Both the position numbers and the translations under genes were made by a program. Positions 1 through 64,000 of a stretch of 64,000 nt of DNA are shown piece by piece. Position 1 is the stretch's first letter. Every line of letters begins with the position of its first letter. Below the pieces are notes generated by a model. That model worked only from the letters and a program-made list of their open reading frames with translations, did not search any database and was not told the DNA's origin. Source of the stretch: an uncultured beta proteobacterium (GTDB taxonomy: Bacteria > Pseudomonadota > Gammaproteobacteria > Burkholderiales > Burkholderiaceae_C); assembly GCA_903876715.1 (NCBI GenBank), contig CAIRBF010000289.1:1-64000 (forward strand). The letters are read 5' to 3'.

Positions 1-554
1 CTCAGCGCCGCAAACTGCGTCGCGCTCAGCGCGTTCAGGTCGTCCGTCGTCATCGACGCGATCTGCCCCGTCGTCAGCGCCGCCACCTGCGCCGTCGTCA
101 ACTGCGGCAACTGCGTCGAGTCCAGCGCCCCCAGCGCCGCCGTGCCCAGCCCGCGGATCGCCGTCGTCGTGATCGCCGCCAGGTCGTCCGTGGCCAGCGC
201 GTCAGCCTGCGCCGTCGTGATCGCCGCCACCTGCGCCGAGCTCAGCGCCGCAAACTGCGTCGTCGTCAGCGCGTTCAGGTCGTCCGTTCCCAGCGCTGTG
301 AGCTGGGCCGTCGTCAGGCTCGGCACCTGTGCCGTGGTGAGCGCCGCGAGGTCTGCGCTCTCCATGGCGGCGAGCACATCCGTGCGGATCGCTCGCAGCC
401 CCGTGGTCGCGATGTGCGGGACCTGCGTGGTGGTCAGGGCAGCGATCTGCGCGGTGCTGAAGGCCGCCCAATCCTCGGTCGTCAGCGCCGCGATAGCGCC
501 CGTGCCGAGGCCGGCGATCGCTGAAGTCGACAGGTTGGGAATGATGGTGGCCAT
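1..554 (-). CDS. Octapeptide-repeat protein, N-terminal part (runs off the left edge)
   Basis: Minus-frame translation from ATG at 554 is open to position 1: MATIIPNLSTSAIAGLGTGAIAALTTEDWAAFSTAQIAALTTTQVPH...LTTAQVAALTTGQIASMTTDDLNALSATQFAALS. RBS-like AAGGA upstream. Absent from the ORF track because it has no stop inside the window. Confidence 0.8.
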   Translation of the reverse strand, partial: MATIIPNLSTSAIAGLGTGAIAALTTEDWAAFSTAQIAALTTTQVPHIATTGLRAIRTDVLAAMESADLAALTTAQVPSLTTAQLTALGTDDLNALTTTQFAALSSAQVAAITTAQADALATDDLAAITTTAIRGLGTAALGALDSTQLPQLTTAQVAALTTGQIASMTTDDLNALSATQFAAL

Positions 555-742
555 GATTGTGTCCTTCTCTTAGCCGCGAGCCCATGCCGCGGCAGACAAC
601 CCGCTGGTCGGGCCCCTACGCCCTCGCCCCGGAATCGTCTACATCGCCTATTTCGGCTCTCGCCGATTGGACTTGAGACTGGTAACTTCGGATATCGAAA
701 AAAAACTCGGCCAAGTCACCTGTTCTCGAGAGATCAAGAGAC

Positions 743-1381
743 TCACCCCTCTCCCACCAAGCCGTTCCTGATCGCATACACGGTCAGTTCAGCGTTGTTG
801 GACATGCTCAGCTTCTCAAGCACGCGCGCGCGGTACACCGACACCGTCTTGGGCGACAACAGCAGTTCTTCGGCGATGTCGGACAGCCGCTTGCCGGAGG
901 CGATCATGAGCAGCGTCTGGAGCTCGCGGTCGGACAGGCGCTCGTGCGGCTTTTCCGAGGGCGGCGCTGTCAGGCTCTCCACCAGCATCTGTGCAATCTC
1001 GGGCGTGACGTACTTGCGCCCCTGGGCCACGGTGCGCACGGCGCGCACGATCTCGGCCGGGTCGCCCCCCTTGTTGACATAGCCCGAGGCGCCCGCGCGC
1101 AGGGCGCGGATCGCGTACTGCTCCTCCGGGTACATACTGACCACCAGCACGCGCACGTCCGCGCCCTCCTCCCTCAGCGCGTGCAGCACGTCCAGGCCGC
1201 TGCGGCCCGGCAGCTGGATGTCCAGGACGAGGACGTCGCAACGCTGGGAGCGCATCAGGGAGCGCAGTTCGCCATACTCGCCCGCCTCGCCGACGACACG
1301 GATGTCGGTGGCGTCCGACAGCGTGTCGCGGATGCCGCGGCGGATGAGCGCGTGGTCGTCGCAGAGGATCACCTCGATCAT
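743..1381 (-). CDS. LuxR/NarL-family response regulator (REC + HTH)
   Basis: MIEVILCDDHALIRRGIRDTL... receiver domain with C-terminal LuxR HTH (LSDRELQTLLMIASGKRLSDIAEELLLSPKTVSVYRARVLEKL). Confidence 0.92.
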   Translation of the reverse strand: MIEVILCDDHALIRRGIRDTLSDATDIRVVGEAGEYGELRSLMRSQRCDVLVLDIQLPGRSGLDVLHALREEGADVRVLVVSMYPEEQYAIRALRAGASGYVNKGGDPAEIVRAVRTVAQGRKYVTPEIAQMLVESLTAPPSEKPHERLSDRELQTLLMIASGKRLSDIAEELLLSPKTVSVYRARVLEKLSMSNNAELTVYAIRNGLVGEG

Positions 1382-1383
1382 CG

Positions 1384-2754
1384 TCACCCCCAACCCGCGG
1401 GATCGGTGCTCGTTGCCGACGGCGACGGACCGGCCTCACCGGAGTCCGCAGCGGGGCCCTCCAAGGGCACTGAGAGCAGCAGCGTCGTGCCGGCTGCGCT
1501 CGAAGACAACTCCAGCCATCCGCCCACGGTGCCGGCACGCTCGTGCAGGCCCCGGATGCCAAAGCTGCGCGCCTTCGCCAACGCGCCCTGGCTCATGCCG
1601 ACGCCGTCGTCCGCGACCTCCAGTGACAGCACACCGTGGGCCAGCGACAGGTCCACGGTGACCCGGCTGGCCCGCGCATGCTTGTCGATGTTGGTCAGCG
1701 CCTCCTGCGCCGTCCGGTAGGCGGTGAGCGCCACGCCGGCCGGCAGCGAGGGCAGCAGCTCATGGCTGGTGCGGAACGCGGTCGCGACGCCGCTGCGTCG
1801 CTCGAAACGCTTGGTCATCCAGTGCAGGGCGGCCACCAGCCCCTGGTCCAGGATGGCCGGGCGCAAGTTGTGCATGATGCGCTGGCTCGCCTCGATCGCG
1901 TGGGTGACCGTCTCCAGCGCCGTCTGCACGCGCTGCCGGACCTGCGGGTCGGCGCTGCGGCGCTCGATCCAGGCCAAGTCGAACTTCAGCGCGGTCAGCG
2001 AACCGCCCACGTCGTCGTGGATCTCGCGCGAGATCGCCGCGCGCTCCGACTCGACGCTGGTCTGCAGGTGCTGCGCCAGCTCCGACAGGCGCTGCCTGGA
2101 CAACGCAAGTTCCTGGTCGGACGCCAGACGGGCGCGCCGCGCCTCGTTGGACTCGATCGCGCGCTCCAGCGCAGGCGCCAGGCGGGCCAGGTTGTGCTTG
2201 AGGAGATAGTCACTTGCGCCGCTGCGCATGGCCTCTACGGCGGTGTCCTCGCCGATCTGCCCGGACACCAGGACGAAGGGCAGCACATCCCCACGTACCC
2301 GCAGACACGCCAGCACCTCCAGCCCCGTGAAGCCCGGCAGGTGATAGTCACAGATGATGGCGTCCCAAGGCTCGCTCAGCGCCGCCTCGAAATCCGCCAG
2401 GCTGTCCACGCGCCGGGCATCGACACGCAGGCCACCGCGGTGCAGGTGCGCCAGCACCAGGGCATGGTCGTCCTCGGAATCCTCGACGTGCAAGATCCGG
2501 AGCGTCGGGGCGACCGCTGTTCGAGACCGATCATGCGCCTGAAGCGCCGGCAGCGACACTTTCCCGGAAGCGCCCTGCGCTGGCACGGGGCTCACCCATT
2601 GCAAGTCGCCGACAGTCCCGTGGACTGAAGCATCCTCGCTGCCGGCCCGCTGTGCGGACCCTGCACGAGTGAACTTGACAGCGATTTTTGCATTCACGTC
2701 ACAGAGTATCGCCCAGCCACCTGGATGCAGCAGCACTCGAGTGCGGCAAGCCAT
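1384..2754 (-). CDS. Hybrid protein: N-terminal receiver domain + HisKA_3 histidine kinase
   Basis: REC motif (LRILHVEDSEDDHALVLAHL...DAIICDYHLPGFTGLEVL) then SREIHDDVGGSLTALKFDLAW and ATPase motifs (TAQEALTNIDKHA, DDGVGM, GIRGLHERA). Start codon uncertain. Confidence 0.85.
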   Translation of the reverse strand: MACRTRVLLHPGGWAILCDVNAKIAVKFTRAGSAQRAGSEDASVHGTVGDLQWVSPVPAQGASGKVSLPALQAHDRSRTAVAPTLRILHVEDSEDDHALVLAHLHRGGLRVDARRVDSLADFEAALSEPWDAIICDYHLPGFTGLEVLACLRVRGDVLPFVLVSGQIGEDTAVEAMRSGASDYLLKHNLARLAPALERAIESNEARRARLASDQELALSRQRLSELAQHLQTSVESERAAISREIHDDVGGSLTALKFDLAWIERRSADPQVRQRVQTALETVTHAIEASQRIMHNLRPAILDQGLVAALHWMTKRFERRSGVATAFRTSHELLPSLPAGVALTAYRTAQEALTNIDKHARASRVTVDLSLAHGVLSLEVADDGVGMSQGALAKARSFGIRGLHERAGTVGGWLELSSSAAGTTLLLSVPLEGPAADSGEAGPSPSATSTDPAGWG

Positions 2755-2796
2755 CACAAACCGGCTTCGCGCACGAAGCTCAGCCGCGTCGCGCCC

Positions 2797-4062
2797 ATGG
2801 CATCCCGCAGCGAGGGCGGGAATGGTCCGACAATCGGCAGCGAGGTGCCCCTCCCGATGAATCCCGAATCCATGGGCCTGCCGGTTGCAGCAGCCCGCAA
2901 CCCCGAGGACTTGCAGGCGTGTCTCGACCAGCTCGAGCAGGTCCTGCTGCGTGCGGATACGCAGTCGTCGCAGGGGATTGACACCGCCAGCGCCCGCCGC
3001 TGCCTGGAGCTTGTCGCGGTGCACCTGTCCGGCCGCGAGGCTCGTGGTGCCCGCCTGCTGGCCAACCGGCTCCTCTGCTTGGTGCAAGCACTCTCGCAGG
3101 GTGCTGCGCGGCCGACATCGGCCGTGCTCGACACGCTGCACAGGGCAGTCGATTCCTTGCGCGCGCTTGCGCGGCCCGAGTCCCAGACCGACCCGGAGGC
3201 GGAACTCGAAGGGCTGCTCGTCGAACTCCAGGCGCTCACGGGCGGCGCGGCTGCCGCCGACGCCGGGCAGAACAGGGCGATGGCGCGCACTGCCACCGAA
3301 TCAGCCGCGCCCCGCCGCGACGCAGCCGCAGTACCCGCTGACGATTCCACGAAAGGCGACTCCGCCGCAGCGGGCTGGGTGGCCCTTGACGCCCTGCTCG
3401 CCACACTGGGCCCGCTGGTGAACGCCCAGGCAAGCCTCGTGCAAGCCGTGCGCACGCAGGTCACCCCCCTGCCCCCGCCACTGGACAGGTCCGCGGCGCT
3501 GGTCGACAACTGCATACAGGACACCGCGCAGCGGCTGACCGCATGGCGCTCGGCGCACGGCTCAGGCTTGCCCTCGGCGCCCGAATTACTGGAAGTCATC
3601 GCCGTGCGTGCCGCAGCCTCCATCTGCCTCGTGCCTGCATCGGCAGTGCTGGGCTGCGCAGCAGCACCGACAGGCGTGGCCAGCGGCCTCGGCGCCGACC
3701 ACGCCACGGCGGTCAGCGCTGCTGACGACGCGGCTGACGCAGATACCGCCGTGGACCTTCGCCGGTGGCTGGCTCGCGATGCACAAGGCGAGTGCGAACC
3801 AGCGCGCGAACCAGAGACACCACCTTGGGTACTCACTGTCTGGACCAGCGCGGGGCAGCGGACTTGGCTCGTCGACGAAGTGCTGTTCCAGCGCACGGTC
3901 GCCGTCCAGCCGCTCGAGACGCATTTCCGGGCCGTGCCCGGCGTGGCAGGGGTCGCCGTGCTCGGTGAGATGGGCGTCTGCCTGCTGCTGGACACACACG
4001 CAGGGCCGCTCGCACCGTCCGGCGTCGACTCACCGGCGGGCAGCCAGCCCCGCGTGCGTTGA
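2797..4062 (+). CDS. CheA-like protein lacking a recognisable kinase core (possible P1-like N-terminus, CheA/CheW-like C-terminus)
   Basis: C-terminus TWLVDEVLFQRTVAVQPLETHFRAVPGVAGVAVLGEMGVCLLLD resembles the CheA P5 segment (VDELLGQQQVVIKSLE..VPGISGATILGDGRVALILD). ORF opens at 2725; alternative starts 2797 and 2857. Confidence 0.6.
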   Translation: MASRSEGGNGPTIGSEVPLPMNPESMGLPVAAARNPEDLQACLDQLEQVLLRADTQSSQGIDTASARRCLELVAVHLSGREARGARLLANRLLCLVQALSQGAARPTSAVLDTLHRAVDSLRALARPESQTDPEAELEGLLVELQALTGGAAAADAGQNRAMARTATESAAPRRDAAAVPADDSTKGDSAAAGWVALDALLATLGPLVNAQASLVQAVRTQVTPLPPPLDRSAALVDNCIQDTAQRLTAWRSAHGSGLPSAPELLEVIAVRAAASICLVPASAVLGCAAAPTGVASGLGADHATAVSAADDAADADTAVDLRRWLARDAQGECEPAREPETPPWVLTVWTSAGQRTWLVDEVLFQRTVAVQPLETHFRAVPGVAGVAVLGEMGVCLLLDTHAGPLAPSGVDSPAGSQPRVR

Positions 4063-6047
<1,985 letters not shown>

Positions 6048-6049
6048 CC

Positions 6050-6664
6050 TCACCCCTGCCCGCGCAGCGCCCGCGCCACTGGGCCGAAGCTGCGCCGGTG
6101 CGCCGGGCAGGGACCGTGTCGACGCAGCGCGTCCAGGTGGACGGCCGTCGGATAGCCCTTGTGGACGTCGAAGCCGTACTGCGGGTGGTGCGCGTGCAGC
6201 TCGGCGCACAGCCGGTCGCGCCGCACCTTGGCCAAGATGGAGGCGGCGGAGATCGCCGGCACGCTGGCATCGCCGCGCACCACCGTCCGCACGGCCATCG
6301 GCAACACCGGCCTCTGCGTGCCGTCGACCTCCACCAGCACCGGTAGCTCGCGCAAACCGAGCACCGCGCGACGCATTGCGAGCAGCGTAGCCTGCAGGAT
6401 GTTCAGGCGGTCGATCTCCTCGACCTCGGCCACGCCGACGGCCCAGCCGCGCGCGCAATCAACGATCTCGTCGTGCAGCCGCTCGCGCGCCTGCGCCGAC
6501 AGGCGCTTGGAATCGCGCAGCCCGGGGATCGGCCGGCGCTCATCAAGCACGACCGCAGCGGCGAACACCGGGCCGGCCAGCGGCCCGCGTCCAGCCTCGT
6601 CGACCCCAGCCACCAGGCCGGCCGACACCAAACACGGCGACAGGGCGTCAGGGACGAAGGGCAC
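6050..6664 (-). CDS. rnhB: Ribonuclease HII
   Basis: [44 protein letters not shown]... Confidence 0.95.
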
Positions 6665-7793
6665 GTGCGATCGCCTCGGTGGCCAGGCGCGCGGTGTCGC
6701 GCCGCAGCAAGTGGTGCAACTCGGTGAAGCGCGCCGCCACGCGCTCCCGCCCCGCGGAGTCGTCGAGCCGGTCCAGCGCCGCCGCGGCCAGAGCCTGCGG
6801 CGTGAAAGCGCCCTGGATCAGCTCGGGCACGACGAACTCGCGGCACAGGATGTTGGGCAGCCCGACCCAGGGCTGGTAGGCCATGCGCTTCATCAGCTGC
6901 CAGCTCAGCGGGTGCATGCGGTAGACGATGACCATGGGGCGCTTGAACAGCGCCGCCTCCAGGGTGGCGGTGCCGCTGGCCACGAGCGTCAGGTCGCAGG
7001 CGGTCAGGGCCTCGTGCGAGCGCCCGTCGAGCAGATCCAGCCCGGGCGGGCCGTGGCGTTCCAGGAGCGCCTGCAATGCCGGACGCAACCCCGGCGCGGC
7101 CGGCAGCACGAAGCGCAGCGCCGGTCGCGCCGCTGCCAAGCGGCGAGCAGCCTGGAGCATCGGAGCCGCGATCGCCTCGATCTCGGAGCGGCGGCTGCCG
7201 GGTAGCAACGCGACGACCACGGCATCGCCAGGCAGGCCGAGCACCGCACGCGCAGCAGCACGGTCGGGCTCCAGCGGCACCACCTGCGCCAGCGGATGGC
7301 CCACATAGGTGGCATCGATGCCGTGCCGCTGCAGCAACTCGGGCTCGAAGGGAAACAGGCACAGCACCTGGCTTGCGCTGCGCGCGATGCGATGCACGCG
7401 ACGGCCGCGCCAGGCCCAGATCGACGGGCAGACGAAGTGAACGGTCGGGATGCCGGCGCTGCGAAGGCGCTCCTCCAGCCCGAGGTTGAAGTCGGGCGCA
7501 TCGACGCCGACAAACACCGACGGTGGAGCGGCAAGCAGGCGCTGCGCCAGCTGCTCGCGGATGCGCGCGATGCCGCGGTAGTGGCGCAGCACCTCGACAT
7601 AGCCTCGCACGGCCAGACGCTCGCTGGGCCACCAGGCCTCGAAGCCGGCCCGTTCAAGGACGGGCCCGCCGATGCCCGCGGCGCGCATCTGCGGCCAGCG
7701 CTGGCGCAGGCCCTGCAGAAGCAAGGAGCCTAGCAGGTCACCCGAGGCCTCCCCGGCCACCATGGCCACTGTCGGCGCGGTCTCAACCGTCAT
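6648..7793 (-). CDS. lpxB: Lipid-A-disaccharide synthase
   Basis: [26 protein letters not shown]...; synteny with lpxA/fabZ/lpxD. Confidence 0.95.
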
Positions 7794-7848
7794 GGCTTCG
7801 TGCCTGGGGCGACGCGGAAGCGACTGGTCGACCGCGCTGGCGGCCGGC

Positions 7849-8637
7849 TCACCGCACGATGCCACGCGCGGATGAGGCCAGGAAGCCCAGCATCAGCGTG
7901 AGGTCGGCGTCGCCACCGTCGACCTGACCGTGCAGGGCCTGGATCGCAGCGCGCGACTGCTCCAGCGTCAGCCCGTTCCGGTACAGCAGGCGGTGCATCC
8001 GCTTGATCTGGGCGATGCGCTCGGCGGAGAAGCCGCGTCGGCGCAGCCCCTCGACGTTGAAGCCATGCACCGCCAGCGGGTTGCCGCCGACCATCATGAA
8101 GGGCGGCACGTCCTGCGAGACGTGGCTCTGGAAGGCTGTCATCGCGTGCGCGCCGACGCGGCAGAACTGGTGCACCCCCGTCAGGCCGCCAACAATGGCC
8201 CAGTCGCCCACGTGCACGTGGCCGGCAAGCGTGGCGTTATTGGCCAGGATGGTGTGGTGGCCGACCTGCACGTCGTGCGCGAGGTGCACGTAGGCCATGA
8301 CCCAGTTGTCGTCGCCCAGACGCGTCACACCGGCGTCCTGTGCCGTGCCGCGGTTGAAGGTGCAGAACTCGCGGATCGTGTTGCGGTCACCGATCTCGAG
8401 TGCGGTCGGCTCACCGCGGTACTTCATGTCCTGCGGCGCGCCGCCAATCACGGCATGCGCGTGGATGCGGTTGTCACAGCCGATGGTCGTCGGGCCTTCG
8501 ATGACACAGTGCGCTCCGATCTCTGAGCCCTCGCCAATGCGCACGCCCGGCCCGATGACGGCGTAGGGACCAACGCGCACGGTCTGGGAGAGCTCCGCAC
8601 CCGCGTCGACGACGGCCGTCGGGTGAACCTGCGCCAT
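7849..8637 (-). CDS. lpxA: Acyl-ACP--UDP-N-acetylglucosamine O-acyltransferase
   Basis: Left-handed beta-helix hexapeptide repeats; [35 protein letters not shown]... Confidence 0.95.
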
Positions 8638-8639
8638 GT

Positions 8640-9083
8640 TCAGCTGACCTGGCGCATCGTGCACATCAGCTCGGCCTCGACGGCCAGTTCGCCGCCGACG
8701 CTGGCGCGCGCGCCGAACTTGTAGATACCGGCCTTGGCGCGCTGCAGGTGCACGTCCAGGATGAGCTGGTCGCCGGGCTCCACCGGACGCTTGAAGCGCG
8801 CGCCGTCGATACCGGCGAAGTAGTACACCGAGTTGCTGTCCGGGTCGCGGCCTGCGGTCTCGAACGACAGCAGCGCCGCCGCCTGTGCCAGAGCCTCGAG
8901 CATCATGACGCCCGGCATCACCGGGCGGTGAGGGAAATGCCCCGGGAAGTAGGGCTCGTTGATGGTGACGTTCTTGAGCGCGCGGATGCGCACGCCGGGC
9001 TCGAGTTCGAGCACACGATCCACCAGCACGAACGGATAGCGGTGCGGCAGCTTCTTCAGCACCTGGTGGATGTCCATCGTCAT
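8640..9083 (-). CDS. fabZ: 3-hydroxyacyl-ACP dehydratase FabZ
   Basis: [19 protein letters not shown]...[28 protein letters not shown]. Confidence 0.95.
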
Positions 9084-10108
9084 TTGAGGCGTTTCTCCAA
9101 CGCTCGCAGGCGCTCGCGCAGGCCATGCAGCTGCCGCAACGTCGCGGCGTTCTTTTCCCAGGAGGCATTGTCGTCGAAGGGGAAGACACCGCTGTACTGC
9201 CCAGGGCGCAGGATCGAACGGGTGATCACGGTGGCTGCCGAGACGTGCACCTCGTCGACGATCTCGAGGTGGCCCAACACAATGGCGCCGCCCCCGAAGG
9301 TACATCGCTCCCCGATGCGGGCGCTGCCAGCCACACCCACGCAGCCGGCCATCGCGGTGCCGGCGCCGATGCGTACGTTGTGTCCGATCTGGATCAAGTT
9401 GTCCAGCTTGACACCGTCGCCGATGATCGTGTCGTCGAGGGCCCCACGATCGATGCAGGTGTTGGCGCCGATCTCGACATCGTCGCCGATGCGCGCGGCG
9501 CCCAGCTGCTCGATCTTCTCCCATCGGCCCTGGTGCGGCGCAAATCCAAAACCATCGGCACCGACGACCACACCAGGATGCAGGATGCAACGTTCACCGA
9601 CCGTGCAACGCGCGCCGATGAAAACCCGCGCGCCAATACGGCTGTGCCCGCCGATGCGCGCGTCGTCTTCCAGCACCGCGTGGCTGCCCACGACCGCGCC
9701 AGCGCCCACCGATGCGCCAGCGCCGACGACGGCAAGCGCACCGATGGTGGCCGACGGATCAACATGCGCCTGCGCATGCACCACCGCTGAAGGGTGGATG
9801 CCTGGCGCGACCGGTCGCGCGATCTGGCGGGCCCACCACTGCGTGAGCCGGGCAAATGCCAGATACGGATCGGCGCAGACGATGGCGCTGGGAAGCAGCG
9901 TCAGGGCCTCACGATGCGCCGGTGCGGCGATCACGCATGCCGCCCGTGTGCCGTTCAATTGCGACGCATAGCGCGGGTTCGACAGGAAGGAGATGCTGCT
10001 CGGCCCGGCAGATTCGAGTGGATCGATGCGATCGACGATCTGGCCGGCGCGGCCCAGCAACTCGCCACCGAGAAATCGGCTCAGCGCCTCGACGCGGGCC
10101 TGAGGCAC
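9080..10108 (-). CDS. lpxD: UDP-3-O-(3-hydroxyacyl)glucosamine N-acyltransferase
   Basis: Hexapeptide-repeat acyltransferase; LpxD N-terminal domain; synteny; 4-nt overlap with fabZ. Confidence 0.94.
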
Positions 10109-10139
10109 GGCAGCAGGTTCAGACCTGGGCTGGAGACGA

Positions 10140-10667
10140 CTACTTCGTCGGCGCCGGCGGCGTGGTGCCGTTCAGGGAACGGATCACCTTGTCGGTGATG
10201 TCGATCCGGGCACTCCAATGCACGGCGTCCTGAACGATGAGGTCGTACTTCTCGGTCTCGAAAATCTGGCGGATCACGCGGTTGGCGCGATCCACCACCG
10301 CCGAAAGTTCCTCGTTCTTGCGCTGGTTGAGGTCTTCCTGAAACTCGCGCTGCTTGCGCTGCAGATCACGGTCCTGGTCGACGACTTCCTTCTGACGGCG
10401 GTTGCGCTCGGATTCGCCCAGCGTCAGGCCCTCCTTGTCGAGCCGGTCAGCCGCTGCCTTGACACGGCTACGCAAGTCGTTGAGCTCACGCTCACGCCGA
10501 CTGAACTCGACTTCGAGCTTGGTTTGTGCGGCCCGCGCAGGCGCGGACTCACGCAGGATGCGCTCACTGTTCACGTAACCGATCTTGACTTCCTGGGCGA
10601 AAGCAGGAAAGCCGATGGCGAATGCGGCGAGCCACAGCACGCCCCAGCCCAAGAGAGTTCTCTTCAT
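10140..10667 (-). CDS. skp: OmpH/Skp family periplasmic chaperone
   Basis: Signal peptide, coiled-coil body, [30 protein letters not shown]; directly downstream of bamA. Confidence 0.9.
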
Positions 10668-12967
10668 CAGAAGGCAGTCCCGATCTGGAATTGGAGGGGT
10701 TGGATTCTATCCGTGAGCTTGGAGCGGACCGCTCTGCCCCAACTGAGCTTGAGAGGCCCGACGGGAGACAGCCAGCTCAGCCCCAGGCCGGCTGAGGCCC
10801 GTAGACTCTGACCATCGACCGACTGACCTTCGGCCCACACATTGCCCGCGTCGCCGAATGCAAAGAACCGGACGGTCTTGTCGTTGCCCAAGCCAGGGAA
10901 CGGCAGATAAAGCTCGCCATTGACATTCAGACGACGGTTGCCGCCGATGAAGGCGCCCGTCGGGTCAACCCCACCGAGCGAACTCTGCTCGAAACCGCGG
11001 ATGGAACCCAGACCGCCACCATAGAAATTCTTGAACACTGGGAATGGCCGCGCACCGACTCCCCGCCCCCACCCCAGTTCCGCATTCAATCCGAACGTGA
11101 CCTTGTTAACGATGGGCCAATACTGTTGGAACTGCAGGTTGGTGCGCAGGTAGCGCACGTCGGCAGCCGGGCTCCACTCAAGATTGACCCGTTGATAGCG
11201 ACCCGTCGTCGGATTGATGACGCTGTCACGGCCATCACGCTGCCAGCCCAGAGTCACCGGTACGGCGTTGCTCGAGCGGCCATACTGGTCTCGAAAGACG
11301 TAGTAGCTGTTGGGAAGCGAAGTGGTGTCGGCGATGGTGGTTCGCTCGAGACCGATCCCCAGGAAGACGGTGTCGAACTCCGAGAACGGCACGCCAAACC
11401 TCACTGCGCCCCCCTGCGTCAACAGCTGGTACTCCGAGCTCAGACTGTTGAGAGGGCGACTGGTGCGGTAATAGGCTTCCAGCGAGCGCGAGAGGCCATC
11501 GACCGTGACATACGGATCGGTGGTGCTGAACTGAAGCGTCCGGTTGAACTTGCCTGTGTTGACCTCGACACCGAGGAACTGGCCCGTACCGAAGGCGTTC
11601 TCCTGGCGGATCGAGGCCGACAGCGTGAGCTTTTCTGCCGATGAATACCCGAGGCCGAGCATCAGGTTGCCCGTCGGCCGCTCCTCGACATTGAACACGA
11701 GATCGACGAGGTCAGGACTGCCAGGCACCTCGCGCGTCTCTACCGACACGTCCTTGAAGAAGCCGAGCCGGTCGACCCGATCCCGGGAGAGCCTGATGCG
11801 CTCGCTGTCGTACCAGGATGATTCGAACTGCCGCATCTCTCTGCGGATGACCTCGTCACGCGTGCTGGCGTTGCCGGCGATCTCGACGCGACGAACGTAG
11901 ATGCGACGCTCCGGGGAGACGTTGATGGCGATCGCGACCTGCCCGCGCGCGCGGTCGATCTCCGGCCGCGCCTCCACCCGCGCGAAGGCGTAGCCGAAGC
12001 GACCGAACAAATCGGAGAAGGCCCGCGTGGTGGCGGTCACATCCTCGACCCGGTAGGGTTGGCCAGGCCGCACGGCCACGCGGGCCCGGAATTCGTCATC
12101 CTTGCCCAGCAACTCGCCCTCGAGCCGCACCGACGTGACGACGTAGCGCTGGCCCTCGCGCACCGAAATGACGACGGACACATCCTGCTTGTCCGGAGAG
12201 ATCGTGACCTGCGTCGATTCGACAGCGAACTCCAGGTAACCACGATTCAGGTAGTGAGCCCGCAGCTTCTCGATGTCTCCATTCAGGCGGGATCGAGAAT
12301 AGCGATCGGCCTTGGTGTACCAGGACATCAAGCCGGTGGCCGACAAGTCCAGCAGACCAAGCAACTCCGACTCGGTAAAGGCGCTGGCCCCGGTGATGCG
12401 GATCTCCTTGATGCGCGCCACTTCGCCTTCGTTCATTGTGAACGTCACGTTGACACGGTTGCGCTCGATCGGCGTGATGGTCGTGACGACCTCCGCACCG
12501 TAGAAACTGCGCGAGAGATATTGGCGCTTGATTTCCTGTTCGGCACGGTCGATCACTGCCCGGTCGAACGGCATGCCCTCCGCGATGCCCACGTCCTTCA
12601 GAGCCTTGCCCAGGGTGTCCTTGTCAAACTCCTTGGTGCCCACGAAATCGACCGCAGCGATCAGCGAGCGCTCATCAACCGCCACGACGGCCACATCACC
12701 TTCGATGCGGAGCCGGACGTCTTTGAATAGGCCCGTGGCAAACAAGGCGCGCAAGGCGGCTGCGCCCTTCTCGTCGTTGTAGACATCGCCGATACGGAAT
12801 GGCAAGGTCGCGAACACCGTACCCGGGTCGGTACGTTGCAGACCCTCAACGCGGATGTCCCGAAGCGTGAAAGGTTCGACAGCAGATGCAGGCGACAACC
12901 AGCCGCACAAGCACCATACAGCCAGAGTGAGGACGCGCAACCTGCTGCGCAGAATTCGTTGGATCAT
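10667..12967 (-). CDS. bamA: Outer membrane protein assembly factor BamA
   Basis: POTRA repeats and C-terminal barrel; FTLRDIRVEGLQRTDPGTVFATLPF...SIRGFEQSSLGG...; terminal Phe. Confidence 0.96.
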   Translation of the reverse strand: MIQRILRSRLRVLTLAVWCLCGWLSPASAVEPFTLRDIRVEGLQRTDPGTVFATLPFRIGDVYNDEKGAAALRALFATGLFKDVRLRIEGDVAVVAVDERSLIAAVDFVGTKEFDKDTLGKALKDVGIAEGMPFDRAVIDRAEQEIKRQYLSRSFYGAEVVTTITPIERNRVNVTFTMNEGEVARIKEIRITGASAFTESELLGLLDLSATGLMSWYTKADRYSRSRLNGDIEKLRAHYLNRGYLEFAVESTQVTISPDKQDVSVVISVREGQRYVVTSVRLEGELLGKDDEFRARVAVRPGQPYRVEDVTATTRAFSDLFGRFGYAFARVEARPEIDRARGQVAIAINVSPERRIYVRRVEIAGNASTRDEVIRREMRQFESSWYDSERIRLSRDRVDRLGFFKDVSVETREVPGSPDLVDLVFNVEERPTGNLMLGLGYSSAEKLTLSASIRQENAFGTGQFLGVEVNTGKFNRTLQFSTTDPYVTVDGLSRSLEAYYRTSRPLNSLSSEYQLLTQGGAVRFGVPFSEFDTVFLGIGLERTTIADTTSLPNSYYVFRDQYGRSSNAVPVTLGWQRDGRDSVINPTTGRYQRVNLEWSPAADVRYLRTNLQFQQYWPIVNKVTFGLNAELGWGRGVGARPFPVFKNFYGGGLGSIRGFEQSSLGGVDPTGAFIGGNRRLNVNGELYLPFPGLGNDKTVRFFAFGDAGNVWAEGQSVDGQSLRASAGLGLSWLSPVGPLKLSWGRAVRSKLTDRIQPLQFQIGTAF

Positions 12968-12977
12968 CGAGGGGAAC

Positions 12978-14339
12978 TCACTGCAGTCCGAGAAGTCGGG
13001 CCACGTCGTTGTACAGGGCCACCGACATCAGCAGCACCAGCACTGCGATTCCCCCACGCTGCAGCCTCTCGAGCCAGATATCAGACACCGGGCGACCGGT
13101 CACGCCCTCAAAAAGATAATACATCAGGTGTCCCCCGTCGAGCATCGGCAGTGGCAGCAGGTTCAACACACCCAGGCTGACGCTGACCAGCGCCAGGAAC
13201 GCCAGGTACTGCGACAGGCCCTGGCTCGCGGACTGACCTGCGACATCGGCAATTGTGAGCGGACCGCTGAGATTGCTCAGCGCGGCCTGCCCGACGAGCA
13301 TGCGTCCGATCATCGACAGGGTCAGCGTGCTGACTTCCCAGGTGCGTCGCGCCCCTTCGACGACCGCCTGCACGGGCCCGGATCGAACGAGCACCTTTTC
13401 GACCGCACCGCCAACGCCGGCGTCTATGCGCCCGATGTTGGTGGTGCCCGCTGTGGCTGGCACCTGGCGCGGCGTCACGACAAGTTCAACGCGGCGGCCG
13501 TCGCGCTCGACCAGCCAGCGCATGGGCACGCCGGGCGAAGCGCGTATCGCCTGGCGCAGCGCGGCCGCGTCGGCCACCACGGTGCCATCCAGCGACAGGA
13601 CTCGGTCATCGCGACGCAGACCTGCGAGCGCCGCCGGGCCACCTGCGACGATGTCTGCGAGCACGGGCTCGCTGAAAGGCGTGCCCAGACCGAGGCGAGA
13701 CAGGGTCTGAGCGTCGAAGTCAGCGGCCGAGACCCCGTCGAGCCGAAGCAGCACCTGCCGGCTGCCGCGCCCGTCGCGGTCGCTGACCGTCAGGTGCAGC
13801 GGCCTGCCGTCCAGCAGGGCCTCCATGGCATGCCAGCGCAAGCCGCTCAAGGAATTCACCTCACGCCATTCGATGCCGTCGACAGAAGCCGCGCGTACCC
13901 AATCGCCGGCACGCAGGCCGGCACGGGCGGCAGGCGTGTCCACCGACGGCGTGCCCAGTACCGACTTGACCTCCTGCACCCCCCACATCTGCGCGGCCGC
14001 ATACAGCAGCACCGCCAGAAAAAGGTTGGCCGCCGGACCGGCAACAACGACGAAAGCCCGTTGCCACAAGGGCTTGCGATTGAAGGCTCGCTGACGCTCG
14101 GCGTCGTCGACCACGCCCTCGCGCTCGTCGAGCATGCGCACATAGCCCCCCAGAGGCAAGGCGCTGACGACGAATTCGCAGCCGTCGCGCCCGAGTCGAC
14201 GGCGCCACAGCACGCGCCCGAAACCGACGGAAAACCGCAGCACCTTCACGTCGCAGGCCACCGCCGCGCGGTAGTGCCCCCACTCGTGGACAACGATCAG
14301 TAATGCCAGCGTGACGACAAAGGCGAGGACAGTGAGCAT
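12978..14339 (-). CDS. rseP: RIP metalloprotease RseP
   Basis: HEWGHYRAA zinc motif, PDZ segment, NLLPLPMLDGGHL. Confidence 0.94.
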   Translation of the reverse strand: MLTVLAFVVTLALLIVVHEWGHYRAAVACDVKVLRFSVGFGRVLWRRRLGRDGCEFVVSALPLGGYVRMLDEREGVVDDAERQRAFNRKPLWQRAFVVVAGPAANLFLAVLLYAAAQMWGVQEVKSVLGTPSVDTPAARAGLRAGDWVRAASVDGIEWREVNSLSGLRWHAMEALLDGRPLHLTVSDRDGRGSRQVLLRLDGVSAADFDAQTLSRLGLGTPFSEPVLADIVAGGPAALAGLRRDDRVLSLDGTVVADAAALRQAIRASPGVPMRWLVERDGRRVELVVTPRQVPATAGTTNIGRIDAGVGGAVEKVLVRSGPVQAVVEGARRTWEVSTLTLSMIGRMLVGQAALSNLSGPLTIADVAGQSASQGLSQYLAFLALVSVSLGVLNLLPLPMLDGGHLMYYLFEGVTGRPVSDIWLERLQRGGIAVLVLLMSVALYNDVARLLGLQ

Positions 14340-14350
14340 CGGTCAGCAGG

Positions 14351-15571
14351 TCAGGACAGGCGCGAGACCTGCCCGCGGGCCACGACCCGGGAACGCGCGT
14401 CAAGATCGAGGAGGTCGTCGAGGCTCGCAGGGGGCTGACCTGCCCCTGCCAGCGCGCCGAGGGTCGCCACGTTGACCGCGTGGATCTGAGGAAATCCGAT
14501 GCGTCCTTCGAGGAAACTGTCCACAGCCACCTCGTTGGCTGCATTGAGCACGACACTGTCCCCTTCTGCCCCGGACAGCACCTCGTATGCGAGCCGCAGC
14601 CCCGGAAAGCGCGTTGCATCCAGCGGCTCGAAACTCAGACCTGCCAGCTGGGAGAAATCCAGTCGCGAAGCCCCGGATTCGATGCGCTCAGGAAAGGACA
14701 GTCCGTAGGCAATGGGCACACGCATGTCCGGCGTCCCCATCTGCGCCAGGACCGAGGCATCGCGGCAAACCACCATCGAATGGATGATGCTCTGCGGGTG
14801 GATCACCACCTCGATGCGGGCGGGCTCGAGGTCGAACAGCCAGCGCGCCTCGATCACCTCGAGCGCCTTGTTCATCATCGTTGCCGAGTCGACCGAAATC
14901 TTCCGGCCCATGACCCAGTTCGGGTGGGCGACAGCCTGTTGCGGCGTGATCTGCGCGAACGACGCCGGATCTCGGGTTCGAAAAGGCCCACCCGACGCCG
15001 TCAACACGATGTGATCGATGAAGTCAGGCCAGCGAGTCCGATCGGCCGGCAGACATTGGAAGATCGCGGAGTGCTCGCTGTCGATGGGCAGCATGGTCGC
15101 ACCGCCTTCTTGCACAGCCCGCACGAACAAGCCGCCGCCCACGACCAAGGCCTCCTTGTTCGCCAGCAAAAGCCGCTTGCCCGCGCGAGCGGCAGCCAGG
15201 CAAGGGGCCAGCCCGGCGGCGCCGACGATGGCCGCCATGACGCTGTCCACGTCGGGATCCGCCGCCAGCTCGCACAAGGCACGCTCCCCGACGAGCACCT
15301 GCACCTCGGACACGGCAGGGCCCAGCAGCGCACGCAGTTGCACCGCGGCGGCATCGGACGGTACAACCGCATACCGCGGGCGCCACTGACAGCACTGCGC
15401 CGCCAGTTCGTCGATGCGTCGCCAACCGGACAGCCCAACCACTTCAAAGCGGTCAGGATGGCGCGCCATCACGTCCAGCGTGCTGACACCGATCGAGCCG
15501 GTCGAGCCGAGGACAGCCACGCGCTGCGGTCGGGCGTTGGAGAGGGAGCTCACGTCAAGGATAGGCGTCAA
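14351..15571 (-). CDS. dxr: 1-deoxy-D-xylulose 5-phosphate reductoisomerase
   Basis: VAVLGSTGSIGVSTLDVMARHPDRFEVVGLS..., LLANKEALVVGG, LPIDSEHSAIFQCL. Confidence 0.96.
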   Translation of the reverse strand: MTPILDVSSLSNARPQRVAVLGSTGSIGVSTLDVMARHPDRFEVVGLSGWRRIDELAAQCCQWRPRYAVVPSDAAAVQLRALLGPAVSEVQVLVGERALCELAADPDVDSVMAAIVGAAGLAPCLAAARAGKRLLLANKEALVVGGGLFVRAVQEGGATMLPIDSEHSAIFQCLPADRTRWPDFIDHIVLTASGGPFRTRDPASFAQITPQQAVAHPNWVMGRKISVDSATMMNKALEVIEARWLFDLEPARIEVVIHPQSIIHSMVVCRDASVLAQMGTPDMRVPIAYGLSFPERIESGASRLDFSQLAGLSFEPLDATRFPGLRLAYEVLSGAEGDSVVLNAANEVAVDSFLEGRIGFPQIHAVNVATLGALAGAGQPPASLDDLLDLDARSRVVARGQVSRLS

Positions 15572-15623
15572 AGGCGGCGATTCAGAATTGATACGCGCGC
15601 CGGGCCCGAATGCTCGAAGTTCT

Positions 15624-16460
15624 TCAACGCCAAGTCAAGGCCAGGGCCAGAGGGAACACCGGCAGCAGGGCATCGATGCGATCGAGAACTCCGCCGTGGC
15701 CGGGCAACAGCCCGCTCGAGTCCTTGACGTGGGCGGCGCGCTTGAGCAGAGACTCGAAGAGGTCGCCGACAACGCTCATGGCCACCAGGCCGGTGAGGAG
15801 CAGCATGGCGGGCCCAGGGCCGAACCTCTCGTGCAGTGCTGAGAACAGGCTGGGGCCCAGCATGGGCCAGGACGGCTGCAGCGTCCACCAGCCCCACGCC
15901 AGCAACCAGACTGCGACCACACCGCAGATGGCGCCCTCCCAACTCTTGCCCGGGCTGATGCGCGGAGCCAGCTTGCGGCGCCCGAATAAGCGCCCACCCG
16001 CGTACGCAGCGATGTCAGCTACCCAGACGGTACAGAACACCGACAAGACGAAGCCCAGGCCCTGGGCACGCGCCTCGACCAGCGCGACCCAGGCGGCGAT
16101 ACCGACGCCCACCCCGAGAACGCGGCGCGCGGATGCAGGCGTGCGGGCCCAGCCATCGACGCCGGCGTGCAATGCCCATGGACCGCCAAACAGCCAAGCC
16201 AGCGCAGCCAGAACAACGAGGCCGTGCAGATTTGTCCCCACCAGCGCGGCCCACCACGCCAGCAGTCCGGCGAGCAACACGGCAGCCGCCCATGCCACGG
16301 CAGGCAGACCCACGGTGCCATTCAAGCGCGCCCACTCCCAACCTGCGGCAGCCAGGAAAGCCAGCGTCAACATCGGGAAAGGCCACACGGCCTCGCTCCA
16401 AAGCGCGGGGATCAACAGAGCCAGCAGCACGACGGCCGTGACGATGCGCTGGCCGAGCAT
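15624..16460 (-). CDS. cdsA: Phosphatidate cytidylyltransferase
   Basis: Polytopic membrane protein; VADIAAYAGGRLFGRRKLAPRISPGKSWEGAICG, VKDSSGLLPGHGGVLDRIDALL. Confidence 0.95.
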   Translation of the reverse strand: MLGQRIVTAVVLLALLIPALWSEAVWPFPMLTLAFLAAAGWEWARLNGTVGLPAVAWAAAVLLAGLLAWWAALVGTNLHGLVVLAALAWLFGGPWALHAGVDGWARTPASARRVLGVGVGIAAWVALVEARAQGLGFVLSVFCTVWVADIAAYAGGRLFGRRKLAPRISPGKSWEGAICGVVAVWLLAWGWWTLQPSWPMLGPSLFSALHERFGPGPAMLLLTGLVAMSVVGDLFESLLKRAAHVKDSSGLLPGHGGVLDRIDALLPVFPLALALTWR

Positions 16461-16465
16461 CGCAG

Positions 16466-17194
16466 TCAGCCCGAGGACGTGGCCGCGAGCATCGGGGGGA
16501 TGCCGCCGAATCGCCGATCCCGCCCCGCATAGGCCGCGAGGGCCGCGTCGATATCAGGCGCGCCGAAATCGGGCCACAGAGTCTCGGTGAAGTACAACTC
16601 CGCGTAAGCGACCTGCCACAGCAGGAAATTGCTGATCCGCATCTCGCCGCCCGTGCGGATGAAGAGATCGGGATCAGGAAGATCACCCAGCATGGTGTAG
16701 CGGCCCAGAGCATGCTCGTCCAGGCCTTCGGCATCGATCCCGTCGGCGAGCGCGCGCCTACAGGCCTGCACCACGTCCCAACGGCCGCCATAGTTGAAGG
16801 CGACCGTCAACGTGATCCGTGTGTTGTGCGCTGTGCTGCGTTCGGCCAAACTCCAGGCCTCCTGCAGGCGCTCGGCCATTGTGTCGCGGTCGCCGATGAT
16901 GCGGATGCGTACGCCCTTGGCCGCGATCCGGCCGAGGTACTTCGACACCGCCACCAGCACCAGACCCATCAGGCCGGAGACCTCGTCGGCCGGCCGCTTC
17001 CAGTTTTCCGACGAGAACGCGAAGACCGTCAGGTACTCCACCCCACGGTCAGCGAACAGATCGATGGCCCTGACGAGCGCATCCACCCCGGCCTTGTGAC
17101 CGAAGAAGCGCGGCATGTACCGCTGACGCGCCCAACGTCCATTGCCGTCCATCACGACGGCGACATGGCGCGGCACGGGAGCGTGGCGATCCAT
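16466..17194 (-). CDS. uppS: Polyprenyl diphosphate (undecaprenyl) synthase
   Basis: HVAVVMDGNGRWARQR...HKAGVDALVRAIDLFADRGVEYLTVFAFSSENWKRP. Confidence 0.96.
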   Translation of the reverse strand: MDRHAPVPRHVAVVMDGNGRWARQRYMPRFFGHKAGVDALVRAIDLFADRGVEYLTVFAFSSENWKRPADEVSGLMGLVLVAVSKYLGRIAAKGVRIRIIGDRDTMAERLQEAWSLAERSTAHNTRITLTVAFNYGGRWDVVQACRRALADGIDAEGLDEHALGRYTMLGDLPDPDLFIRTGGEMRISNFLLWQVAYAELYFTETLWPDFGAPDIDAALAAYAGRDRRFGGIPPMLAATSSG

Positions 17195-17212
17195 GGCGCG
17201 GCGCAGCCGTCG

Positions 17213-17791
17213 TCAGACGGCCATGACCTCGGCTTCCTTGGCCTGCACGAGACGGTCGACCTCGGCGACCACGCGGTCCGTCAGGCGTTGCACCTCTTCC
17301 TGGCCGCGGCGCTCGTCGTCCTCGGAGACCGCCTTGTCCTTCAAGAGGCGCTTGAGATGCTCGTTGCCCTCGCGGCGCAGGTTGCGCACCGCGACCTTCG
17401 CCTCCTCACCGGCGTTCCGCACGACCTTGGTGAGATCACGTCGCCGCTCCTCGGTCAGCGCCGGCATCGGCACGCGAAGCAGGTCGCCTTGCGACGACGG
17501 GTTCAGCCCGAGGTCGGATTCGCGGATCGCCCTCTCGATCTTGGCGCCCATGCCCTTCTCCCAGGGCTGAACGCTGATCGTACGAGCGTCGAGCAGGGAA
17601 ACGTTCGCCACCTGACTGATCGGCACCATCGACCCATAGTAATCGACGTGGACCTGGTCCAGGATGCCCGGGTGCGCACGGCCCGTGCGAATCTTCTGCA
17701 GTTCGGTCTTCAACGCCTCGATGGACTTGCCCATCTTGGCTTCTGCTGTTTTTCGGATCTCGGCGGGAGTGGTCATCGCATCACCTGTCAC
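17213..17791 (-). CDS. frr: Ribosome recycling factor
   Basis: [36 protein letters not shown]... Confidence 0.96.
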
Positions 17792-18498
17792 ACATGCACG
17801 AGCGTGCCCTCGTCGGCGCCCATCACGACGCGTTCGAGTGCACCCGGCTTGAAGATCGAGAACACCTTGATCGGCAGTTTCTGGTCACGGCACAACGCGA
17901 AGGCGGTCGCGTCCATCACCTGCAGGTTACGCGAAATGGCCTCGTCGAAGGAGATCGTGGTGTAACGCTGCGCGGAAGGGTCCTTGTTCGGATCCGCCGT
18001 GTACACGCCATCGACCTTGGTGGCCTTGAGCACGACCTCGGCGCCCATCTCTGCCCCGCGCAGCGCCGCTGCGGTGTCGGTGGTGAAGAAGGGGTTGCCG
18101 GTGCCTGCGGCGAACACGACGACCTTGCCCTCCTCGAGGTATTGCAGCGCCTTCGGTCGCACGTAGGGTTCGACGACCTGTTCGATGGAGATGGCTGACA
18201 TGACGCGAGGCGTCATGCCTTCCTGGCGCATCGTGTCGGCCAAAGCAAGGGCGTTCATCACCGTGGCGAGCATGCCCATGTAATCCGCCGTGGCACGGTC
18301 CATCCCGACCGAGCCACCCGCTACACCACGAAAGATATTGCCTCCACCGATGACCACCGCCACCTCGCAACCGAGACGGGTGACTTGCTGCACCTCGCGA
18401 ACCATGCGCACGATGGTCGAGCGGTTGATGCCGTAGGCGTCATCGCCCATCAGGGCTTCGCCGGAGAGTTTGAGCAGGATGCGCCGGTAGCGCGGCAT
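17788..18498 (-). CDS. pyrH: UMP kinase
   Basis: [36 protein letters not shown]...GGGNIFRG. Confidence 0.97.
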
Positions 18499-18590
18499 GC
18501 CTTGATTCCAGGAATGACAGGGACTCAGAGTTTACGCGTGCCGGCGGCAGCGCAACGGAGCGCGGGCGACGGAGCGCCCGCGCGCGCGGA

Positions 18591-19481
18591 TCACAGCGCC
18601 TTGGCCGCAGCGACCTGCGCCGCCACCTCGGCGGCGAAGTCGTCAGTCTTCTTCTCGATGCCCTCGCCTACGACGTACAACGTGAAGCCCCGCACGATCG
18701 TACCGGCTGCCTTCAACATCTGCTCGACAGTCTGTTTGTCGTTCTTGACGAAGGACTGGTTCAGCAGCGAGACCTCCTTCAGGAACTTCTGCACCGAGCC
18801 CTCGACCATGCGCTGCACGATCTCGGCAGGCTTGCCAGACTCCGCCGCCTTTTCGGCGGCTACCCTGCGCTCGCGCTCGACGAGGTCAGCAGGGACTTCC
18901 GAGGCAGACAGCGACACCGGCTTCATTGCCGCCACGTGCATCGCGACGTCCTTGGCCGCGACCTCATCGCCATCGAACTCGACCATCACACCGATGCGCG
19001 TGCCGTGCAGGTAATTCGCCAAGCGCCCGCCACCAGCGTAGCGGCCGAAGCGACGGATTGACATGTTCTCGCCGATCTTGCCGATCAGGCCCTTGCGAAC
19101 GTCTTCGACCGTCGGACCGAAGCCATCCTGATCGAGTGGCAGCGCCGACAGCGCAGCCACATCCGCTGGCGCATGGGCGGCAACGAGTTGGGCGCAAGAG
19201 CGCGCGAAGGCCAGGAAGGAATCGTTCTTCGAGACGAAATCGGTCTCGCAATTGATCTCGATCAGGGCGCCGGTGCTGCCGTCGACGGCCGCGGCCACCA
19301 CACCCTCGGCGGTGACGCGCGAGGCGGCCTTGCCTGCCTTGTTGCCCAGCTTGACGCGCAAGATCTCCTCGGCGCGGCCCATGTCGCCTTCGGCTTCAGT
19401 CAGCGCCTTCTTGCACTCCATCATCGGTGCGTCGGTCTTGGCGCGCAGTTCCGCAACCATGCTTGCAGTGATGACTGCCAT
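18591..19481 (-). CDS. tsf: Elongation factor Ts
   Basis: [55 protein letters not shown]. Confidence 0.97.
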
Positions 19482-19554
19482 CTGTGTTGACTCCGCTTGG
19501 AAAGTAAACCGGGCGGGGGCGCGCGGTGGGCGCCGACCGCCCGCAAGAACTTGA

Positions 19555-20298
19555 TCAGGCTTCTTCGCTGACCTCGACGAACTCGTCGCTGCCCGACACC
19601 GCCTGCACAACCTCCGAGGTCGCGTTGGCCTTGCCCTCGAGCACGGCGTCAGCCACGGTGCGGGCGTAAAGCGCCACTGCCTTGGCCGAATCGTCGTTGC
19701 CGGGGATCACGTATTGCACGCCATCGGGGGAGTGGTTGGTGTCAACGACGCCGATCACCGGAATGCCCAGCTTCGTGGCCTCGGCCACCGCGATCTTGTG
19801 GTAGCCGACGTCGATGACGAACAACGCGTCAGGCAATGCGTTCATGTCCTGGATGCCGCCGATATCCTTCTCGAGCTTGGCCAGCTCGCGCTCGAACATC
19901 AGCGCTTCCTTCTTGATCATGGCCTCGGTGCCCGCTTCACGCGTGGCCTGCATGTCCTTGAGCTTCTTCAGCGAGCCCTTGACCGTCTTGAAGTTGGTCA
20001 ACATGCCGCCGAGCCAGCGCTGGTCCACGTAGGGCATGCCGCAGCGCTGAGCCTCCTGCGCCACCACTTCGCGCGCCTGGCGCTTCGTGCCCACCATCAG
20101 GATCGTGCCGCGGCGACCTGCCAGCTGACGCACGAACTTCATCGCATCGTTGAAGAGCGGCTGCGTCTTCTCGAGGTTGATGATGTGGATCTTGTTGCGA
20201 TGGCCGTAAATGAACGGGGCCATCTTGGGGTTCCAGAAGCGCGTCTGGTGCCCGAAATGGACACCGGCTTCCAGCATTTCACGCATGGAGACAGACAT
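19555..20298 (-). CDS. rpsB: 30S ribosomal protein S2
   Basis: [56 protein letters not shown]. Confidence 0.97.
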
Positions 20299-20536
20299 GA
20301 AGAGACTCCGAAGGTTGCTTCTAGAATCCGGCGCGCATCTGAACGGACCCGGTGCGGACACAGAAAAGGCTTCTGCGGCTGCACCCTCTGCCCGGGACAC
20401 CTTCTGGGGACCGGATTCGCGATTCGTTCACCTGAGCGTTGAAGCCTGATCGCTCCAGCGACAGCCCAGACAAACCATCGGATGGTAGCACGGCCAGCCC
20501 ACCCCGCCCGATGACCCAGTCCACAGGAGCCTGTTC

Positions 20537-21847
20537 TTGCGCATCGCCGTGATAGGCGCCGGCATCGTCGGCATCACCACCGCCTGGGAGCTGGCCGAGG
20601 ACGGGCACGAGGTCACCGTGTTCGAACGCCGATCCAGCATCGCCGAGGAGACCAGCTTCGCCAATGCCGGCGTCATCGCGCCGGGGTATGTCACGCCCTG
20701 GGCGGCGCCGGGCATGCCGGCCAAGGTGCTCGGCGGCATGTTGTCGGCACACGCGGCGGTGCGCTTCGGACGTGACGTCTGGCGCTGCTTGCCGTGGATC
20801 CGCCGCTACCTCGCCGCTTGCAGTCGGCCCGTGCACGAGGCTAACCGGCGCGCGATGCAGGCCCTCGCCCGCTACAGCCGCGAGCGCCTGGACAACATCG
20901 CCACGCGCCACCGGCTCGACTACGAACAGGCGCAGGGGTACCTGGTGCTGCTGCGGCATGAGCGTGACCTCGAACGGGCCCAAGGCGGCATCCGGCTGCT
21001 GCAGGACCTGGGCACGACTGTGCATGTCCTAGACGCCTCAGCCTGCCGCACGGTGGAGCCGGGCCTGAGCGTCGACACACCGCTGCGCGCCGGCCTGCAC
21101 CTGCCGCACGATGGCGTGGGCAACTGCAGGCTCTTCGCCCACCAGCTGCGCGCGCTGGCACAACCGGCGGGGGTGAGCTTTCGCTTCGGCGTCGAAGTGA
21201 TGCCCTTGGATCCTGCCGAGCCGATGTGCTTGCGCTGGCAAGACTCGGCCCGCCCTGCGGGCGCGCCGCACGGGCTCGCCGATTTGCAGGACGACCGCTT
21301 CGACAGGGTCGTGCTGTGCGCCGGGGTCGCCGCGGCACGGCTGGCGCGCACGGTCGGTTTGCGCCTGCCGCTGGTGCCGGTGTACGGCTACTCGGCGACG
21401 ATGCCGCTGCGGGACTCGGTCGCCGCTTTCAGCCAGGGGCCGCAGTCCGGGCTGATGGACGAGCGCTACAAGGTCGCGATCACCCGCCTCGGTCAACAGA
21501 TCCGCGTCGCAGGCAGCGCAGAGCTCGGCGGCCAGGCCGGTCACATGGCCGTCTCGGCGCAAGCAACTCTCTACAAGGTGCTCCAGGACTGGTTCCCCGG
21601 GGGCGGCGACGTGTCGCGCGCGCGGCTGTGGAAGGGTGGTCGCCCGATGCTGCCCGACGGTCCGCCCGTCGTAGGCGCCGCTCCCGTGAAGGGCTTGTGG
21701 CTCAACCTGGGCCATGGCTCGAGCGGGTGGGCGCTGTCCTGTGGATCGGCCCGCCTGCTGGCCGATCGCATCGCCGGGCGCCAGCCTGCCGTCGACGACG
21801 GGCGTCTGGGTTACGAACGCCTGAGACATCCAGGCCGGCTCGACTGA
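20537..21847 (+). CDS. dadA: FAD-dependent D-amino acid dehydrogenase-like oxidoreductase
   Basis: RIAVIGAGIVGITTAWELAEDGHEVTVFERRSSIAEETSFANAG...; DadA-like. Confidence 0.8.
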   Translation: MRIAVIGAGIVGITTAWELAEDGHEVTVFERRSSIAEETSFANAGVIAPGYVTPWAAPGMPAKVLGGMLSAHAAVRFGRDVWRCLPWIRRYLAACSRPVHEANRRAMQALARYSRERLDNIATRHRLDYEQAQGYLVLLRHERDLERAQGGIRLLQDLGTTVHVLDASACRTVEPGLSVDTPLRAGLHLPHDGVGNCRLFAHQLRALAQPAGVSFRFGVEVMPLDPAEPMCLRWQDSARPAGAPHGLADLQDDRFDRVVLCAGVAAARLARTVGLRLPLVPVYGYSATMPLRDSVAAFSQGPQSGLMDERYKVAITRLGQQIRVAGSAELGGQAGHMAVSAQATLYKVLQDWFPGGGDVSRARLWKGGRPMLPDGPPVVGAAPVKGLWLNLGHGSSGWALSCGSARLLADRIAGRQPAVDDGRLGYERLRHPGRLD

Positions 21848-21853
21848 ATCGCC

Positions 21854-23446
21854 ATGGCACGTACCCCGGACATCGAGCTTGCCGGCATGCGATCGCCAAA
21901 CCAGCGGCAAGCCGGGCCCAAGCCGGTTCTGCCCGTGTGCCGACCGTGGGAGCTGCACGACACCACCACCAGTCGTGCGATCGAGGCACGGGCCCTGGCG
22001 GCCGAGCCGCACGGCGCGCTGATGCTCCGTGCGGGCCAATCGGTGGCACGTTGGGTAGTAGCGCTCGCCCCGCACGCTCAGCGGATCTGGCTGGCCTGTG
22101 GGCCCGGCGGCAACGGCGGGGACGGCTTGCATGCCGCCGCCATGCTCGCACGCCAGAGACGCCACGTCATGGTGAGCTTGCATGGCGACGCGCAACGCTT
22201 GCCCGCCGACGCTGCAGCCGGCCTGCGCGTCGCCCTCGACGCGGGCGTGGCGGTCACCGACCGCGCGCCGGCAGCCGCTGGCCTGGACGCCGCTGTCGAC
22301 GCGCTGCTGGGCCTGGGCGCCAGCCGGCCGCCGGCAGGCGCCGTGCTCGATGGTGTTCTGGCCTTGCAGCGCGTGCGCGCCCCAGTCCTGGCCATCGACC
22401 TGCCGACCGGCCTGCATGCGGAAACGGGAGCCTGCCTGGGTGAACAGGCCGTGCGCGTACGCGCAACGCTGTCGCTGCTGACCCTCAAGCCGGGCCTGTT
22501 CACGGGGCAGGGGCGGGAACTCGCGGGCGAAATCTGGTTCGATGACCTGGGCGTCACGGCCACCGTGCCGGAGCGGCCGTCGGCGCTGTTGTACGCACCC
22601 GCGACCGCGACAGGCCACGCCAGCGTGTCACACGGAGCGCACAAGGGCTCCTTCGGAGACACCGTGGTCATCGGTGGTGCCCCAGGCATGGCGGGCGCAC
22701 TCGACCTGGCGGCCCAGGCCGCGCTGGGTGCGGGCTCGGGCCGCACGATCGCCGTGCCGCTGGACGCCACCGCCCCCCTGCGCCATGAGGGCCGACCGGA
22801 AGTGCTTTGGCGCCCCGCCGCATCCCTGGCCGAGCCAGGGTGGTGGGAAACCGCGACCGTGGTCTGCGGCTGCGGTGGTGACGAGGCCGTAGCCACGCAG
22901 CTCCCGCTTCTGCTGCGGCGAGCCGGGCGTCTGGTCCTCGACGCCGATGCGCTGAACGCCGTGTCGCGCGATGGGCGCTTGCGGGAGATGCTGCGGGCGC
23001 GTGCAGGACGGGGCCTGGCCACGGTACTGACACCCCACCCGCTGGAGGCGGCGCGTCTGCTCGACTGCATCACCGCCGAGGTGCAGGTCGACCGGCTGCG
23101 CGCGGCATCGGAACTCGCGCGCGAGTTGCAGGCCACGATCGTGCTCAAGGGCTCGGGCACGGTCATCTGCACGCCGGGACAGATGACCGGCATCAATGGC
23201 ACGGGCGGGCCCGCGCTCGCCTCAGGCGGCACCGGCGACGTGCTGGCCGGTTGGCTCGGCGGCCGCTGGTCACGCCGGCGGACGGAAGGCCTGCCGGCGC
23301 AGGAACTGGCTCATGCCGTCGCGCAGGAAGCAGTCTGGCTGCACGGTCGCGCGGCAGACCCTGCTGATGGCGCCGTCGGCACGGCACGCGCGCAGGACCT
23401 GATCGAGCACATGAGGCAGCAGGCCACGAAGCGGGCCCTACCCTAG
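21854..23446 (+). CDS. nnr: Bifunctional NAD(P)H-hydrate epimerase / ADP-dependent NAD(P)H-hydrate dehydratase
   Basis: YjeF-N (ACGPGGNGGDGLHAAAMLAR) and dehydratase (VLKGSGTVICTPGQMTGINGTGGPALASGGTGDVLAGWLGG) domains. Confidence 0.92.
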   Translation: MARTPDIELAGMRSPNQRQAGPKPVLPVCRPWELHDTTTSRAIEARALAAEPHGALMLRAGQSVARWVVALAPHAQRIWLACGPGGNGGDGLHAAAMLARQRRHVMVSLHGDAQRLPADAAAGLRVALDAGVAVTDRAPAAAGLDAAVDALLGLGASRPPAGAVLDGVLALQRVRAPVLAIDLPTGLHAETGACLGEQAVRVRATLSLLTLKPGLFTGQGRELAGEIWFDDLGVTATVPERPSALLYAPATATGHASVSHGAHKGSFGDTVVIGGAPGMAGALDLAAQAALGAGSGRTIAVPLDATAPLRHEGRPEVLWRPAASLAEPGWWETATVVCGCGGDEAVATQLPLLLRRAGRLVLDADALNAVSRDGRLREMLRARAGRGLATVLTPHPLEAARLLDCITAEVQVDRLRAASELARELQATIVLKGSGTVICTPGQMTGINGTGGPALASGGTGDVLAGWLGGRWSRRRTEGLPAQELAHAVAQEAVWLHGRAADPADGAVGTARAQDLIEHMRQQATKRALP

Positions 23447-25777
23447 TCAGCGCACCGCGCGCTTGCGCGGGGCGGTCTTGCGCGCACGCGGTGCAGCCTT
23501 TCGCGTTGCGCCCGCGTCGACGGGCTGCCCAACGGACTTCCGAGCCACCGCGCCGCGCGCACGCTTGGTCGCGGCCTTGACCGCACGGTCAGCCGCCAGC
23601 GTCTCCGCCAGCACCTGCGTCGCTGGAGCGGCACCGCCCACGGCGGGGCGACCGCGCGCGAGCAGACGCTCGTCAGGGCCCTCGCGTACGAGCCTGAAGT
23701 CGATGCGGCGCGCGTCCAGGTCGACTCGGCTGACCTGTACGCGCACGCGCGTACCCACGCCATAGCGCATGCCGCTGCGCTCGCCTCGCAACTCCTGCCT
23801 AACCTCGTCAAAGCGGAAGTACTCGCCGCCGAGCTCGGTGATGTGGACAAGACCCTCGACGTGTAGTTCGTCCAAGGTCACGAAGACCCCGAACCCGACG
23901 GCCGCTGTCACCGTGCCGGCGAATTCCTCCCCGAGCCGGTCGCGCATGAAACGGCACTTCAGCCAGGCTTCGACGTCACGCGAGGCCTCGTCAGCGCGCC
24001 GCTCGCAGGCGCTCGTGTGCGCTCCGGCGGCCTCCCACGGCTGCAATTCCTTATCTGCCGCGCGTGCCATCGCTGCGCCCGCGACTGAGACCGCCTTGGG
24101 TCGCGCCCGCCCTGTCCGGGGCGTGCTGACCTCGGCAGGCATGAAGCGGTAGCGGCGCCCGCCGAGCAGGGCCTTGATCACACGATGAACGAGCAGGTCG
24201 GGATAGCGTCGAATCGGGCTGGTGAAGTGGGTGTAGGCCCCGTAGGCCAAACCGAAGTGTCCGCTGTTGAAGGGGGTGTAGATAGCCTGCTGCATCGAGC
24301 GCAACAGCATCTGGTGAATCTGCGTGGCATCCGGCCGCTCCCGGGTGGCCTGGGCAATGGCCTGCAGTTCGCCGGGACTGGGCTATTCGCCGATGCTCAG
24401 GCCGATGCCCAGCGCGCGCAGATAGTTCTGCAGCGCGGTCCGTTTTTCCGGCGTCGGACCCTCGTGCACCCGGAATAACGCGGCGTGGCCACCGTGCTCG
24501 ATGAAGTGCGCCGCACAGACGTTGGCTGCCAGCATCGCCTCCTCGATCAAGCGGTGCGCCTCGGTGCGCGTGCGCGGCACGATCTTGTCGATCCGGCCTG
24601 ATTCGTCGCAGACGATCTGCGTCTCCGTGGATTCGAAGTCCACCGCGCCGCGCCGGGCGCGCTGCTTGAGCAGGGCGCGGTAGACCTCGTGCAGGTCGAG
24701 CAGGCGCTGCACCAGTTCGCCGCGGCGCTTTGCCTCGGGCCCGCGGGTGTTGGACAGGATGGCCGCCACTTCGGTGTAGGTCAGCCGTGCGTGCGAACGG
24801 ATCACCGCAGGATAGAACTGGTAGCCCTGCACCTCGCCCTGCGCATCGACGACCATGTCACAAACCATGGTCAGGCGATCCTCGTCGGGGTTCAACGAGC
24901 ACAGGCCGTTGGACAGCCGTTCGGGCAACATCGGAATCACACGCCGCGGAAAGTAGACCGAAGTGGCGCGTTCGTAGGCGTCGGCATCCAGCGGCTCGCC
25001 AGGCTTGACGTAGTGGCTGACGTCCGCGATGGCGACGACCAGGCGCCACTGCACAGGGCTCCCATGGTCAGTGCTGGGCTCCAGGGGTTCGGCGTAGACG
25101 GCGTCGTCGAAGTCACGCGCATCCTCGCCGTCGATCGTGACCAGCGCCACGTCAGTGAGGTCCACGCGTTGGCGCCGATCGACTGCCCGCAGGCGAGGCG
25201 GCAACGCCTGGGCCTGCTGCAAGGTGACTGGCGAGAACACGTACGGGACGCCGTACTTGCGCACGGCGATCTCGATCTCGAGCCCAGGGTCATCGATCTC
25301 ACCGAGCACCTCGACCACCCGACCCACGGGCTGTGCGTGCAACGCCGGCGATTCCGTCAACTCGACACAAACGACCTGCCCCGGCGCGGCCGCGCCCATC
25401 GCGTTACCGGGTATCAACACGTCCTGGCCGTACCGCCTGTCCTCGGGCGCAACGATCCAGACTCCGCCCTCCTGCAGCAAACGGCCGATCACCGGCACCT
25501 TGCGACGCTCGACGATGTCGACCACCCGTCCCTCGGGACGTCCCTTGCGGTCCTGGCGGACCACGCGCACGACCACGGTATCCCCGTGCAGGACCGCACG
25601 CATCTCGGTCGGCGGAAGATAGATCGACCCCAGGCCATCGTCGCGGAAAACGAAGCCATGCCCGTCCCGGTGGCCCTCGACCGTACCACGAACGTCCGCC
25701 AGGAGGCCGGGGCTGGCCCGGCCATCGGCGCCCTGCGACTCGGTCTTGTGTGAATGCTCTGAAATGATGATATAGTC
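23447..25777 (-). pseudogene. rnr: Ribonuclease R gene interrupted by an in-frame amber codon (TAG at 24383-24385); no canonical start codon found
   Basis: ORFs 24383..25819 and 23447..24310 are in one frame and join as ...[76 protein letters not shown]..., typical RNase R. 5' boundary is uncertain. Confidence 0.75.
25771..25776 (+). promoter_or_regulatory. Candidate -10 element (TATAGT) for tRNA-Leu
   Basis: TATAGT 15 bp before the mature tRNA 5' end; -35 (TTGTGT) only weakly placed. Confidence 0.45.
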
Positions 25778-25791
25778 CTTTGCTCCTGAAA

Positions 25792-25876
<85 letters not shown>

Positions 25877-25892
25877 GAAAATGATACGGAAG

Positions 25893-25922
25893 GCCGGACT
25901 AGATGTCCGGCTTTTTCTTTTT
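25893..25922 (+). terminator. Intrinsic terminator after tRNA-Leu
   Basis: GCCGGAC-TAGAT-GTCCGGC stem-loop followed by TTTTTCTTTTT. Confidence 0.9.
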
Positions 25923-25967
25923 CCCGGCAGTCCCGCCGGGACAGAAGAAAGCCGGGCCCGAAGAAAC

Positions 25968-26489
25968 TCAGATCGCGTACCTGCGCGCCAGCTCCTGAGG
26001 GCGCAATGTGTCGTACTCCTCGAACGGCTGGTGAATCCACGGGCTCGTGGGGAGCGCTTCGACGAAATACTCCGGGACATAGGTCGATACCGCCTTGACC
26101 CATATCACTGCCGTGCGCAGCTCGGTGATCGCCGGCATGCCACGCAGCCGGTCGACTACGGCACGCAGTGTGATGCCGGAGTCGGCCAGGTCGTCGACCA
26201 GCAGCACACGGCCAGCCAACTCGCCCTTGGGCATCGTGATGTACTTGGCCATGTCGAGCCGACCCTGTATCGTGCCAGCATCCGAGCGATAGGAACTGGT
26301 GGACATGATCGCCAGCGGCTTGTCGAACACGCGCGACAGTACGTCGCCCGGGCGCATGCCACCCCGTGCCAGGCACAGGATCTGATCGAACTCCCAGCCC
26401 GAGCCCGCCACCTTCAGCGCAAGGCGCTCGATCAGGCGGTGGTACTCGTCCCAGGACACGTAGAGGTGCTTGCCGTCGTCGGTGAGCAT
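25968..26489 (-). CDS. Phosphoribosyltransferase family protein
   Basis: DQILCLARGGMRPGDVLSRVFDKPLAIMSTSSY..., VLLVDDLADSGITLRAVV PRPP-binding loop. Confidence 0.9.
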   Translation of the reverse strand: MLTDDGKHLYVSWDEYHRLIERLALKVAGSGWEFDQILCLARGGMRPGDVLSRVFDKPLAIMSTSSYRSDAGTIQGRLDMAKYITMPKGELAGRVLLVDDLADSGITLRAVVDRLRGMPAITELRTAVIWVKAVSTYVPEYFVEALPTSPWIHQPFEEYDTLRPQELARRYAI

Positions 26490-26502
26490 CGCGGAGGACT
26501 CC

Positions 26503-27870
<1,368 letters not shown>

Positions 27871-29034
27871 TCAAAGTGAACGCAGGACCCAGCGGCCCGC
27901 AACCTGCTCGAGCGCCCGGTCAAAGGTGCGGCCGCACTCCTCGGCTGGGGAACCGGGCAGGTCGATGACGACCGTCTCGCCGGCATCGCGAAGCCTTCGC
28001 ACGGCGGCCGCAAACTCTGGGGATTCGCTCCACGGCGCCCGCACGGTGCCAGTTGCGACGCCAGAGGCCAAGCGCTGAGCCAGGGTCTTCACGTCGAGGC
28101 TGAAGCCCACCGCGGGCCGGTTGCGGCCGAAGACGGCACCCACCTCGTCATAGCGCCCGCCACGAGCCAGCGCTTGACTCGCACCATGTGCGTACATCGC
28201 AAACCGCACTCCGCTGTAATAGGCGTAGCCGCCCATGTCGGCCAGGTCGAACCCCACCTGAACGCCAGGATGCGAGCGCTGCAGGTGCGACGCAAGCCGG
28301 CTGAGGTCGTCCAGCGCGTGGCCGATGAGCGTGCGCGCCGGCAGCGCTGCACGCGCCTGATGCAGCACGCCTAAGCCACCGTAAGCGTCGAGCAGGAAGC
28401 GCAGACCCGCGCGCGCCGCATCCGGCAATTGGTCGGTCAAGCCGTCCAATGCCGCAGCGTCCTTGCGCGACAGCGCTTCCACGATGTCGTTCAACCCCAC
28501 CGAGTCGAGCGCCACGCCGGCCAAGACGCCGCGAAGGATGCGCGCGTCGGCCAGATCGACCACGGGCCGAGCGACGCCGGCCTCGGCAACCGCCTCCAGT
28601 GCCAGATCGAGCACCTCCATCTCAGCCTCGAGACCGGCGTGACCGAAGATCTCGGCTCCAAATTGCAGTGGCTCACGCGACGCTCCAGCACCGCCCGGGC
28701 GGGTGTGAAGCACCGGGCCGCAGTAGCAAAGGCGGGTCACGCCATCCCGGTTCAACAGGTGGGCATCAATGCGGGCAGCCTGCGGGGTCGTGTCTGCACG
28801 CAGGCCCAACAACCGGCCGCTCAACTGATCAACCAGCGTGTAGGTCTGCAACTCGAGCTCACGCCCCGTTCCGGACAGCAGCGAGTCCAGGTGTTCCAGA
28901 AGCGGCGGAATGATGAGTTCAAAACCACGCCGTGCCGCCTGATCGAGCAACTGCCGACGCACCCGTTCGACGCGGGCCGCCTCGGCTGGCAGGATGTCGG
29001 CGATGTGCTCCGGCAACAGCCAGGCTCTGGACAT
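27871..29034 (-). CDS. hisZ: ATP phosphoribosyltransferase regulatory subunit
   Basis: HisRS-like: LLPEHIADILPAEAARVERVRRQLLDQAARRGFELIIPPLLEHLDSLL; position between purA and DUF2065. Confidence 0.92.
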   Translation of the reverse strand: MSRAWLLPEHIADILPAEAARVERVRRQLLDQAARRGFELIIPPLLEHLDSLLSGTGRELELQTYTLVDQLSGRLLGLRADTTPQAARIDAHLLNRDGVTRLCYCGPVLHTRPGGAGASREPLQFGAEIFGHAGLEAEMEVLDLALEAVAEAGVARPVVDLADARILRGVLAGVALDSVGLNDIVEALSRKDAAALDGLTDQLPDAARAGLRFLLDAYGGLGVLHQARAALPARTLIGHALDDLSRLASHLQRSHPGVQVGFDLADMGGYAYYSGVRFAMYAHGASQALARGGRYDEVGAVFGRNRPAVGFSLDVKTLAQRLASGVATGTVRAPWSESPEFAAAVRRLRDAGETVVIDLPGSPAEECGRTFDRALEQVAGRWVLRSL

Positions 29035-29089
29035 GGGCGCGATCTTCGAGAAAACCCTGATTGTACCGAGGGGGACCTCGGCAAGCCGG

Positions 29090-29284
29090 TCACAGCAAGC
29101 TCACAAGCAGCAATGCCGCTCCCGCCGCCACGCTCAACATGCCGAGGAAGCGGACTTGGCCGTCCTTCAGTTGAAGAGCCCGCTGGAAGGTCTGGCGCCA
29201 GGTTGCCGGGCTCAGAAAAGGCAACAGCCCTTCGATCACCAGCACCAAGGCGAGCGCAACAACAAGGCTATCACCCACCGTCAA
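29090..29284 (-). CDS. DUF2065 family small membrane protein
   Basis: 64 aa, two hydrophobic segments; position between hflC and hisZ. Confidence 0.8.
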   Translation of the reverse strand: MTVGDSLVVALALVLVIEGLLPFLSPATWRQTFQRALQLKDGQVRFLGMLSVAAGAALLLVSLL

Positions 29285-29304
29285 ATCGCCCGCTCGTGCA
29301 GGCC

Positions 29305-30192
29305 TCAGCGGCCAGGGCCGCCAGCGCCACCGGTGCGCATCGTGCGAAAGAACTCCGACGATGGGTCAATGACCATCACATCCGAGCGGTTTCGGAAACT
29401 GGCACGGTAGGCTTCCAAGCTACGGTAGAACTGCGCGAACTGTGGGTCGCGGCCGAAAGCTGCCGCGTACAAGGCTGAAGCCTTCGCGTCACCCTCGCCC
29501 TTGATCTTCTGCGCGTCGCGATAGGCTTCGGCAATGATGACTTCGCGCTGTCTGTCGGCGTCAGCACGGATCTTTTCACCTTCCGCTGTACCCTGCGACC
29601 GCAATTCGTTGGCCACCTGCTTGCGCTCGGACTCCATGCGTCGGTAAACCGAGTCGGTGATGTCGGCAACGAAGTCGACCCGCTTGATGCGGACATCGAC
29701 GATTTCGATCCCGAACGCTTTGGCCTCGTCGGCCAGGCGGCTGCGGACATCATTCATCACGCGTTCGCGCTCCTTGGAGAGAACACCCCGCACGTCACGC
29801 CTCGTTATCTCCTCGTTGAAGGCAGCCTGCACCACCGGGCTGAGTCGGTTCTCGACATTGCGCAGGTCAGTGCCGTTGTTGCGGATGAATTGGCGCGGCT
29901 CACTGATACGCCACTTCACAAGCCAGTCGATCACCAGACTCTTCTTCTCGGCGGTGAAGATCGGCCGTGTCTCCGGGCTGTCCAGCGTCTGGATTCGACG
30001 ATCGAGGAACACCACGTTCTGGAACGGTGGCGGCAGCTTCCACTTCAAACCCGGCTCGGTGATCACCGACTTGATCTCTCCGAGCGCGTAGACAACGGCT
30101 ACCTGACGCTGGTCGACGATGAAGAGGGAAGATCCCAGCAACATCAACAGCACCACGATACCCGTACCGATGACTCCAAGGCGGTTCATCAT
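29305..30192 (-). CDS. hflC: Protease modulator HflC
   Basis: SPFH protein: SLFIVDQRQVAVVYALGEIKSVITEPGLKWKLPPPFQNVVFLDRRIQTLD. Confidence 0.95.
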   Translation of the reverse strand: MMNRLGVIGTGIVVLLMLLGSSLFIVDQRQVAVVYALGEIKSVITEPGLKWKLPPPFQNVVFLDRRIQTLDSPETRPIFTAEKKSLVIDWLVKWRISEPRQFIRNNGTDLRNVENRLSPVVQAAFNEEITRRDVRGVLSKERERVMNDVRSRLADEAKAFGIEIVDVRIKRVDFVADITDSVYRRMESERKQVANELRSQGTAEGEKIRADADRQREVIIAEAYRDAQKIKGEGDAKASALYAAAFGRDPQFAQFYRSLEAYRASFRNRSDVMVIDPSSEFFRTMRTGGAGGPGR

Positions 30193-30202
30193 GCTGTTCT
30201 CC

Positions 30203-31546
30203 TCAACGGCTGTCGCGTTCGCGAGCACGCGTACCGTCGCGTGTCCGCGCATCCACCGCAGGGGCAGGCGGCACGACGGTCGGACTACCTGCGCCCTCTG
30301 CGCCGGCGGACGAGACAGCCGGGCCCTGGGCAGGTCCGGCTTGCTGCATCAGCTTGTCCAAAGGCAGGTAAAGCAGATTGGAGCCATTTCGGCTGTCGAC
30401 CATGACCTTGCTGACGTTGGAATACACCTGCTGCATCGTCTCGAGGTAAAGCCGGTCGCGCGTGACAGCGGGAGCCTTCTGGTACTCGGTGAGCACAGAC
30501 CGAAAACGCTGCGCATCACCTTCTGCCTGCGCGATGATGCGCGCGCGATACCCCTCGGCCTCCTCGCGCAAGCGCGCTGAAGTGCCCTGGGCCTTCGGGA
30601 TGACGTCGCTCGCGTAGGCCTGCCCCTCGTTTTTGAATCGATCCCGGTCGGCACCTGCCTTCACTGCGTCGTTGAAGGCCGCCTGCACTTGCTCCGGGAC
30701 CTGCACGTTCTGGACGTTGACATTGGCAATGAGGATGCCCGCGTTCAAACGATCCAACTGGGCCTGGAGCGACTTCATCAGGTCGTTGGCGATCGCATCA
30801 CGCTGCTCATACAGTACCTGATCGACCCTGCTGCGACCCACGATCTCCCGCACTGAGGACTCTGCCGCCTGGACCACGGCCTCATCCGGACGGTGGTTCT
30901 CGAACAGGTAAGCGCGCGCGTCCTTCAGCCGATACTGCACTGTGAAGCGAATGTCGACGATGTTTTCGTCCTGGGTCAGCATCGAAGAGTCGCGCAAGCC
31001 CGTGGCCTGGACAACCGAATTCCGGCCGACGTCAACAGACCTGAGTTGGGTCACAGCGACCGACTCATGTGCCTGGAAAGGGTATGGAAAGCGCCACTGG
31101 AAGCCGGCGTCGGCGGTATGGCTGTACTTCCCGAACGAGGTCACCACCGCCTGCTGGCCTTCCTGGACGATGAAGAAGCCGCTGCCCAACCAGATCAGCG
31201 CCGCCACCCCGGCAATAAGGCCGGCACCCACGCCGGCACCCTTGAACGAGGACGGCCCGGACGGCGGGCGCTGGCCAGGAGACGGCTGCGGAGGCCCGTC
31301 GGGACGCTCGCGGCCCTTGCCACCCAGCAAGCCGTTGAGCTTGCGATTGAAGTCACGCCAGAGTTCATCGAGGTCGGGCGGCCCCTCCGGACGACCGGCG
31401 CTCCACACGGGCTGAGGCCTGCCGACCAGAAACAACAGCCGAAGCCGGGCACGCCGGACGGCGCCCGCGAGCAGGCGCAACGTGGAAAGCAGCACCGCGC
31501 CCAGGCGGCCCACCGCGGGGAAACGATTGGACATCGTCGAATTCAT
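30203..31546 (-). CDS. hflK: FtsH protease activity modulator HflK
   Basis: SPFH protein with Gly/Pro-rich N-terminus; GFFIVQEGQQAVVTSFGKYSHTADAGFQWRFPYPFQAHESV. Confidence 0.95.
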   Translation of the reverse strand: MNSTMSNRFPAVGRLGAVLLSTLRLLAGAVRRARLRLLFLVGRPQPVWSAGRPEGPPDLDELWRDFNRKLNGLLGGKGRERPDGPPQPSPGQRPPSGPSSFKGAGVGAGLIAGVAALIWLGSGFFIVQEGQQAVVTSFGKYSHTADAGFQWRFPYPFQAHESVAVTQLRSVDVGRNSVVQATGLRDSSMLTQDENIVDIRFTVQYRLKDARAYLFENHRPDEAVVQAAESSVREIVGRSRVDQVLYEQRDAIANDLMKSLQAQLDRLNAGILIANVNVQNVQVPEQVQAAFNDAVKAGADRDRFKNEGQAYASDVIPKAQGTSARLREEAEGYRARIIAQAEGDAQRFRSVLTEYQKAPAVTRDRLYLETMQQVYSNVSKVMVDSRNGSNLLYLPLDKLMQQAGPAQGPAVSSAGAEGAGSPTVVPPAPAVDARTRDGTRARERDSR

Positions 31547-32778
31547 GCTGTGTGCAGACACGCCGCAGTATCGTCGGGTGTCGATGCGCCCGCAGGCGCA
31601 GGGTTGTGGACGCCGCGAGATGCAGCCTCGATGATGAGGCCACGCAACTCACCAAGGCCGGTGCCCGTCAATGCGCTGACGAACACTCTCGGAATCGAAG
31701 TTCCGTCGGCACGCGGTACGCTGTCAGCGAGCACCCGGGGAAGAGCGCTGGCGTCCAGACGGTCAGTCTTGTTGCAGACCAGGATCTGCGGGATGGTGCC
31801 TGCATCGATGCTGTCGAGCACGCGGTCCACCTCGATTCGCTGCTCGTGCAGCAACGGGCTTGCGGCATCGACGACGTGGAGGAGCAGGTCGGCGTCAGCC
31901 GCCTCCGAAAGCGTGGCACGGAAAGCCTCGACCAATTTGTGAGGCAATTCGCGAATGAAGCCCACCGTGTCCGACAGCGTGACCGAGGCGCCAGCGCTCG
32001 CGAGCCAAAGTTCACGAGTGGTCGTGTCTAGTGTGGCGAAGAGTTGGTCGGCCGCATAGCTGCGTGCCTTGACCAGCGCATTGAAAAGCGTGCTCTTGCC
32101 TGCGTTGGTGTAACCAACCAGACAGATGCGGAACGTGCCCCGCCGCTCGCGCGCACGGCGTTGCGTCGCCTGCTGACGTTGGACTTTGTCCAGGCGCCCC
32201 TTCAAAGCCTTGATCCGCTCGCCGATCATGCGCCGGTCCAACTCGATCTGGGTCTCTCCCGGACCGCCACGGGTGCCGATGCCGCCGCGCTGACGTTCGA
32301 GGTGAGACCATCGCCGCACGAGACGCGTGGACAGGTACTGCAATCGCGCGAGCTCGACTTGGAGCTTGCCCTCGTGACTGCGCGCGCGGTCAGCGAAGAT
32401 GTCGAGGATCAGCGCCGTCCGGTCGGAAACCTGCACGCCCAACAGACGTTCCAGGTTGCGCTGCTGCACCGGGCTGAGCGCCTGGTCGAAGATCACGCCC
32501 TGGGCGCCGCTGCCGGCCACCAGTGCCTTGATCTCCTCGGCCTTGCCCTGGCCGACGAACAGCGCCGCGTCCGGGGCTTTGCGCCGCGCCGTCACGCGGG
32601 CCACGGGATCGTCGCCGGCCGAACACGCCAGCAAGGCGAGTTCGTCGAGTTCAGGATCGAAGAAGTGACCAGGACCGAGATCGACCCCAACAAGTACCGT
32701 GCGAACAGCTGCCGGCGCTACAGGATTGCTCAAAGCGGCCTCGCCGATCCGCCAGCGCGGCGTGCGCACACGATACAC
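31543..32778 (-). CDS. hflX: GTPase HflX
   Basis: LVGYTNAGKSTLFNALVKA, RRWSHLERQRGGIGTRGGPGETQIELDRR. Confidence 0.95.
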   Translation of the reverse strand: MYRVRTPRWRIGEAALSNPVAPAAVRTVLVGVDLGPGHFFDPELDELALLACSAGDDPVARVTARRKAPDAALFVGQGKAEEIKALVAGSGAQGVIFDQALSPVQQRNLERLLGVQVSDRTALILDIFADRARSHEGKLQVELARLQYLSTRLVRRWSHLERQRGGIGTRGGPGETQIELDRRMIGERIKALKGRLDKVQRQQATQRRARERRGTFRICLVGYTNAGKSTLFNALVKARSYAADQLFATLDTTTRELWLASAGASVTLSDTVGFIRELPHKLVEAFRATLSEAADADLLLHVVDAASPLLHEQRIEVDRVLDSIDAGTIPQILVCNKTDRLDASALPRVLADSVPRADGTSIPRVFVSALTGTGLGELRGLIIEAASRGVHNPAPAGASTPDDTAACLHTA

Positions 32779-32944
32779 CCCGTGAACCGCCGCACAGGAT
32801 GGACCTCACCAGGGCTCTCAAGATGACCACGACCCGCCCCCAGTATTCCTGGCCCCCCGCGAAGGCGTGAAGCGAGCAACGCGCGGCCCTTGGCGGAGTT
32901 CATGAGGAGCGCCATGACGTCTGACGAGACCGTCACCTCAGCCA

Positions 32945-33184
32945 TCAGGCCGGTTCGGGGTCGTTGGGGTGGAAGTTCACCGCGCGGCCGGGGACCACGG
33001 TCGAGATGGCGTGCTTGTAAACCATCTGGGTCACAGTGTTGCGCAGCAAGACCACGTACTGGTCGAACGATTCGATCTGCCCCTGCAGCTTGATGCCGTT
33101 GACAAGATAGATCGACACGGGGACGTGTTCCTTGCGCAAAAGATTGAGGAACGGATCTTGGAGAAGCTGGCCTTTGTTGCTCAC
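32945..33184 (-). CDS. hfq: RNA chaperone Hfq
   Basis: [65 protein letters not shown]. Confidence 0.98.
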
Positions 33185-33264
33185 GATATGCTCCGTGATG
33201 GATGATCGGACACCTTACCACATGGGGTCTGGCCGTCAGACCGCAAGGGCCGCCCGGCGACGCG

Positions 33265-34605
33265 TCAGTCCTGCTGGACGAAAGGGTTGTCCGCTGAACG
33301 CATCTCTATACGCAGCGGTGTGCCCGTGAGGCGGAAATGGTCTCGAATCCGCCCTTCCAGGTAACGCTTGTACGCGTCACTGACGTGCTCCAACGAGTTG
33401 CCGTGGATCACGATCACGGGCGGATTCATGCCGCCCTGGTGTGCGTAGCGCAGTTTCGGCCGGAAGCGTCCGGCGCGCGCCGGCTGCTGATGCGCCACCG
33501 CCTCCAGCAACACCTTGTTCAAGGCTGGCGTCGGCAGCTTGCACATTGCCGAATCGTACGCTTGTCCAATGGCGCGCCAGAGTGGACCCAGGCCCTGGCG
33601 CCGCAATGCCGAGACGTGCAGCGGAGGCGCGTGTCGCAGGAAACTCAGGCGCTGGTCAATCGAACGCTGCAGCATCTCGCGCTGGTAGGCGTCCACGGCA
33701 TCCCACTTGTTGAGCGCAATCACGACCGCACGACCGCACTCCAGGACATATCCTGCGATGTGCGCATCCTGCTCGGAAACGCCCTGCGTGGCATCCAGCA
33801 GCAGCACGACCACGTTGGCGTGCTCGATGGCCTGGAGGGTCTTGACCACGGAGAACTTCTCCACAGCCTCGAAGACGCGGCCCTTGCGCCGCAAGCCCGC
33901 CGTGTCGACCAATTCGAAACGTCGCCCCTCACGCTCGAAGGGAACGACGATCGCGTCCCGCGTCGTACCGGGCTGGTCGAAGGCGATCAACCGCTCCTCG
34001 CCCAGCCAGGCGTTGATGAGTGTGGACTTGCCCACGTTCGGCCGTCCCGCAACGGCCAGCCGAACAGGCCGATCCGCGTCCTCCTGACTGGCCGCTTCAT
34101 CGTCCTCCTGTGGTGGCAGTTGATCCAACGCCACCTCGACGAGGCTGCGGATGCCCTGACCGTGGGCCGAGGAGACCGGAACCGGCTCGCCGATACCGAG
34201 CTCATGGAACTCGGCCAGCAGCGGCGACTCCCGCATGCCCTCAGCCTTGTTGGCAGCCAACACCACGCGCTTGCGCTGACTGCGCAGGTAGTCGGCAATG
34301 TCGTGATCCTGCGCCGAAAGCCCGGCGCGGACATCGACGACGAAGATGACGACATCGGCCTCGGCAACGGCCTGGCGTGTCTGGCGCGCCATCTCACGCA
34401 CGATGCCGGCACCCGCGTCAGGCTCGAAGCCCCCCGTGTCAACAACGATGAACTCACGCGGGCCCAGGCGTGCGTTTCCGTAGTGCCGGTCGCGCGTCAG
34501 GCCTGGGAAGTCGGCCACGATGGCGTCACGGCTCTTCGTCAGGCGGTTGAAAAGCGTACTCTTGCCGACATTGGGTCGGCCGACGATGGCAACAACGGGC
34601 TTCAC
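33265..34605 (-). CDS. der: Ribosome biogenesis GTPase Der (GTG start)
   Basis: Two G domains: [37 protein letters not shown] and [35 protein letters not shown]. Confidence 0.95.
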
Positions 34606-34627
34606 TGGGCAGGAACCGCCAAGAATC

Positions 34628-35776
34628 TCACTCAGGCCGGAAGGCGAACACCCCGCCCGAGCGGCTGGCCACCAGAAGCGTGGCGCCCGAAAGCACCGGG
34701 GTGGAGACGATGGCGCTGCCGTCTGTGGGCAGGCGCAACAAAGGCCGGCCGTCCTGACGATCGACGAAATGAAGCTGACCGTCGAGGTCGCCGAAGACTG
34801 CAGCCCGGCCCGCCAGGACGATGCCCGACAGTTGCCGGAAAAGGAACTTCTCGCTCGTCCAGACCAGCTGCCCCGTCCCCTGACGCCAAGCAGACAGACG
34901 ATCGCTCGCATCGGCAGCCACGAGCAGTTCATCGTCGGCACCTACCGCCTGGGTACCTCCCACGTTGCGCGACCAGCGCAGCACGCCACGCGCGGCATCC
35001 ACACAGCCGACCGACGACTGGAATGCACGAACGCACACCGAGGATTCCACACGAACGGCTGGTCCGATCAGATCAGCCAGGCGCTCGACTTCATTCGTGC
35101 CGCGCGGCGATGCAACGGCCACCTCCCAACGCACGCTACCCCGCAAAGGCTCGACCGACGCCAAGCGAGGCCCCTGCCCGACGACCAGGGTGTCGCCGAA
35201 AGGAAGGATCACGCCTGCCTGCCCAAGCGTCAACGGATCCCCAGGGCGCTGCAACGCCCAAAGCGAGCGACCGTCCAGCGCATCAAAGGCCTGTACGGAC
35301 CGGTCCACACCGAGGACGAAAACCCGCTCGCCTGCCACCAGCGGTGCCGTCAGGACGCGGCCCGCCAGACGCGACTTCCAAGCAAGCCGCCCCTCGTCAA
35401 AGACGACGAGTTCGTTGTTGCGGGTGACAACCGCCGCATGGCGGCCATCGCTGCCCACACCCGCGGCCAGCGGTGCTCCGGCCTGCGCCCGCCACACCAC
35501 CGCCCCCGTGCCGATATCCAAAGCGACGACCGAACCGTCGTCGCCGGCAGCATAGACGCGCCCTTCACGCACCGTCATGGCCAGAGGAAAGCCTATTCCG
35601 GGCAATTTGAAGTTCCAGATCTGCCGTCCGGCGATCTGGGGCGCCACGGGTTCCAGTACCGCCGGCTTGGGCTTGTCGCTGGCGCAACCCGCCAGAGCAG
35701 CCACCAGCGCGCCGGCCAGGCCAAGCCGCGCCACGAGGCGACGCCAACCACGTGCGCGCTCGACGATCATGATCAA
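34628..35776 (-). CDS. bamB: Outer membrane protein assembly factor BamB (lipoprotein)
   Basis: Lipobox LAGCAS; PQQ-like beta-propeller repeats; between yfgM and der. Confidence 0.92.
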
Positions 35777-36426
35777 CGAGCCACCACCACCGGCGCGCCC
35801 AGGGCCGTCAGCTTCGCTTCGACGACTCTACGGTAGTCGAGCGACTCGGCCAGGCCCTGATGTGCAGCGCGGTAGGCCTCAACGGCGTCGGCCACCTTCC
35901 CCTGCGACTTCAGCACGTCACCTCGACGATCAGCCACAAGCGCCTCAAAGCCCGGCGCTGTGACGCGGGAGAGCGCCTCGAGCGCTGCATCGGCCCGCTT
36001 GGCATCCAGGTGCAATGCGGCCAGCCGCAGGCGCGCGACCGCTTGCACGGCAGGGTCTGTGGCCTTGTCGGCCACCCAGGTCAACGTTGCGACGGATTCG
36101 TCAGCCTTCGCCCGCTCGTGCTGCAGACGCGCCACGAGCAAGCCTCCATGAGCAGCCCATGTCGTGCCCGGATGGCGATCTCGCAGGTCAGAGAAAACCC
36201 TCGCTGCCCGCTCGACATCGCCGGCGACCACAGTCCGGTCCAACTCATCGAACAAGACACCCGCCTTGACGCCCTGTTCGCGCTGGTACCAATTCCAGCC
36301 GTTCCAGCCAGCGAAGCCGGCAAGCGCTGCGATCAAGGCCCACGTGATCAGGTTGCCCCAGCGCTTCCAGAATGCCTTCAGTTCGTCGATCTGCTCCTGC
36401 TCTTGCAGGTCGAGGGTAGTCGCCAT
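35773..36426 (-). CDS. YfgM-like tetratricopeptide membrane protein
   Basis: MATTLDLQEQEQIDELKAFWKRWGNLITWALIAALAGFAGWNGWNWYQ; between hisS and bamB. Confidence 0.88.
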   Translation of the reverse strand: MATTLDLQEQEQIDELKAFWKRWGNLITWALIAALAGFAGWNGWNWYQREQGVKAGVLFDELDRTVVAGDVERAARVFSDLRDRHPGTTWAAHGGLLVARLQHERAKADESVATLTWVADKATDPAVQAVARLRLAALHLDAKRADAALEALSRVTAPGFEALVADRRGDVLKSQGKVADAVEAYRAAHQGLAESLDYRRVVEAKLTALGAPVVVAR

Positions 36427-36451
36427 GGGGCTCCCGGCTGAGAAGTGTCGA

Positions 36452-37768
36452 TTATGCGGCGCGCAGCCCGACCGCCCATTGGGCAAGGTCAGCGATCCGA
36501 TGGGTTGTCTGGGTCGCCTGATCGTCGCGCAAAGGCTTGACCGAGACGCAGCCCTGCGCCAACTCCTGGGCCCCGAAAACCACAGCGTACCGCGCGCCGC
36601 TGGCATCGGCGCGGCGGAACTGGCTCTTCATGCTCCCCTGACCTTCGGCCGAGGCAGCGTGCATCACCACAGACAGCCCCTGCGACCGCAGCGATTCGGC
36701 CACGGAAATCGCGACCGGGGCTGCAGCACCATCGGGCAGTATGCAATAGACATCGGGCGGCGCTGGTTGGGGGCCGAGACCGAGTTCCGCGACAAGGTCG
36801 AGCACCCGCTCGATACCCATGCCCCAACCGATGCCCGGGGCGGGCTTGCCGCCCAGCATCTGCACGAGCGGGTCGTAGCGCCCGCCTCCGCACAGCGTGC
36901 CCTGAGCACCCAGTTTGTCGGTCACCCACTCGAAAACCGTCAGGTTGTAGTAGTCCATGCCGCGTACAAGACGCGGATTGATCGTGTAGCCCTGACCTGC
37001 CGCCTCCAGCGCGCCGCAGACCGACTCCAGATGGCTGCGGGAGGCCGCGCCCAGGTAGTCGGCCAGGCAGGGCGCGCTGTCGACCACCGACGACATCGCC
37101 GGGTTCTTGGTGTCCAGGATGCGCAGCGGGTTGGTGTGCAGACGACGCAATGCATCGGCATCCAGGTGATCACGATGGGCTTCGAAATGGGCAATCAACG
37201 CCTCACGGTGGGCACGGCGCTCGTCCAACTGACCCAGGCTGTTGAGCTCGAGCCGGACGTCGCCGAGACCGAGTTCTCGCCACAGGGACCGCGCCATCAG
37301 GATGACCTCGGCATCGATCTCCGGTCCGGGATGCCCAAGGGCCTCGACCCCGACCTGATGAAACTGCCGGTAGCGCCCACGCTGCGGACGCTCGTGGCGG
37401 AACATCGGCCCGATGTAATACAGACGCTTGCCACCGTCATGCAGCAGGTTGTGCTCTATCGCAGCCCGCACGACGCCAGCGGTGTTCTCGGGGCGCAGCG
37501 TCAACGCGTCACCATTCATGCTGTCTACGAAGGAGTACATCTCCTTCTCGACGATGTCGGTAACCTCACCCAGTCCCCGAACGAACAGGGCGGTCGGTTC
37601 GACGACAGGCGTGCGGACGTTGCGGTAACCGTATCGACACATCACACGTCGAACAGCGTCTTCGAACCACTCCCAGCGTGCCGAATCGGGGGGGAGGATG
37701 TCGTTCATGCCGCGGACGGCGCGCAGCGGGCTCGCGCCGTTGCGGGTGGCGGGGTCGGACTCTGACAT
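36452..37768 (-). CDS. hisS: Histidine--tRNA ligase
   Basis: [51 protein letters not shown]... Confidence 0.96.
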
Positions 37769-37852
37769 GGGAACTCTCTGCGCTGTGCCGGCGCGGGGTA
37801 TCGAATGGGCCAAGCCCGGCCCGTGCGCCAGGCTCAGGCGAAGCAGCCGGGT

Positions 37853-39136
37853 TCAGACGGGGGTGGAGGTGACGCCGAACCGGCGCTGGATGTAGCTCTC
37901 GACGATCTGCTGGAATTCGGCAACGATACCCTCGCCCCGCAGCGTCAAGGCCTTCTGTCCGTCGATGAAGACCGGCGCCGCTGGGGCTTCGCCTGTCCCC
38001 GGCAGGCTGATCCCGATGTCGGCGTGCTTGCTCTCGCCCGGACCGTTGACGATGCAACCCATCACGGCCACGCGCAAGCTCTCCACGCCCGGATAAAGGG
38101 ACCGCCACACAGGCATGCGGGCGCGCAGATGGTCGTCAATCTGCTTGGCCAGTTCCTGGAAAGTCGTGCTGGTCGTGCGGCCGCAGCCAGGACAGGCGGT
38201 GACGCTGGGATTGAAGGCACGCAGGCCCAGAGCCTGCAGGATCTCGAGCGCGACGACGACCTCCTGGGTACGCGCTTCACCGGGCTGTGGCGTCAGACTG
38301 ACGCGGATGGTGTCGCCGATGCCCTCCTGCAGCAGCAACCCCAGAGCAACGGAAGAACCGACAGTACCCTTTGTGCCCATACCGGCCTCGGTCAGGCCGA
38401 GGTGCAGCGCGTGGTCACAACGAGCCGCCAACGCGCGATAGACGGTGACGAGGTCCTGCACGCCGCTGACCTTGCAGCTGATGATCACTTGGTCGGGGTC
38501 CATGCCCAGTGCGCAGGCCTCACGCGCCGATTGCAAACCCGACTGCACGAGCGCCTGGTACATCACCTGTTTGGCATCCCACGGCGCGGCACGCCCAGCG
38601 TTGTCGTCCATCATCTGGGCCAGCAGGTCCTGGTCGAGACTGCCCCAGTTCACACCGATACGCACCGGGCGCTGGTAGCGCATCGCGGCTTCAATCATCT
38701 GCGCGAACTGCGCATCCCGCTTGCGGCCCTTGCCCACATTGCCGGGATTGATGCGGTACTTGCTCAGCGCGCGCGCGCAATCGGGGTACAGGCTCAACAG
38801 TGTGTGCCCGTTGTAGTGAAAGTCCCCAACCAGAGGCACGTCGATGCCCATGCGATCGAGCTGTTCCCGGATGTGCGGGACCGCCTGGGCTGCCTCTGGC
38901 GTGTTGACGGTGATGCGGACCAGTTCCGAGCCCGCTTGCGCCAGTTCCTTGACCTGGATCGCCGTACCGATCACGTCAACCGTGTCCGTGTTGGTCATCG
39001 ACTGCACACGCACGGGCGCGTCACCGCCGATCGTGACCACACGCGAGCCCCAGACCACCCGGGCCTGACGGGAACGGCGTGGCCTCGGATAGGCCGCAGC
39101 TATCGGAGCGTTCATGGGATCCGGTGACTGGTCCAT
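37853..39136 (-). CDS. ispG: 4-hydroxy-3-methylbut-2-en-1-yl diphosphate synthase (flavodoxin)
   Basis: [40 protein letters not shown]..., [15 protein letters not shown] at 39148 is an alternative start. Confidence 0.95.
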
Positions 39137-39144
39137 CGGTGTGC

Positions 39145-40038
39145 TCACTTGATTTCGATGCTGGCCATATTGTCCCTGGTCCAGGGCCGCAGATCGACAG
39201 GCTGCCCGTTGAATACGACGATGGCGGAATTGGCATTGCCTACGACCAGGCGCAGGGGCCGCCCGCCCTCGATCGGCGCAGACTCGCCTGCAACCAGCGT
39301 ACGCGCCCACAGCGTTCGGCCGTAGCCGTCGCGCAGTTCTACCCAAGTCGGCGCCGTCACACGAACCGCAGAGGCATGCGGTGAGGCAACGCCCCCTCGA
39401 GCGGCGGCCTCCAAAAACCTCCCACGCCCCTCAGCGGTCGGTGGCGTCAAACCTGTTCCCGAAGCGGCTTGCCCCTGGAGCGCTGACGAAGCCGCCGACG
39501 GGGCCGTCCGCTGCGGTGAGGTAGACGGGGAAGAACTCGCAGCCGACGACGCAGAGGCCGCTGCCGTTGCCGATGTCAGCGGCTCACGCGCACCGAATTG
39601 CAGCAAGGGCCACGAAGACCACAGCAGACCGGCGATCAGTGCCATGACGATCACCACACCAGCAGCCATGAGCAGCGGCGATCGCCGGGCGGGGACGCTG
39701 TGCCCCACCCAGCCGTGGCTGGCCCGGGCATCGAAAGGGGCCCGCAATCCGGTCGTCACGTGCTCCAGCGCTTCGGGCAAACCGTCGGTCCTGGGCAGCA
39801 ACGCAAGAACGGGAGCCGAATCGACGCCCATGACACGACACACCGACATTGCAAGCGCCCGGGTGAACGCTGCGTCTGGCAGTTCGTCATACCGGTCGTG
39901 CTCCAGCGCCTGGAGCTTGAGGACACTGACTTTGAGAGTGGTGGCCAGCGCATCCAGCCGCAGACCCAGCCTCTCGCGCTCGGCGCGGATCAGCGTACCG
40001 GCAGATGCCATGCCCGCAGCAGCTTGCGCCTCATTCAT
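39145..40038 (-). CDS. rodZ: RodZ-like helix-turn-helix membrane protein
   Basis: N-terminal HTH ([40 protein letters not shown]), one TM helix, C-terminal DUF4115-like domain. Confidence 0.82.
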
Positions 40039-40870
40039 CGAAACGCCCTTCCCGATACCAGACGGCCTGCACGGACGCCGGGAAACGCTCCGCCAGCAGC
40101 CGCCCTGCCTGTTGCATCGCAGAACGGTCGCCCAGCCGCAGCTCGACCTTGACAGCCAGCCACAAGATCTGCGCGTTGACGATTTCCTCGTCGCCCTGCA
40201 GGCGCTGCAACTGCGCGCGGGCTCCAACGTCGTCACCCAGCAAGAACAGCACCTCGGCAAGAGGATAGACAGCAGCCGGATTTCCCGGGTCGCGCTCCGC
40301 CACGCGGCTCAGCGTCAGCCGTGCCCGCTGGAGCTGCCCGGCGCGCCCTTGGCATACCCCCTGAGCCAGCGCGGTCCGTTCCGCGGCACGGTAGGCGGGT
40401 TGCTCCAAGGCGCTGGCAAGCCAAGCATCGGCCTCGGACCAGCGACGCTGCTGACACAGGAACCAGCCATAGTTGTGCATCGCGTCGCCGCTGCGCGGCG
40501 AAAGCTGCAAGGCGCGCCGGAAGCTGTCCTCGGCCAGCCCTGCTTCGCCGAGTTGCGCGTAAATGAGACCGCGAAGTTCGTGCGCTGGCGCCATATCTGG
40601 CCGCGCGGCGAGTGCCCGCTTGACCTCGTCCAAGGCCACCGCCGTCTGACCGCGGGCAAAGTAGCCCGAGGCGAGTTCCAGCCGGACCTGGGCCAGACGG
40701 TCGGCATCGCTCAAATCAGAAGTGATGCGGAGATCGCGCTGCAACGTGCCGCCATCGAGCGCCGCGCATCCCATCAACCCGCACGCCACCAACAGGACAA
40801 ACGCACAGCGCAGCGCCTGCCCATACCTGGAGGTCCGGGCGTCAAGACGGCACAGCGAGTCAGACCTCAT
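40031..40870 (-). CDS. pilW: Type IV pilus biogenesis/stability protein PilW (PilF), TPR lipoprotein
   Basis: Lipobox LMGCAA, TPR repeats, between rlmN and rodZ. Confidence 0.88.
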
Positions 40871-42003
40871 CGAGCCGCAACCACTGGGATCGGAAACACA
40901 TCGCGCGCCAGACGCGAACCGACGTCGGTGCGGTCGAGCACCTCACCAGCCAGTTGACCACAAGCGGCGTCGATGTCATCACCGCGCGTGCGGCGCACCG
41001 TCGTTACGATCCCGGCCGCCTGCAGGGAGCGCGCGAAGGCGAGCACGCGCTCCTTCGGGGACCGGCGCAAACCGGAAGCCGGGAAGGGATTGAACGGTAT
41101 CAGGTTGAGCTTGCAAGGCACCGTCTGCCCTGACTCAGGCGACTGGCCACGCACCAACGCCACCAGACGGCGCGCATGGTCGTCACTGTCGTTCACGCCG
41201 TCGAGCATGCAGTACTCGAACGTGATGAAGTCGCGCGGAGCAACCTCCAGATACCGCGAACAGGCGGACATGAGTTCGCCCAGCGGGTACTTGCGGTTCA
41301 AGGGCACCAGATGATCACGCAAGGTGTCGTCAGGGGCGTGCAGCGATACCGCCAATGCCACCGGACATGTCTGTCCGAGCCGATCGATCATGGGAACGAC
41401 GCCCGAGGTCGAAACCGTCACGCGCCGTCGGGACAGGCCATACGCGTGATCGTCCAGCATGATCCGCAAGGCCGGAACGACGGCCGCGAAGTTCTGCAGA
41501 GGCTCGCCCATGCCCATCATCACGATGTTATCGATGGCACGCTCACCCTGGCCGAGATTCAGCCGCGCGCGCAGGCGGTGCTCGGCCCACCAAAGCTGCG
41601 CCACGATCTCCGCGGTGGACAGGTTGCGACTGAAACCCTGATGTCCCGTGGAACAGAAGCGGCACCCCACAGCGCAACCCGCCTGCGAGGACACACACAG
41701 CGTTCCTCGGTCGCTCTCGGGGATGTAGACCGTCTCGACCGCGTTGCCGTCACCCACGTCGAACAGCCACTTGACGGTACCGTCGGCCGAACATTGTTCG
41801 GTCAGCACCGGCAGCGCGCGAACCTCATAGCTACCCTGCAGCTTCTCGCGCAGCGACCGCGCGATGTCGGTCATGCGCGAGAAGTCGGTTTCACCCGCGC
41901 GGTGGATCCAGCGGAACAGCTGGATCGCACGAAAACGCTTTTCCTGGAGCACATCGAGACGGGCGACCATCGCGTCGAGATCAAGGCCGAGGAGATTCAC
42001 CAT
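40867..42003 (-). CDS. rlmN: 23S rRNA/tRNA (adenine-C2)-methyltransferase RlmN
   Basis: [37 protein letters not shown] radical SAM motif. Confidence 0.96.
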
Positions 42004-42066
42004 CGGTCGAAGCCTCTTCCGTGCCGCCGCGCCCACCCAAGCCAGCCCACGGGCCGGCGATCGGCA

Positions 42067-42492
42067 TCAGCGAGCGTGGATCTGCATGCCCGGGAAAAAG
42101 AAAGCCACCTCGACCGCAGCAGTCTCCGCGGCGTCGGAGCCGTGAACGGCGTTGGCATCGATGCTGTCGGCGAAGTCCGCCCGAATCGTGCCCGCCGCAG
42201 CCTTCCTGGGATCAGTCGCCCCCATGAGCTCCCGGTTGCGAAGGATTGCAGACTCACCCTCGAGGGCCTGCACCATCACCGGGCCTGAAATCATGAAGCT
42301 GACGAGATCGTTGAAGAAGGGACGTGCCTTGTGCACGGCGTAGAAGGCCTCGGCGTCCGCGCGGGACAGCTGCATCATCCGCGCAGCCACGATCTTGAGC
42401 CCGGCGGCCTCGAATCGCGAATAGATCTGACCGATGACGTTCTTCGCCACCGCATCGGGCTTGATGATCGACAGCGTGCGTTCGATGGCCAT
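42067..42492 (-). CDS. ndk: Nucleoside diphosphate kinase
   Basis: [43 protein letters not shown]. Confidence 0.97.
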
Positions 42493-42564
42493 TGAAATCA
42501 ACTCCTGGTGTCCGTGAATGAAAACCCATTATTTTAGGCCCAGCGGCAGGAGGGCCGCCAGGTG

Positions 42565-44271
42565 TCAGCGCCGACGCCCCTTACCGCCTCGGGGACCCTT
42601 GGCAGCCTTGACAAATGCATCGGCACCGATGTAGCCCACCGAGGTGCGCATCGGGTCAGGCTGCGCCGGGGCGCCGCCCTTGGCAGGCCCTGGCTTGCGA
42701 CGCGCTCCGCGTCCACCACCACCACCACCACCGCCACCACCGCCACCGCCCTTGGCGGGCTGAACGAAACGGCGGTCATAAGTCTGCTGCAGCGGGTTGG
42801 GGATCGGCCCCCCCTCCTCGTCGAGTTCACGCCGGGGCTTGCGCTCCGCCTGAACAGCACGCTTGTCATAAGTCTGCTGCAAAGGGTTCGGTATCGGCCC
42901 ATTCTCATCGACCTCGCGCACCCTGCGTGCCTGCTGTATGGCGCGCTTGTCGTAAGTCTGCTGCAGGGGGTTGGGGATGGGTCCGGCGACCTCGAGATCC
43001 TCATCGCCGTCGAACGGCATTTGCGCCGCAGGCGATCCTTGCGGCGGCGCATCGCGCCGGCCCTTGCGCCCCCGACTCGCGGTCCTGCGCCCTGGGCCGC
43101 CCTCCTGTGCCGCAGCAGCGTCCGCAGCACCCGAGATCGCACGCAAGGCCCTGACATCGTCCAAGCTGAGATCGACCCAGGCGCCGCGACGCAGACCGCG
43201 GGGCAGGACGACCGAGCCATAACGGATGCGGATCAGGCGGCTCACGGCATGGCCGACCGCCTCGAAGAGCTTTCGCACTTCACGGTTGCGCCCCTCGGTG
43301 ATGACCACCCGATACCAGCGGTTCGCGCCTTCGCCGCCACCATCGACGATGCTACGCAGGGCTGCCGGTTGACCGTCGATCTCAACGCCCTGCAACAGGC
43401 GTTCGCGCTGTTCTTCGTCGAGAGCCCCCAGGACGCGCACGGCGTATTCGCGCTCGACGCCAAAGCGCGGGTGCATCAACCGATTGGCCAGATCCCCTGA
43501 ATTGGTGAAGAGCAGAAGACCTTCCGTGTTGATGTCGAGCCGCCCCACCGCCTGCCACTTGCCGCGCGGCAGGCGAGGCAAGCGCCGAAACACCGTGGGG
43601 CGGTGCTGCGGGTCGTCGTGCGTGACCACCTCTCCTGCGGGCTTGTGGTACGCGAGTACACGCGCCAGCGGCGGCGTGAAGCGGATCTTCAAGGGCTTGC
43701 CATCGAGTGTGATGCGGTCCCCGAAGGCCACCCGCTGGCCGGTGTGCGCGGGTTGCCCGTTGACCGCCAGCCGACCGTCGACGATCCATTGCTCCAATTC
43801 ACGCCTGGAGCCCAGACCTGCCTGCGCCAGCAGTTTGTGCAGCTTGGGGGCCTCCGGCTCGGGCGCGAGCACCCGACGCGCGGCACGGGCGGGCACAGGG
43901 GCTTCCTGGGCCTGCTCGTCCCAGGCACCGGAGACGACCTCGGAGAAAAGTTCTGCGGGATCCGTCGCCGGCAGGGTCGCCTCCGGGGCGGCATCCGGCT
44001 CGGCTTCGACCGGTGCCGTGGGGCTCTCACCTTCCGCGACAGGCACAGCGCCCTCGGCGGTCTTGCGCCCTCGGCGTTGACGGCGCCGGGGACGGCGCTT
44101 GCGCTGGTGATCGCCAGCCACCGCATCGCCCTCGCCCGCCTGGGAATCGGAGTCGACGACGGGGCTGGCGCCCGCCGCGTCACCAGGTCGAGCCTCGGCT
44201 GCAACATCTGTGGACGCGCTGGCGGCGTCCTCGCGCTCAGGATCGGGATGCATCGGGTTGAACCTCGGCAA
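42565..44271 (-). CDS. rluB: RluB-like 23S rRNA pseudouridine synthase with long low-complexity N- and C-terminal extensions
   Basis: S4 domain ([38 protein letters not shown]) and catalytic [27 protein letters not shown]-terminal [14 protein letters not shown] repeats. Confidence 0.9.
42768..42985 (-). repeat. Three copies of a [12 protein letters not shown](K/R)R-encoding unit, roughly 85-90 nt apart
   Basis: Plus-strand blocks gtcataagtctgctgcagcgggttggggatcggccc, gtcataagtctgctgcaaagggttcggtatcggccc and gtcgtaagtctgctgcagggggttggggatgggtcc. Confidence 0.9.
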
Positions 44272-45019
44272 GCAGCGTTACGAGGGAAGCGGCGGCCCCG
44301 GTGGTATCGGAAGGCACGCCAGGAGGGAAGGAATCGTCAGATTTGGGCAGGGCCGCGCTGGACGACTGCGCCACACCGGGCTCATCGAGCATGGCTGCGA
44401 GCAAGGGCAGGTCAGGGCGTGGTGGCTGCGCCGGCGACATCTCGATGGGCGCTTCGTCAGACACCTGCGGCCTTGCTCTCTCCGCGAAGACCAAGGCATC
44501 CGGCGTCCCAGGGGCTGTCAGTTCGGGGAGGTGCGCCAAGCTCGACAAACCGAGATCGTCTAGAAACTGGCGCGTCGTGGCGTAAAGAGCAGGCCTGCCG
44601 GGGGTCTCACGGAATCCGATGGTCTCGATCCAACCGCGATCTTCGAGCTGCTTCACGATCTGTGTGCTGACGGTCACGCCGCGAATGTCCTCGATGTCGC
44701 CTCGCGTCACCGGTTGCCGGTACGCGATGATGGCCAGCGTCTCGAGCACGGCCCGCGAATACCGCGGGGGCTTCTCAGGGTGCAGGCGGTCGAGGAAGGG
44801 CCGCATCTCGGGACGGCTCTGGAAGCGCCAACCGGAGGCAAGTGTCACCAGTTCAACCCCCCGACCCTGCCAATCAGCCGCGAGATCGTGCAAGACCAGG
44901 CGCAAGGTGTCAGCCCCCACCTGCCCGTCGAACAACTGCTGCATCTCCTGCAAGGGCAGCGGGTTGGCGGCGCAGATGAGGGCAGTCTCGAGGACGCGTT
45001 TGACCTCTTCGGTGTTCAT
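44237..45019 (-). CDS. scpB: Segregation and condensation protein B
   Basis: [22 protein letters not shown]..., [29 protein letters not shown]. Confidence 0.94.
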
Positions 45020-45261
45020 GCGAAAGCACAGGAGACTCGCCGTCAGACTCGGCGCGCGGGCGCAGCGACGCTATCGCGTGGAAATGGGACCGGTCTCAAG
45101 GACCAGCGGGCAGTGGAGCAAGCGGCCTCTGGGGCCGGAAGATCCGGCGGCACCAGACCGCTCGACAGCAACCTTCGGGATAAGGCCCAGGAGCACGTCA
45201 CCCAGCCTGCAAACGCATTCTACTGTTCAAACGGCTGCGCAAGGACATCCGCAGCCACCCT

Positions 45262-46272
45262 TCATTGCGCGGGTTCGCTGCAGACTGCGCTCCAAGCTTG
45301 CTGGAAATCAGACGGCGGCGCCGAGGTAAACGCCAACCGACAACCCAGCCGGGGATGGTCGAAGGCCAGTGCGACAGCGTGCAAGGCCTGGCGCCGCATA
45401 CCCAGCAATTCGCGGCCGCCGTACAGCACGTCGCCCACCAGCGGGTATCCCAGTGAAGCCAGATGCACGCGGATCTGGTGCGTCCGGCCGGTGTGCAGGC
45501 GGCATCGCAACGCTGTGCAGTTTGCGCGCGAGGCCAGCGGCTCCACGTCCGTCTGTGCGGGTCGTCCAGAAGAAACGACCGCCATGCGCAGACGGGAAGA
45601 ACTGTCCCGCCCGATGGGCGCATCGATTCGACGTGGGCCCTCCTGCATCGCTCCATGCGCCACAGCGACGTACGCTCGCCGCACATCGCGCGCAGCGATA
45701 GCGCGCGTCAGGGACGTGACAGCCTCCAGTGTCTTTCCCACCACCATCAGGCCTGAGGTGTCCTTGTCCAGGCGATGCACGATACCGGCCCGCGCAAGGG
45801 TGGCCGCCCGTGAGTGGTGCGCCAACAAGCCGTTGAGCAGAGTACCAGACCAATTTCCGGCGGCGGGATGCACCACCAAGCCGGCAGGCTTGTCGACAAC
45901 CATGACATCGTCGTCCTCGTGGACGACCGCCAGCGCCATCGGCTGAGGCCGAAAAGCCAGGGTTTCGGCAGTGGGCCGCAATTCCACGCGCACTTGATCC
46001 CCGGCGCGCAGCCGACGTGAATTCGAGAACTCAGGGCGCCCATCGACGCTGACCAATCCCTGCGCGACCAGCGTCTGCAGATGGCTGCGAGAGAACTCTG
46101 GCGCCATGGCCACCAGCACCTTGTCCAGCCGAGCCCCGTGGTCGTCCAAACTGGCAATGCGCGCGCGGCTCTCGTACTCTTCGGCCGTCGCGGGTTCCGC
46201 GCTGTCAGCCTCTTCGACGGGTGTACCCATGTCACGGCCCGTTTCGGGCACGTCCCTATAATTTGTGACCAT
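45262..46272 (-). CDS. rluD: 23S rRNA pseudouridine synthase RluD family
   Basis: GIVHRLDKDTSGLMVVGKTLEA; S4-like N-terminus. ATG at 46230 is an alternative start. Confidence 0.93.
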   Translation of the reverse strand: MVTNYRDVPETGRDMGTPVEEADSAEPATAEEYESRARIASLDDHGARLDKVLVAMAPEFSRSHLQTLVAQGLVSVDGRPEFSNSRRLRAGDQVRVELRPTAETLAFRPQPMALAVVHEDDDVMVVDKPAGLVVHPAAGNWSGTLLNGLLAHHSRAATLARAGIVHRLDKDTSGLMVVGKTLEAVTSLTRAIAARDVRRAYVAVAHGAMQEGPRRIDAPIGRDSSSRLRMAVVSSGRPAQTDVEPLASRANCTALRCRLHTGRTHQIRVHLASLGYPLVGDVLYGGRELLGMRRQALHAVALAFDHPRLGCRLAFTSAPPSDFQQAWSAVCSEPAQ

Positions 46273-46312
46273 TCACTGAGGAGCGGGTGAGTACCACCCG
46301 TGCATGCCGTCC

Positions 46313-47131
46313 ATGCGACGTTTGCCCTTGGCGCCCGCCACTCTTGCTGCGATCATGCTCTCGGGTCTGCTGGTCGCCTGCGGCACCACGCCCTCGAGAG
46401 AGATCAAGGCAGATTCCCCCGAGAACCTCGATCGATTGTACAAAGAGGCTCGCGAGGAACTCGCCAGCGGCAACAACGAGGCGGCCATCAAAGTCCTCGA
46501 ACGCATCGAGGCGCGAGCGGGAGGCACGCTGCTCGGTCAGCAGGTGCTTCTAGAGCTTGCACACACGCAATGGAGGATGAACGAGCGGGCCACCGCGCTC
46601 GCTTCCATCGAGCGCTTCATCAAGCTGCACCCCTCAAGCCCAGCGATGGACTACGCGCTTTACCTCAGGGGACTGATCTACTTCAACGACTCGCTTGGCG
46701 TCCTGGGCGCGTTGACCCAGCAGAAGCTGTCCGAGCGTGACCAGCAGGCATCCAAGGACGCGTACCAGGCGTTTGCGCAGGTGTTGGACCAGTTCCCCCA
46801 ATCGCGCTACGCGGCCGACGCGCAGCTGCGGATGGGATACATCGTCAACTCTCTGGCGGAATCCGAAGTTCACGTCGCCCGCTACTACCTTCGGCGCGGC
46901 GCGTTTCTGGCAGCCGCCAACCGGGCCAAGCAGGCCATCGTCGACTACGAGCGCGCGCCCGCCGTCGAAGAGGCGCTGGCCATCATGATCGAGAGTTACG
47001 ACCGCCTTGGCTTGAACGATCTCCGTGACGACACTCGCCGCGTGCTGCAACGCAGCTTCCCGACCAGCCGCTTCCTGGCCGCCACAGGCCCGGGCGGCGA
47101 GGGGGGGCGCGCGTGGTGGCGCCCCTGGTGA
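46313..47131 (+). CDS. bamD: Outer membrane protein assembly factor BamD (lipoprotein)
   Basis: Lipobox LVACGTT; TPR fold; MDYALYLRGLIYFNDSLGVLGALTQQKLSERDQQASKDAYQAF; divergent from rluD. Confidence 0.94.
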   Translation: MRRLPLAPATLAAIMLSGLLVACGTTPSREIKADSPENLDRLYKEAREELASGNNEAAIKVLERIEARAGGTLLGQQVLLELAHTQWRMNERATALASIERFIKLHPSSPAMDYALYLRGLIYFNDSLGVLGALTQQKLSERDQQASKDAYQAFAQVLDQFPQSRYAADAQLRMGYIVNSLAESEVHVARYYLRRGAFLAAANRAKQAIVDYERAPAVEEALAIMIESYDRLGLNDLRDDTRRVLQRSFPTSRFLAATGPGGEGGRAWWRPW

Positions 47132-47138
47132 CCCGGCT

Positions 47139-49151
47139 TTACCCGGGCACGGCTGAAATCTCATCGAGCCAGGCCCAGGCGTCCACTGCGCGATCGATGG
47201 GTTTCATCGGCGGCAGCGCGGCTCGAATCCTGCGCCCGTAAGCCATTCGGGTCAGGCGAGGGTCACAGATCACCAGCAGGCCGCGATCGTTTTCGGTACG
47301 GATCAAGCGCCCCGCTCCCTGTTTCAGGGCGACCGCAGCCTCCGGCACAGAGAGCTCGTCGAAAGCACGGCCTCCGCGAGAATCGATCTGGCGCGCCCGT
47401 GCCTGCACCAGCGGGTCGTTCGGCGGTGGGAATGGGAGTTTGTCGATCACGACACATTGCAAAGCATCGCCCGGCACGTCGATGCCCTCCCAGAAGCTGT
47501 GCGAGCCGACGAGTACGCGACCGCGGCCATCGCCGTACCGCTGCAGCAGGCTGCGCCGTGGCTCCTCGCCCTGCACCAGGACTCGTGTGTCGGCGCCTTC
47601 GTTTTCCAGGGCAGCGCGCAGCGCCTGGGCGATCAAGGGCAGTGCACGCAGCGTGGTCGTCAGCACGAAGGTGCGGCCCCCGAGACGTGCGGCGCAGGCC
47701 GCGGCCAGACGCCCAACAGCAGCCGGGTGAGCTGCATCCTGCGGCACGGGAAAGTCGGTCGGTACCCAGAGCCGGGCCTGGGCTGGATAGTCGAAGGGAC
47801 TGCCCACGCGCAGGACGCGTGCATCCTCAAGTCCGGTGCCAGCGGCGAACCAACTCAGGCGATCGTCATCACCCAAGGTGGCCGAGGTGAAGATCCAGGC
47901 CTTGCGCGCCGCCTGACGCTGCGCGCCCAGATGCTCCCGAATGTCCAGCGGCGTCTCTGCAAGGCGAGCGCCGTAGGCCGAGACGTCGATCCAACGCACG
48001 CGTGAAGGCAGCGGCGGCAAGGCGAAGCTGCGACACGTGCCGACAAGCTGAGCAACGCGCTCGTGCAGGCGCTTGAGTTCAGGCGCAAGCGCCTGCACCT
48101 CCTGGAGCGCGTCCGCCGCCTTCTGCCCTTCGCGCTCGAGTCGCGACAGTGCCTCGGCCAACGCAGGGTCCGCAGCCCGATCCTCCCACCTCATCTTGCC
48201 CGAAGCCCTCGCGCTGCCGTCGCCGCCCGTCGCGGCAAAACGCAGGCCCTGGGCAGCCAGCTCCAGCGAGGCAGACAACTCCTGCCAGGGGCCAAGGCCC
48301 CGGGCATGCTCGTAGCCCGCCGCGAGGACGTCGCGTGCGAGATCGCTCACCTGCCCTGAACCCAGGACGACACCGAGGAACTGCAGTCCAGCGTCTACCA
48401 GCTGGTGCGCCTCGTCGAACACCGCTGCGTCGACGGTAGGCAGCAGTTCCGCCACCCCGCTGTCGCGCAGCGCGACGTCAGCGAAAAAGAGGTGATGGTT
48501 CACCACCACGACATCGGCGGACATCGCCTCGCGCCGGGCTCGCACGACATGGCAATCGGACCAGCGCGGGCACTCCGTGCCAAGGCAGTTGTCGCGCGTG
48601 GAGGTCACAAGGGGAATGACCGGTGAGCGGTCGTCCAGCCCATCGACTTCGGAAAGGTCCCCGGTACGCGTGGCCTGGGCCCACTGCTCGATACGCGCCA
48701 AGGTCCGCACCGTGCCACGATCTGGCAGCCTTGCGTGCTGACGCGCGTGCTCCATGCGGTGCTGGCACAGGTAGCTCGCGCGCCCCTTGAGCAGCGCGAT
48801 ACGGGCCGTCACCCGCAAGGCCGTGCGAAGTCTGGGAAGGTCGCGCAGGAAGAGCTGGTCTTGCAGCGCCTTGGTGGCCGTACTGACGAGCGCACGTCGT
48901 CCCGAGAGGAGTACCGGCACAAGGTAGGCGTAGGTCTTGCCCACGCCAGTGCCGGCCTCGACCACCAGGGAAGCACTGTCATCGAGGGCCGCCGCCACCG
49001 CCGCAGCCATGTGCTGCTGGGCAGACCGCTCGAGGTAGCCAGGATCGGCCGCGTGCAGCGCACCTCCTGGGCCGAAGGCCTGCGTCACCTGGGCAGCAAG
49101 CGACCCCGTGTCGTCCGACGGCGGCTCGACACCCGAAGCAGCCGCACGCAT
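47139..49151 (-). CDS. ATP-dependent DNA helicase, DinG/YoaA (XPD-like) family
   Basis: LVVEAGTGVGKTYAYLVPVLL, VFDEAHQL, VLVGSHSFWEGIDVPG, QGAGRLIRTENDRG. ORF opens at 49214, start at 49151 chosen to clear the upstream gene. Confidence 0.92.
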   Translation of the reverse strand: MRAAASGVEPPSDDTGSLAAQVTQAFGPGGALHAADPGYLERSAQQHMAAAVAAALDDSASLVVEAGTGVGKTYAYLVPVLLSGRRALVSTATKALQDQLFLRDLPRLRTALRVTARIALLKGRASYLCQHRMEHARQHARLPDRGTVRTLARIEQWAQATRTGDLSEVDGLDDRSPVIPLVTSTRDNCLGTECPRWSDCHVVRARREAMSADVVVVNHHLFFADVALRDSGVAELLPTVDAAVFDEAHQLVDAGLQFLGVVLGSGQVSDLARDVLAAGYEHARGLGPWQELSASLELAAQGLRFAATGGDGSARASGKMRWEDRAADPALAEALSRLEREGQKAADALQEVQALAPELKRLHERVAQLVGTCRSFALPPLPSRVRWIDVSAYGARLAETPLDIREHLGAQRQAARKAWIFTSATLGDDDRLSWFAAGTGLEDARVLRVGSPFDYPAQARLWVPTDFPVPQDAAHPAAVGRLAAACAARLGGRTFVLTTTLRALPLIAQALRAALENEGADTRVLVQGEEPRRSLLQRYGDGRGRVLVGSHSFWEGIDVPGDALQCVVIDKLPFPPPNDPLVQARARQIDSRGGRAFDELSVPEAAVALKQGAGRLIRTENDRGLLVICDPRLTRMAYGRRIRAALPPMKPIDRAVDAWAWLDEISAVPG

Positions 49152-49161
49152 GACGCCGTCG

Positions 49162-49365
49162 TCAGGCGGGCTCGGGTGGCTCGAGACGGAGTTCGAGTCG
49201 GGCGATCTGGTCACGCAGGAGGAGCCGGCGCTTCTTCAGTCGGCGCAGTGTCAATTCGTCAGCAGGCCGATCCAGCGAAAGGCGGTCGATCAGGCTGTCG
49301 AGGTCAGCATGCTCGATGCGCAACTCAATCAGCCTGCGCTCGGGCGAATGGAGATTTTCTTCCAT
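49162..49365 (-). CDS. YdcH/DUF465-like small protein
   Basis: MEENLHSPERRLIELRIEHADLDSLIDRLSLDRPADELTLRRLKKRRLLLRDQIARLE. Confidence 0.8.
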   Translation of the reverse strand: MEENLHSPERRLIELRIEHADLDSLIDRLSLDRPADELTLRRLKKRRLLLRDQIARLELRLEPPEPA

Positions 49366-49431
49366 CGTATCGGGGCCGTTGAGTGTAGCTGGGGCCCTTT
49401 GGAACACCGCAGGGCGAAACCAGTACGCGCC

Positions 49432-50529
49432 TCACGTCAGAGTGGTGTCGACCTCGCGACGCTGCAGCGCGAGGAACTCGGCAGACTGCATCTCGCGCAG
49501 ACGCGAGACGGTGCGCGGAAACTCGTGCGCCAGCGGGCCCTCGGTGTACAAGGCCTCGGGCGCCACGGCCGCCGACAGCACCAGCTTGACGCGACGGTCA
49601 TAGAACACGTCGACGAGCCAGGTGAAGCGCCGGGCCTCGCTGGCCATGCGTGGGGGCATCTGCGGGACGTTTGACAACAACACGGTATGGAAGCGACTCG
49701 CGATCTCCAGGTAATCATGATTCGAGCGCGGCCCGCCGCAAAGCGCGCGGAAATCGAACCAGACCACACCGCCAGCGCGACGCACAGCGTGGATCTCGCG
49801 ATGCTCGATGTTCAACACGGGCGTCTCGTCGCGCGTCTCGGCCAGCGCGTCGAAGGCCCGCCCCATGGCTGCCTCGGCCGCTTCACCCAGTGGGCAGTGG
49901 TAAACCTCGACCTGCTGCAGCGTGCGCTGGCGGTAGTCCACGCCCGCGTCCACATTCACGACCTCCAGGTGCTGCTTCAGCAGCTCGATCGCAGGAAGGA
50001 TGCGATCCCGGTGCAAGCCATTCGGGTACAGCCCGTCGGGGTGGAAGTTCGAGGTGGTGACGATACTGACCCGGTTCGTGAACATCGCCTCGAGGAGGCG
50101 GTGCAGGATCATCGCGTCGGTCACGTCGGCAACGTGGAACTCGTCGAAGCAGATGAGCCGGAAGCGCCGCGCGATTCGCCGGCCGAGTTCGTCCAGCGGG
50201 TTGACCGTGCCCTTGAGGTCCTGCAACTCGCGGTGCACCTCACGCATGAACTCGTGGAAGTGCAGTCGCGTCTTGCGTGTCAGCGGCACGGCCTGGAAGA
50301 AGCAGTCCATCAGGAAGCTCTTGCCGCGGCCCACACCGCCGTGCAGGTAAACGCCACGCGGCAGAGACGGGCGACGCAGCAGCTTGGTGAGGGCGTTGCT
50401 GCGCTGCGCCTTGTAGTCTGACCACTCACGCTCGCAGCGCTCCAGCGCATCGACAGCGCGCAACTGCGCCGGATCGCTGCGGTAGCCCCGCGCGGCGAGC
50501 TCGGCCTCGTACATGGCGCGCACGCTCAC
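49432..50529 (-). CDS. zapE: Cell division protein ZapE (AFG1-like ATPase)
   Basis: GVYLHGGVGRGKSFLMDCFFQAVPLTRKTRLHFHEFMREVH, LICFDEFHVADVTDAMIL. Confidence 0.93.
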   Translation of the reverse strand: MSVRAMYEAELAARGYRSDPAQLRAVDALERCEREWSDYKAQRSNALTKLLRRPSLPRGVYLHGGVGRGKSFLMDCFFQAVPLTRKTRLHFHEFMREVHRELQDLKGTVNPLDELGRRIARRFRLICFDEFHVADVTDAMILHRLLEAMFTNRVSIVTTSNFHPDGLYPNGLHRDRILPAIELLKQHLEVVNVDAGVDYRQRTLQQVEVYHCPLGEAAEAAMGRAFDALAETRDETPVLNIEHREIHAVRRAGGVVWFDFRALCGGPRSNHDYLEIASRFHTVLLSNVPQMPPRMASEARRFTWLVDVFYDRRVKLVLSAAVAPEALYTEGPLAHEFPRTVSRLREMQSAEFLALQRREVDTTLT

Positions 50530-50587
50530 CGGCCGTCTCCCATAGCGTCAAGGCTGACGACCGCCGCTCGGGCGGGGCGCTTCGGCA

Positions 50588-52015
50588 TCAGAAGTTCAGC
50601 GTACGCTTGTCCACGGCCAGCGCGGCCTCCTTGGTCGCCTCGGACAGCGACGGGTGCGCGTGACAGATACGGGCAATGTCCTCGCTGCTGGCCTTGAACT
50701 CCATCGCCATCACGGCCTCGGCGATCAGCTCACTGGCGTACGGACCGACGATATGCACACCCAGCACCTCATCGGTAGCTGCGTCAGCCAACATCTTGAC
50801 CATGCCGGTGGTGTCGCCCAGCGCACGGGCGCGGCCGTTGGCCATGAAGGGGAAGCTGCCGGCGCGGTAAGCACGGCCTTCGGCCTTGAGTTGCTGCTCC
50901 GTCTTGCCGACCCATGCGATCTCCGGGCTGGTGTAGATGACCCAGGGGATGGTGTCGAAATTGACGTGCCCGTGCTGGCCGGCAATACGCTCGGCCACGG
51001 CCACGCCCTCCTCCTCGGCCTTGTGGGCAAGCATCGGCCCGCGCACCACGTCGCCAACGGCCCACACGCCAGGCAGGTTGGTGTGGCACTGCTCGTCGAC
51101 GACGATGGCTCCCCGCTCGTCGAGCTTCAGGCCAACGGCCTCTGCGTTCAGGCCGGTTGTGTTCGGCACGCGACCGATCGAGACGATCAGGCGATCGACC
51201 TCGAGGGTGTGCGGCTGCCCCTTGGCATCGGTGTAGGCCACGCTGACGCCCTCGCCTGCCCGCACGATCTCACCCACCTTGACACCAAGTTCGATCTTCA
51301 GGCCCTGCTTGATGAAGGCCTTGTGGGCCTCCTTGGCAACCTGCTCGTCCACCGCGCCGAGAAAGGTCGGCAGGGCCTCGAGCACGGTGACCTCGGCGCC
51401 GAGCCGGCGCCACACCGAGCCCATCTCGAGCCCGATCACGCCCGAGCCGATCAGCGCGAGCCGGCGTGGCACTCCCCCGATGCGCAGGGCGCCATCATTG
51501 CTGAGGATGCGCTCCTCGTCGAAGGGCGCGCCGGGCAGCGCTCGCGCGCTCGAGCCAGTGGCAAGGACCACCTGCCGCCCCGTCAGAACCTCCTGCCCGG
51601 CGCCCGCCACCGCGACCTCCCAGCCGCCCTCCAATGCGCGGACGAAGGAGCCGCGACCGTGGAAGAAGCTGACCTTGTTCTTCTTGAAAAGGTACAGGAT
51701 GCCTTCGTTGTTCTGCCTGACGACCTGATCCTTGCGCGCCAACATCTTAGGCACGTCAATCGACAGGTCCTTCAGGCCGATGCCGTGATCGGCGAAGTGG
51801 TGCTGCGCATGCTCGAAATGCTCGCTTGACTGCAGCAGCGCCTTGCTCGGGATGCAGCCCACATTGGTGCAGGTGCCTCCGGGCGCAGGGCCGCCCTTTG
51901 AGTTCTTCCACTCGTCGATGCAGGCCACGCTGAAGCCCAACTGGGCGGCGCGGATCGCTGCGATGTAGCCCCCCGGCCCGCCGCCGATGACGATGACGTC
52001 GAATGTGGTGTTCAC
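50588..52015 (-). CDS. lpdA: Dihydrolipoyl dehydrogenase
   Basis: [23 protein letters not shown]...[16 protein letters not shown]; downstream of sucB. Confidence 0.96.
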
Positions 52016-52108
52016 CAGACTGTCCTCCGGTCACTTGGTGACCATCCCTCAAGGGAAGACGAGCGCCACCTCCGGCCAGTCGGACGGGCGGCAGCGCTCA
52101 CCGCGCGT

Positions 52109-53374
52109 TCAGATGTCGAACAACAGGCGCGCCGGGTCCTCCAGCGCTTCCTTCATCGTCACGAGGCCGAGCACGGCCTCGCGCCCGTCGATGATGCGAT
52201 GGTCGTAGCTCATCGCCAGGTAGTTCATCGGGCGCACCACGACCTGCCCGTTTTCGACCACGGCGCGGTCCTTGGTCGCGTGTACGCCCAGGATGGCACT
52301 CTGCGGCGGATTGATGATGGGCGTGGACAGCATCGAGCCGAAGACCCCGCCATTGGAGATAGAGAACGTGCCCCCCGACAGCTCGTCGATCGAAAGCTTG
52401 CCGTCGCGCGCCTTGACACCGAACTCGGCGATCTTCTTCTCGATGTCGGCGAAGCTCATCTGGTCGACGTTGCGCAGTACGGGCACGACCAGGCCGCGCG
52501 GGGAACCGACGGCGATGCCGATGTCGAAATAGCCGTGGTAAACGATGTCGTTGCCATCGACACTGGCGTTGAGCACCGGATATCTCTTGAGCGCTGCGAC
52601 CGCAGCCTTGACGAAGAAGCTCATGAAGCCGAGCTTGACGCCGTGCTCCTTCTCGAACTTGTCCTGGAAACGCTTGCGCATCTCCATGACCGGGGCCATG
52701 TTGACCTCGTTGAACGTCGTCAAGATCGCGTTCGTCGCCTGGGACTGCAGCAGCCGTTCGGCGATGCGCGCACGCAGGCGCGACATCGGCACGCGTTGCT
52801 CGGGGCGGTCGCCAAGGTTGACAGACAGCGGAGCCGCCACGGCCGGCAGAAGCCGGGCAGGCGGCGCCGCTGCAGGTGCGGCGCCGGTCGGTGCCGCAGG
52901 GGCCGGAGCAGGTGCGGGAACCGCCAACGCACCCAGGACGTCGCCCTTGGTGACACGACTGTCGCGCCCCGTGCCCGGCACGCTGCCCGCAGCCAGACCA
53001 TGGTCGGCCATCAGCTTGGCCGCAGCCGGCATGACCACACCCGCCTTACCCGAAGCGGTCGCCACGGCCGGCGACACCGGTGCAGCCGCGGACGCAGATA
53101 CGGTCGCGGCAGGGGCGGCGGCGCCCGCCTTGGCCTCGGTGTCGATGCGCGCAATCAACTGGTCGCTAACCACCGTGCCACCGCTGGCGACGACCTGCTC
53201 GGCAATCACGCCCGCGGCTGGCGCGGGCACCTCGAGCACCACCTTGTCGGTCTCGATCTCGATCAGGATCTCGTCCTGCGCGACAGCATCGCCAGGCTTC
53301 TTCTTCCACTGCAGCAATGTGGCTTCAGCGACCGACTCCGACAGCTGCGGGACCTTGACGTCTACGAGGGCCAT
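52109..53374 (-). CDS. sucB: 2-oxoglutarate dehydrogenase E2 (dihydrolipoyl succinyltransferase)
   Basis: Lipoyl domain ([17 protein letters not shown]), Ala/Pro linker, catalytic [13 protein letters not shown]. Confidence 0.96.
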
Positions 53375-53477
53375 GTCTCTCCTCTCGGGAATCTCTCTTG
53401 GATGAATGGAAAGGGTGTTCACCAGTGGCGCACGCTCGCGCCCGGACCCTCCCTGGGCCCGGGGCGCGCGCGCCCGG

Positions 53478-56336
53478 TCACTTGGTCAGGACGAAGCCCT
53501 TGAGCTTGCCGAACGCCTGGTCGAGCAGCGCCTTCTGCTGCTCCTGGTGGAGGTGCGAATAGCCGACCGCGGGCGACGCCGACGCCGGGCGTCCGGCGTA
53601 GCCGAGCTTCTGGCCCTCGAGCATGTTCTCGTGGATGTAGTGCTGCACGAAGAACCAGGCTCCCTGGTTCTGCGGTTCGTCCTGACACCACACCACCTCG
53701 ACGGCGTTCGGGAAGCGCTTCATCTCCGTGGCGAAGGCCTTGTGCGGGAAGGGATAGAGCTGCTCCACACGCATCACGGCGACATCCCAGGCCTTCTTCT
53801 CGTCACGCTTTCTGATCAGGTCGTAGGCGACCTTGCCCGAGCACACGATGACGCGCTTGACCTTTTCGCCCTCGACTTCCGTGCGCGTCGGCCCGATGAC
53901 GGTACGGAACTCACCCCTGGTGAACTCGTTCAGGGGCGAGGTCGCGTCCTTGGCTCGAAGCAGCGACTTCGGCGTGAAAATGATCAGCGGCTTTCGGAAC
54001 TGCCGCACCATCTGCCGCCTCAGCAGGTGGAAGATCTGGCTCGCCGAGGTCGGTTGGCAGATTTGCATGTTGTTGTCCGCCGCCAGCTGCATGAAGCGCT
54101 CCAGGCGCGCGGAGCTGTGCTCCGGGCCCTGGCCCTCGTAGCCGTGGGGCAGCATCAGCGTCAGGCCGTTGACCCGACCCCACTTCACCTCGCCCGAAGC
54201 GATGAACTGGTCGATGACGACCTGCGCTCCATTGGCAAAGTCGCCGAACTGCGCTTCCCAGATCGTCAGCGTGTTCGGCTCCGCGCTCGCATAGCCGTAC
54301 TCGAAGCCGAGCACCGCCTCCTCTGACAGGATGGAGTCGATGACAACGAATGGCGCCTGCCCGTCGGCGACGTTCTGCAGCGGGATGTAGGTGCCCTCGT
54401 CGTAGCGCTCACGGTTCTGATCGTGCAGCACCGCATGCCTGTGGACGAAGGTGCCGCGGCCGCAGTCCTCGCCCGACAGGCGCACGGCGTAACCACTGGC
54501 CACGAGCGAGGCGTAGGCCAGGTGCTCGCCCATGCCCCAGTCCACGTTGATCTCGCCCCTGCCCATCGCGGCGCGGTCGGCAATCACCTTTTCGACGAGC
54601 GGGTGGACCTTGAAGCTGCCAGGCACGGTGGTGATTCTCTCGGCCAGGCGCTTGACCTCGGCCAGCGGCAGCGCCGTGTCGGCGGCGTCGGTCCACTTGC
54701 GGCCGAGGAAAGGGGCCCAGTCGACAGCGTACTGGCTCTTGAAGTTCGTCAGCACCGGGTCGACCGTGTGCTTGCCTGCGTCCATGGCGGCGCGGTAGGC
54801 CTTGACCATTTCGTCGGGGCCACCCGCCATCAGTACACCCTGAGCGACAAGCTTGTCGCCATAGAGCTTGCGCGTCCCGGGGTGCTGCGCGATCTTCTTG
54901 TACATCAATGGCTGCGTCAGGCTCGGCGTGTCCTGCTCGTTGTGGCCGAGCTTGCGGAAGCAGACGATGTCAACGACGACGTCCTTCTTGAACTGCTGAC
55001 GGTAGTCCATCGCCCACTGCGTGCACAGGACCACGGCCTCGGGGTCGTCGCCGTTGACGTGCAACACCGGGGCCTCGATCATCTTGACGACATCGCTGCA
55101 ATACAGCGTCGATCGCGAATCGCGCGGGTCGCTCGTCGTGAAGCCGATCTGGTTATTGATGACGAGATGGACCGTTCCACCGGTGTAATAACCGCGTGTC
55201 TCGGCGAGCGCGAGTGTCTCCATCACCACGCCCTGCCCAGCAAAAGCCGCGTCGCCGTGCACCAGCACGGGCAGCACCTGAGAGCCGGCCTTGTCACCGC
55301 GGCGCTCCATACGTGCCTTGACCGAGCCCTCGACCACGGGATTGACGATCTCCAGATGCGACGGGTTGAAGGCCAGACTCAGGTGCACAGGCCCGCCAGC
55401 AGTGCTGATGTCGCTGGAGAAGCCCTGGTGGTACTTCACGTCACCGGCGGGCAGGTTCTCGGGGGCCGTATGGTCGAACTCGGCGAACAGGTCGCGCGGC
55501 ATCTTGCCCAGCGTGTTGACGAGCACGTTCAGGCGCCCGCGGTGCGCCATCCCGATGACCATCTCCTGCACGCCGTGGGCGCCTGCGCGCTGAACGACCT
55601 CGTCCATCGACGCGATAAAGCTCTCGCCGCCCTCGAGCGAGAAGCGCTTCTGGCCGACGTACTTGGTGTGCAGATACCGCTCCAGGCCCTCGGCCGCGGT
55701 CAGTCGGTCGAGGATATGGCGCTTTTCGTCGGCACTGAACGCCGGCTTGCTGCGCACGCTCTCGAGCCGCTGCTGCCACCACCGCTTCTCGGTCGGATCG
55801 GTGATGTGCATGAACTCGGCGCCGATGGTGCCGCAGTAGGTGTCCCTCAAGGCCTGCACGATCTCGCGCAAGGTCATGTGCTCGGCCTTGCTGAAGTAGG
55901 TGTTCGCAGCCGAGAACGTGATGTCCATGTCGCTCTCGGACAGGTCGTAGAACGCCGGTTCGAGCTCAGGGATCTTCGGGCGCTCAGTGCGCTTCAGGGG
56001 GTCGAGATCGGCCCAGCGCGACCCCAGGAAGCGATAGGCGGCAATCAAGCTCTGGACATGCACCTGCTTGCGCGCCACCGCGAGATCGGCCTCGCTGGCC
56101 TTGAGGGCGAAGGCGTTCGACTTGGCCCGCTGCGCAAAGGATTCCACGACCGGCGCATGCGCCACGTCACGATTCTCGCTGCCATCGACAGCAGGCACGT
56201 GCTGCAGGCGATCGAAGTACTCGCGCCAGTTGTCCGGCACGCTGCCCGGGTTGTCGAGATAGGCCTCGTACAACTCCTCGACATACGGTGCATTGCCTCC
56301 AAAAAGATAGGAGTTGCCCCTGTATTGCTGCATCAT
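53478..56336 (-). CDS. sucA: 2-oxoglutarate dehydrogenase E1
   Basis: [42 protein letters not shown]...; thiamine-PP-dependent E1 motifs. Confidence 0.97.
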
Positions 56337-56340
56337 GTCT

Positions 56341-56451
56341 CGCTCACCTCTCACGCCGGTTTCCGGCGCTCCGATGGGTTGATGAACCTTCCGCGCCCCC
56401 GGCTGCGCCGGGTGGCGGATTGCGATCCGCCGCCTGACGCTTGCGCGTCAA
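56341..56451 (-). promoter_or_regulatory. Structured sucA 5' leader with several tandem hairpins (candidate sucA RNA motif)
   Basis: Perfect inverted repeats 56354-56368 (cgccgg-ttt-ccggcg), 56398-56412 (cccggc-tgc-gccggg), 56414-56431 (ggcggat-tgcg-atccgcc), 56435-56450 (tgacgc-ttgc-gcgtca), immediately upstream of the sucA start. Confidence 0.65.
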
Positions 56452-56801
56452 GCCGACGTCGGCAAAGACTGCCCGAATTCCACGCAGGACTTTAGCATCC
56501 GACCTGCCCAAGTGCTCCTGACGCAAGGATTGGAACTCATCAATGTCCGCAGTTTCCTGACAAGGAATGCGTGGCGGAATGAGCTTGCGCGAGACGTCGC
56601 CGCGCGCGAGCAAACAGACGGCCACGGGTTGGACCAAGGGTGAACTCGATCGCAGGCCCGGGTGCACATCGGCCGCCGGTGACGGCGGTGCACTCCCGAC
56701 ACTGAAGCCCGAGGCTGCGCCGGGGTTTCGGGCTTTCCCCATGCACTGGACGCGGCCGGGGGCCTAGCATTAGCGCTTGGCCGATTTACCAGGAGTTCCC
56801 G

Positions 56802-58376
56802 ATGAAGCTCAATGCCTTGATGGCGTCCATCGCTGTCGCCTTCGCTCTCGCCGCAGCACCCACCCAGGCGCAGACGCTGCGCTGGGCCGCCCAGAACGAC
56901 ATCCTGACGCTGGACCCCCACTCGCAGAACCACGCGACGACGAACGCAATCTTGATGCACGCCTACGAAGGCCTGACCCGGTACAACGCGAAGTACGAGG
57001 TCGAGCCAGCGCTGGCTACGAAATGGACCTACCTCTCCCCCACCCAGGTCCGCTTCGAACTGCGCCGCGGCGTGAAGTTCCATGACGGCACACCCTTAAC
57101 CTCCGACGACGTGATCTTCTCGTTCGATCGCATCCGCCAGCCCAACGGCACCATGGGCATCTACGTCACGGGTATCAGCGAAATCCGCAAGATCGACGAT
57201 CACACGATCGACATGATCATGAGCGCGCCGAACCCGCTCCTGCTGCGGAACATCATTGATTTCCGGATCATGAGCAAGGCGTGGGCTGCGAAGAACAACA
57301 CGACGAACGTCCAGAACTACAAGGCCAATGAGGAGAACTTCGCCTCGCGCCATGTGATGGGCACCGGCTCCTACAAGATCACGTCGTGGGCGCCGGAGCA
57401 GCGGATCACGATGTCGGTCAATAACGATTGGTGGGACAAGCACCAGGGCAATGTCAAGGAGGTCATCTACACGCCGATCAAGAGCGATCCAACGCGTGTA
57501 GCCGCCCTGCTTTCTGGTGATGTCGACATGCTGACCGACCTGCCTACGCAGGATATCGCGCGCCTGCGCGCCAACAACCGACTGCAGGTGGTCGATGGCC
57601 CGGAGGTGCGCACGATCTACCTCGCCCCGGACATGGGCAGCGCGGAACTCAAGCACAGCAACATCAAGGGCAAGAACCCCTTCGCCGACAAGCGCGTCCG
57701 TCAGGCCCTGTCGATGGCCATCGACCGCGAGGCGATCAAGCGCAACATCATGCGCGGGCTTTCGATCCCTGCAGGCGTCATGGTCGCCCCGGGTGTGAAC
57801 GGGCACACGCCCGAACTCGACACACCGGTGAAGGCAGATGCCGAGGGCGCAAAGAAACTGCTGTCCGAAGCGGGCTACCCGAACGGCTTCGAAGTCCGCC
57901 TGAACTGCCCGAACAATCGTTATGTCAACGATGAGGAGATCTGCCAGGCGGTCGTGGCGATGTGGGCTCGCGTCGGCGTCAAGGCGACGCTCGCGGCCGA
58001 GAACATGGCCACCTTCATCCAGAAGGTGCAGAACTTCGACAGCTCGATCTACCTCCTCGGCTGGGGTGTGGCAACCTACGATGCGCAGTACACGCTGCAG
58101 TCGCTGGTACGCTCACGCACCACGGGTGCCGACGGCAACTTCAACTTCAGCAAGACGAGCGATGCCACGGTCGACAGGCTTGTCGACGCGATGAAGACCG
58201 AGACCGACACCACCAAGCGCAACCAGATGATCCGTGACGCGCTGGTTCGTACCCGCGATGAAGCACTGCTCATCCCGCTGCACCACCAAGTGCGTCCGTG
58301 GGCGATGAAGCAAGGGGTGACGACGCTCCACCGCTCGGATGATCGGCCCGAGGCTCGTTTCACCTCCATCCGCTGA
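56802..58376 (+). CDS. ABC transporter substrate-binding protein, family 5 (peptide/nickel type)
   Basis: Signal peptide; QTLRWAAQNDILTLDPHSQNHATTNAILMHAYEGLTRYN..., RRGVKFHDGTPLTSDDVIFSFDR. Confidence 0.93.
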   Translation: MKLNALMASIAVAFALAAAPTQAQTLRWAAQNDILTLDPHSQNHATTNAILMHAYEGLTRYNAKYEVEPALATKWTYLSPTQVRFELRRGVKFHDGTPLTSDDVIFSFDRIRQPNGTMGIYVTGISEIRKIDDHTIDMIMSAPNPLLLRNIIDFRIMSKAWAAKNNTTNVQNYKANEENFASRHVMGTGSYKITSWAPEQRITMSVNNDWWDKHQGNVKEVIYTPIKSDPTRVAALLSGDVDMLTDLPTQDIARLRANNRLQVVDGPEVRTIYLAPDMGSAELKHSNIKGKNPFADKRVRQALSMAIDREAIKRNIMRGLSIPAGVMVAPGVNGHTPELDTPVKADAEGAKKLLSEAGYPNGFEVRLNCPNNRYVNDEEICQAVVAMWARVGVKATLAAENMATFIQKVQNFDSSIYLLGWGVATYDAQYTLQSLVRSRTTGADGNFNFSKTSDATVDRLVDAMKTETDTTKRNQMIRDALVRTRDEALLIPLHHQVRPWAMKQGVTTLHRSDDRPEARFTSIR

Positions 58377-58422
58377 GTCCAATCATCCCGATCAGTGACG
58401 GGGCTCACCGCCCCGCTCGATG

Positions 58423-58448
58423 AAAAAAGGGGCCCCTCGGGGCCCCTT
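58423..58448 (-). terminator. Intrinsic terminator for the minus-strand nitronate monooxygenase operon
   Basis: Minus strand reads AAGGGGCCCCGAGGGGCCCCTTTTTTCA. Confidence 0.8.
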
Positions 58449-58499
58449 GCGCTTTCCAGGTCTGGCAGTGACGGAGCACCCGTCACCACGCCGCGACAT

Positions 58500-59450
58500 T
58501 CAAAGCGACAAACGCTTGCGCGCCAGCGCGTACTCCCGCTGCATCCGCGCAACCATCTCGGCAGCCGGCACCACGGCCTTGACGGCACCGATGCCCTGCC
58601 CACAGCCCCAGATGTCCTTCCACGCCTTGGTGGCGCCACCGGCGAAGTTCATCTTGCTCGGGTCGCTCACCGGAAGGTTGTCAGGATCGAGTCCGGCATT
58701 GCGGATAGAGGGCTTCAGATAGTTGCCGTGGACACCGGTGAACAGGTTGGAGTAGACGATGTCATCGCTCGTGCTGGCGACGATGCACTGCTTGTACGCC
58801 TCGGCGGCGCGCGCCTCTTCTGTGGCGATGAAGGCCGAGCCAATGTACGCCAGGTCCGCCCCCATCGCCTGCGCCGCGAGCACCGCATCGCCGGTGGCGA
58901 TCGAGCCGCTAAGGGCCAAGGGGCCATTGAACCACTCGCGGATCTCCTGCACCAACGCGAACGGGCTCTTGACACCCGCATGCCCACCCGCGCCAGCGGC
59001 CACGGCAATCAGGCCGTCCGCACCCTTGTCGATGGCCTTGTGCGCGAAGGTGTTGTCGATGATGTCGTGCAGGACGATGCCGCCCCAACCATGCACGGCC
59101 TGGTTGATCTCAGGCCGGGCGCCGAGTGATGTGATGACGATGGGCACGCGGTACTTCGCGCACACCATCATGTCGTGCTCGAGCCGATCGTTGGTCTTGT
59201 GCACGATCTGGTTGATCGCATACGGCGCAGCAGGCTGCTCAGGGTGGGCTCGGTCCCAGGCAGCGAGCGTCTCGGTGACCTCGGCCAGCCACTCGTCGAG
59301 TTGTGAAGCTGGACGCGCGTTCAACGCAGGCATAGAGCCGACGATGCCCGCCTGGCATTGGGCAATGACGAGCTTCGGATTGCTGATGATGAACAAGGGC
59401 GAGCCGATGACCGGCAGGCGCAGCTTGTCGAACAAAGGGGACAGGCTCAT
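58500..59450 (-). CDS. Nitronate monooxygenase (2-nitropropane dioxygenase) family protein
   Basis: LPVIGSPLFIISNPKLVIAQCQAGIVGSMPALNARP..., GAGGHAG, LSGSIATGDAVLAAQAMGADLAYIGSAF. Confidence 0.92.
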   Translation of the reverse strand: MSLSPLFDKLRLPVIGSPLFIISNPKLVIAQCQAGIVGSMPALNARPASQLDEWLAEVTETLAAWDRAHPEQPAAPYAINQIVHKTNDRLEHDMMVCAKYRVPIVITSLGARPEINQAVHGWGGIVLHDIIDNTFAHKAIDKGADGLIAVAAGAGGHAGVKSPFALVQEIREWFNGPLALSGSIATGDAVLAAQAMGADLAYIGSAFIATEEARAAEAYKQCIVASTSDDIVYSNLFTGVHGNYLKPSIRNAGLDPDNLPVSDPSKMNFAGGATKAWKDIWGCGQGIGAVKAVVPAAEMVARMQREYALARKRLSL

Positions 59451-61231
59451 CAGAAGGCCTCCAATGCCATCGCAGTCACCGCCTCGGCACCCTCACAGAT
59501 GCTGTCCCGCAGCGCAGGAGCGCGGTTGAGGATGTGATCACCGTAGAACCGGGCCGTCACGATCTTGGCCCGCATGAATCCAGGGTCCTCGCCCGCCGCG
59601 AGGCGCTCCTCCGCGATGAGCAGCGCGCGCGCCATCTGCCAGCCCGCCATCACCGTTCCCGCAAGCATCAAGTACGGCACACTGCCCGCGAACACGGCAT
59701 TCGGGGCGGCTTTGGTCTGACCGGCGACGAAGCGCACGGCGTCTTCGAAGGCTTCGCGTGCGGAGCCCAAGCGCCGCGCCATGGCATGGCATGCCACACT
59801 GTGTCGGGCCTGCAGATCGGCTTCGGTCTGTGCGATGCGCGCAGCAAGCGCCAACGCAGCGCGCCCACCGTCCCGCGCCGTCTTGCGTCCGACCAGATCG
59901 TTGGCCTGGATCGCCGTAGTGCCTTCGTAGATGGACAGGATCTTCGCGTCGCGAAGATACTGGGCTGCGCCGGTTTCCTCGATGAAGCCCATTCCGCCAT
60001 GCACCTGCACACCCAGGCTTGCGACTTCCAGACTCATCTCGGTGGACAGGCCCTTGACCAGCGGCACCATGAACTCGTAGAAGGCCTGATTCTCCTGGCG
60101 TACAGACGCGTCCGGATGGGCATGCGCCGCGTCATAGGCAGAGGCCGCGGCCATTGCCAGCGCGCGGCAAGCCTCGGTATGGGCGCGCATGGTCATCAGC
60201 ATGCGGCGAACGTCGGGGTGGTGGATGATGGGCGCAGCGGCGGGCAACGAGCCGTCCACCGGCCGGCTCTGCACTCGGTCACGGGCGTACTGCACCGCCT
60301 TCTGATATGAGCGCTCGGCCAGTGCGATTCCCTGCACACCCACGGCAAAGCGAGCAGCGTTCATCATCACGAACATGTACTCGAGACCACGGTTCTCCTG
60401 ACCGACGAGGTAGGCGGTCGCTCCGCCGCAGTCCCCATACTGCAGCACCGCCGTCGGACTGGCCTTGATGCCTAGCTTGTGCTCGATGCTGACGCAGCGC
60501 ACGTCGTTGCGCGTGCCGTCAGCCAACACCTTGGGGCATATGAACAGCGAGATCCCCTTGACACCCTCCGGCGCACCGCTCACACGCGCCAGCACGAGGT
60601 GGACGATGTTGTCCGCCATGTCGTGCTCACCATAGGTGATGTAGATCTTGGTGCCGACGAGCTTGTAGCTGCCATCGGCCTGTGGCTCCGCGCGCGTGCG
60701 CACGAGGGACAGGTCGCTGCCGGCTTGCGGCTCGGTCAGGTTCATGGTGCCGGTCCAGCGGCCCTCGATCATCGGTGGCAAGTAGGCCGCCTGCTGCTCA
60801 GGCGAACCGGCGGTCAGCAAGGCCTCGATGGCCCCGTCGGTCAGCAGCGGGCACAACGCGAAGCTCAGGTTCGCGCTGTTCACCATCTCGATGCAGGCCG
60901 TGTGGATCAGCTTGGACAGACCCTGGCCGCCGAACTCGAGTGGGTGGTGCAGGCCCTGCCAACCACCCTCAACGAACTGGCGGAACGCCTGCCTGAACCC
61001 GGGCGTGGTGCGCACCTCGCCGTCGATCCACGCCGAGGGCTGACGGTCGCCCTCCCAGTTAAGAGGAGCAACGACCGACTCATTGAACCTCGCGCACTCC
61101 TCGAGCACCGCCGCCGCGGTGTCGAACCCCGCTTCCTCGTGGCCAGGCAACGCGGCCACTGCCTCGATGCCTGCCAGTTCCTTCATCACGAACAGCATGT
61201 CCTTGATGGGAGCACGATAGGTCATGGTCAC
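59450..61231 (-). CDS. Acyl-CoA dehydrogenase (about 593 aa, DmdC-like family)
   Basis: MNLTEPQAGSDLSLVRTRAEPQADGSYKLVGTKIYITYGEHD, QVHGGMGFIEETGAAQYLRDAKILSIYEGTTAIQANDLVGRK. Confidence 0.92.
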   Translation of the reverse strand: MTMTYRAPIKDMLFVMKELAGIEAVAALPGHEEAGFDTAAAVLEECARFNESVVAPLNWEGDRQPSAWIDGEVRTTPGFRQAFRQFVEGGWQGLHHPLEFGGQGLSKLIHTACIEMVNSANLSFALCPLLTDGAIEALLTAGSPEQQAAYLPPMIEGRWTGTMNLTEPQAGSDLSLVRTRAEPQADGSYKLVGTKIYITYGEHDMADNIVHLVLARVSGAPEGVKGISLFICPKVLADGTRNDVRCVSIEHKLGIKASPTAVLQYGDCGGATAYLVGQENRGLEYMFVMMNAARFAVGVQGIALAERSYQKAVQYARDRVQSRPVDGSLPAAAPIIHHPDVRRMLMTMRAHTEACRALAMAAASAYDAAHAHPDASVRQENQAFYEFMVPLVKGLSTEMSLEVASLGVQVHGGMGFIEETGAAQYLRDAKILSIYEGTTAIQANDLVGRKTARDGGRAALALAARIAQTEADLQARHSVACHAMARRLGSAREAFEDAVRFVAGQTKAAPNAVFAGSVPYLMLAGTVMAGWQMARALLIAEERLAAGEDPGFMRAKIVTARFYGDHILNRAPALRDSICEGAEAVTAMALEAF

Positions 61232-61310
61232 GATTCCTGCGGCCGCATCGGGCCGTCGGTGGAGGGGGACAAGAACAGGGCCGGGCTACGCAGCCAAGCC
61301 CTGGGTAGTC

Positions 61311-62243
61311 TCATAGACTGGAGACGAGCTCCGGAACAGCAGCGAACAAGTCTGCCTCGAGCCCGTAGTCGGCCACGCTGAAAATGGGCGCCTCGGCATC
61401 CTTGTTGATCGCGACGATCACCTTGCTGTCCTTCATGCCAGCCAGATGCTGGATCGCGCCGCTGATGCCGCAGGCCACGTAAAGGCTGGGCGCAACGATC
61501 TTGCCCGTCTGCCCGACCTGCCAATCATTGGGGGCATAGCCCGCATCCACGGCCGCGCGACTCGCGCCAAGGGCGGCGCCGAGCTTGTCGGCCAGTGGCG
61601 TCAGCACCTCGGAGAACTTTTCGCTGCTCCCCAGCGCGCGCCCTCCCGAGACAATGATCTTCGCCGAGGTCAACTCCGGACGCTCGAGCTTGGCGATCTC
61701 CGAGCCGACAAAGCTCGAAGTACCCGCGTCAGCCACAGCGGCCACCGCCTCCACTGCGGCTGCGCCACCCGTGACAGCGGCAGCATCGAAGCCGGTGGTG
61801 CGCACGGTGATCACCTTCACCCCGTCTGTGCACTGCACCGTGGCGATCGCGTTGCCGGCGTAGATCGGGCGCTCGAAGGTGTCGGGCGAAACCACCTTGG
61901 TCGCGTCGCTGATCTGCGCCACGTCAAGCAACGCCGCCACCCTCGGGGCGACGTTCTTGCCGCCAGCGGTGGCCGCGAACAACAGGTGGCTGTAGCCGCC
62001 AGCCAAGGCCAGCACCTGCGAGGCCATGTTCTCCGCGAGGCCATGGGCCAGCGCCGGCGAGTCGGCATGCAGCACCTTGGCCACGCCTGCGATTTGCGCC
62101 GCCTGCTGCGCTGCTGCCGAGGCGTTGGCCCCCGCAACCAGCACGTGCACCTCACCGCCGCACTGCAGCGCGGCCGTGACGGTGTTCAGGGTGGCAGCCT
62201 TGATCGATACGTTGTCGTGTTCAGCAATGACGAGTACGCTCAT
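61311..62243 (-). CDS. etfA: Electron transfer flavoprotein alpha subunit
   Basis: [37 protein letters not shown]-terminal FAD-binding ETFA domain. Confidence 0.95.
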
Positions 62244-62256
62244 GCTCGGCTTCCTT

Positions 62257-63006
62257 TCAGATCACCTTGGCTTCGTTCTTCAGCTTGGCCACCAGCGTGG
62301 CCACATCGGGCACCTTGACGCCGGCGCCGCGCTTGGGCGGCTCGCTGACCTTGAGCGTACGGATGCGCGGGCTCACGTCAACGCCCAGGTCCGCTGGCTT
62401 CAGCACGTCCAGCGGCTTCTTTTTGGCCTTCATGATGTTCGGTAGCGTGACGTAGCGCGGCTCGTTCAGGCGCAGGTCCGTCGTCACGATGGCGGGCAGC
62501 TTCAGCGCCAGCGTCTCCAGGCCGCCGTCGACCTCACGGGTCACGCGCGCGCTGCCATCAGCCACCTCGACATTGCTCGCGAACGTGGCCTGCGGCAGGC
62601 CGGCGAGGGCCGCCAACATCTGGCCGGTCTGGTTGCAATCATCGTCGATCGCCTGCTTGCCCAGGATCACCAGGCCTGGCTGCTCGCGATCCATCAACGC
62701 CTTCAGCAGCTTGGCCACCGCCAGCGGCTGCAGTTCGTCGGCGCACTCCACAAGGATCGCCCGATCGGCGCCGATGGCCATCGCCGTGCGCAGGGTCTCC
62801 TGGCACTGCGTCACACCGCAGGACACGGCCACGATCTCGCTGGCCACGCCCTTTTCCTTGAGGCGTACCGCCTCCTCGACCGCGATCTCGTCGAACGGGT
62901 TCATGCTCATCTTGACGTTGGCGATGTCCACGCCCGTGCCGTCACTCTTGACGCGCACCTTGACGTTGTAGTCGACCACCCGCTTGACGGGGACCAGCAC
63001 CTTCAT
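62257..63006 (-). CDS. etfB: Electron transfer flavoprotein beta subunit
   Basis: [53 protein letters not shown]. Confidence 0.97.
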
Positions 63007-63027
63007 GGGGGATTGCTCCTCGGGGAA

Positions 63028-63043
63028 TTGACGTTAACGTAAA
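63028..63043. promoter_or_regulatory. Palindromic candidate operator upstream of etfB
   Basis: TTGACGTTAACGTAAA: perfect 10-bp palindrome ACGTTAACGT, 7 of 8 symmetric pairs over 16 bp; lies between the etfB start (63006) and a TAGAAT -10-like element on the minus strand. Confidence 0.55.
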
Positions 63044-63051
63044 CCCGCATT

Positions 63052-64000
63052 CTAGGGTCGCCGTACGGACTGCTGTGCCACGCGGGCACCGCGCTCAACA
63101 TCGACACGCGCCAGCACGACCCAGCCGACGACGAAGAACAGCCCGGTGCACAGGATTGCCACGCGATGGTTGCCCCCCGTCACCCAGGTGACGATGCCGT
63201 AGGTCAGCGGCCCGACGATCGCAGACAGGCGCACTGCGAACGTCCACAGGCCGAAGAACTCGGCCAGACGGTCGGGGGGCGACAGCAGGCCGGCCATCGC
63301 GCGGCCAGCGGACTGGCTCGAGCCCATGCACAAGCCTGCCATGACAGCCGCCGCCCAGAACAACCCCGATCCAGTGGCCGCCGCCGCCAGCAGCGTCATC
63401 ACGATCCAGCCCGCCAGCGTGAGCGCCAGCGCTCGCCGGTGGCCGATGCGGTCCTGCCAGGTGCCGAAAACGAACGCTCCTGCGGCGGCGGCAATGTTGA
63501 CCAGGAAGACGAGCAGCATCGTTTCGATCTGCCGGAAACCCAGCACCTCGGCAGCGTACACCGCGGCCAGTGCAACCACGACAGAAATACCAGCCTGGTA
63601 GGCAACGGCGCAGGCCATGAGCCAGGCGAAATCCTCATAACGCCGCGCTTCACGCCAGGTCTGCCGCAGGCGCGCCAGCGACGCGACCACACCAACCTCA
63701 CTGACGCCGCCAAGCTGCGGCTGCGCGCGCTCACGCAGCAGCATGAAGGTCGGCAAACTGGCCAGCGCATAGACCGCGGCCGTCAGCAACATCGTCACCG
63801 GAACGAAATGCGAGGCCGGCAATGAATGGCCCTGAGCCCACAGCACGTAGCCCAGGCTCAAGCCCAAGGTCAGCATGCCGCCAAGATAGCCAAAGCTCCA
63901 GCCCCAGCCCGAAACGCGCCCGAGCGATTCTCGACGCGACAACTCGGGCAGGAAAGCGGCAATCAAGGACTCGCCAACGGCATAGAAGAAGCTGGACAGG
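63052..64000 (-). CDS. MFS transporter, UMF1/Atg22-like (N-terminus beyond right edge)
   Basis: LSSFFYAVGESLIAAFLPELSRRESLGRVSGWGWSFGYLGGMLTLGLSLGYVL; frame open to position 64000. Confidence 0.85.
   Translation of the reverse strand, partial: LSSFFYAVGESLIAAFLPELSRRESLGRVSGWGWSFGYLGGMLTLGLSLGYVLWAQGHSLPASHFVPVTMLLTAAVYALASLPTFMLLRERAQPQLGGVSEVGVVASLARLRQTWREARRYEDFAWLMACAVAYQAGISVVVALAAVYAAEVLGFRQIETMLLVFLVNIAAAAGAFVFGTWQDRIGHRRALALTLAGWIVMTLLAAAATGSGLFWAAAVMAGLCMGSSQSAGRAMAGLLSPPDRLAEFFGLWTFAVRLSAIVGPLTYGIVTWVTGGNHRVAILCTGLFFVVGWVVLARVDVERGARVAQQSVRRP

Follow-up and report, generated by a model that had tools for sequence, protein, structure and literature searches.

Genomic context of the sucA leader

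The window, a 64,000-nucleotide stretch of DNA from an uncultured beta proteobacterium, carries the genes sucA, sucB and lpd as a string on its minus strand, with a structured RNA element at the head of the string and zapE (a cell division ATPase; 49432-50529, minus strand) directly after lpd:

56341-56425, minus strand: sucA RNA (RF01070), full length; cmscan, 67.4 bits
53478-56336, minus strand: sucA, 2-oxoglutarate dehydrogenase E1; NCBIfam PRK09404, 1366.7 bits
52109-53374, minus strand: sucB/odhB (E2); NCBIfam PRK05704, 615.9 bits
50588-52015, minus strand: lpd (E3); NCBIfam TIGR01350, 528.6 bits

The leader of sucA is a true sucA RNA, a further copy of an already known family. Using cmscan with Rfam 15, the stretch from 56425 to 56341 (minus strand) aligned to model positions 1-83 of 83 with an E value of 1.5e-10, its score lying above the RF01070 gathering cut-off of 40 bits, and the 3' end of the element falls 4 nt ahead of the ATG at 56336. 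This is the single RF01070 match in the window's own genome. At E values up to 1, other Rfam families gave nothing beyond chance-level matches at the sucA leader, and neither sucA-II RNA (RF01758) nor sucC RNA (RF01759) was matched in the window; a tRNA gene (25792-25873, plus strand) is the sole other Rfam match in the window. A first-pass annotation made from the sequence alone had proposed a sucA RNA at this position, as expected before sucA in Burkholderiales, and had named a search with the Rfam model as a check, which proved positive.

The distribution of the family fits this placement. Within the same GTDB family, 190 of 201 genomes, representing 133 of 141 genera, carry RF01070, as do 36 of 41 genomes of the window's genus and 30 of 250 sampled genomes of the order, the last from at least six families; it was absent from all 14 control genomes. 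In a comparison of SucA, the nearest named relatives (92% identity) are Beta proteobacterium AAP51 and Rubrivivax species, and the relatives with names belong to Rubrivivax, Aquabacterium and Ideonella.

Previous work has placed leaders of this type among expressed RNAs. In B. cenocepacia, RNA-seq detected transcription of an orthologous 118-nt leader, which was called a probable riboswitch (PMC4603805), and a putative riboswitch is listed for Burkholderia (PMC3521395). In Herbaspirillum, the leader was found by RNA-seq to be expressed, at a higher level with nitrate than with ammonium, and was described as a candidate riboswitch with an unknown ligand (PMC7011215), in agreement with the earlier remark that its ligand is not established. 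By eye, a candidate promoter element can be placed upstream of the window's leader:

56489-56496, minus strand: candidate extended -10, GCTAAAGT

Relatives show TAAAGT, TAGAGT, TACAGT or CACAAT at this place (also by eye), and a promoter consensus scan of the leader returned no sigma-70 match, the candidate -10 included.

Local hairpins and the family fold

All five perfect hairpins that had been read upstream of sucA are present on the minus strand, as seen in the sequence:

56450-56445 / 56440-56435, minus strand: hairpin 1, TGACGC / GCGTCA
56431-56425 / 56420-56414, minus strand: hairpin 2, GGCGGAT / ATCCGCC
56412-56407 / 56403-56398, minus strand: hairpin 3, CCCGGC / GCCGGG
56388-56385 / 56380-56377, minus strand: hairpin 4, GGTT / AACC
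56368-56363 / 56359-56354, minus strand: hairpin 5, CGCCGG / CCGGCG

For the 151-nt leader, the computed folding energy is -73.1 kcal/mol, compared with -57.2 kcal/mol (sd 4.0) for shuffled sequences (z -3.9; 0 of 200 as good). The reading of the array as the sucA RNA holds for hairpins 3, 4 and 5, which are P1b, P2 and the terminal hairpin of the family. Hairpin 1 lies wholly outside the Rfam model. Hairpin 2 straddles the 5' boundary of the model and uses bases of P1. The five hairpins together are therefore not the consensus fold. Overlooked in that reading were the long-range helices: P1, the CAUC:GGUG helix over the Shine-Dalgarno sequence (P3), and the outer CGC:GCG helix. The core elements are as follows:

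56415-56419, minus strand: P1 5' strand UCCGC, pairing with GCGGA at 56394-56390 (cmscan structure, relatives)
56390-56394, minus strand: P1 3' strand GCGGA, whose end and the next bases, AGG, make up the near-invariant GGAAGG at 56392-56387 (cmscan, relatives)
56398-56412, minus strand: P1b hairpin CCCGGC-GCA-GCCGGG inside P1, CGGC:GCCG in the Rfam model (sequence, cmscan)
56377-56388, minus strand: P2 hairpin GGUU-CAUC-AACC (sequence, cmscan, covariation)
56345-56376, minus strand: P3, CAUC (56376-56373) with GGUG (56348-56345), enclosing the terminal hairpin (cmscan, covariation)
56354-56368, minus strand: terminal hairpin CGCCGG-AAA-CCGGCG (sequence, cmscan; all 7 pairs covary)
56422-56424, minus strand: outer closing strand CGC, pairing with GCG at 56343-56341 just past the Shine-Dalgarno sequence (cmscan, covariation)
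56343-56350, minus strand: Shine-Dalgarno sequence GAGGTGAG (GAGGUGAG) (sequence)

Part of the Shine-Dalgarno sequence lies in the GGUG strand of P3 and thus overlaps a conserved helix, and P3 and the outer helix together surround it.

Covariation in orthologous leaders, which had been suggested as a further check, is present among 97 distinct relatives. In these leaders, 92.4% of cells are paired in the Rfam-type structure, compared with 84.5% when shuffled and at most 47.7% when the structure is slid, and the covariation score of the structure is 0.270 versus 0.144 for shuffled alignments and far above that of slid structures. The signal is greatest in the terminal hairpin and in P3, where 81% of cells are paired and three of the four pairs have changes on both sides. 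P1 and P2 vary little: 99.4% of P1 cells are paired among the 97 relatives, with other, fully paired spellings (UCUGC:GCAGA, CUCGC:GCGAG, UUCGU:ACGAG) occurring farther away. The outer CGC:GCG helix becomes UGC:GCA in several relatives. The core is also strongly conserved at its unpaired positions.

Upstream strands that could compete with P1

Side-by-side reading of about 97 leaders revealed further strands upstream of the Rfam model (about 170 distinct relatives were compared overall). The corresponding features of the window are:

56432-56452, minus strand: P0 hairpin, with TGACGC-GCAA-GCGTCA at its centre, 5' of the Rfam model (folding; position of a conserved hairpin in relatives)
56414-56431, minus strand: anti-P1 hairpin GGCGGAU-CGCA-AUCCGCC, mutually exclusive with P1 (sequence; window MFE)
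56461-56470, minus strand: AGUCUUUGCC, site of the relatives' CCUUCC; degenerate CUUUGC, one mismatch to GGAAGG (leader comparison)

In the Rubrivivax/Aquabacterium/Ideonella group, the P0 hairpin comes after CCUUCC, and its 3' strand GGCGGGU can pair instead with the AUCCGCC of P1. Across 86 distinct segments, the P0 of relatives has a mean folding z of -2.3, and 95% of the segments fall below -1; of 86 distinct group-1 leaders, 71 can form anti-P1 with 7 or more contiguous pairs. The window retains P0, and its GGCGGAU:AUCCGCC is a stronger anti-P1 than the GGCGGGU version of its relatives. Because AUCCGCC contains the P1 5' strand, this hairpin (hairpin 2 above) and P1 exclude one another. 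GGCGG is common to P0 and anti-P1 and UCCGC to anti-P1 and P1, a sharing of strands that, read from the sequence, corresponds in layout to a strand-exchange switch.

The second strand, CCUUCC, is exactly complementary to GGAAGG, a sequence that extends over the P1 3' strand and the P2 5' strand. Of 97 leaders, 76 have CCUUCC no more than 60 nt ahead of the Rfam 5' end, compared with 2 of 481 background stretches. When the upstream strand was located regardless of pairing in 185 distinct leaders, 124 had CCUUCC:GGAAGG and 20 had CCUUCC:GGGAGG, in which a U-G pair is kept, while six C-to-U variants retain G-U pairs; the variants CCUUUC, CCUUCU and CUUUCC still pair with GGAAGG. Two leaders show two-sided, in-register changes (L089, CCUCUC:GGGAGG; L038, CCCUCC:GGGGGG), and in-register pairing is broken in L081, L219 and L156 (the last with CCCUCC and GGGAGG). 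Covariation between these strands is thin, as most sites never vary. Extended pairings occur in the Ideonella lineage, where three spellings (CCUUCUGUG, CCUUUCGUG and CUUUCCGUG) each form 9 contiguous pairs with CGCGGAAGG; in family f4, where CCUUCUGC pairs with GCGGAAGG; and, by eye, in L260, from an RF01070-negative genome, with 7 pairs between CCUUCUG and CAGAAGG. The idea that family f4 is Neisseria was dropped, since counts of DNA uptake sequences showed no enrichment.

CCUUCC has been lost in the window, in L113 and L122 of the window's genus and in several other lineages, and is therefore not essential everywhere. Five leaders (L026, L035, L039 of family f18, L088 and L092) have no CCUUCC and, like the window, a strong unrelated hairpin just before the core. 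Taken together, the comparison points to strong conservation of the upstream strands and gives moderate evidence of their pairing; they look like the anti-core half of a two-state switch.

Diverged sucA leaders

Certain genomes without an RF01070 match still carry a diverged version of the element (family f3), with scores of 18.9-27.7 bits against a model built in this analysis and with CUCGC:GCGAG as P1. The f3 leaders L254, L256, L108 and L109 are diverged sucA RNAs that all fall under the Rfam cut-off and are missed or underscored by the model; their P1 is CUCGC:GCGAG or CUCGC:GCGGG-like, and they have large P2 insertions. In L252 and L261 (genus g141), which have no RF01070 match, GCGGAAGG and the terminal elements are kept and the middle is expanded. 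Three species of genus g34 (L257-L259), also without RF01070, have in common a sucA leader of the form GUCAUCGGACCGCUGUGCG ... GGGUACC ... CACCCACU ... CCAGUGAGC, with P2/P3-like elements and modest folding z values of -2.05 and -0.91. This leader may be a diverged descendant of the sucA RNA or a replacement for it.

A proposed two-state model for control of sucA and its alternatives

The sucA RNA most likely acts in cis, as a leader of the sucA-sucB-lpd mRNA controlling initiation of sucA translation, and the explanation that we favour by a small measure is a two-state leader. In state A, the core would form P1 (UCCGC:GCGGA), P2, P3 (CAUC:GGUG) and the outer CGC:GCG helix, enclosing the Shine-Dalgarno sequence and turning sucA off. 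This direction is suggested by the location of the Shine-Dalgarno sequence in P3 and beside the outer helix. In state B, upstream competitors would break P1: anti-P1 (GGCGGAU:AUCCGCC) would capture the P1 5' strand and CCUUCC, where it is present (most relatives, though not the window), would capture GGAAGG of the P1 3' strand, so that the outer helix is lost and the Shine-Dalgarno sequence becomes freer. Which of the two states prevails would depend on a signal, such as a metabolite, bound by the conserved core. The window's leader, in which forcing P1 costs 1.5 kcal/mol of ensemble energy, is predicted to be bistable between the P1 and anti-P1 folds. These folds differ by about 4 kcal/mol or less in most leaders tested, and the computed exposure of the Shine-Dalgarno sequence differs little between the states, mostly by 0 to 0.1.

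It is an even call whether the functional sucA RNA also exceeds the Rfam model, with the 5' anti-core strands serving as the expression platform for translational switching, for which lineages have found their own solutions. Such a larger element would comprise CCUUCC against GGAAGG and, in the Rubrivivax/Aquabacterium group, also GGCGGGU against AUCCGCC, with P0 holding the competitor, and would allow for the loss of CCUUCC in the window.

Rather unlikely, in our assessment, is a sucA RNA that is static or that is bound by a protein or small RNA, with neither a metabolite aptamer nor a two-state switch, in which CCUUCC is conserved for another purpose, such as a protein site or initially transcribed DNA. 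Consistent with this, no ligand is known (PMC7011215), and certain lineages lack CCUUCC with the core unchanged. The overall duplex energy between leader and core is only marginally more favourable than with shuffled leaders (mean z -0.46), and exchanging leaders between species had no significant effect (p 0.12), so a global excess of duplex energy, not significant against shuffles or swaps, was set aside and counts as a limit of the two-state model; pairing comes easily to GC-rich leaders, and covariation is impossible at an invariant site. Against a static leader speak the high conservation of unpaired core positions and the complementarity retained by CCUUCC variants, and the distance from CCUUCC to the core, which ranges from -13 to -60, varies so widely that RNA pairing is favoured over a fixed DNA site.

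It is improbable that the functional structure consists of the five local hairpins, with P0 and anti-P1 serving simply to keep the leader folded and P1 not forming in the window. These hairpins are exactly the window's unconstrained MFE, but forcing P1 costs only 1.5 kcal/mol relative to the unconstrained ensemble, which holds anti-P1. Moreover, P1 is conserved, takes other paired spellings in distant relatives and is part of the MFE of many relatives.

That CCUUCC is an anti-Shine-Dalgarno strand masking the ribosome-binding site directly is very improbable and was rejected on pairing and on the absence of co-change: both targets are purine-rich and CCUUCC can form runs of 3-5 contiguous pairs with the Shine-Dalgarno sequence, but in all 102 distinct CCUUCC leaders this is poorer than its 6/6 pairing with the core strand, CCUUCC does not follow the Shine-Dalgarno sequence as the latter varies among groups (GGAGGUC, AAAGGUG, AGAGGUG), and in L038 CCCUCC tracks the core GGGGGG instead.

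Relation to known RNAs and significance

The window's leader resembles the sucA RNA of Rfam in its full-length match above gathering, its place directly before sucA in a Burkholderiales-type lineage and the inclusion of the Shine-Dalgarno sequence in the 3' part of the fold. It differs in one inserted base in P1b, and its P0 and anti-P1 strand, like the relatives' CCUUCC, are not covered by the 83-position model. Two other candidate structured RNAs bear related names: sucA-II RNA (RF01758) from Pseudomonadales, likewise named for sucA but of another order, and sucC RNA (RF01759) from gamma-Proteobacteria, named for a neighbouring TCA-cycle gene (PMC2864571); both differ from the present element in having no match in the window.

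The proposed mechanism has parallels among known regulators. Translational riboswitches, such as those of the SAH and preQ1 classes, sequester the Shine-Dalgarno sequence. The sucA leader is like them in having a conserved core beside competing strands and a Shine-Dalgarno sequence held in a helix; it differs in that ligand binding and the direction of switching are only proposed for it. The literature that we searched names neither a ligand nor the upstream strands, a limited search that is not proof of novelty; the element family itself is already known, and the conserved competitor strands outside the Rfam model seem to be new.

This orphan riboswitch candidate occupies a central node of carbon and nitrogen metabolism in a large order of bacteria. 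Constructs that end at the Rfam boundary would, in a ligand search, miss the strands that resemble the switching half. It is these conserved competitor strands that deserve to be followed, and the full leader, together with mutations in CCUUCC, GGCGG, GGAAGG and CCGCC, would allow a direct test.
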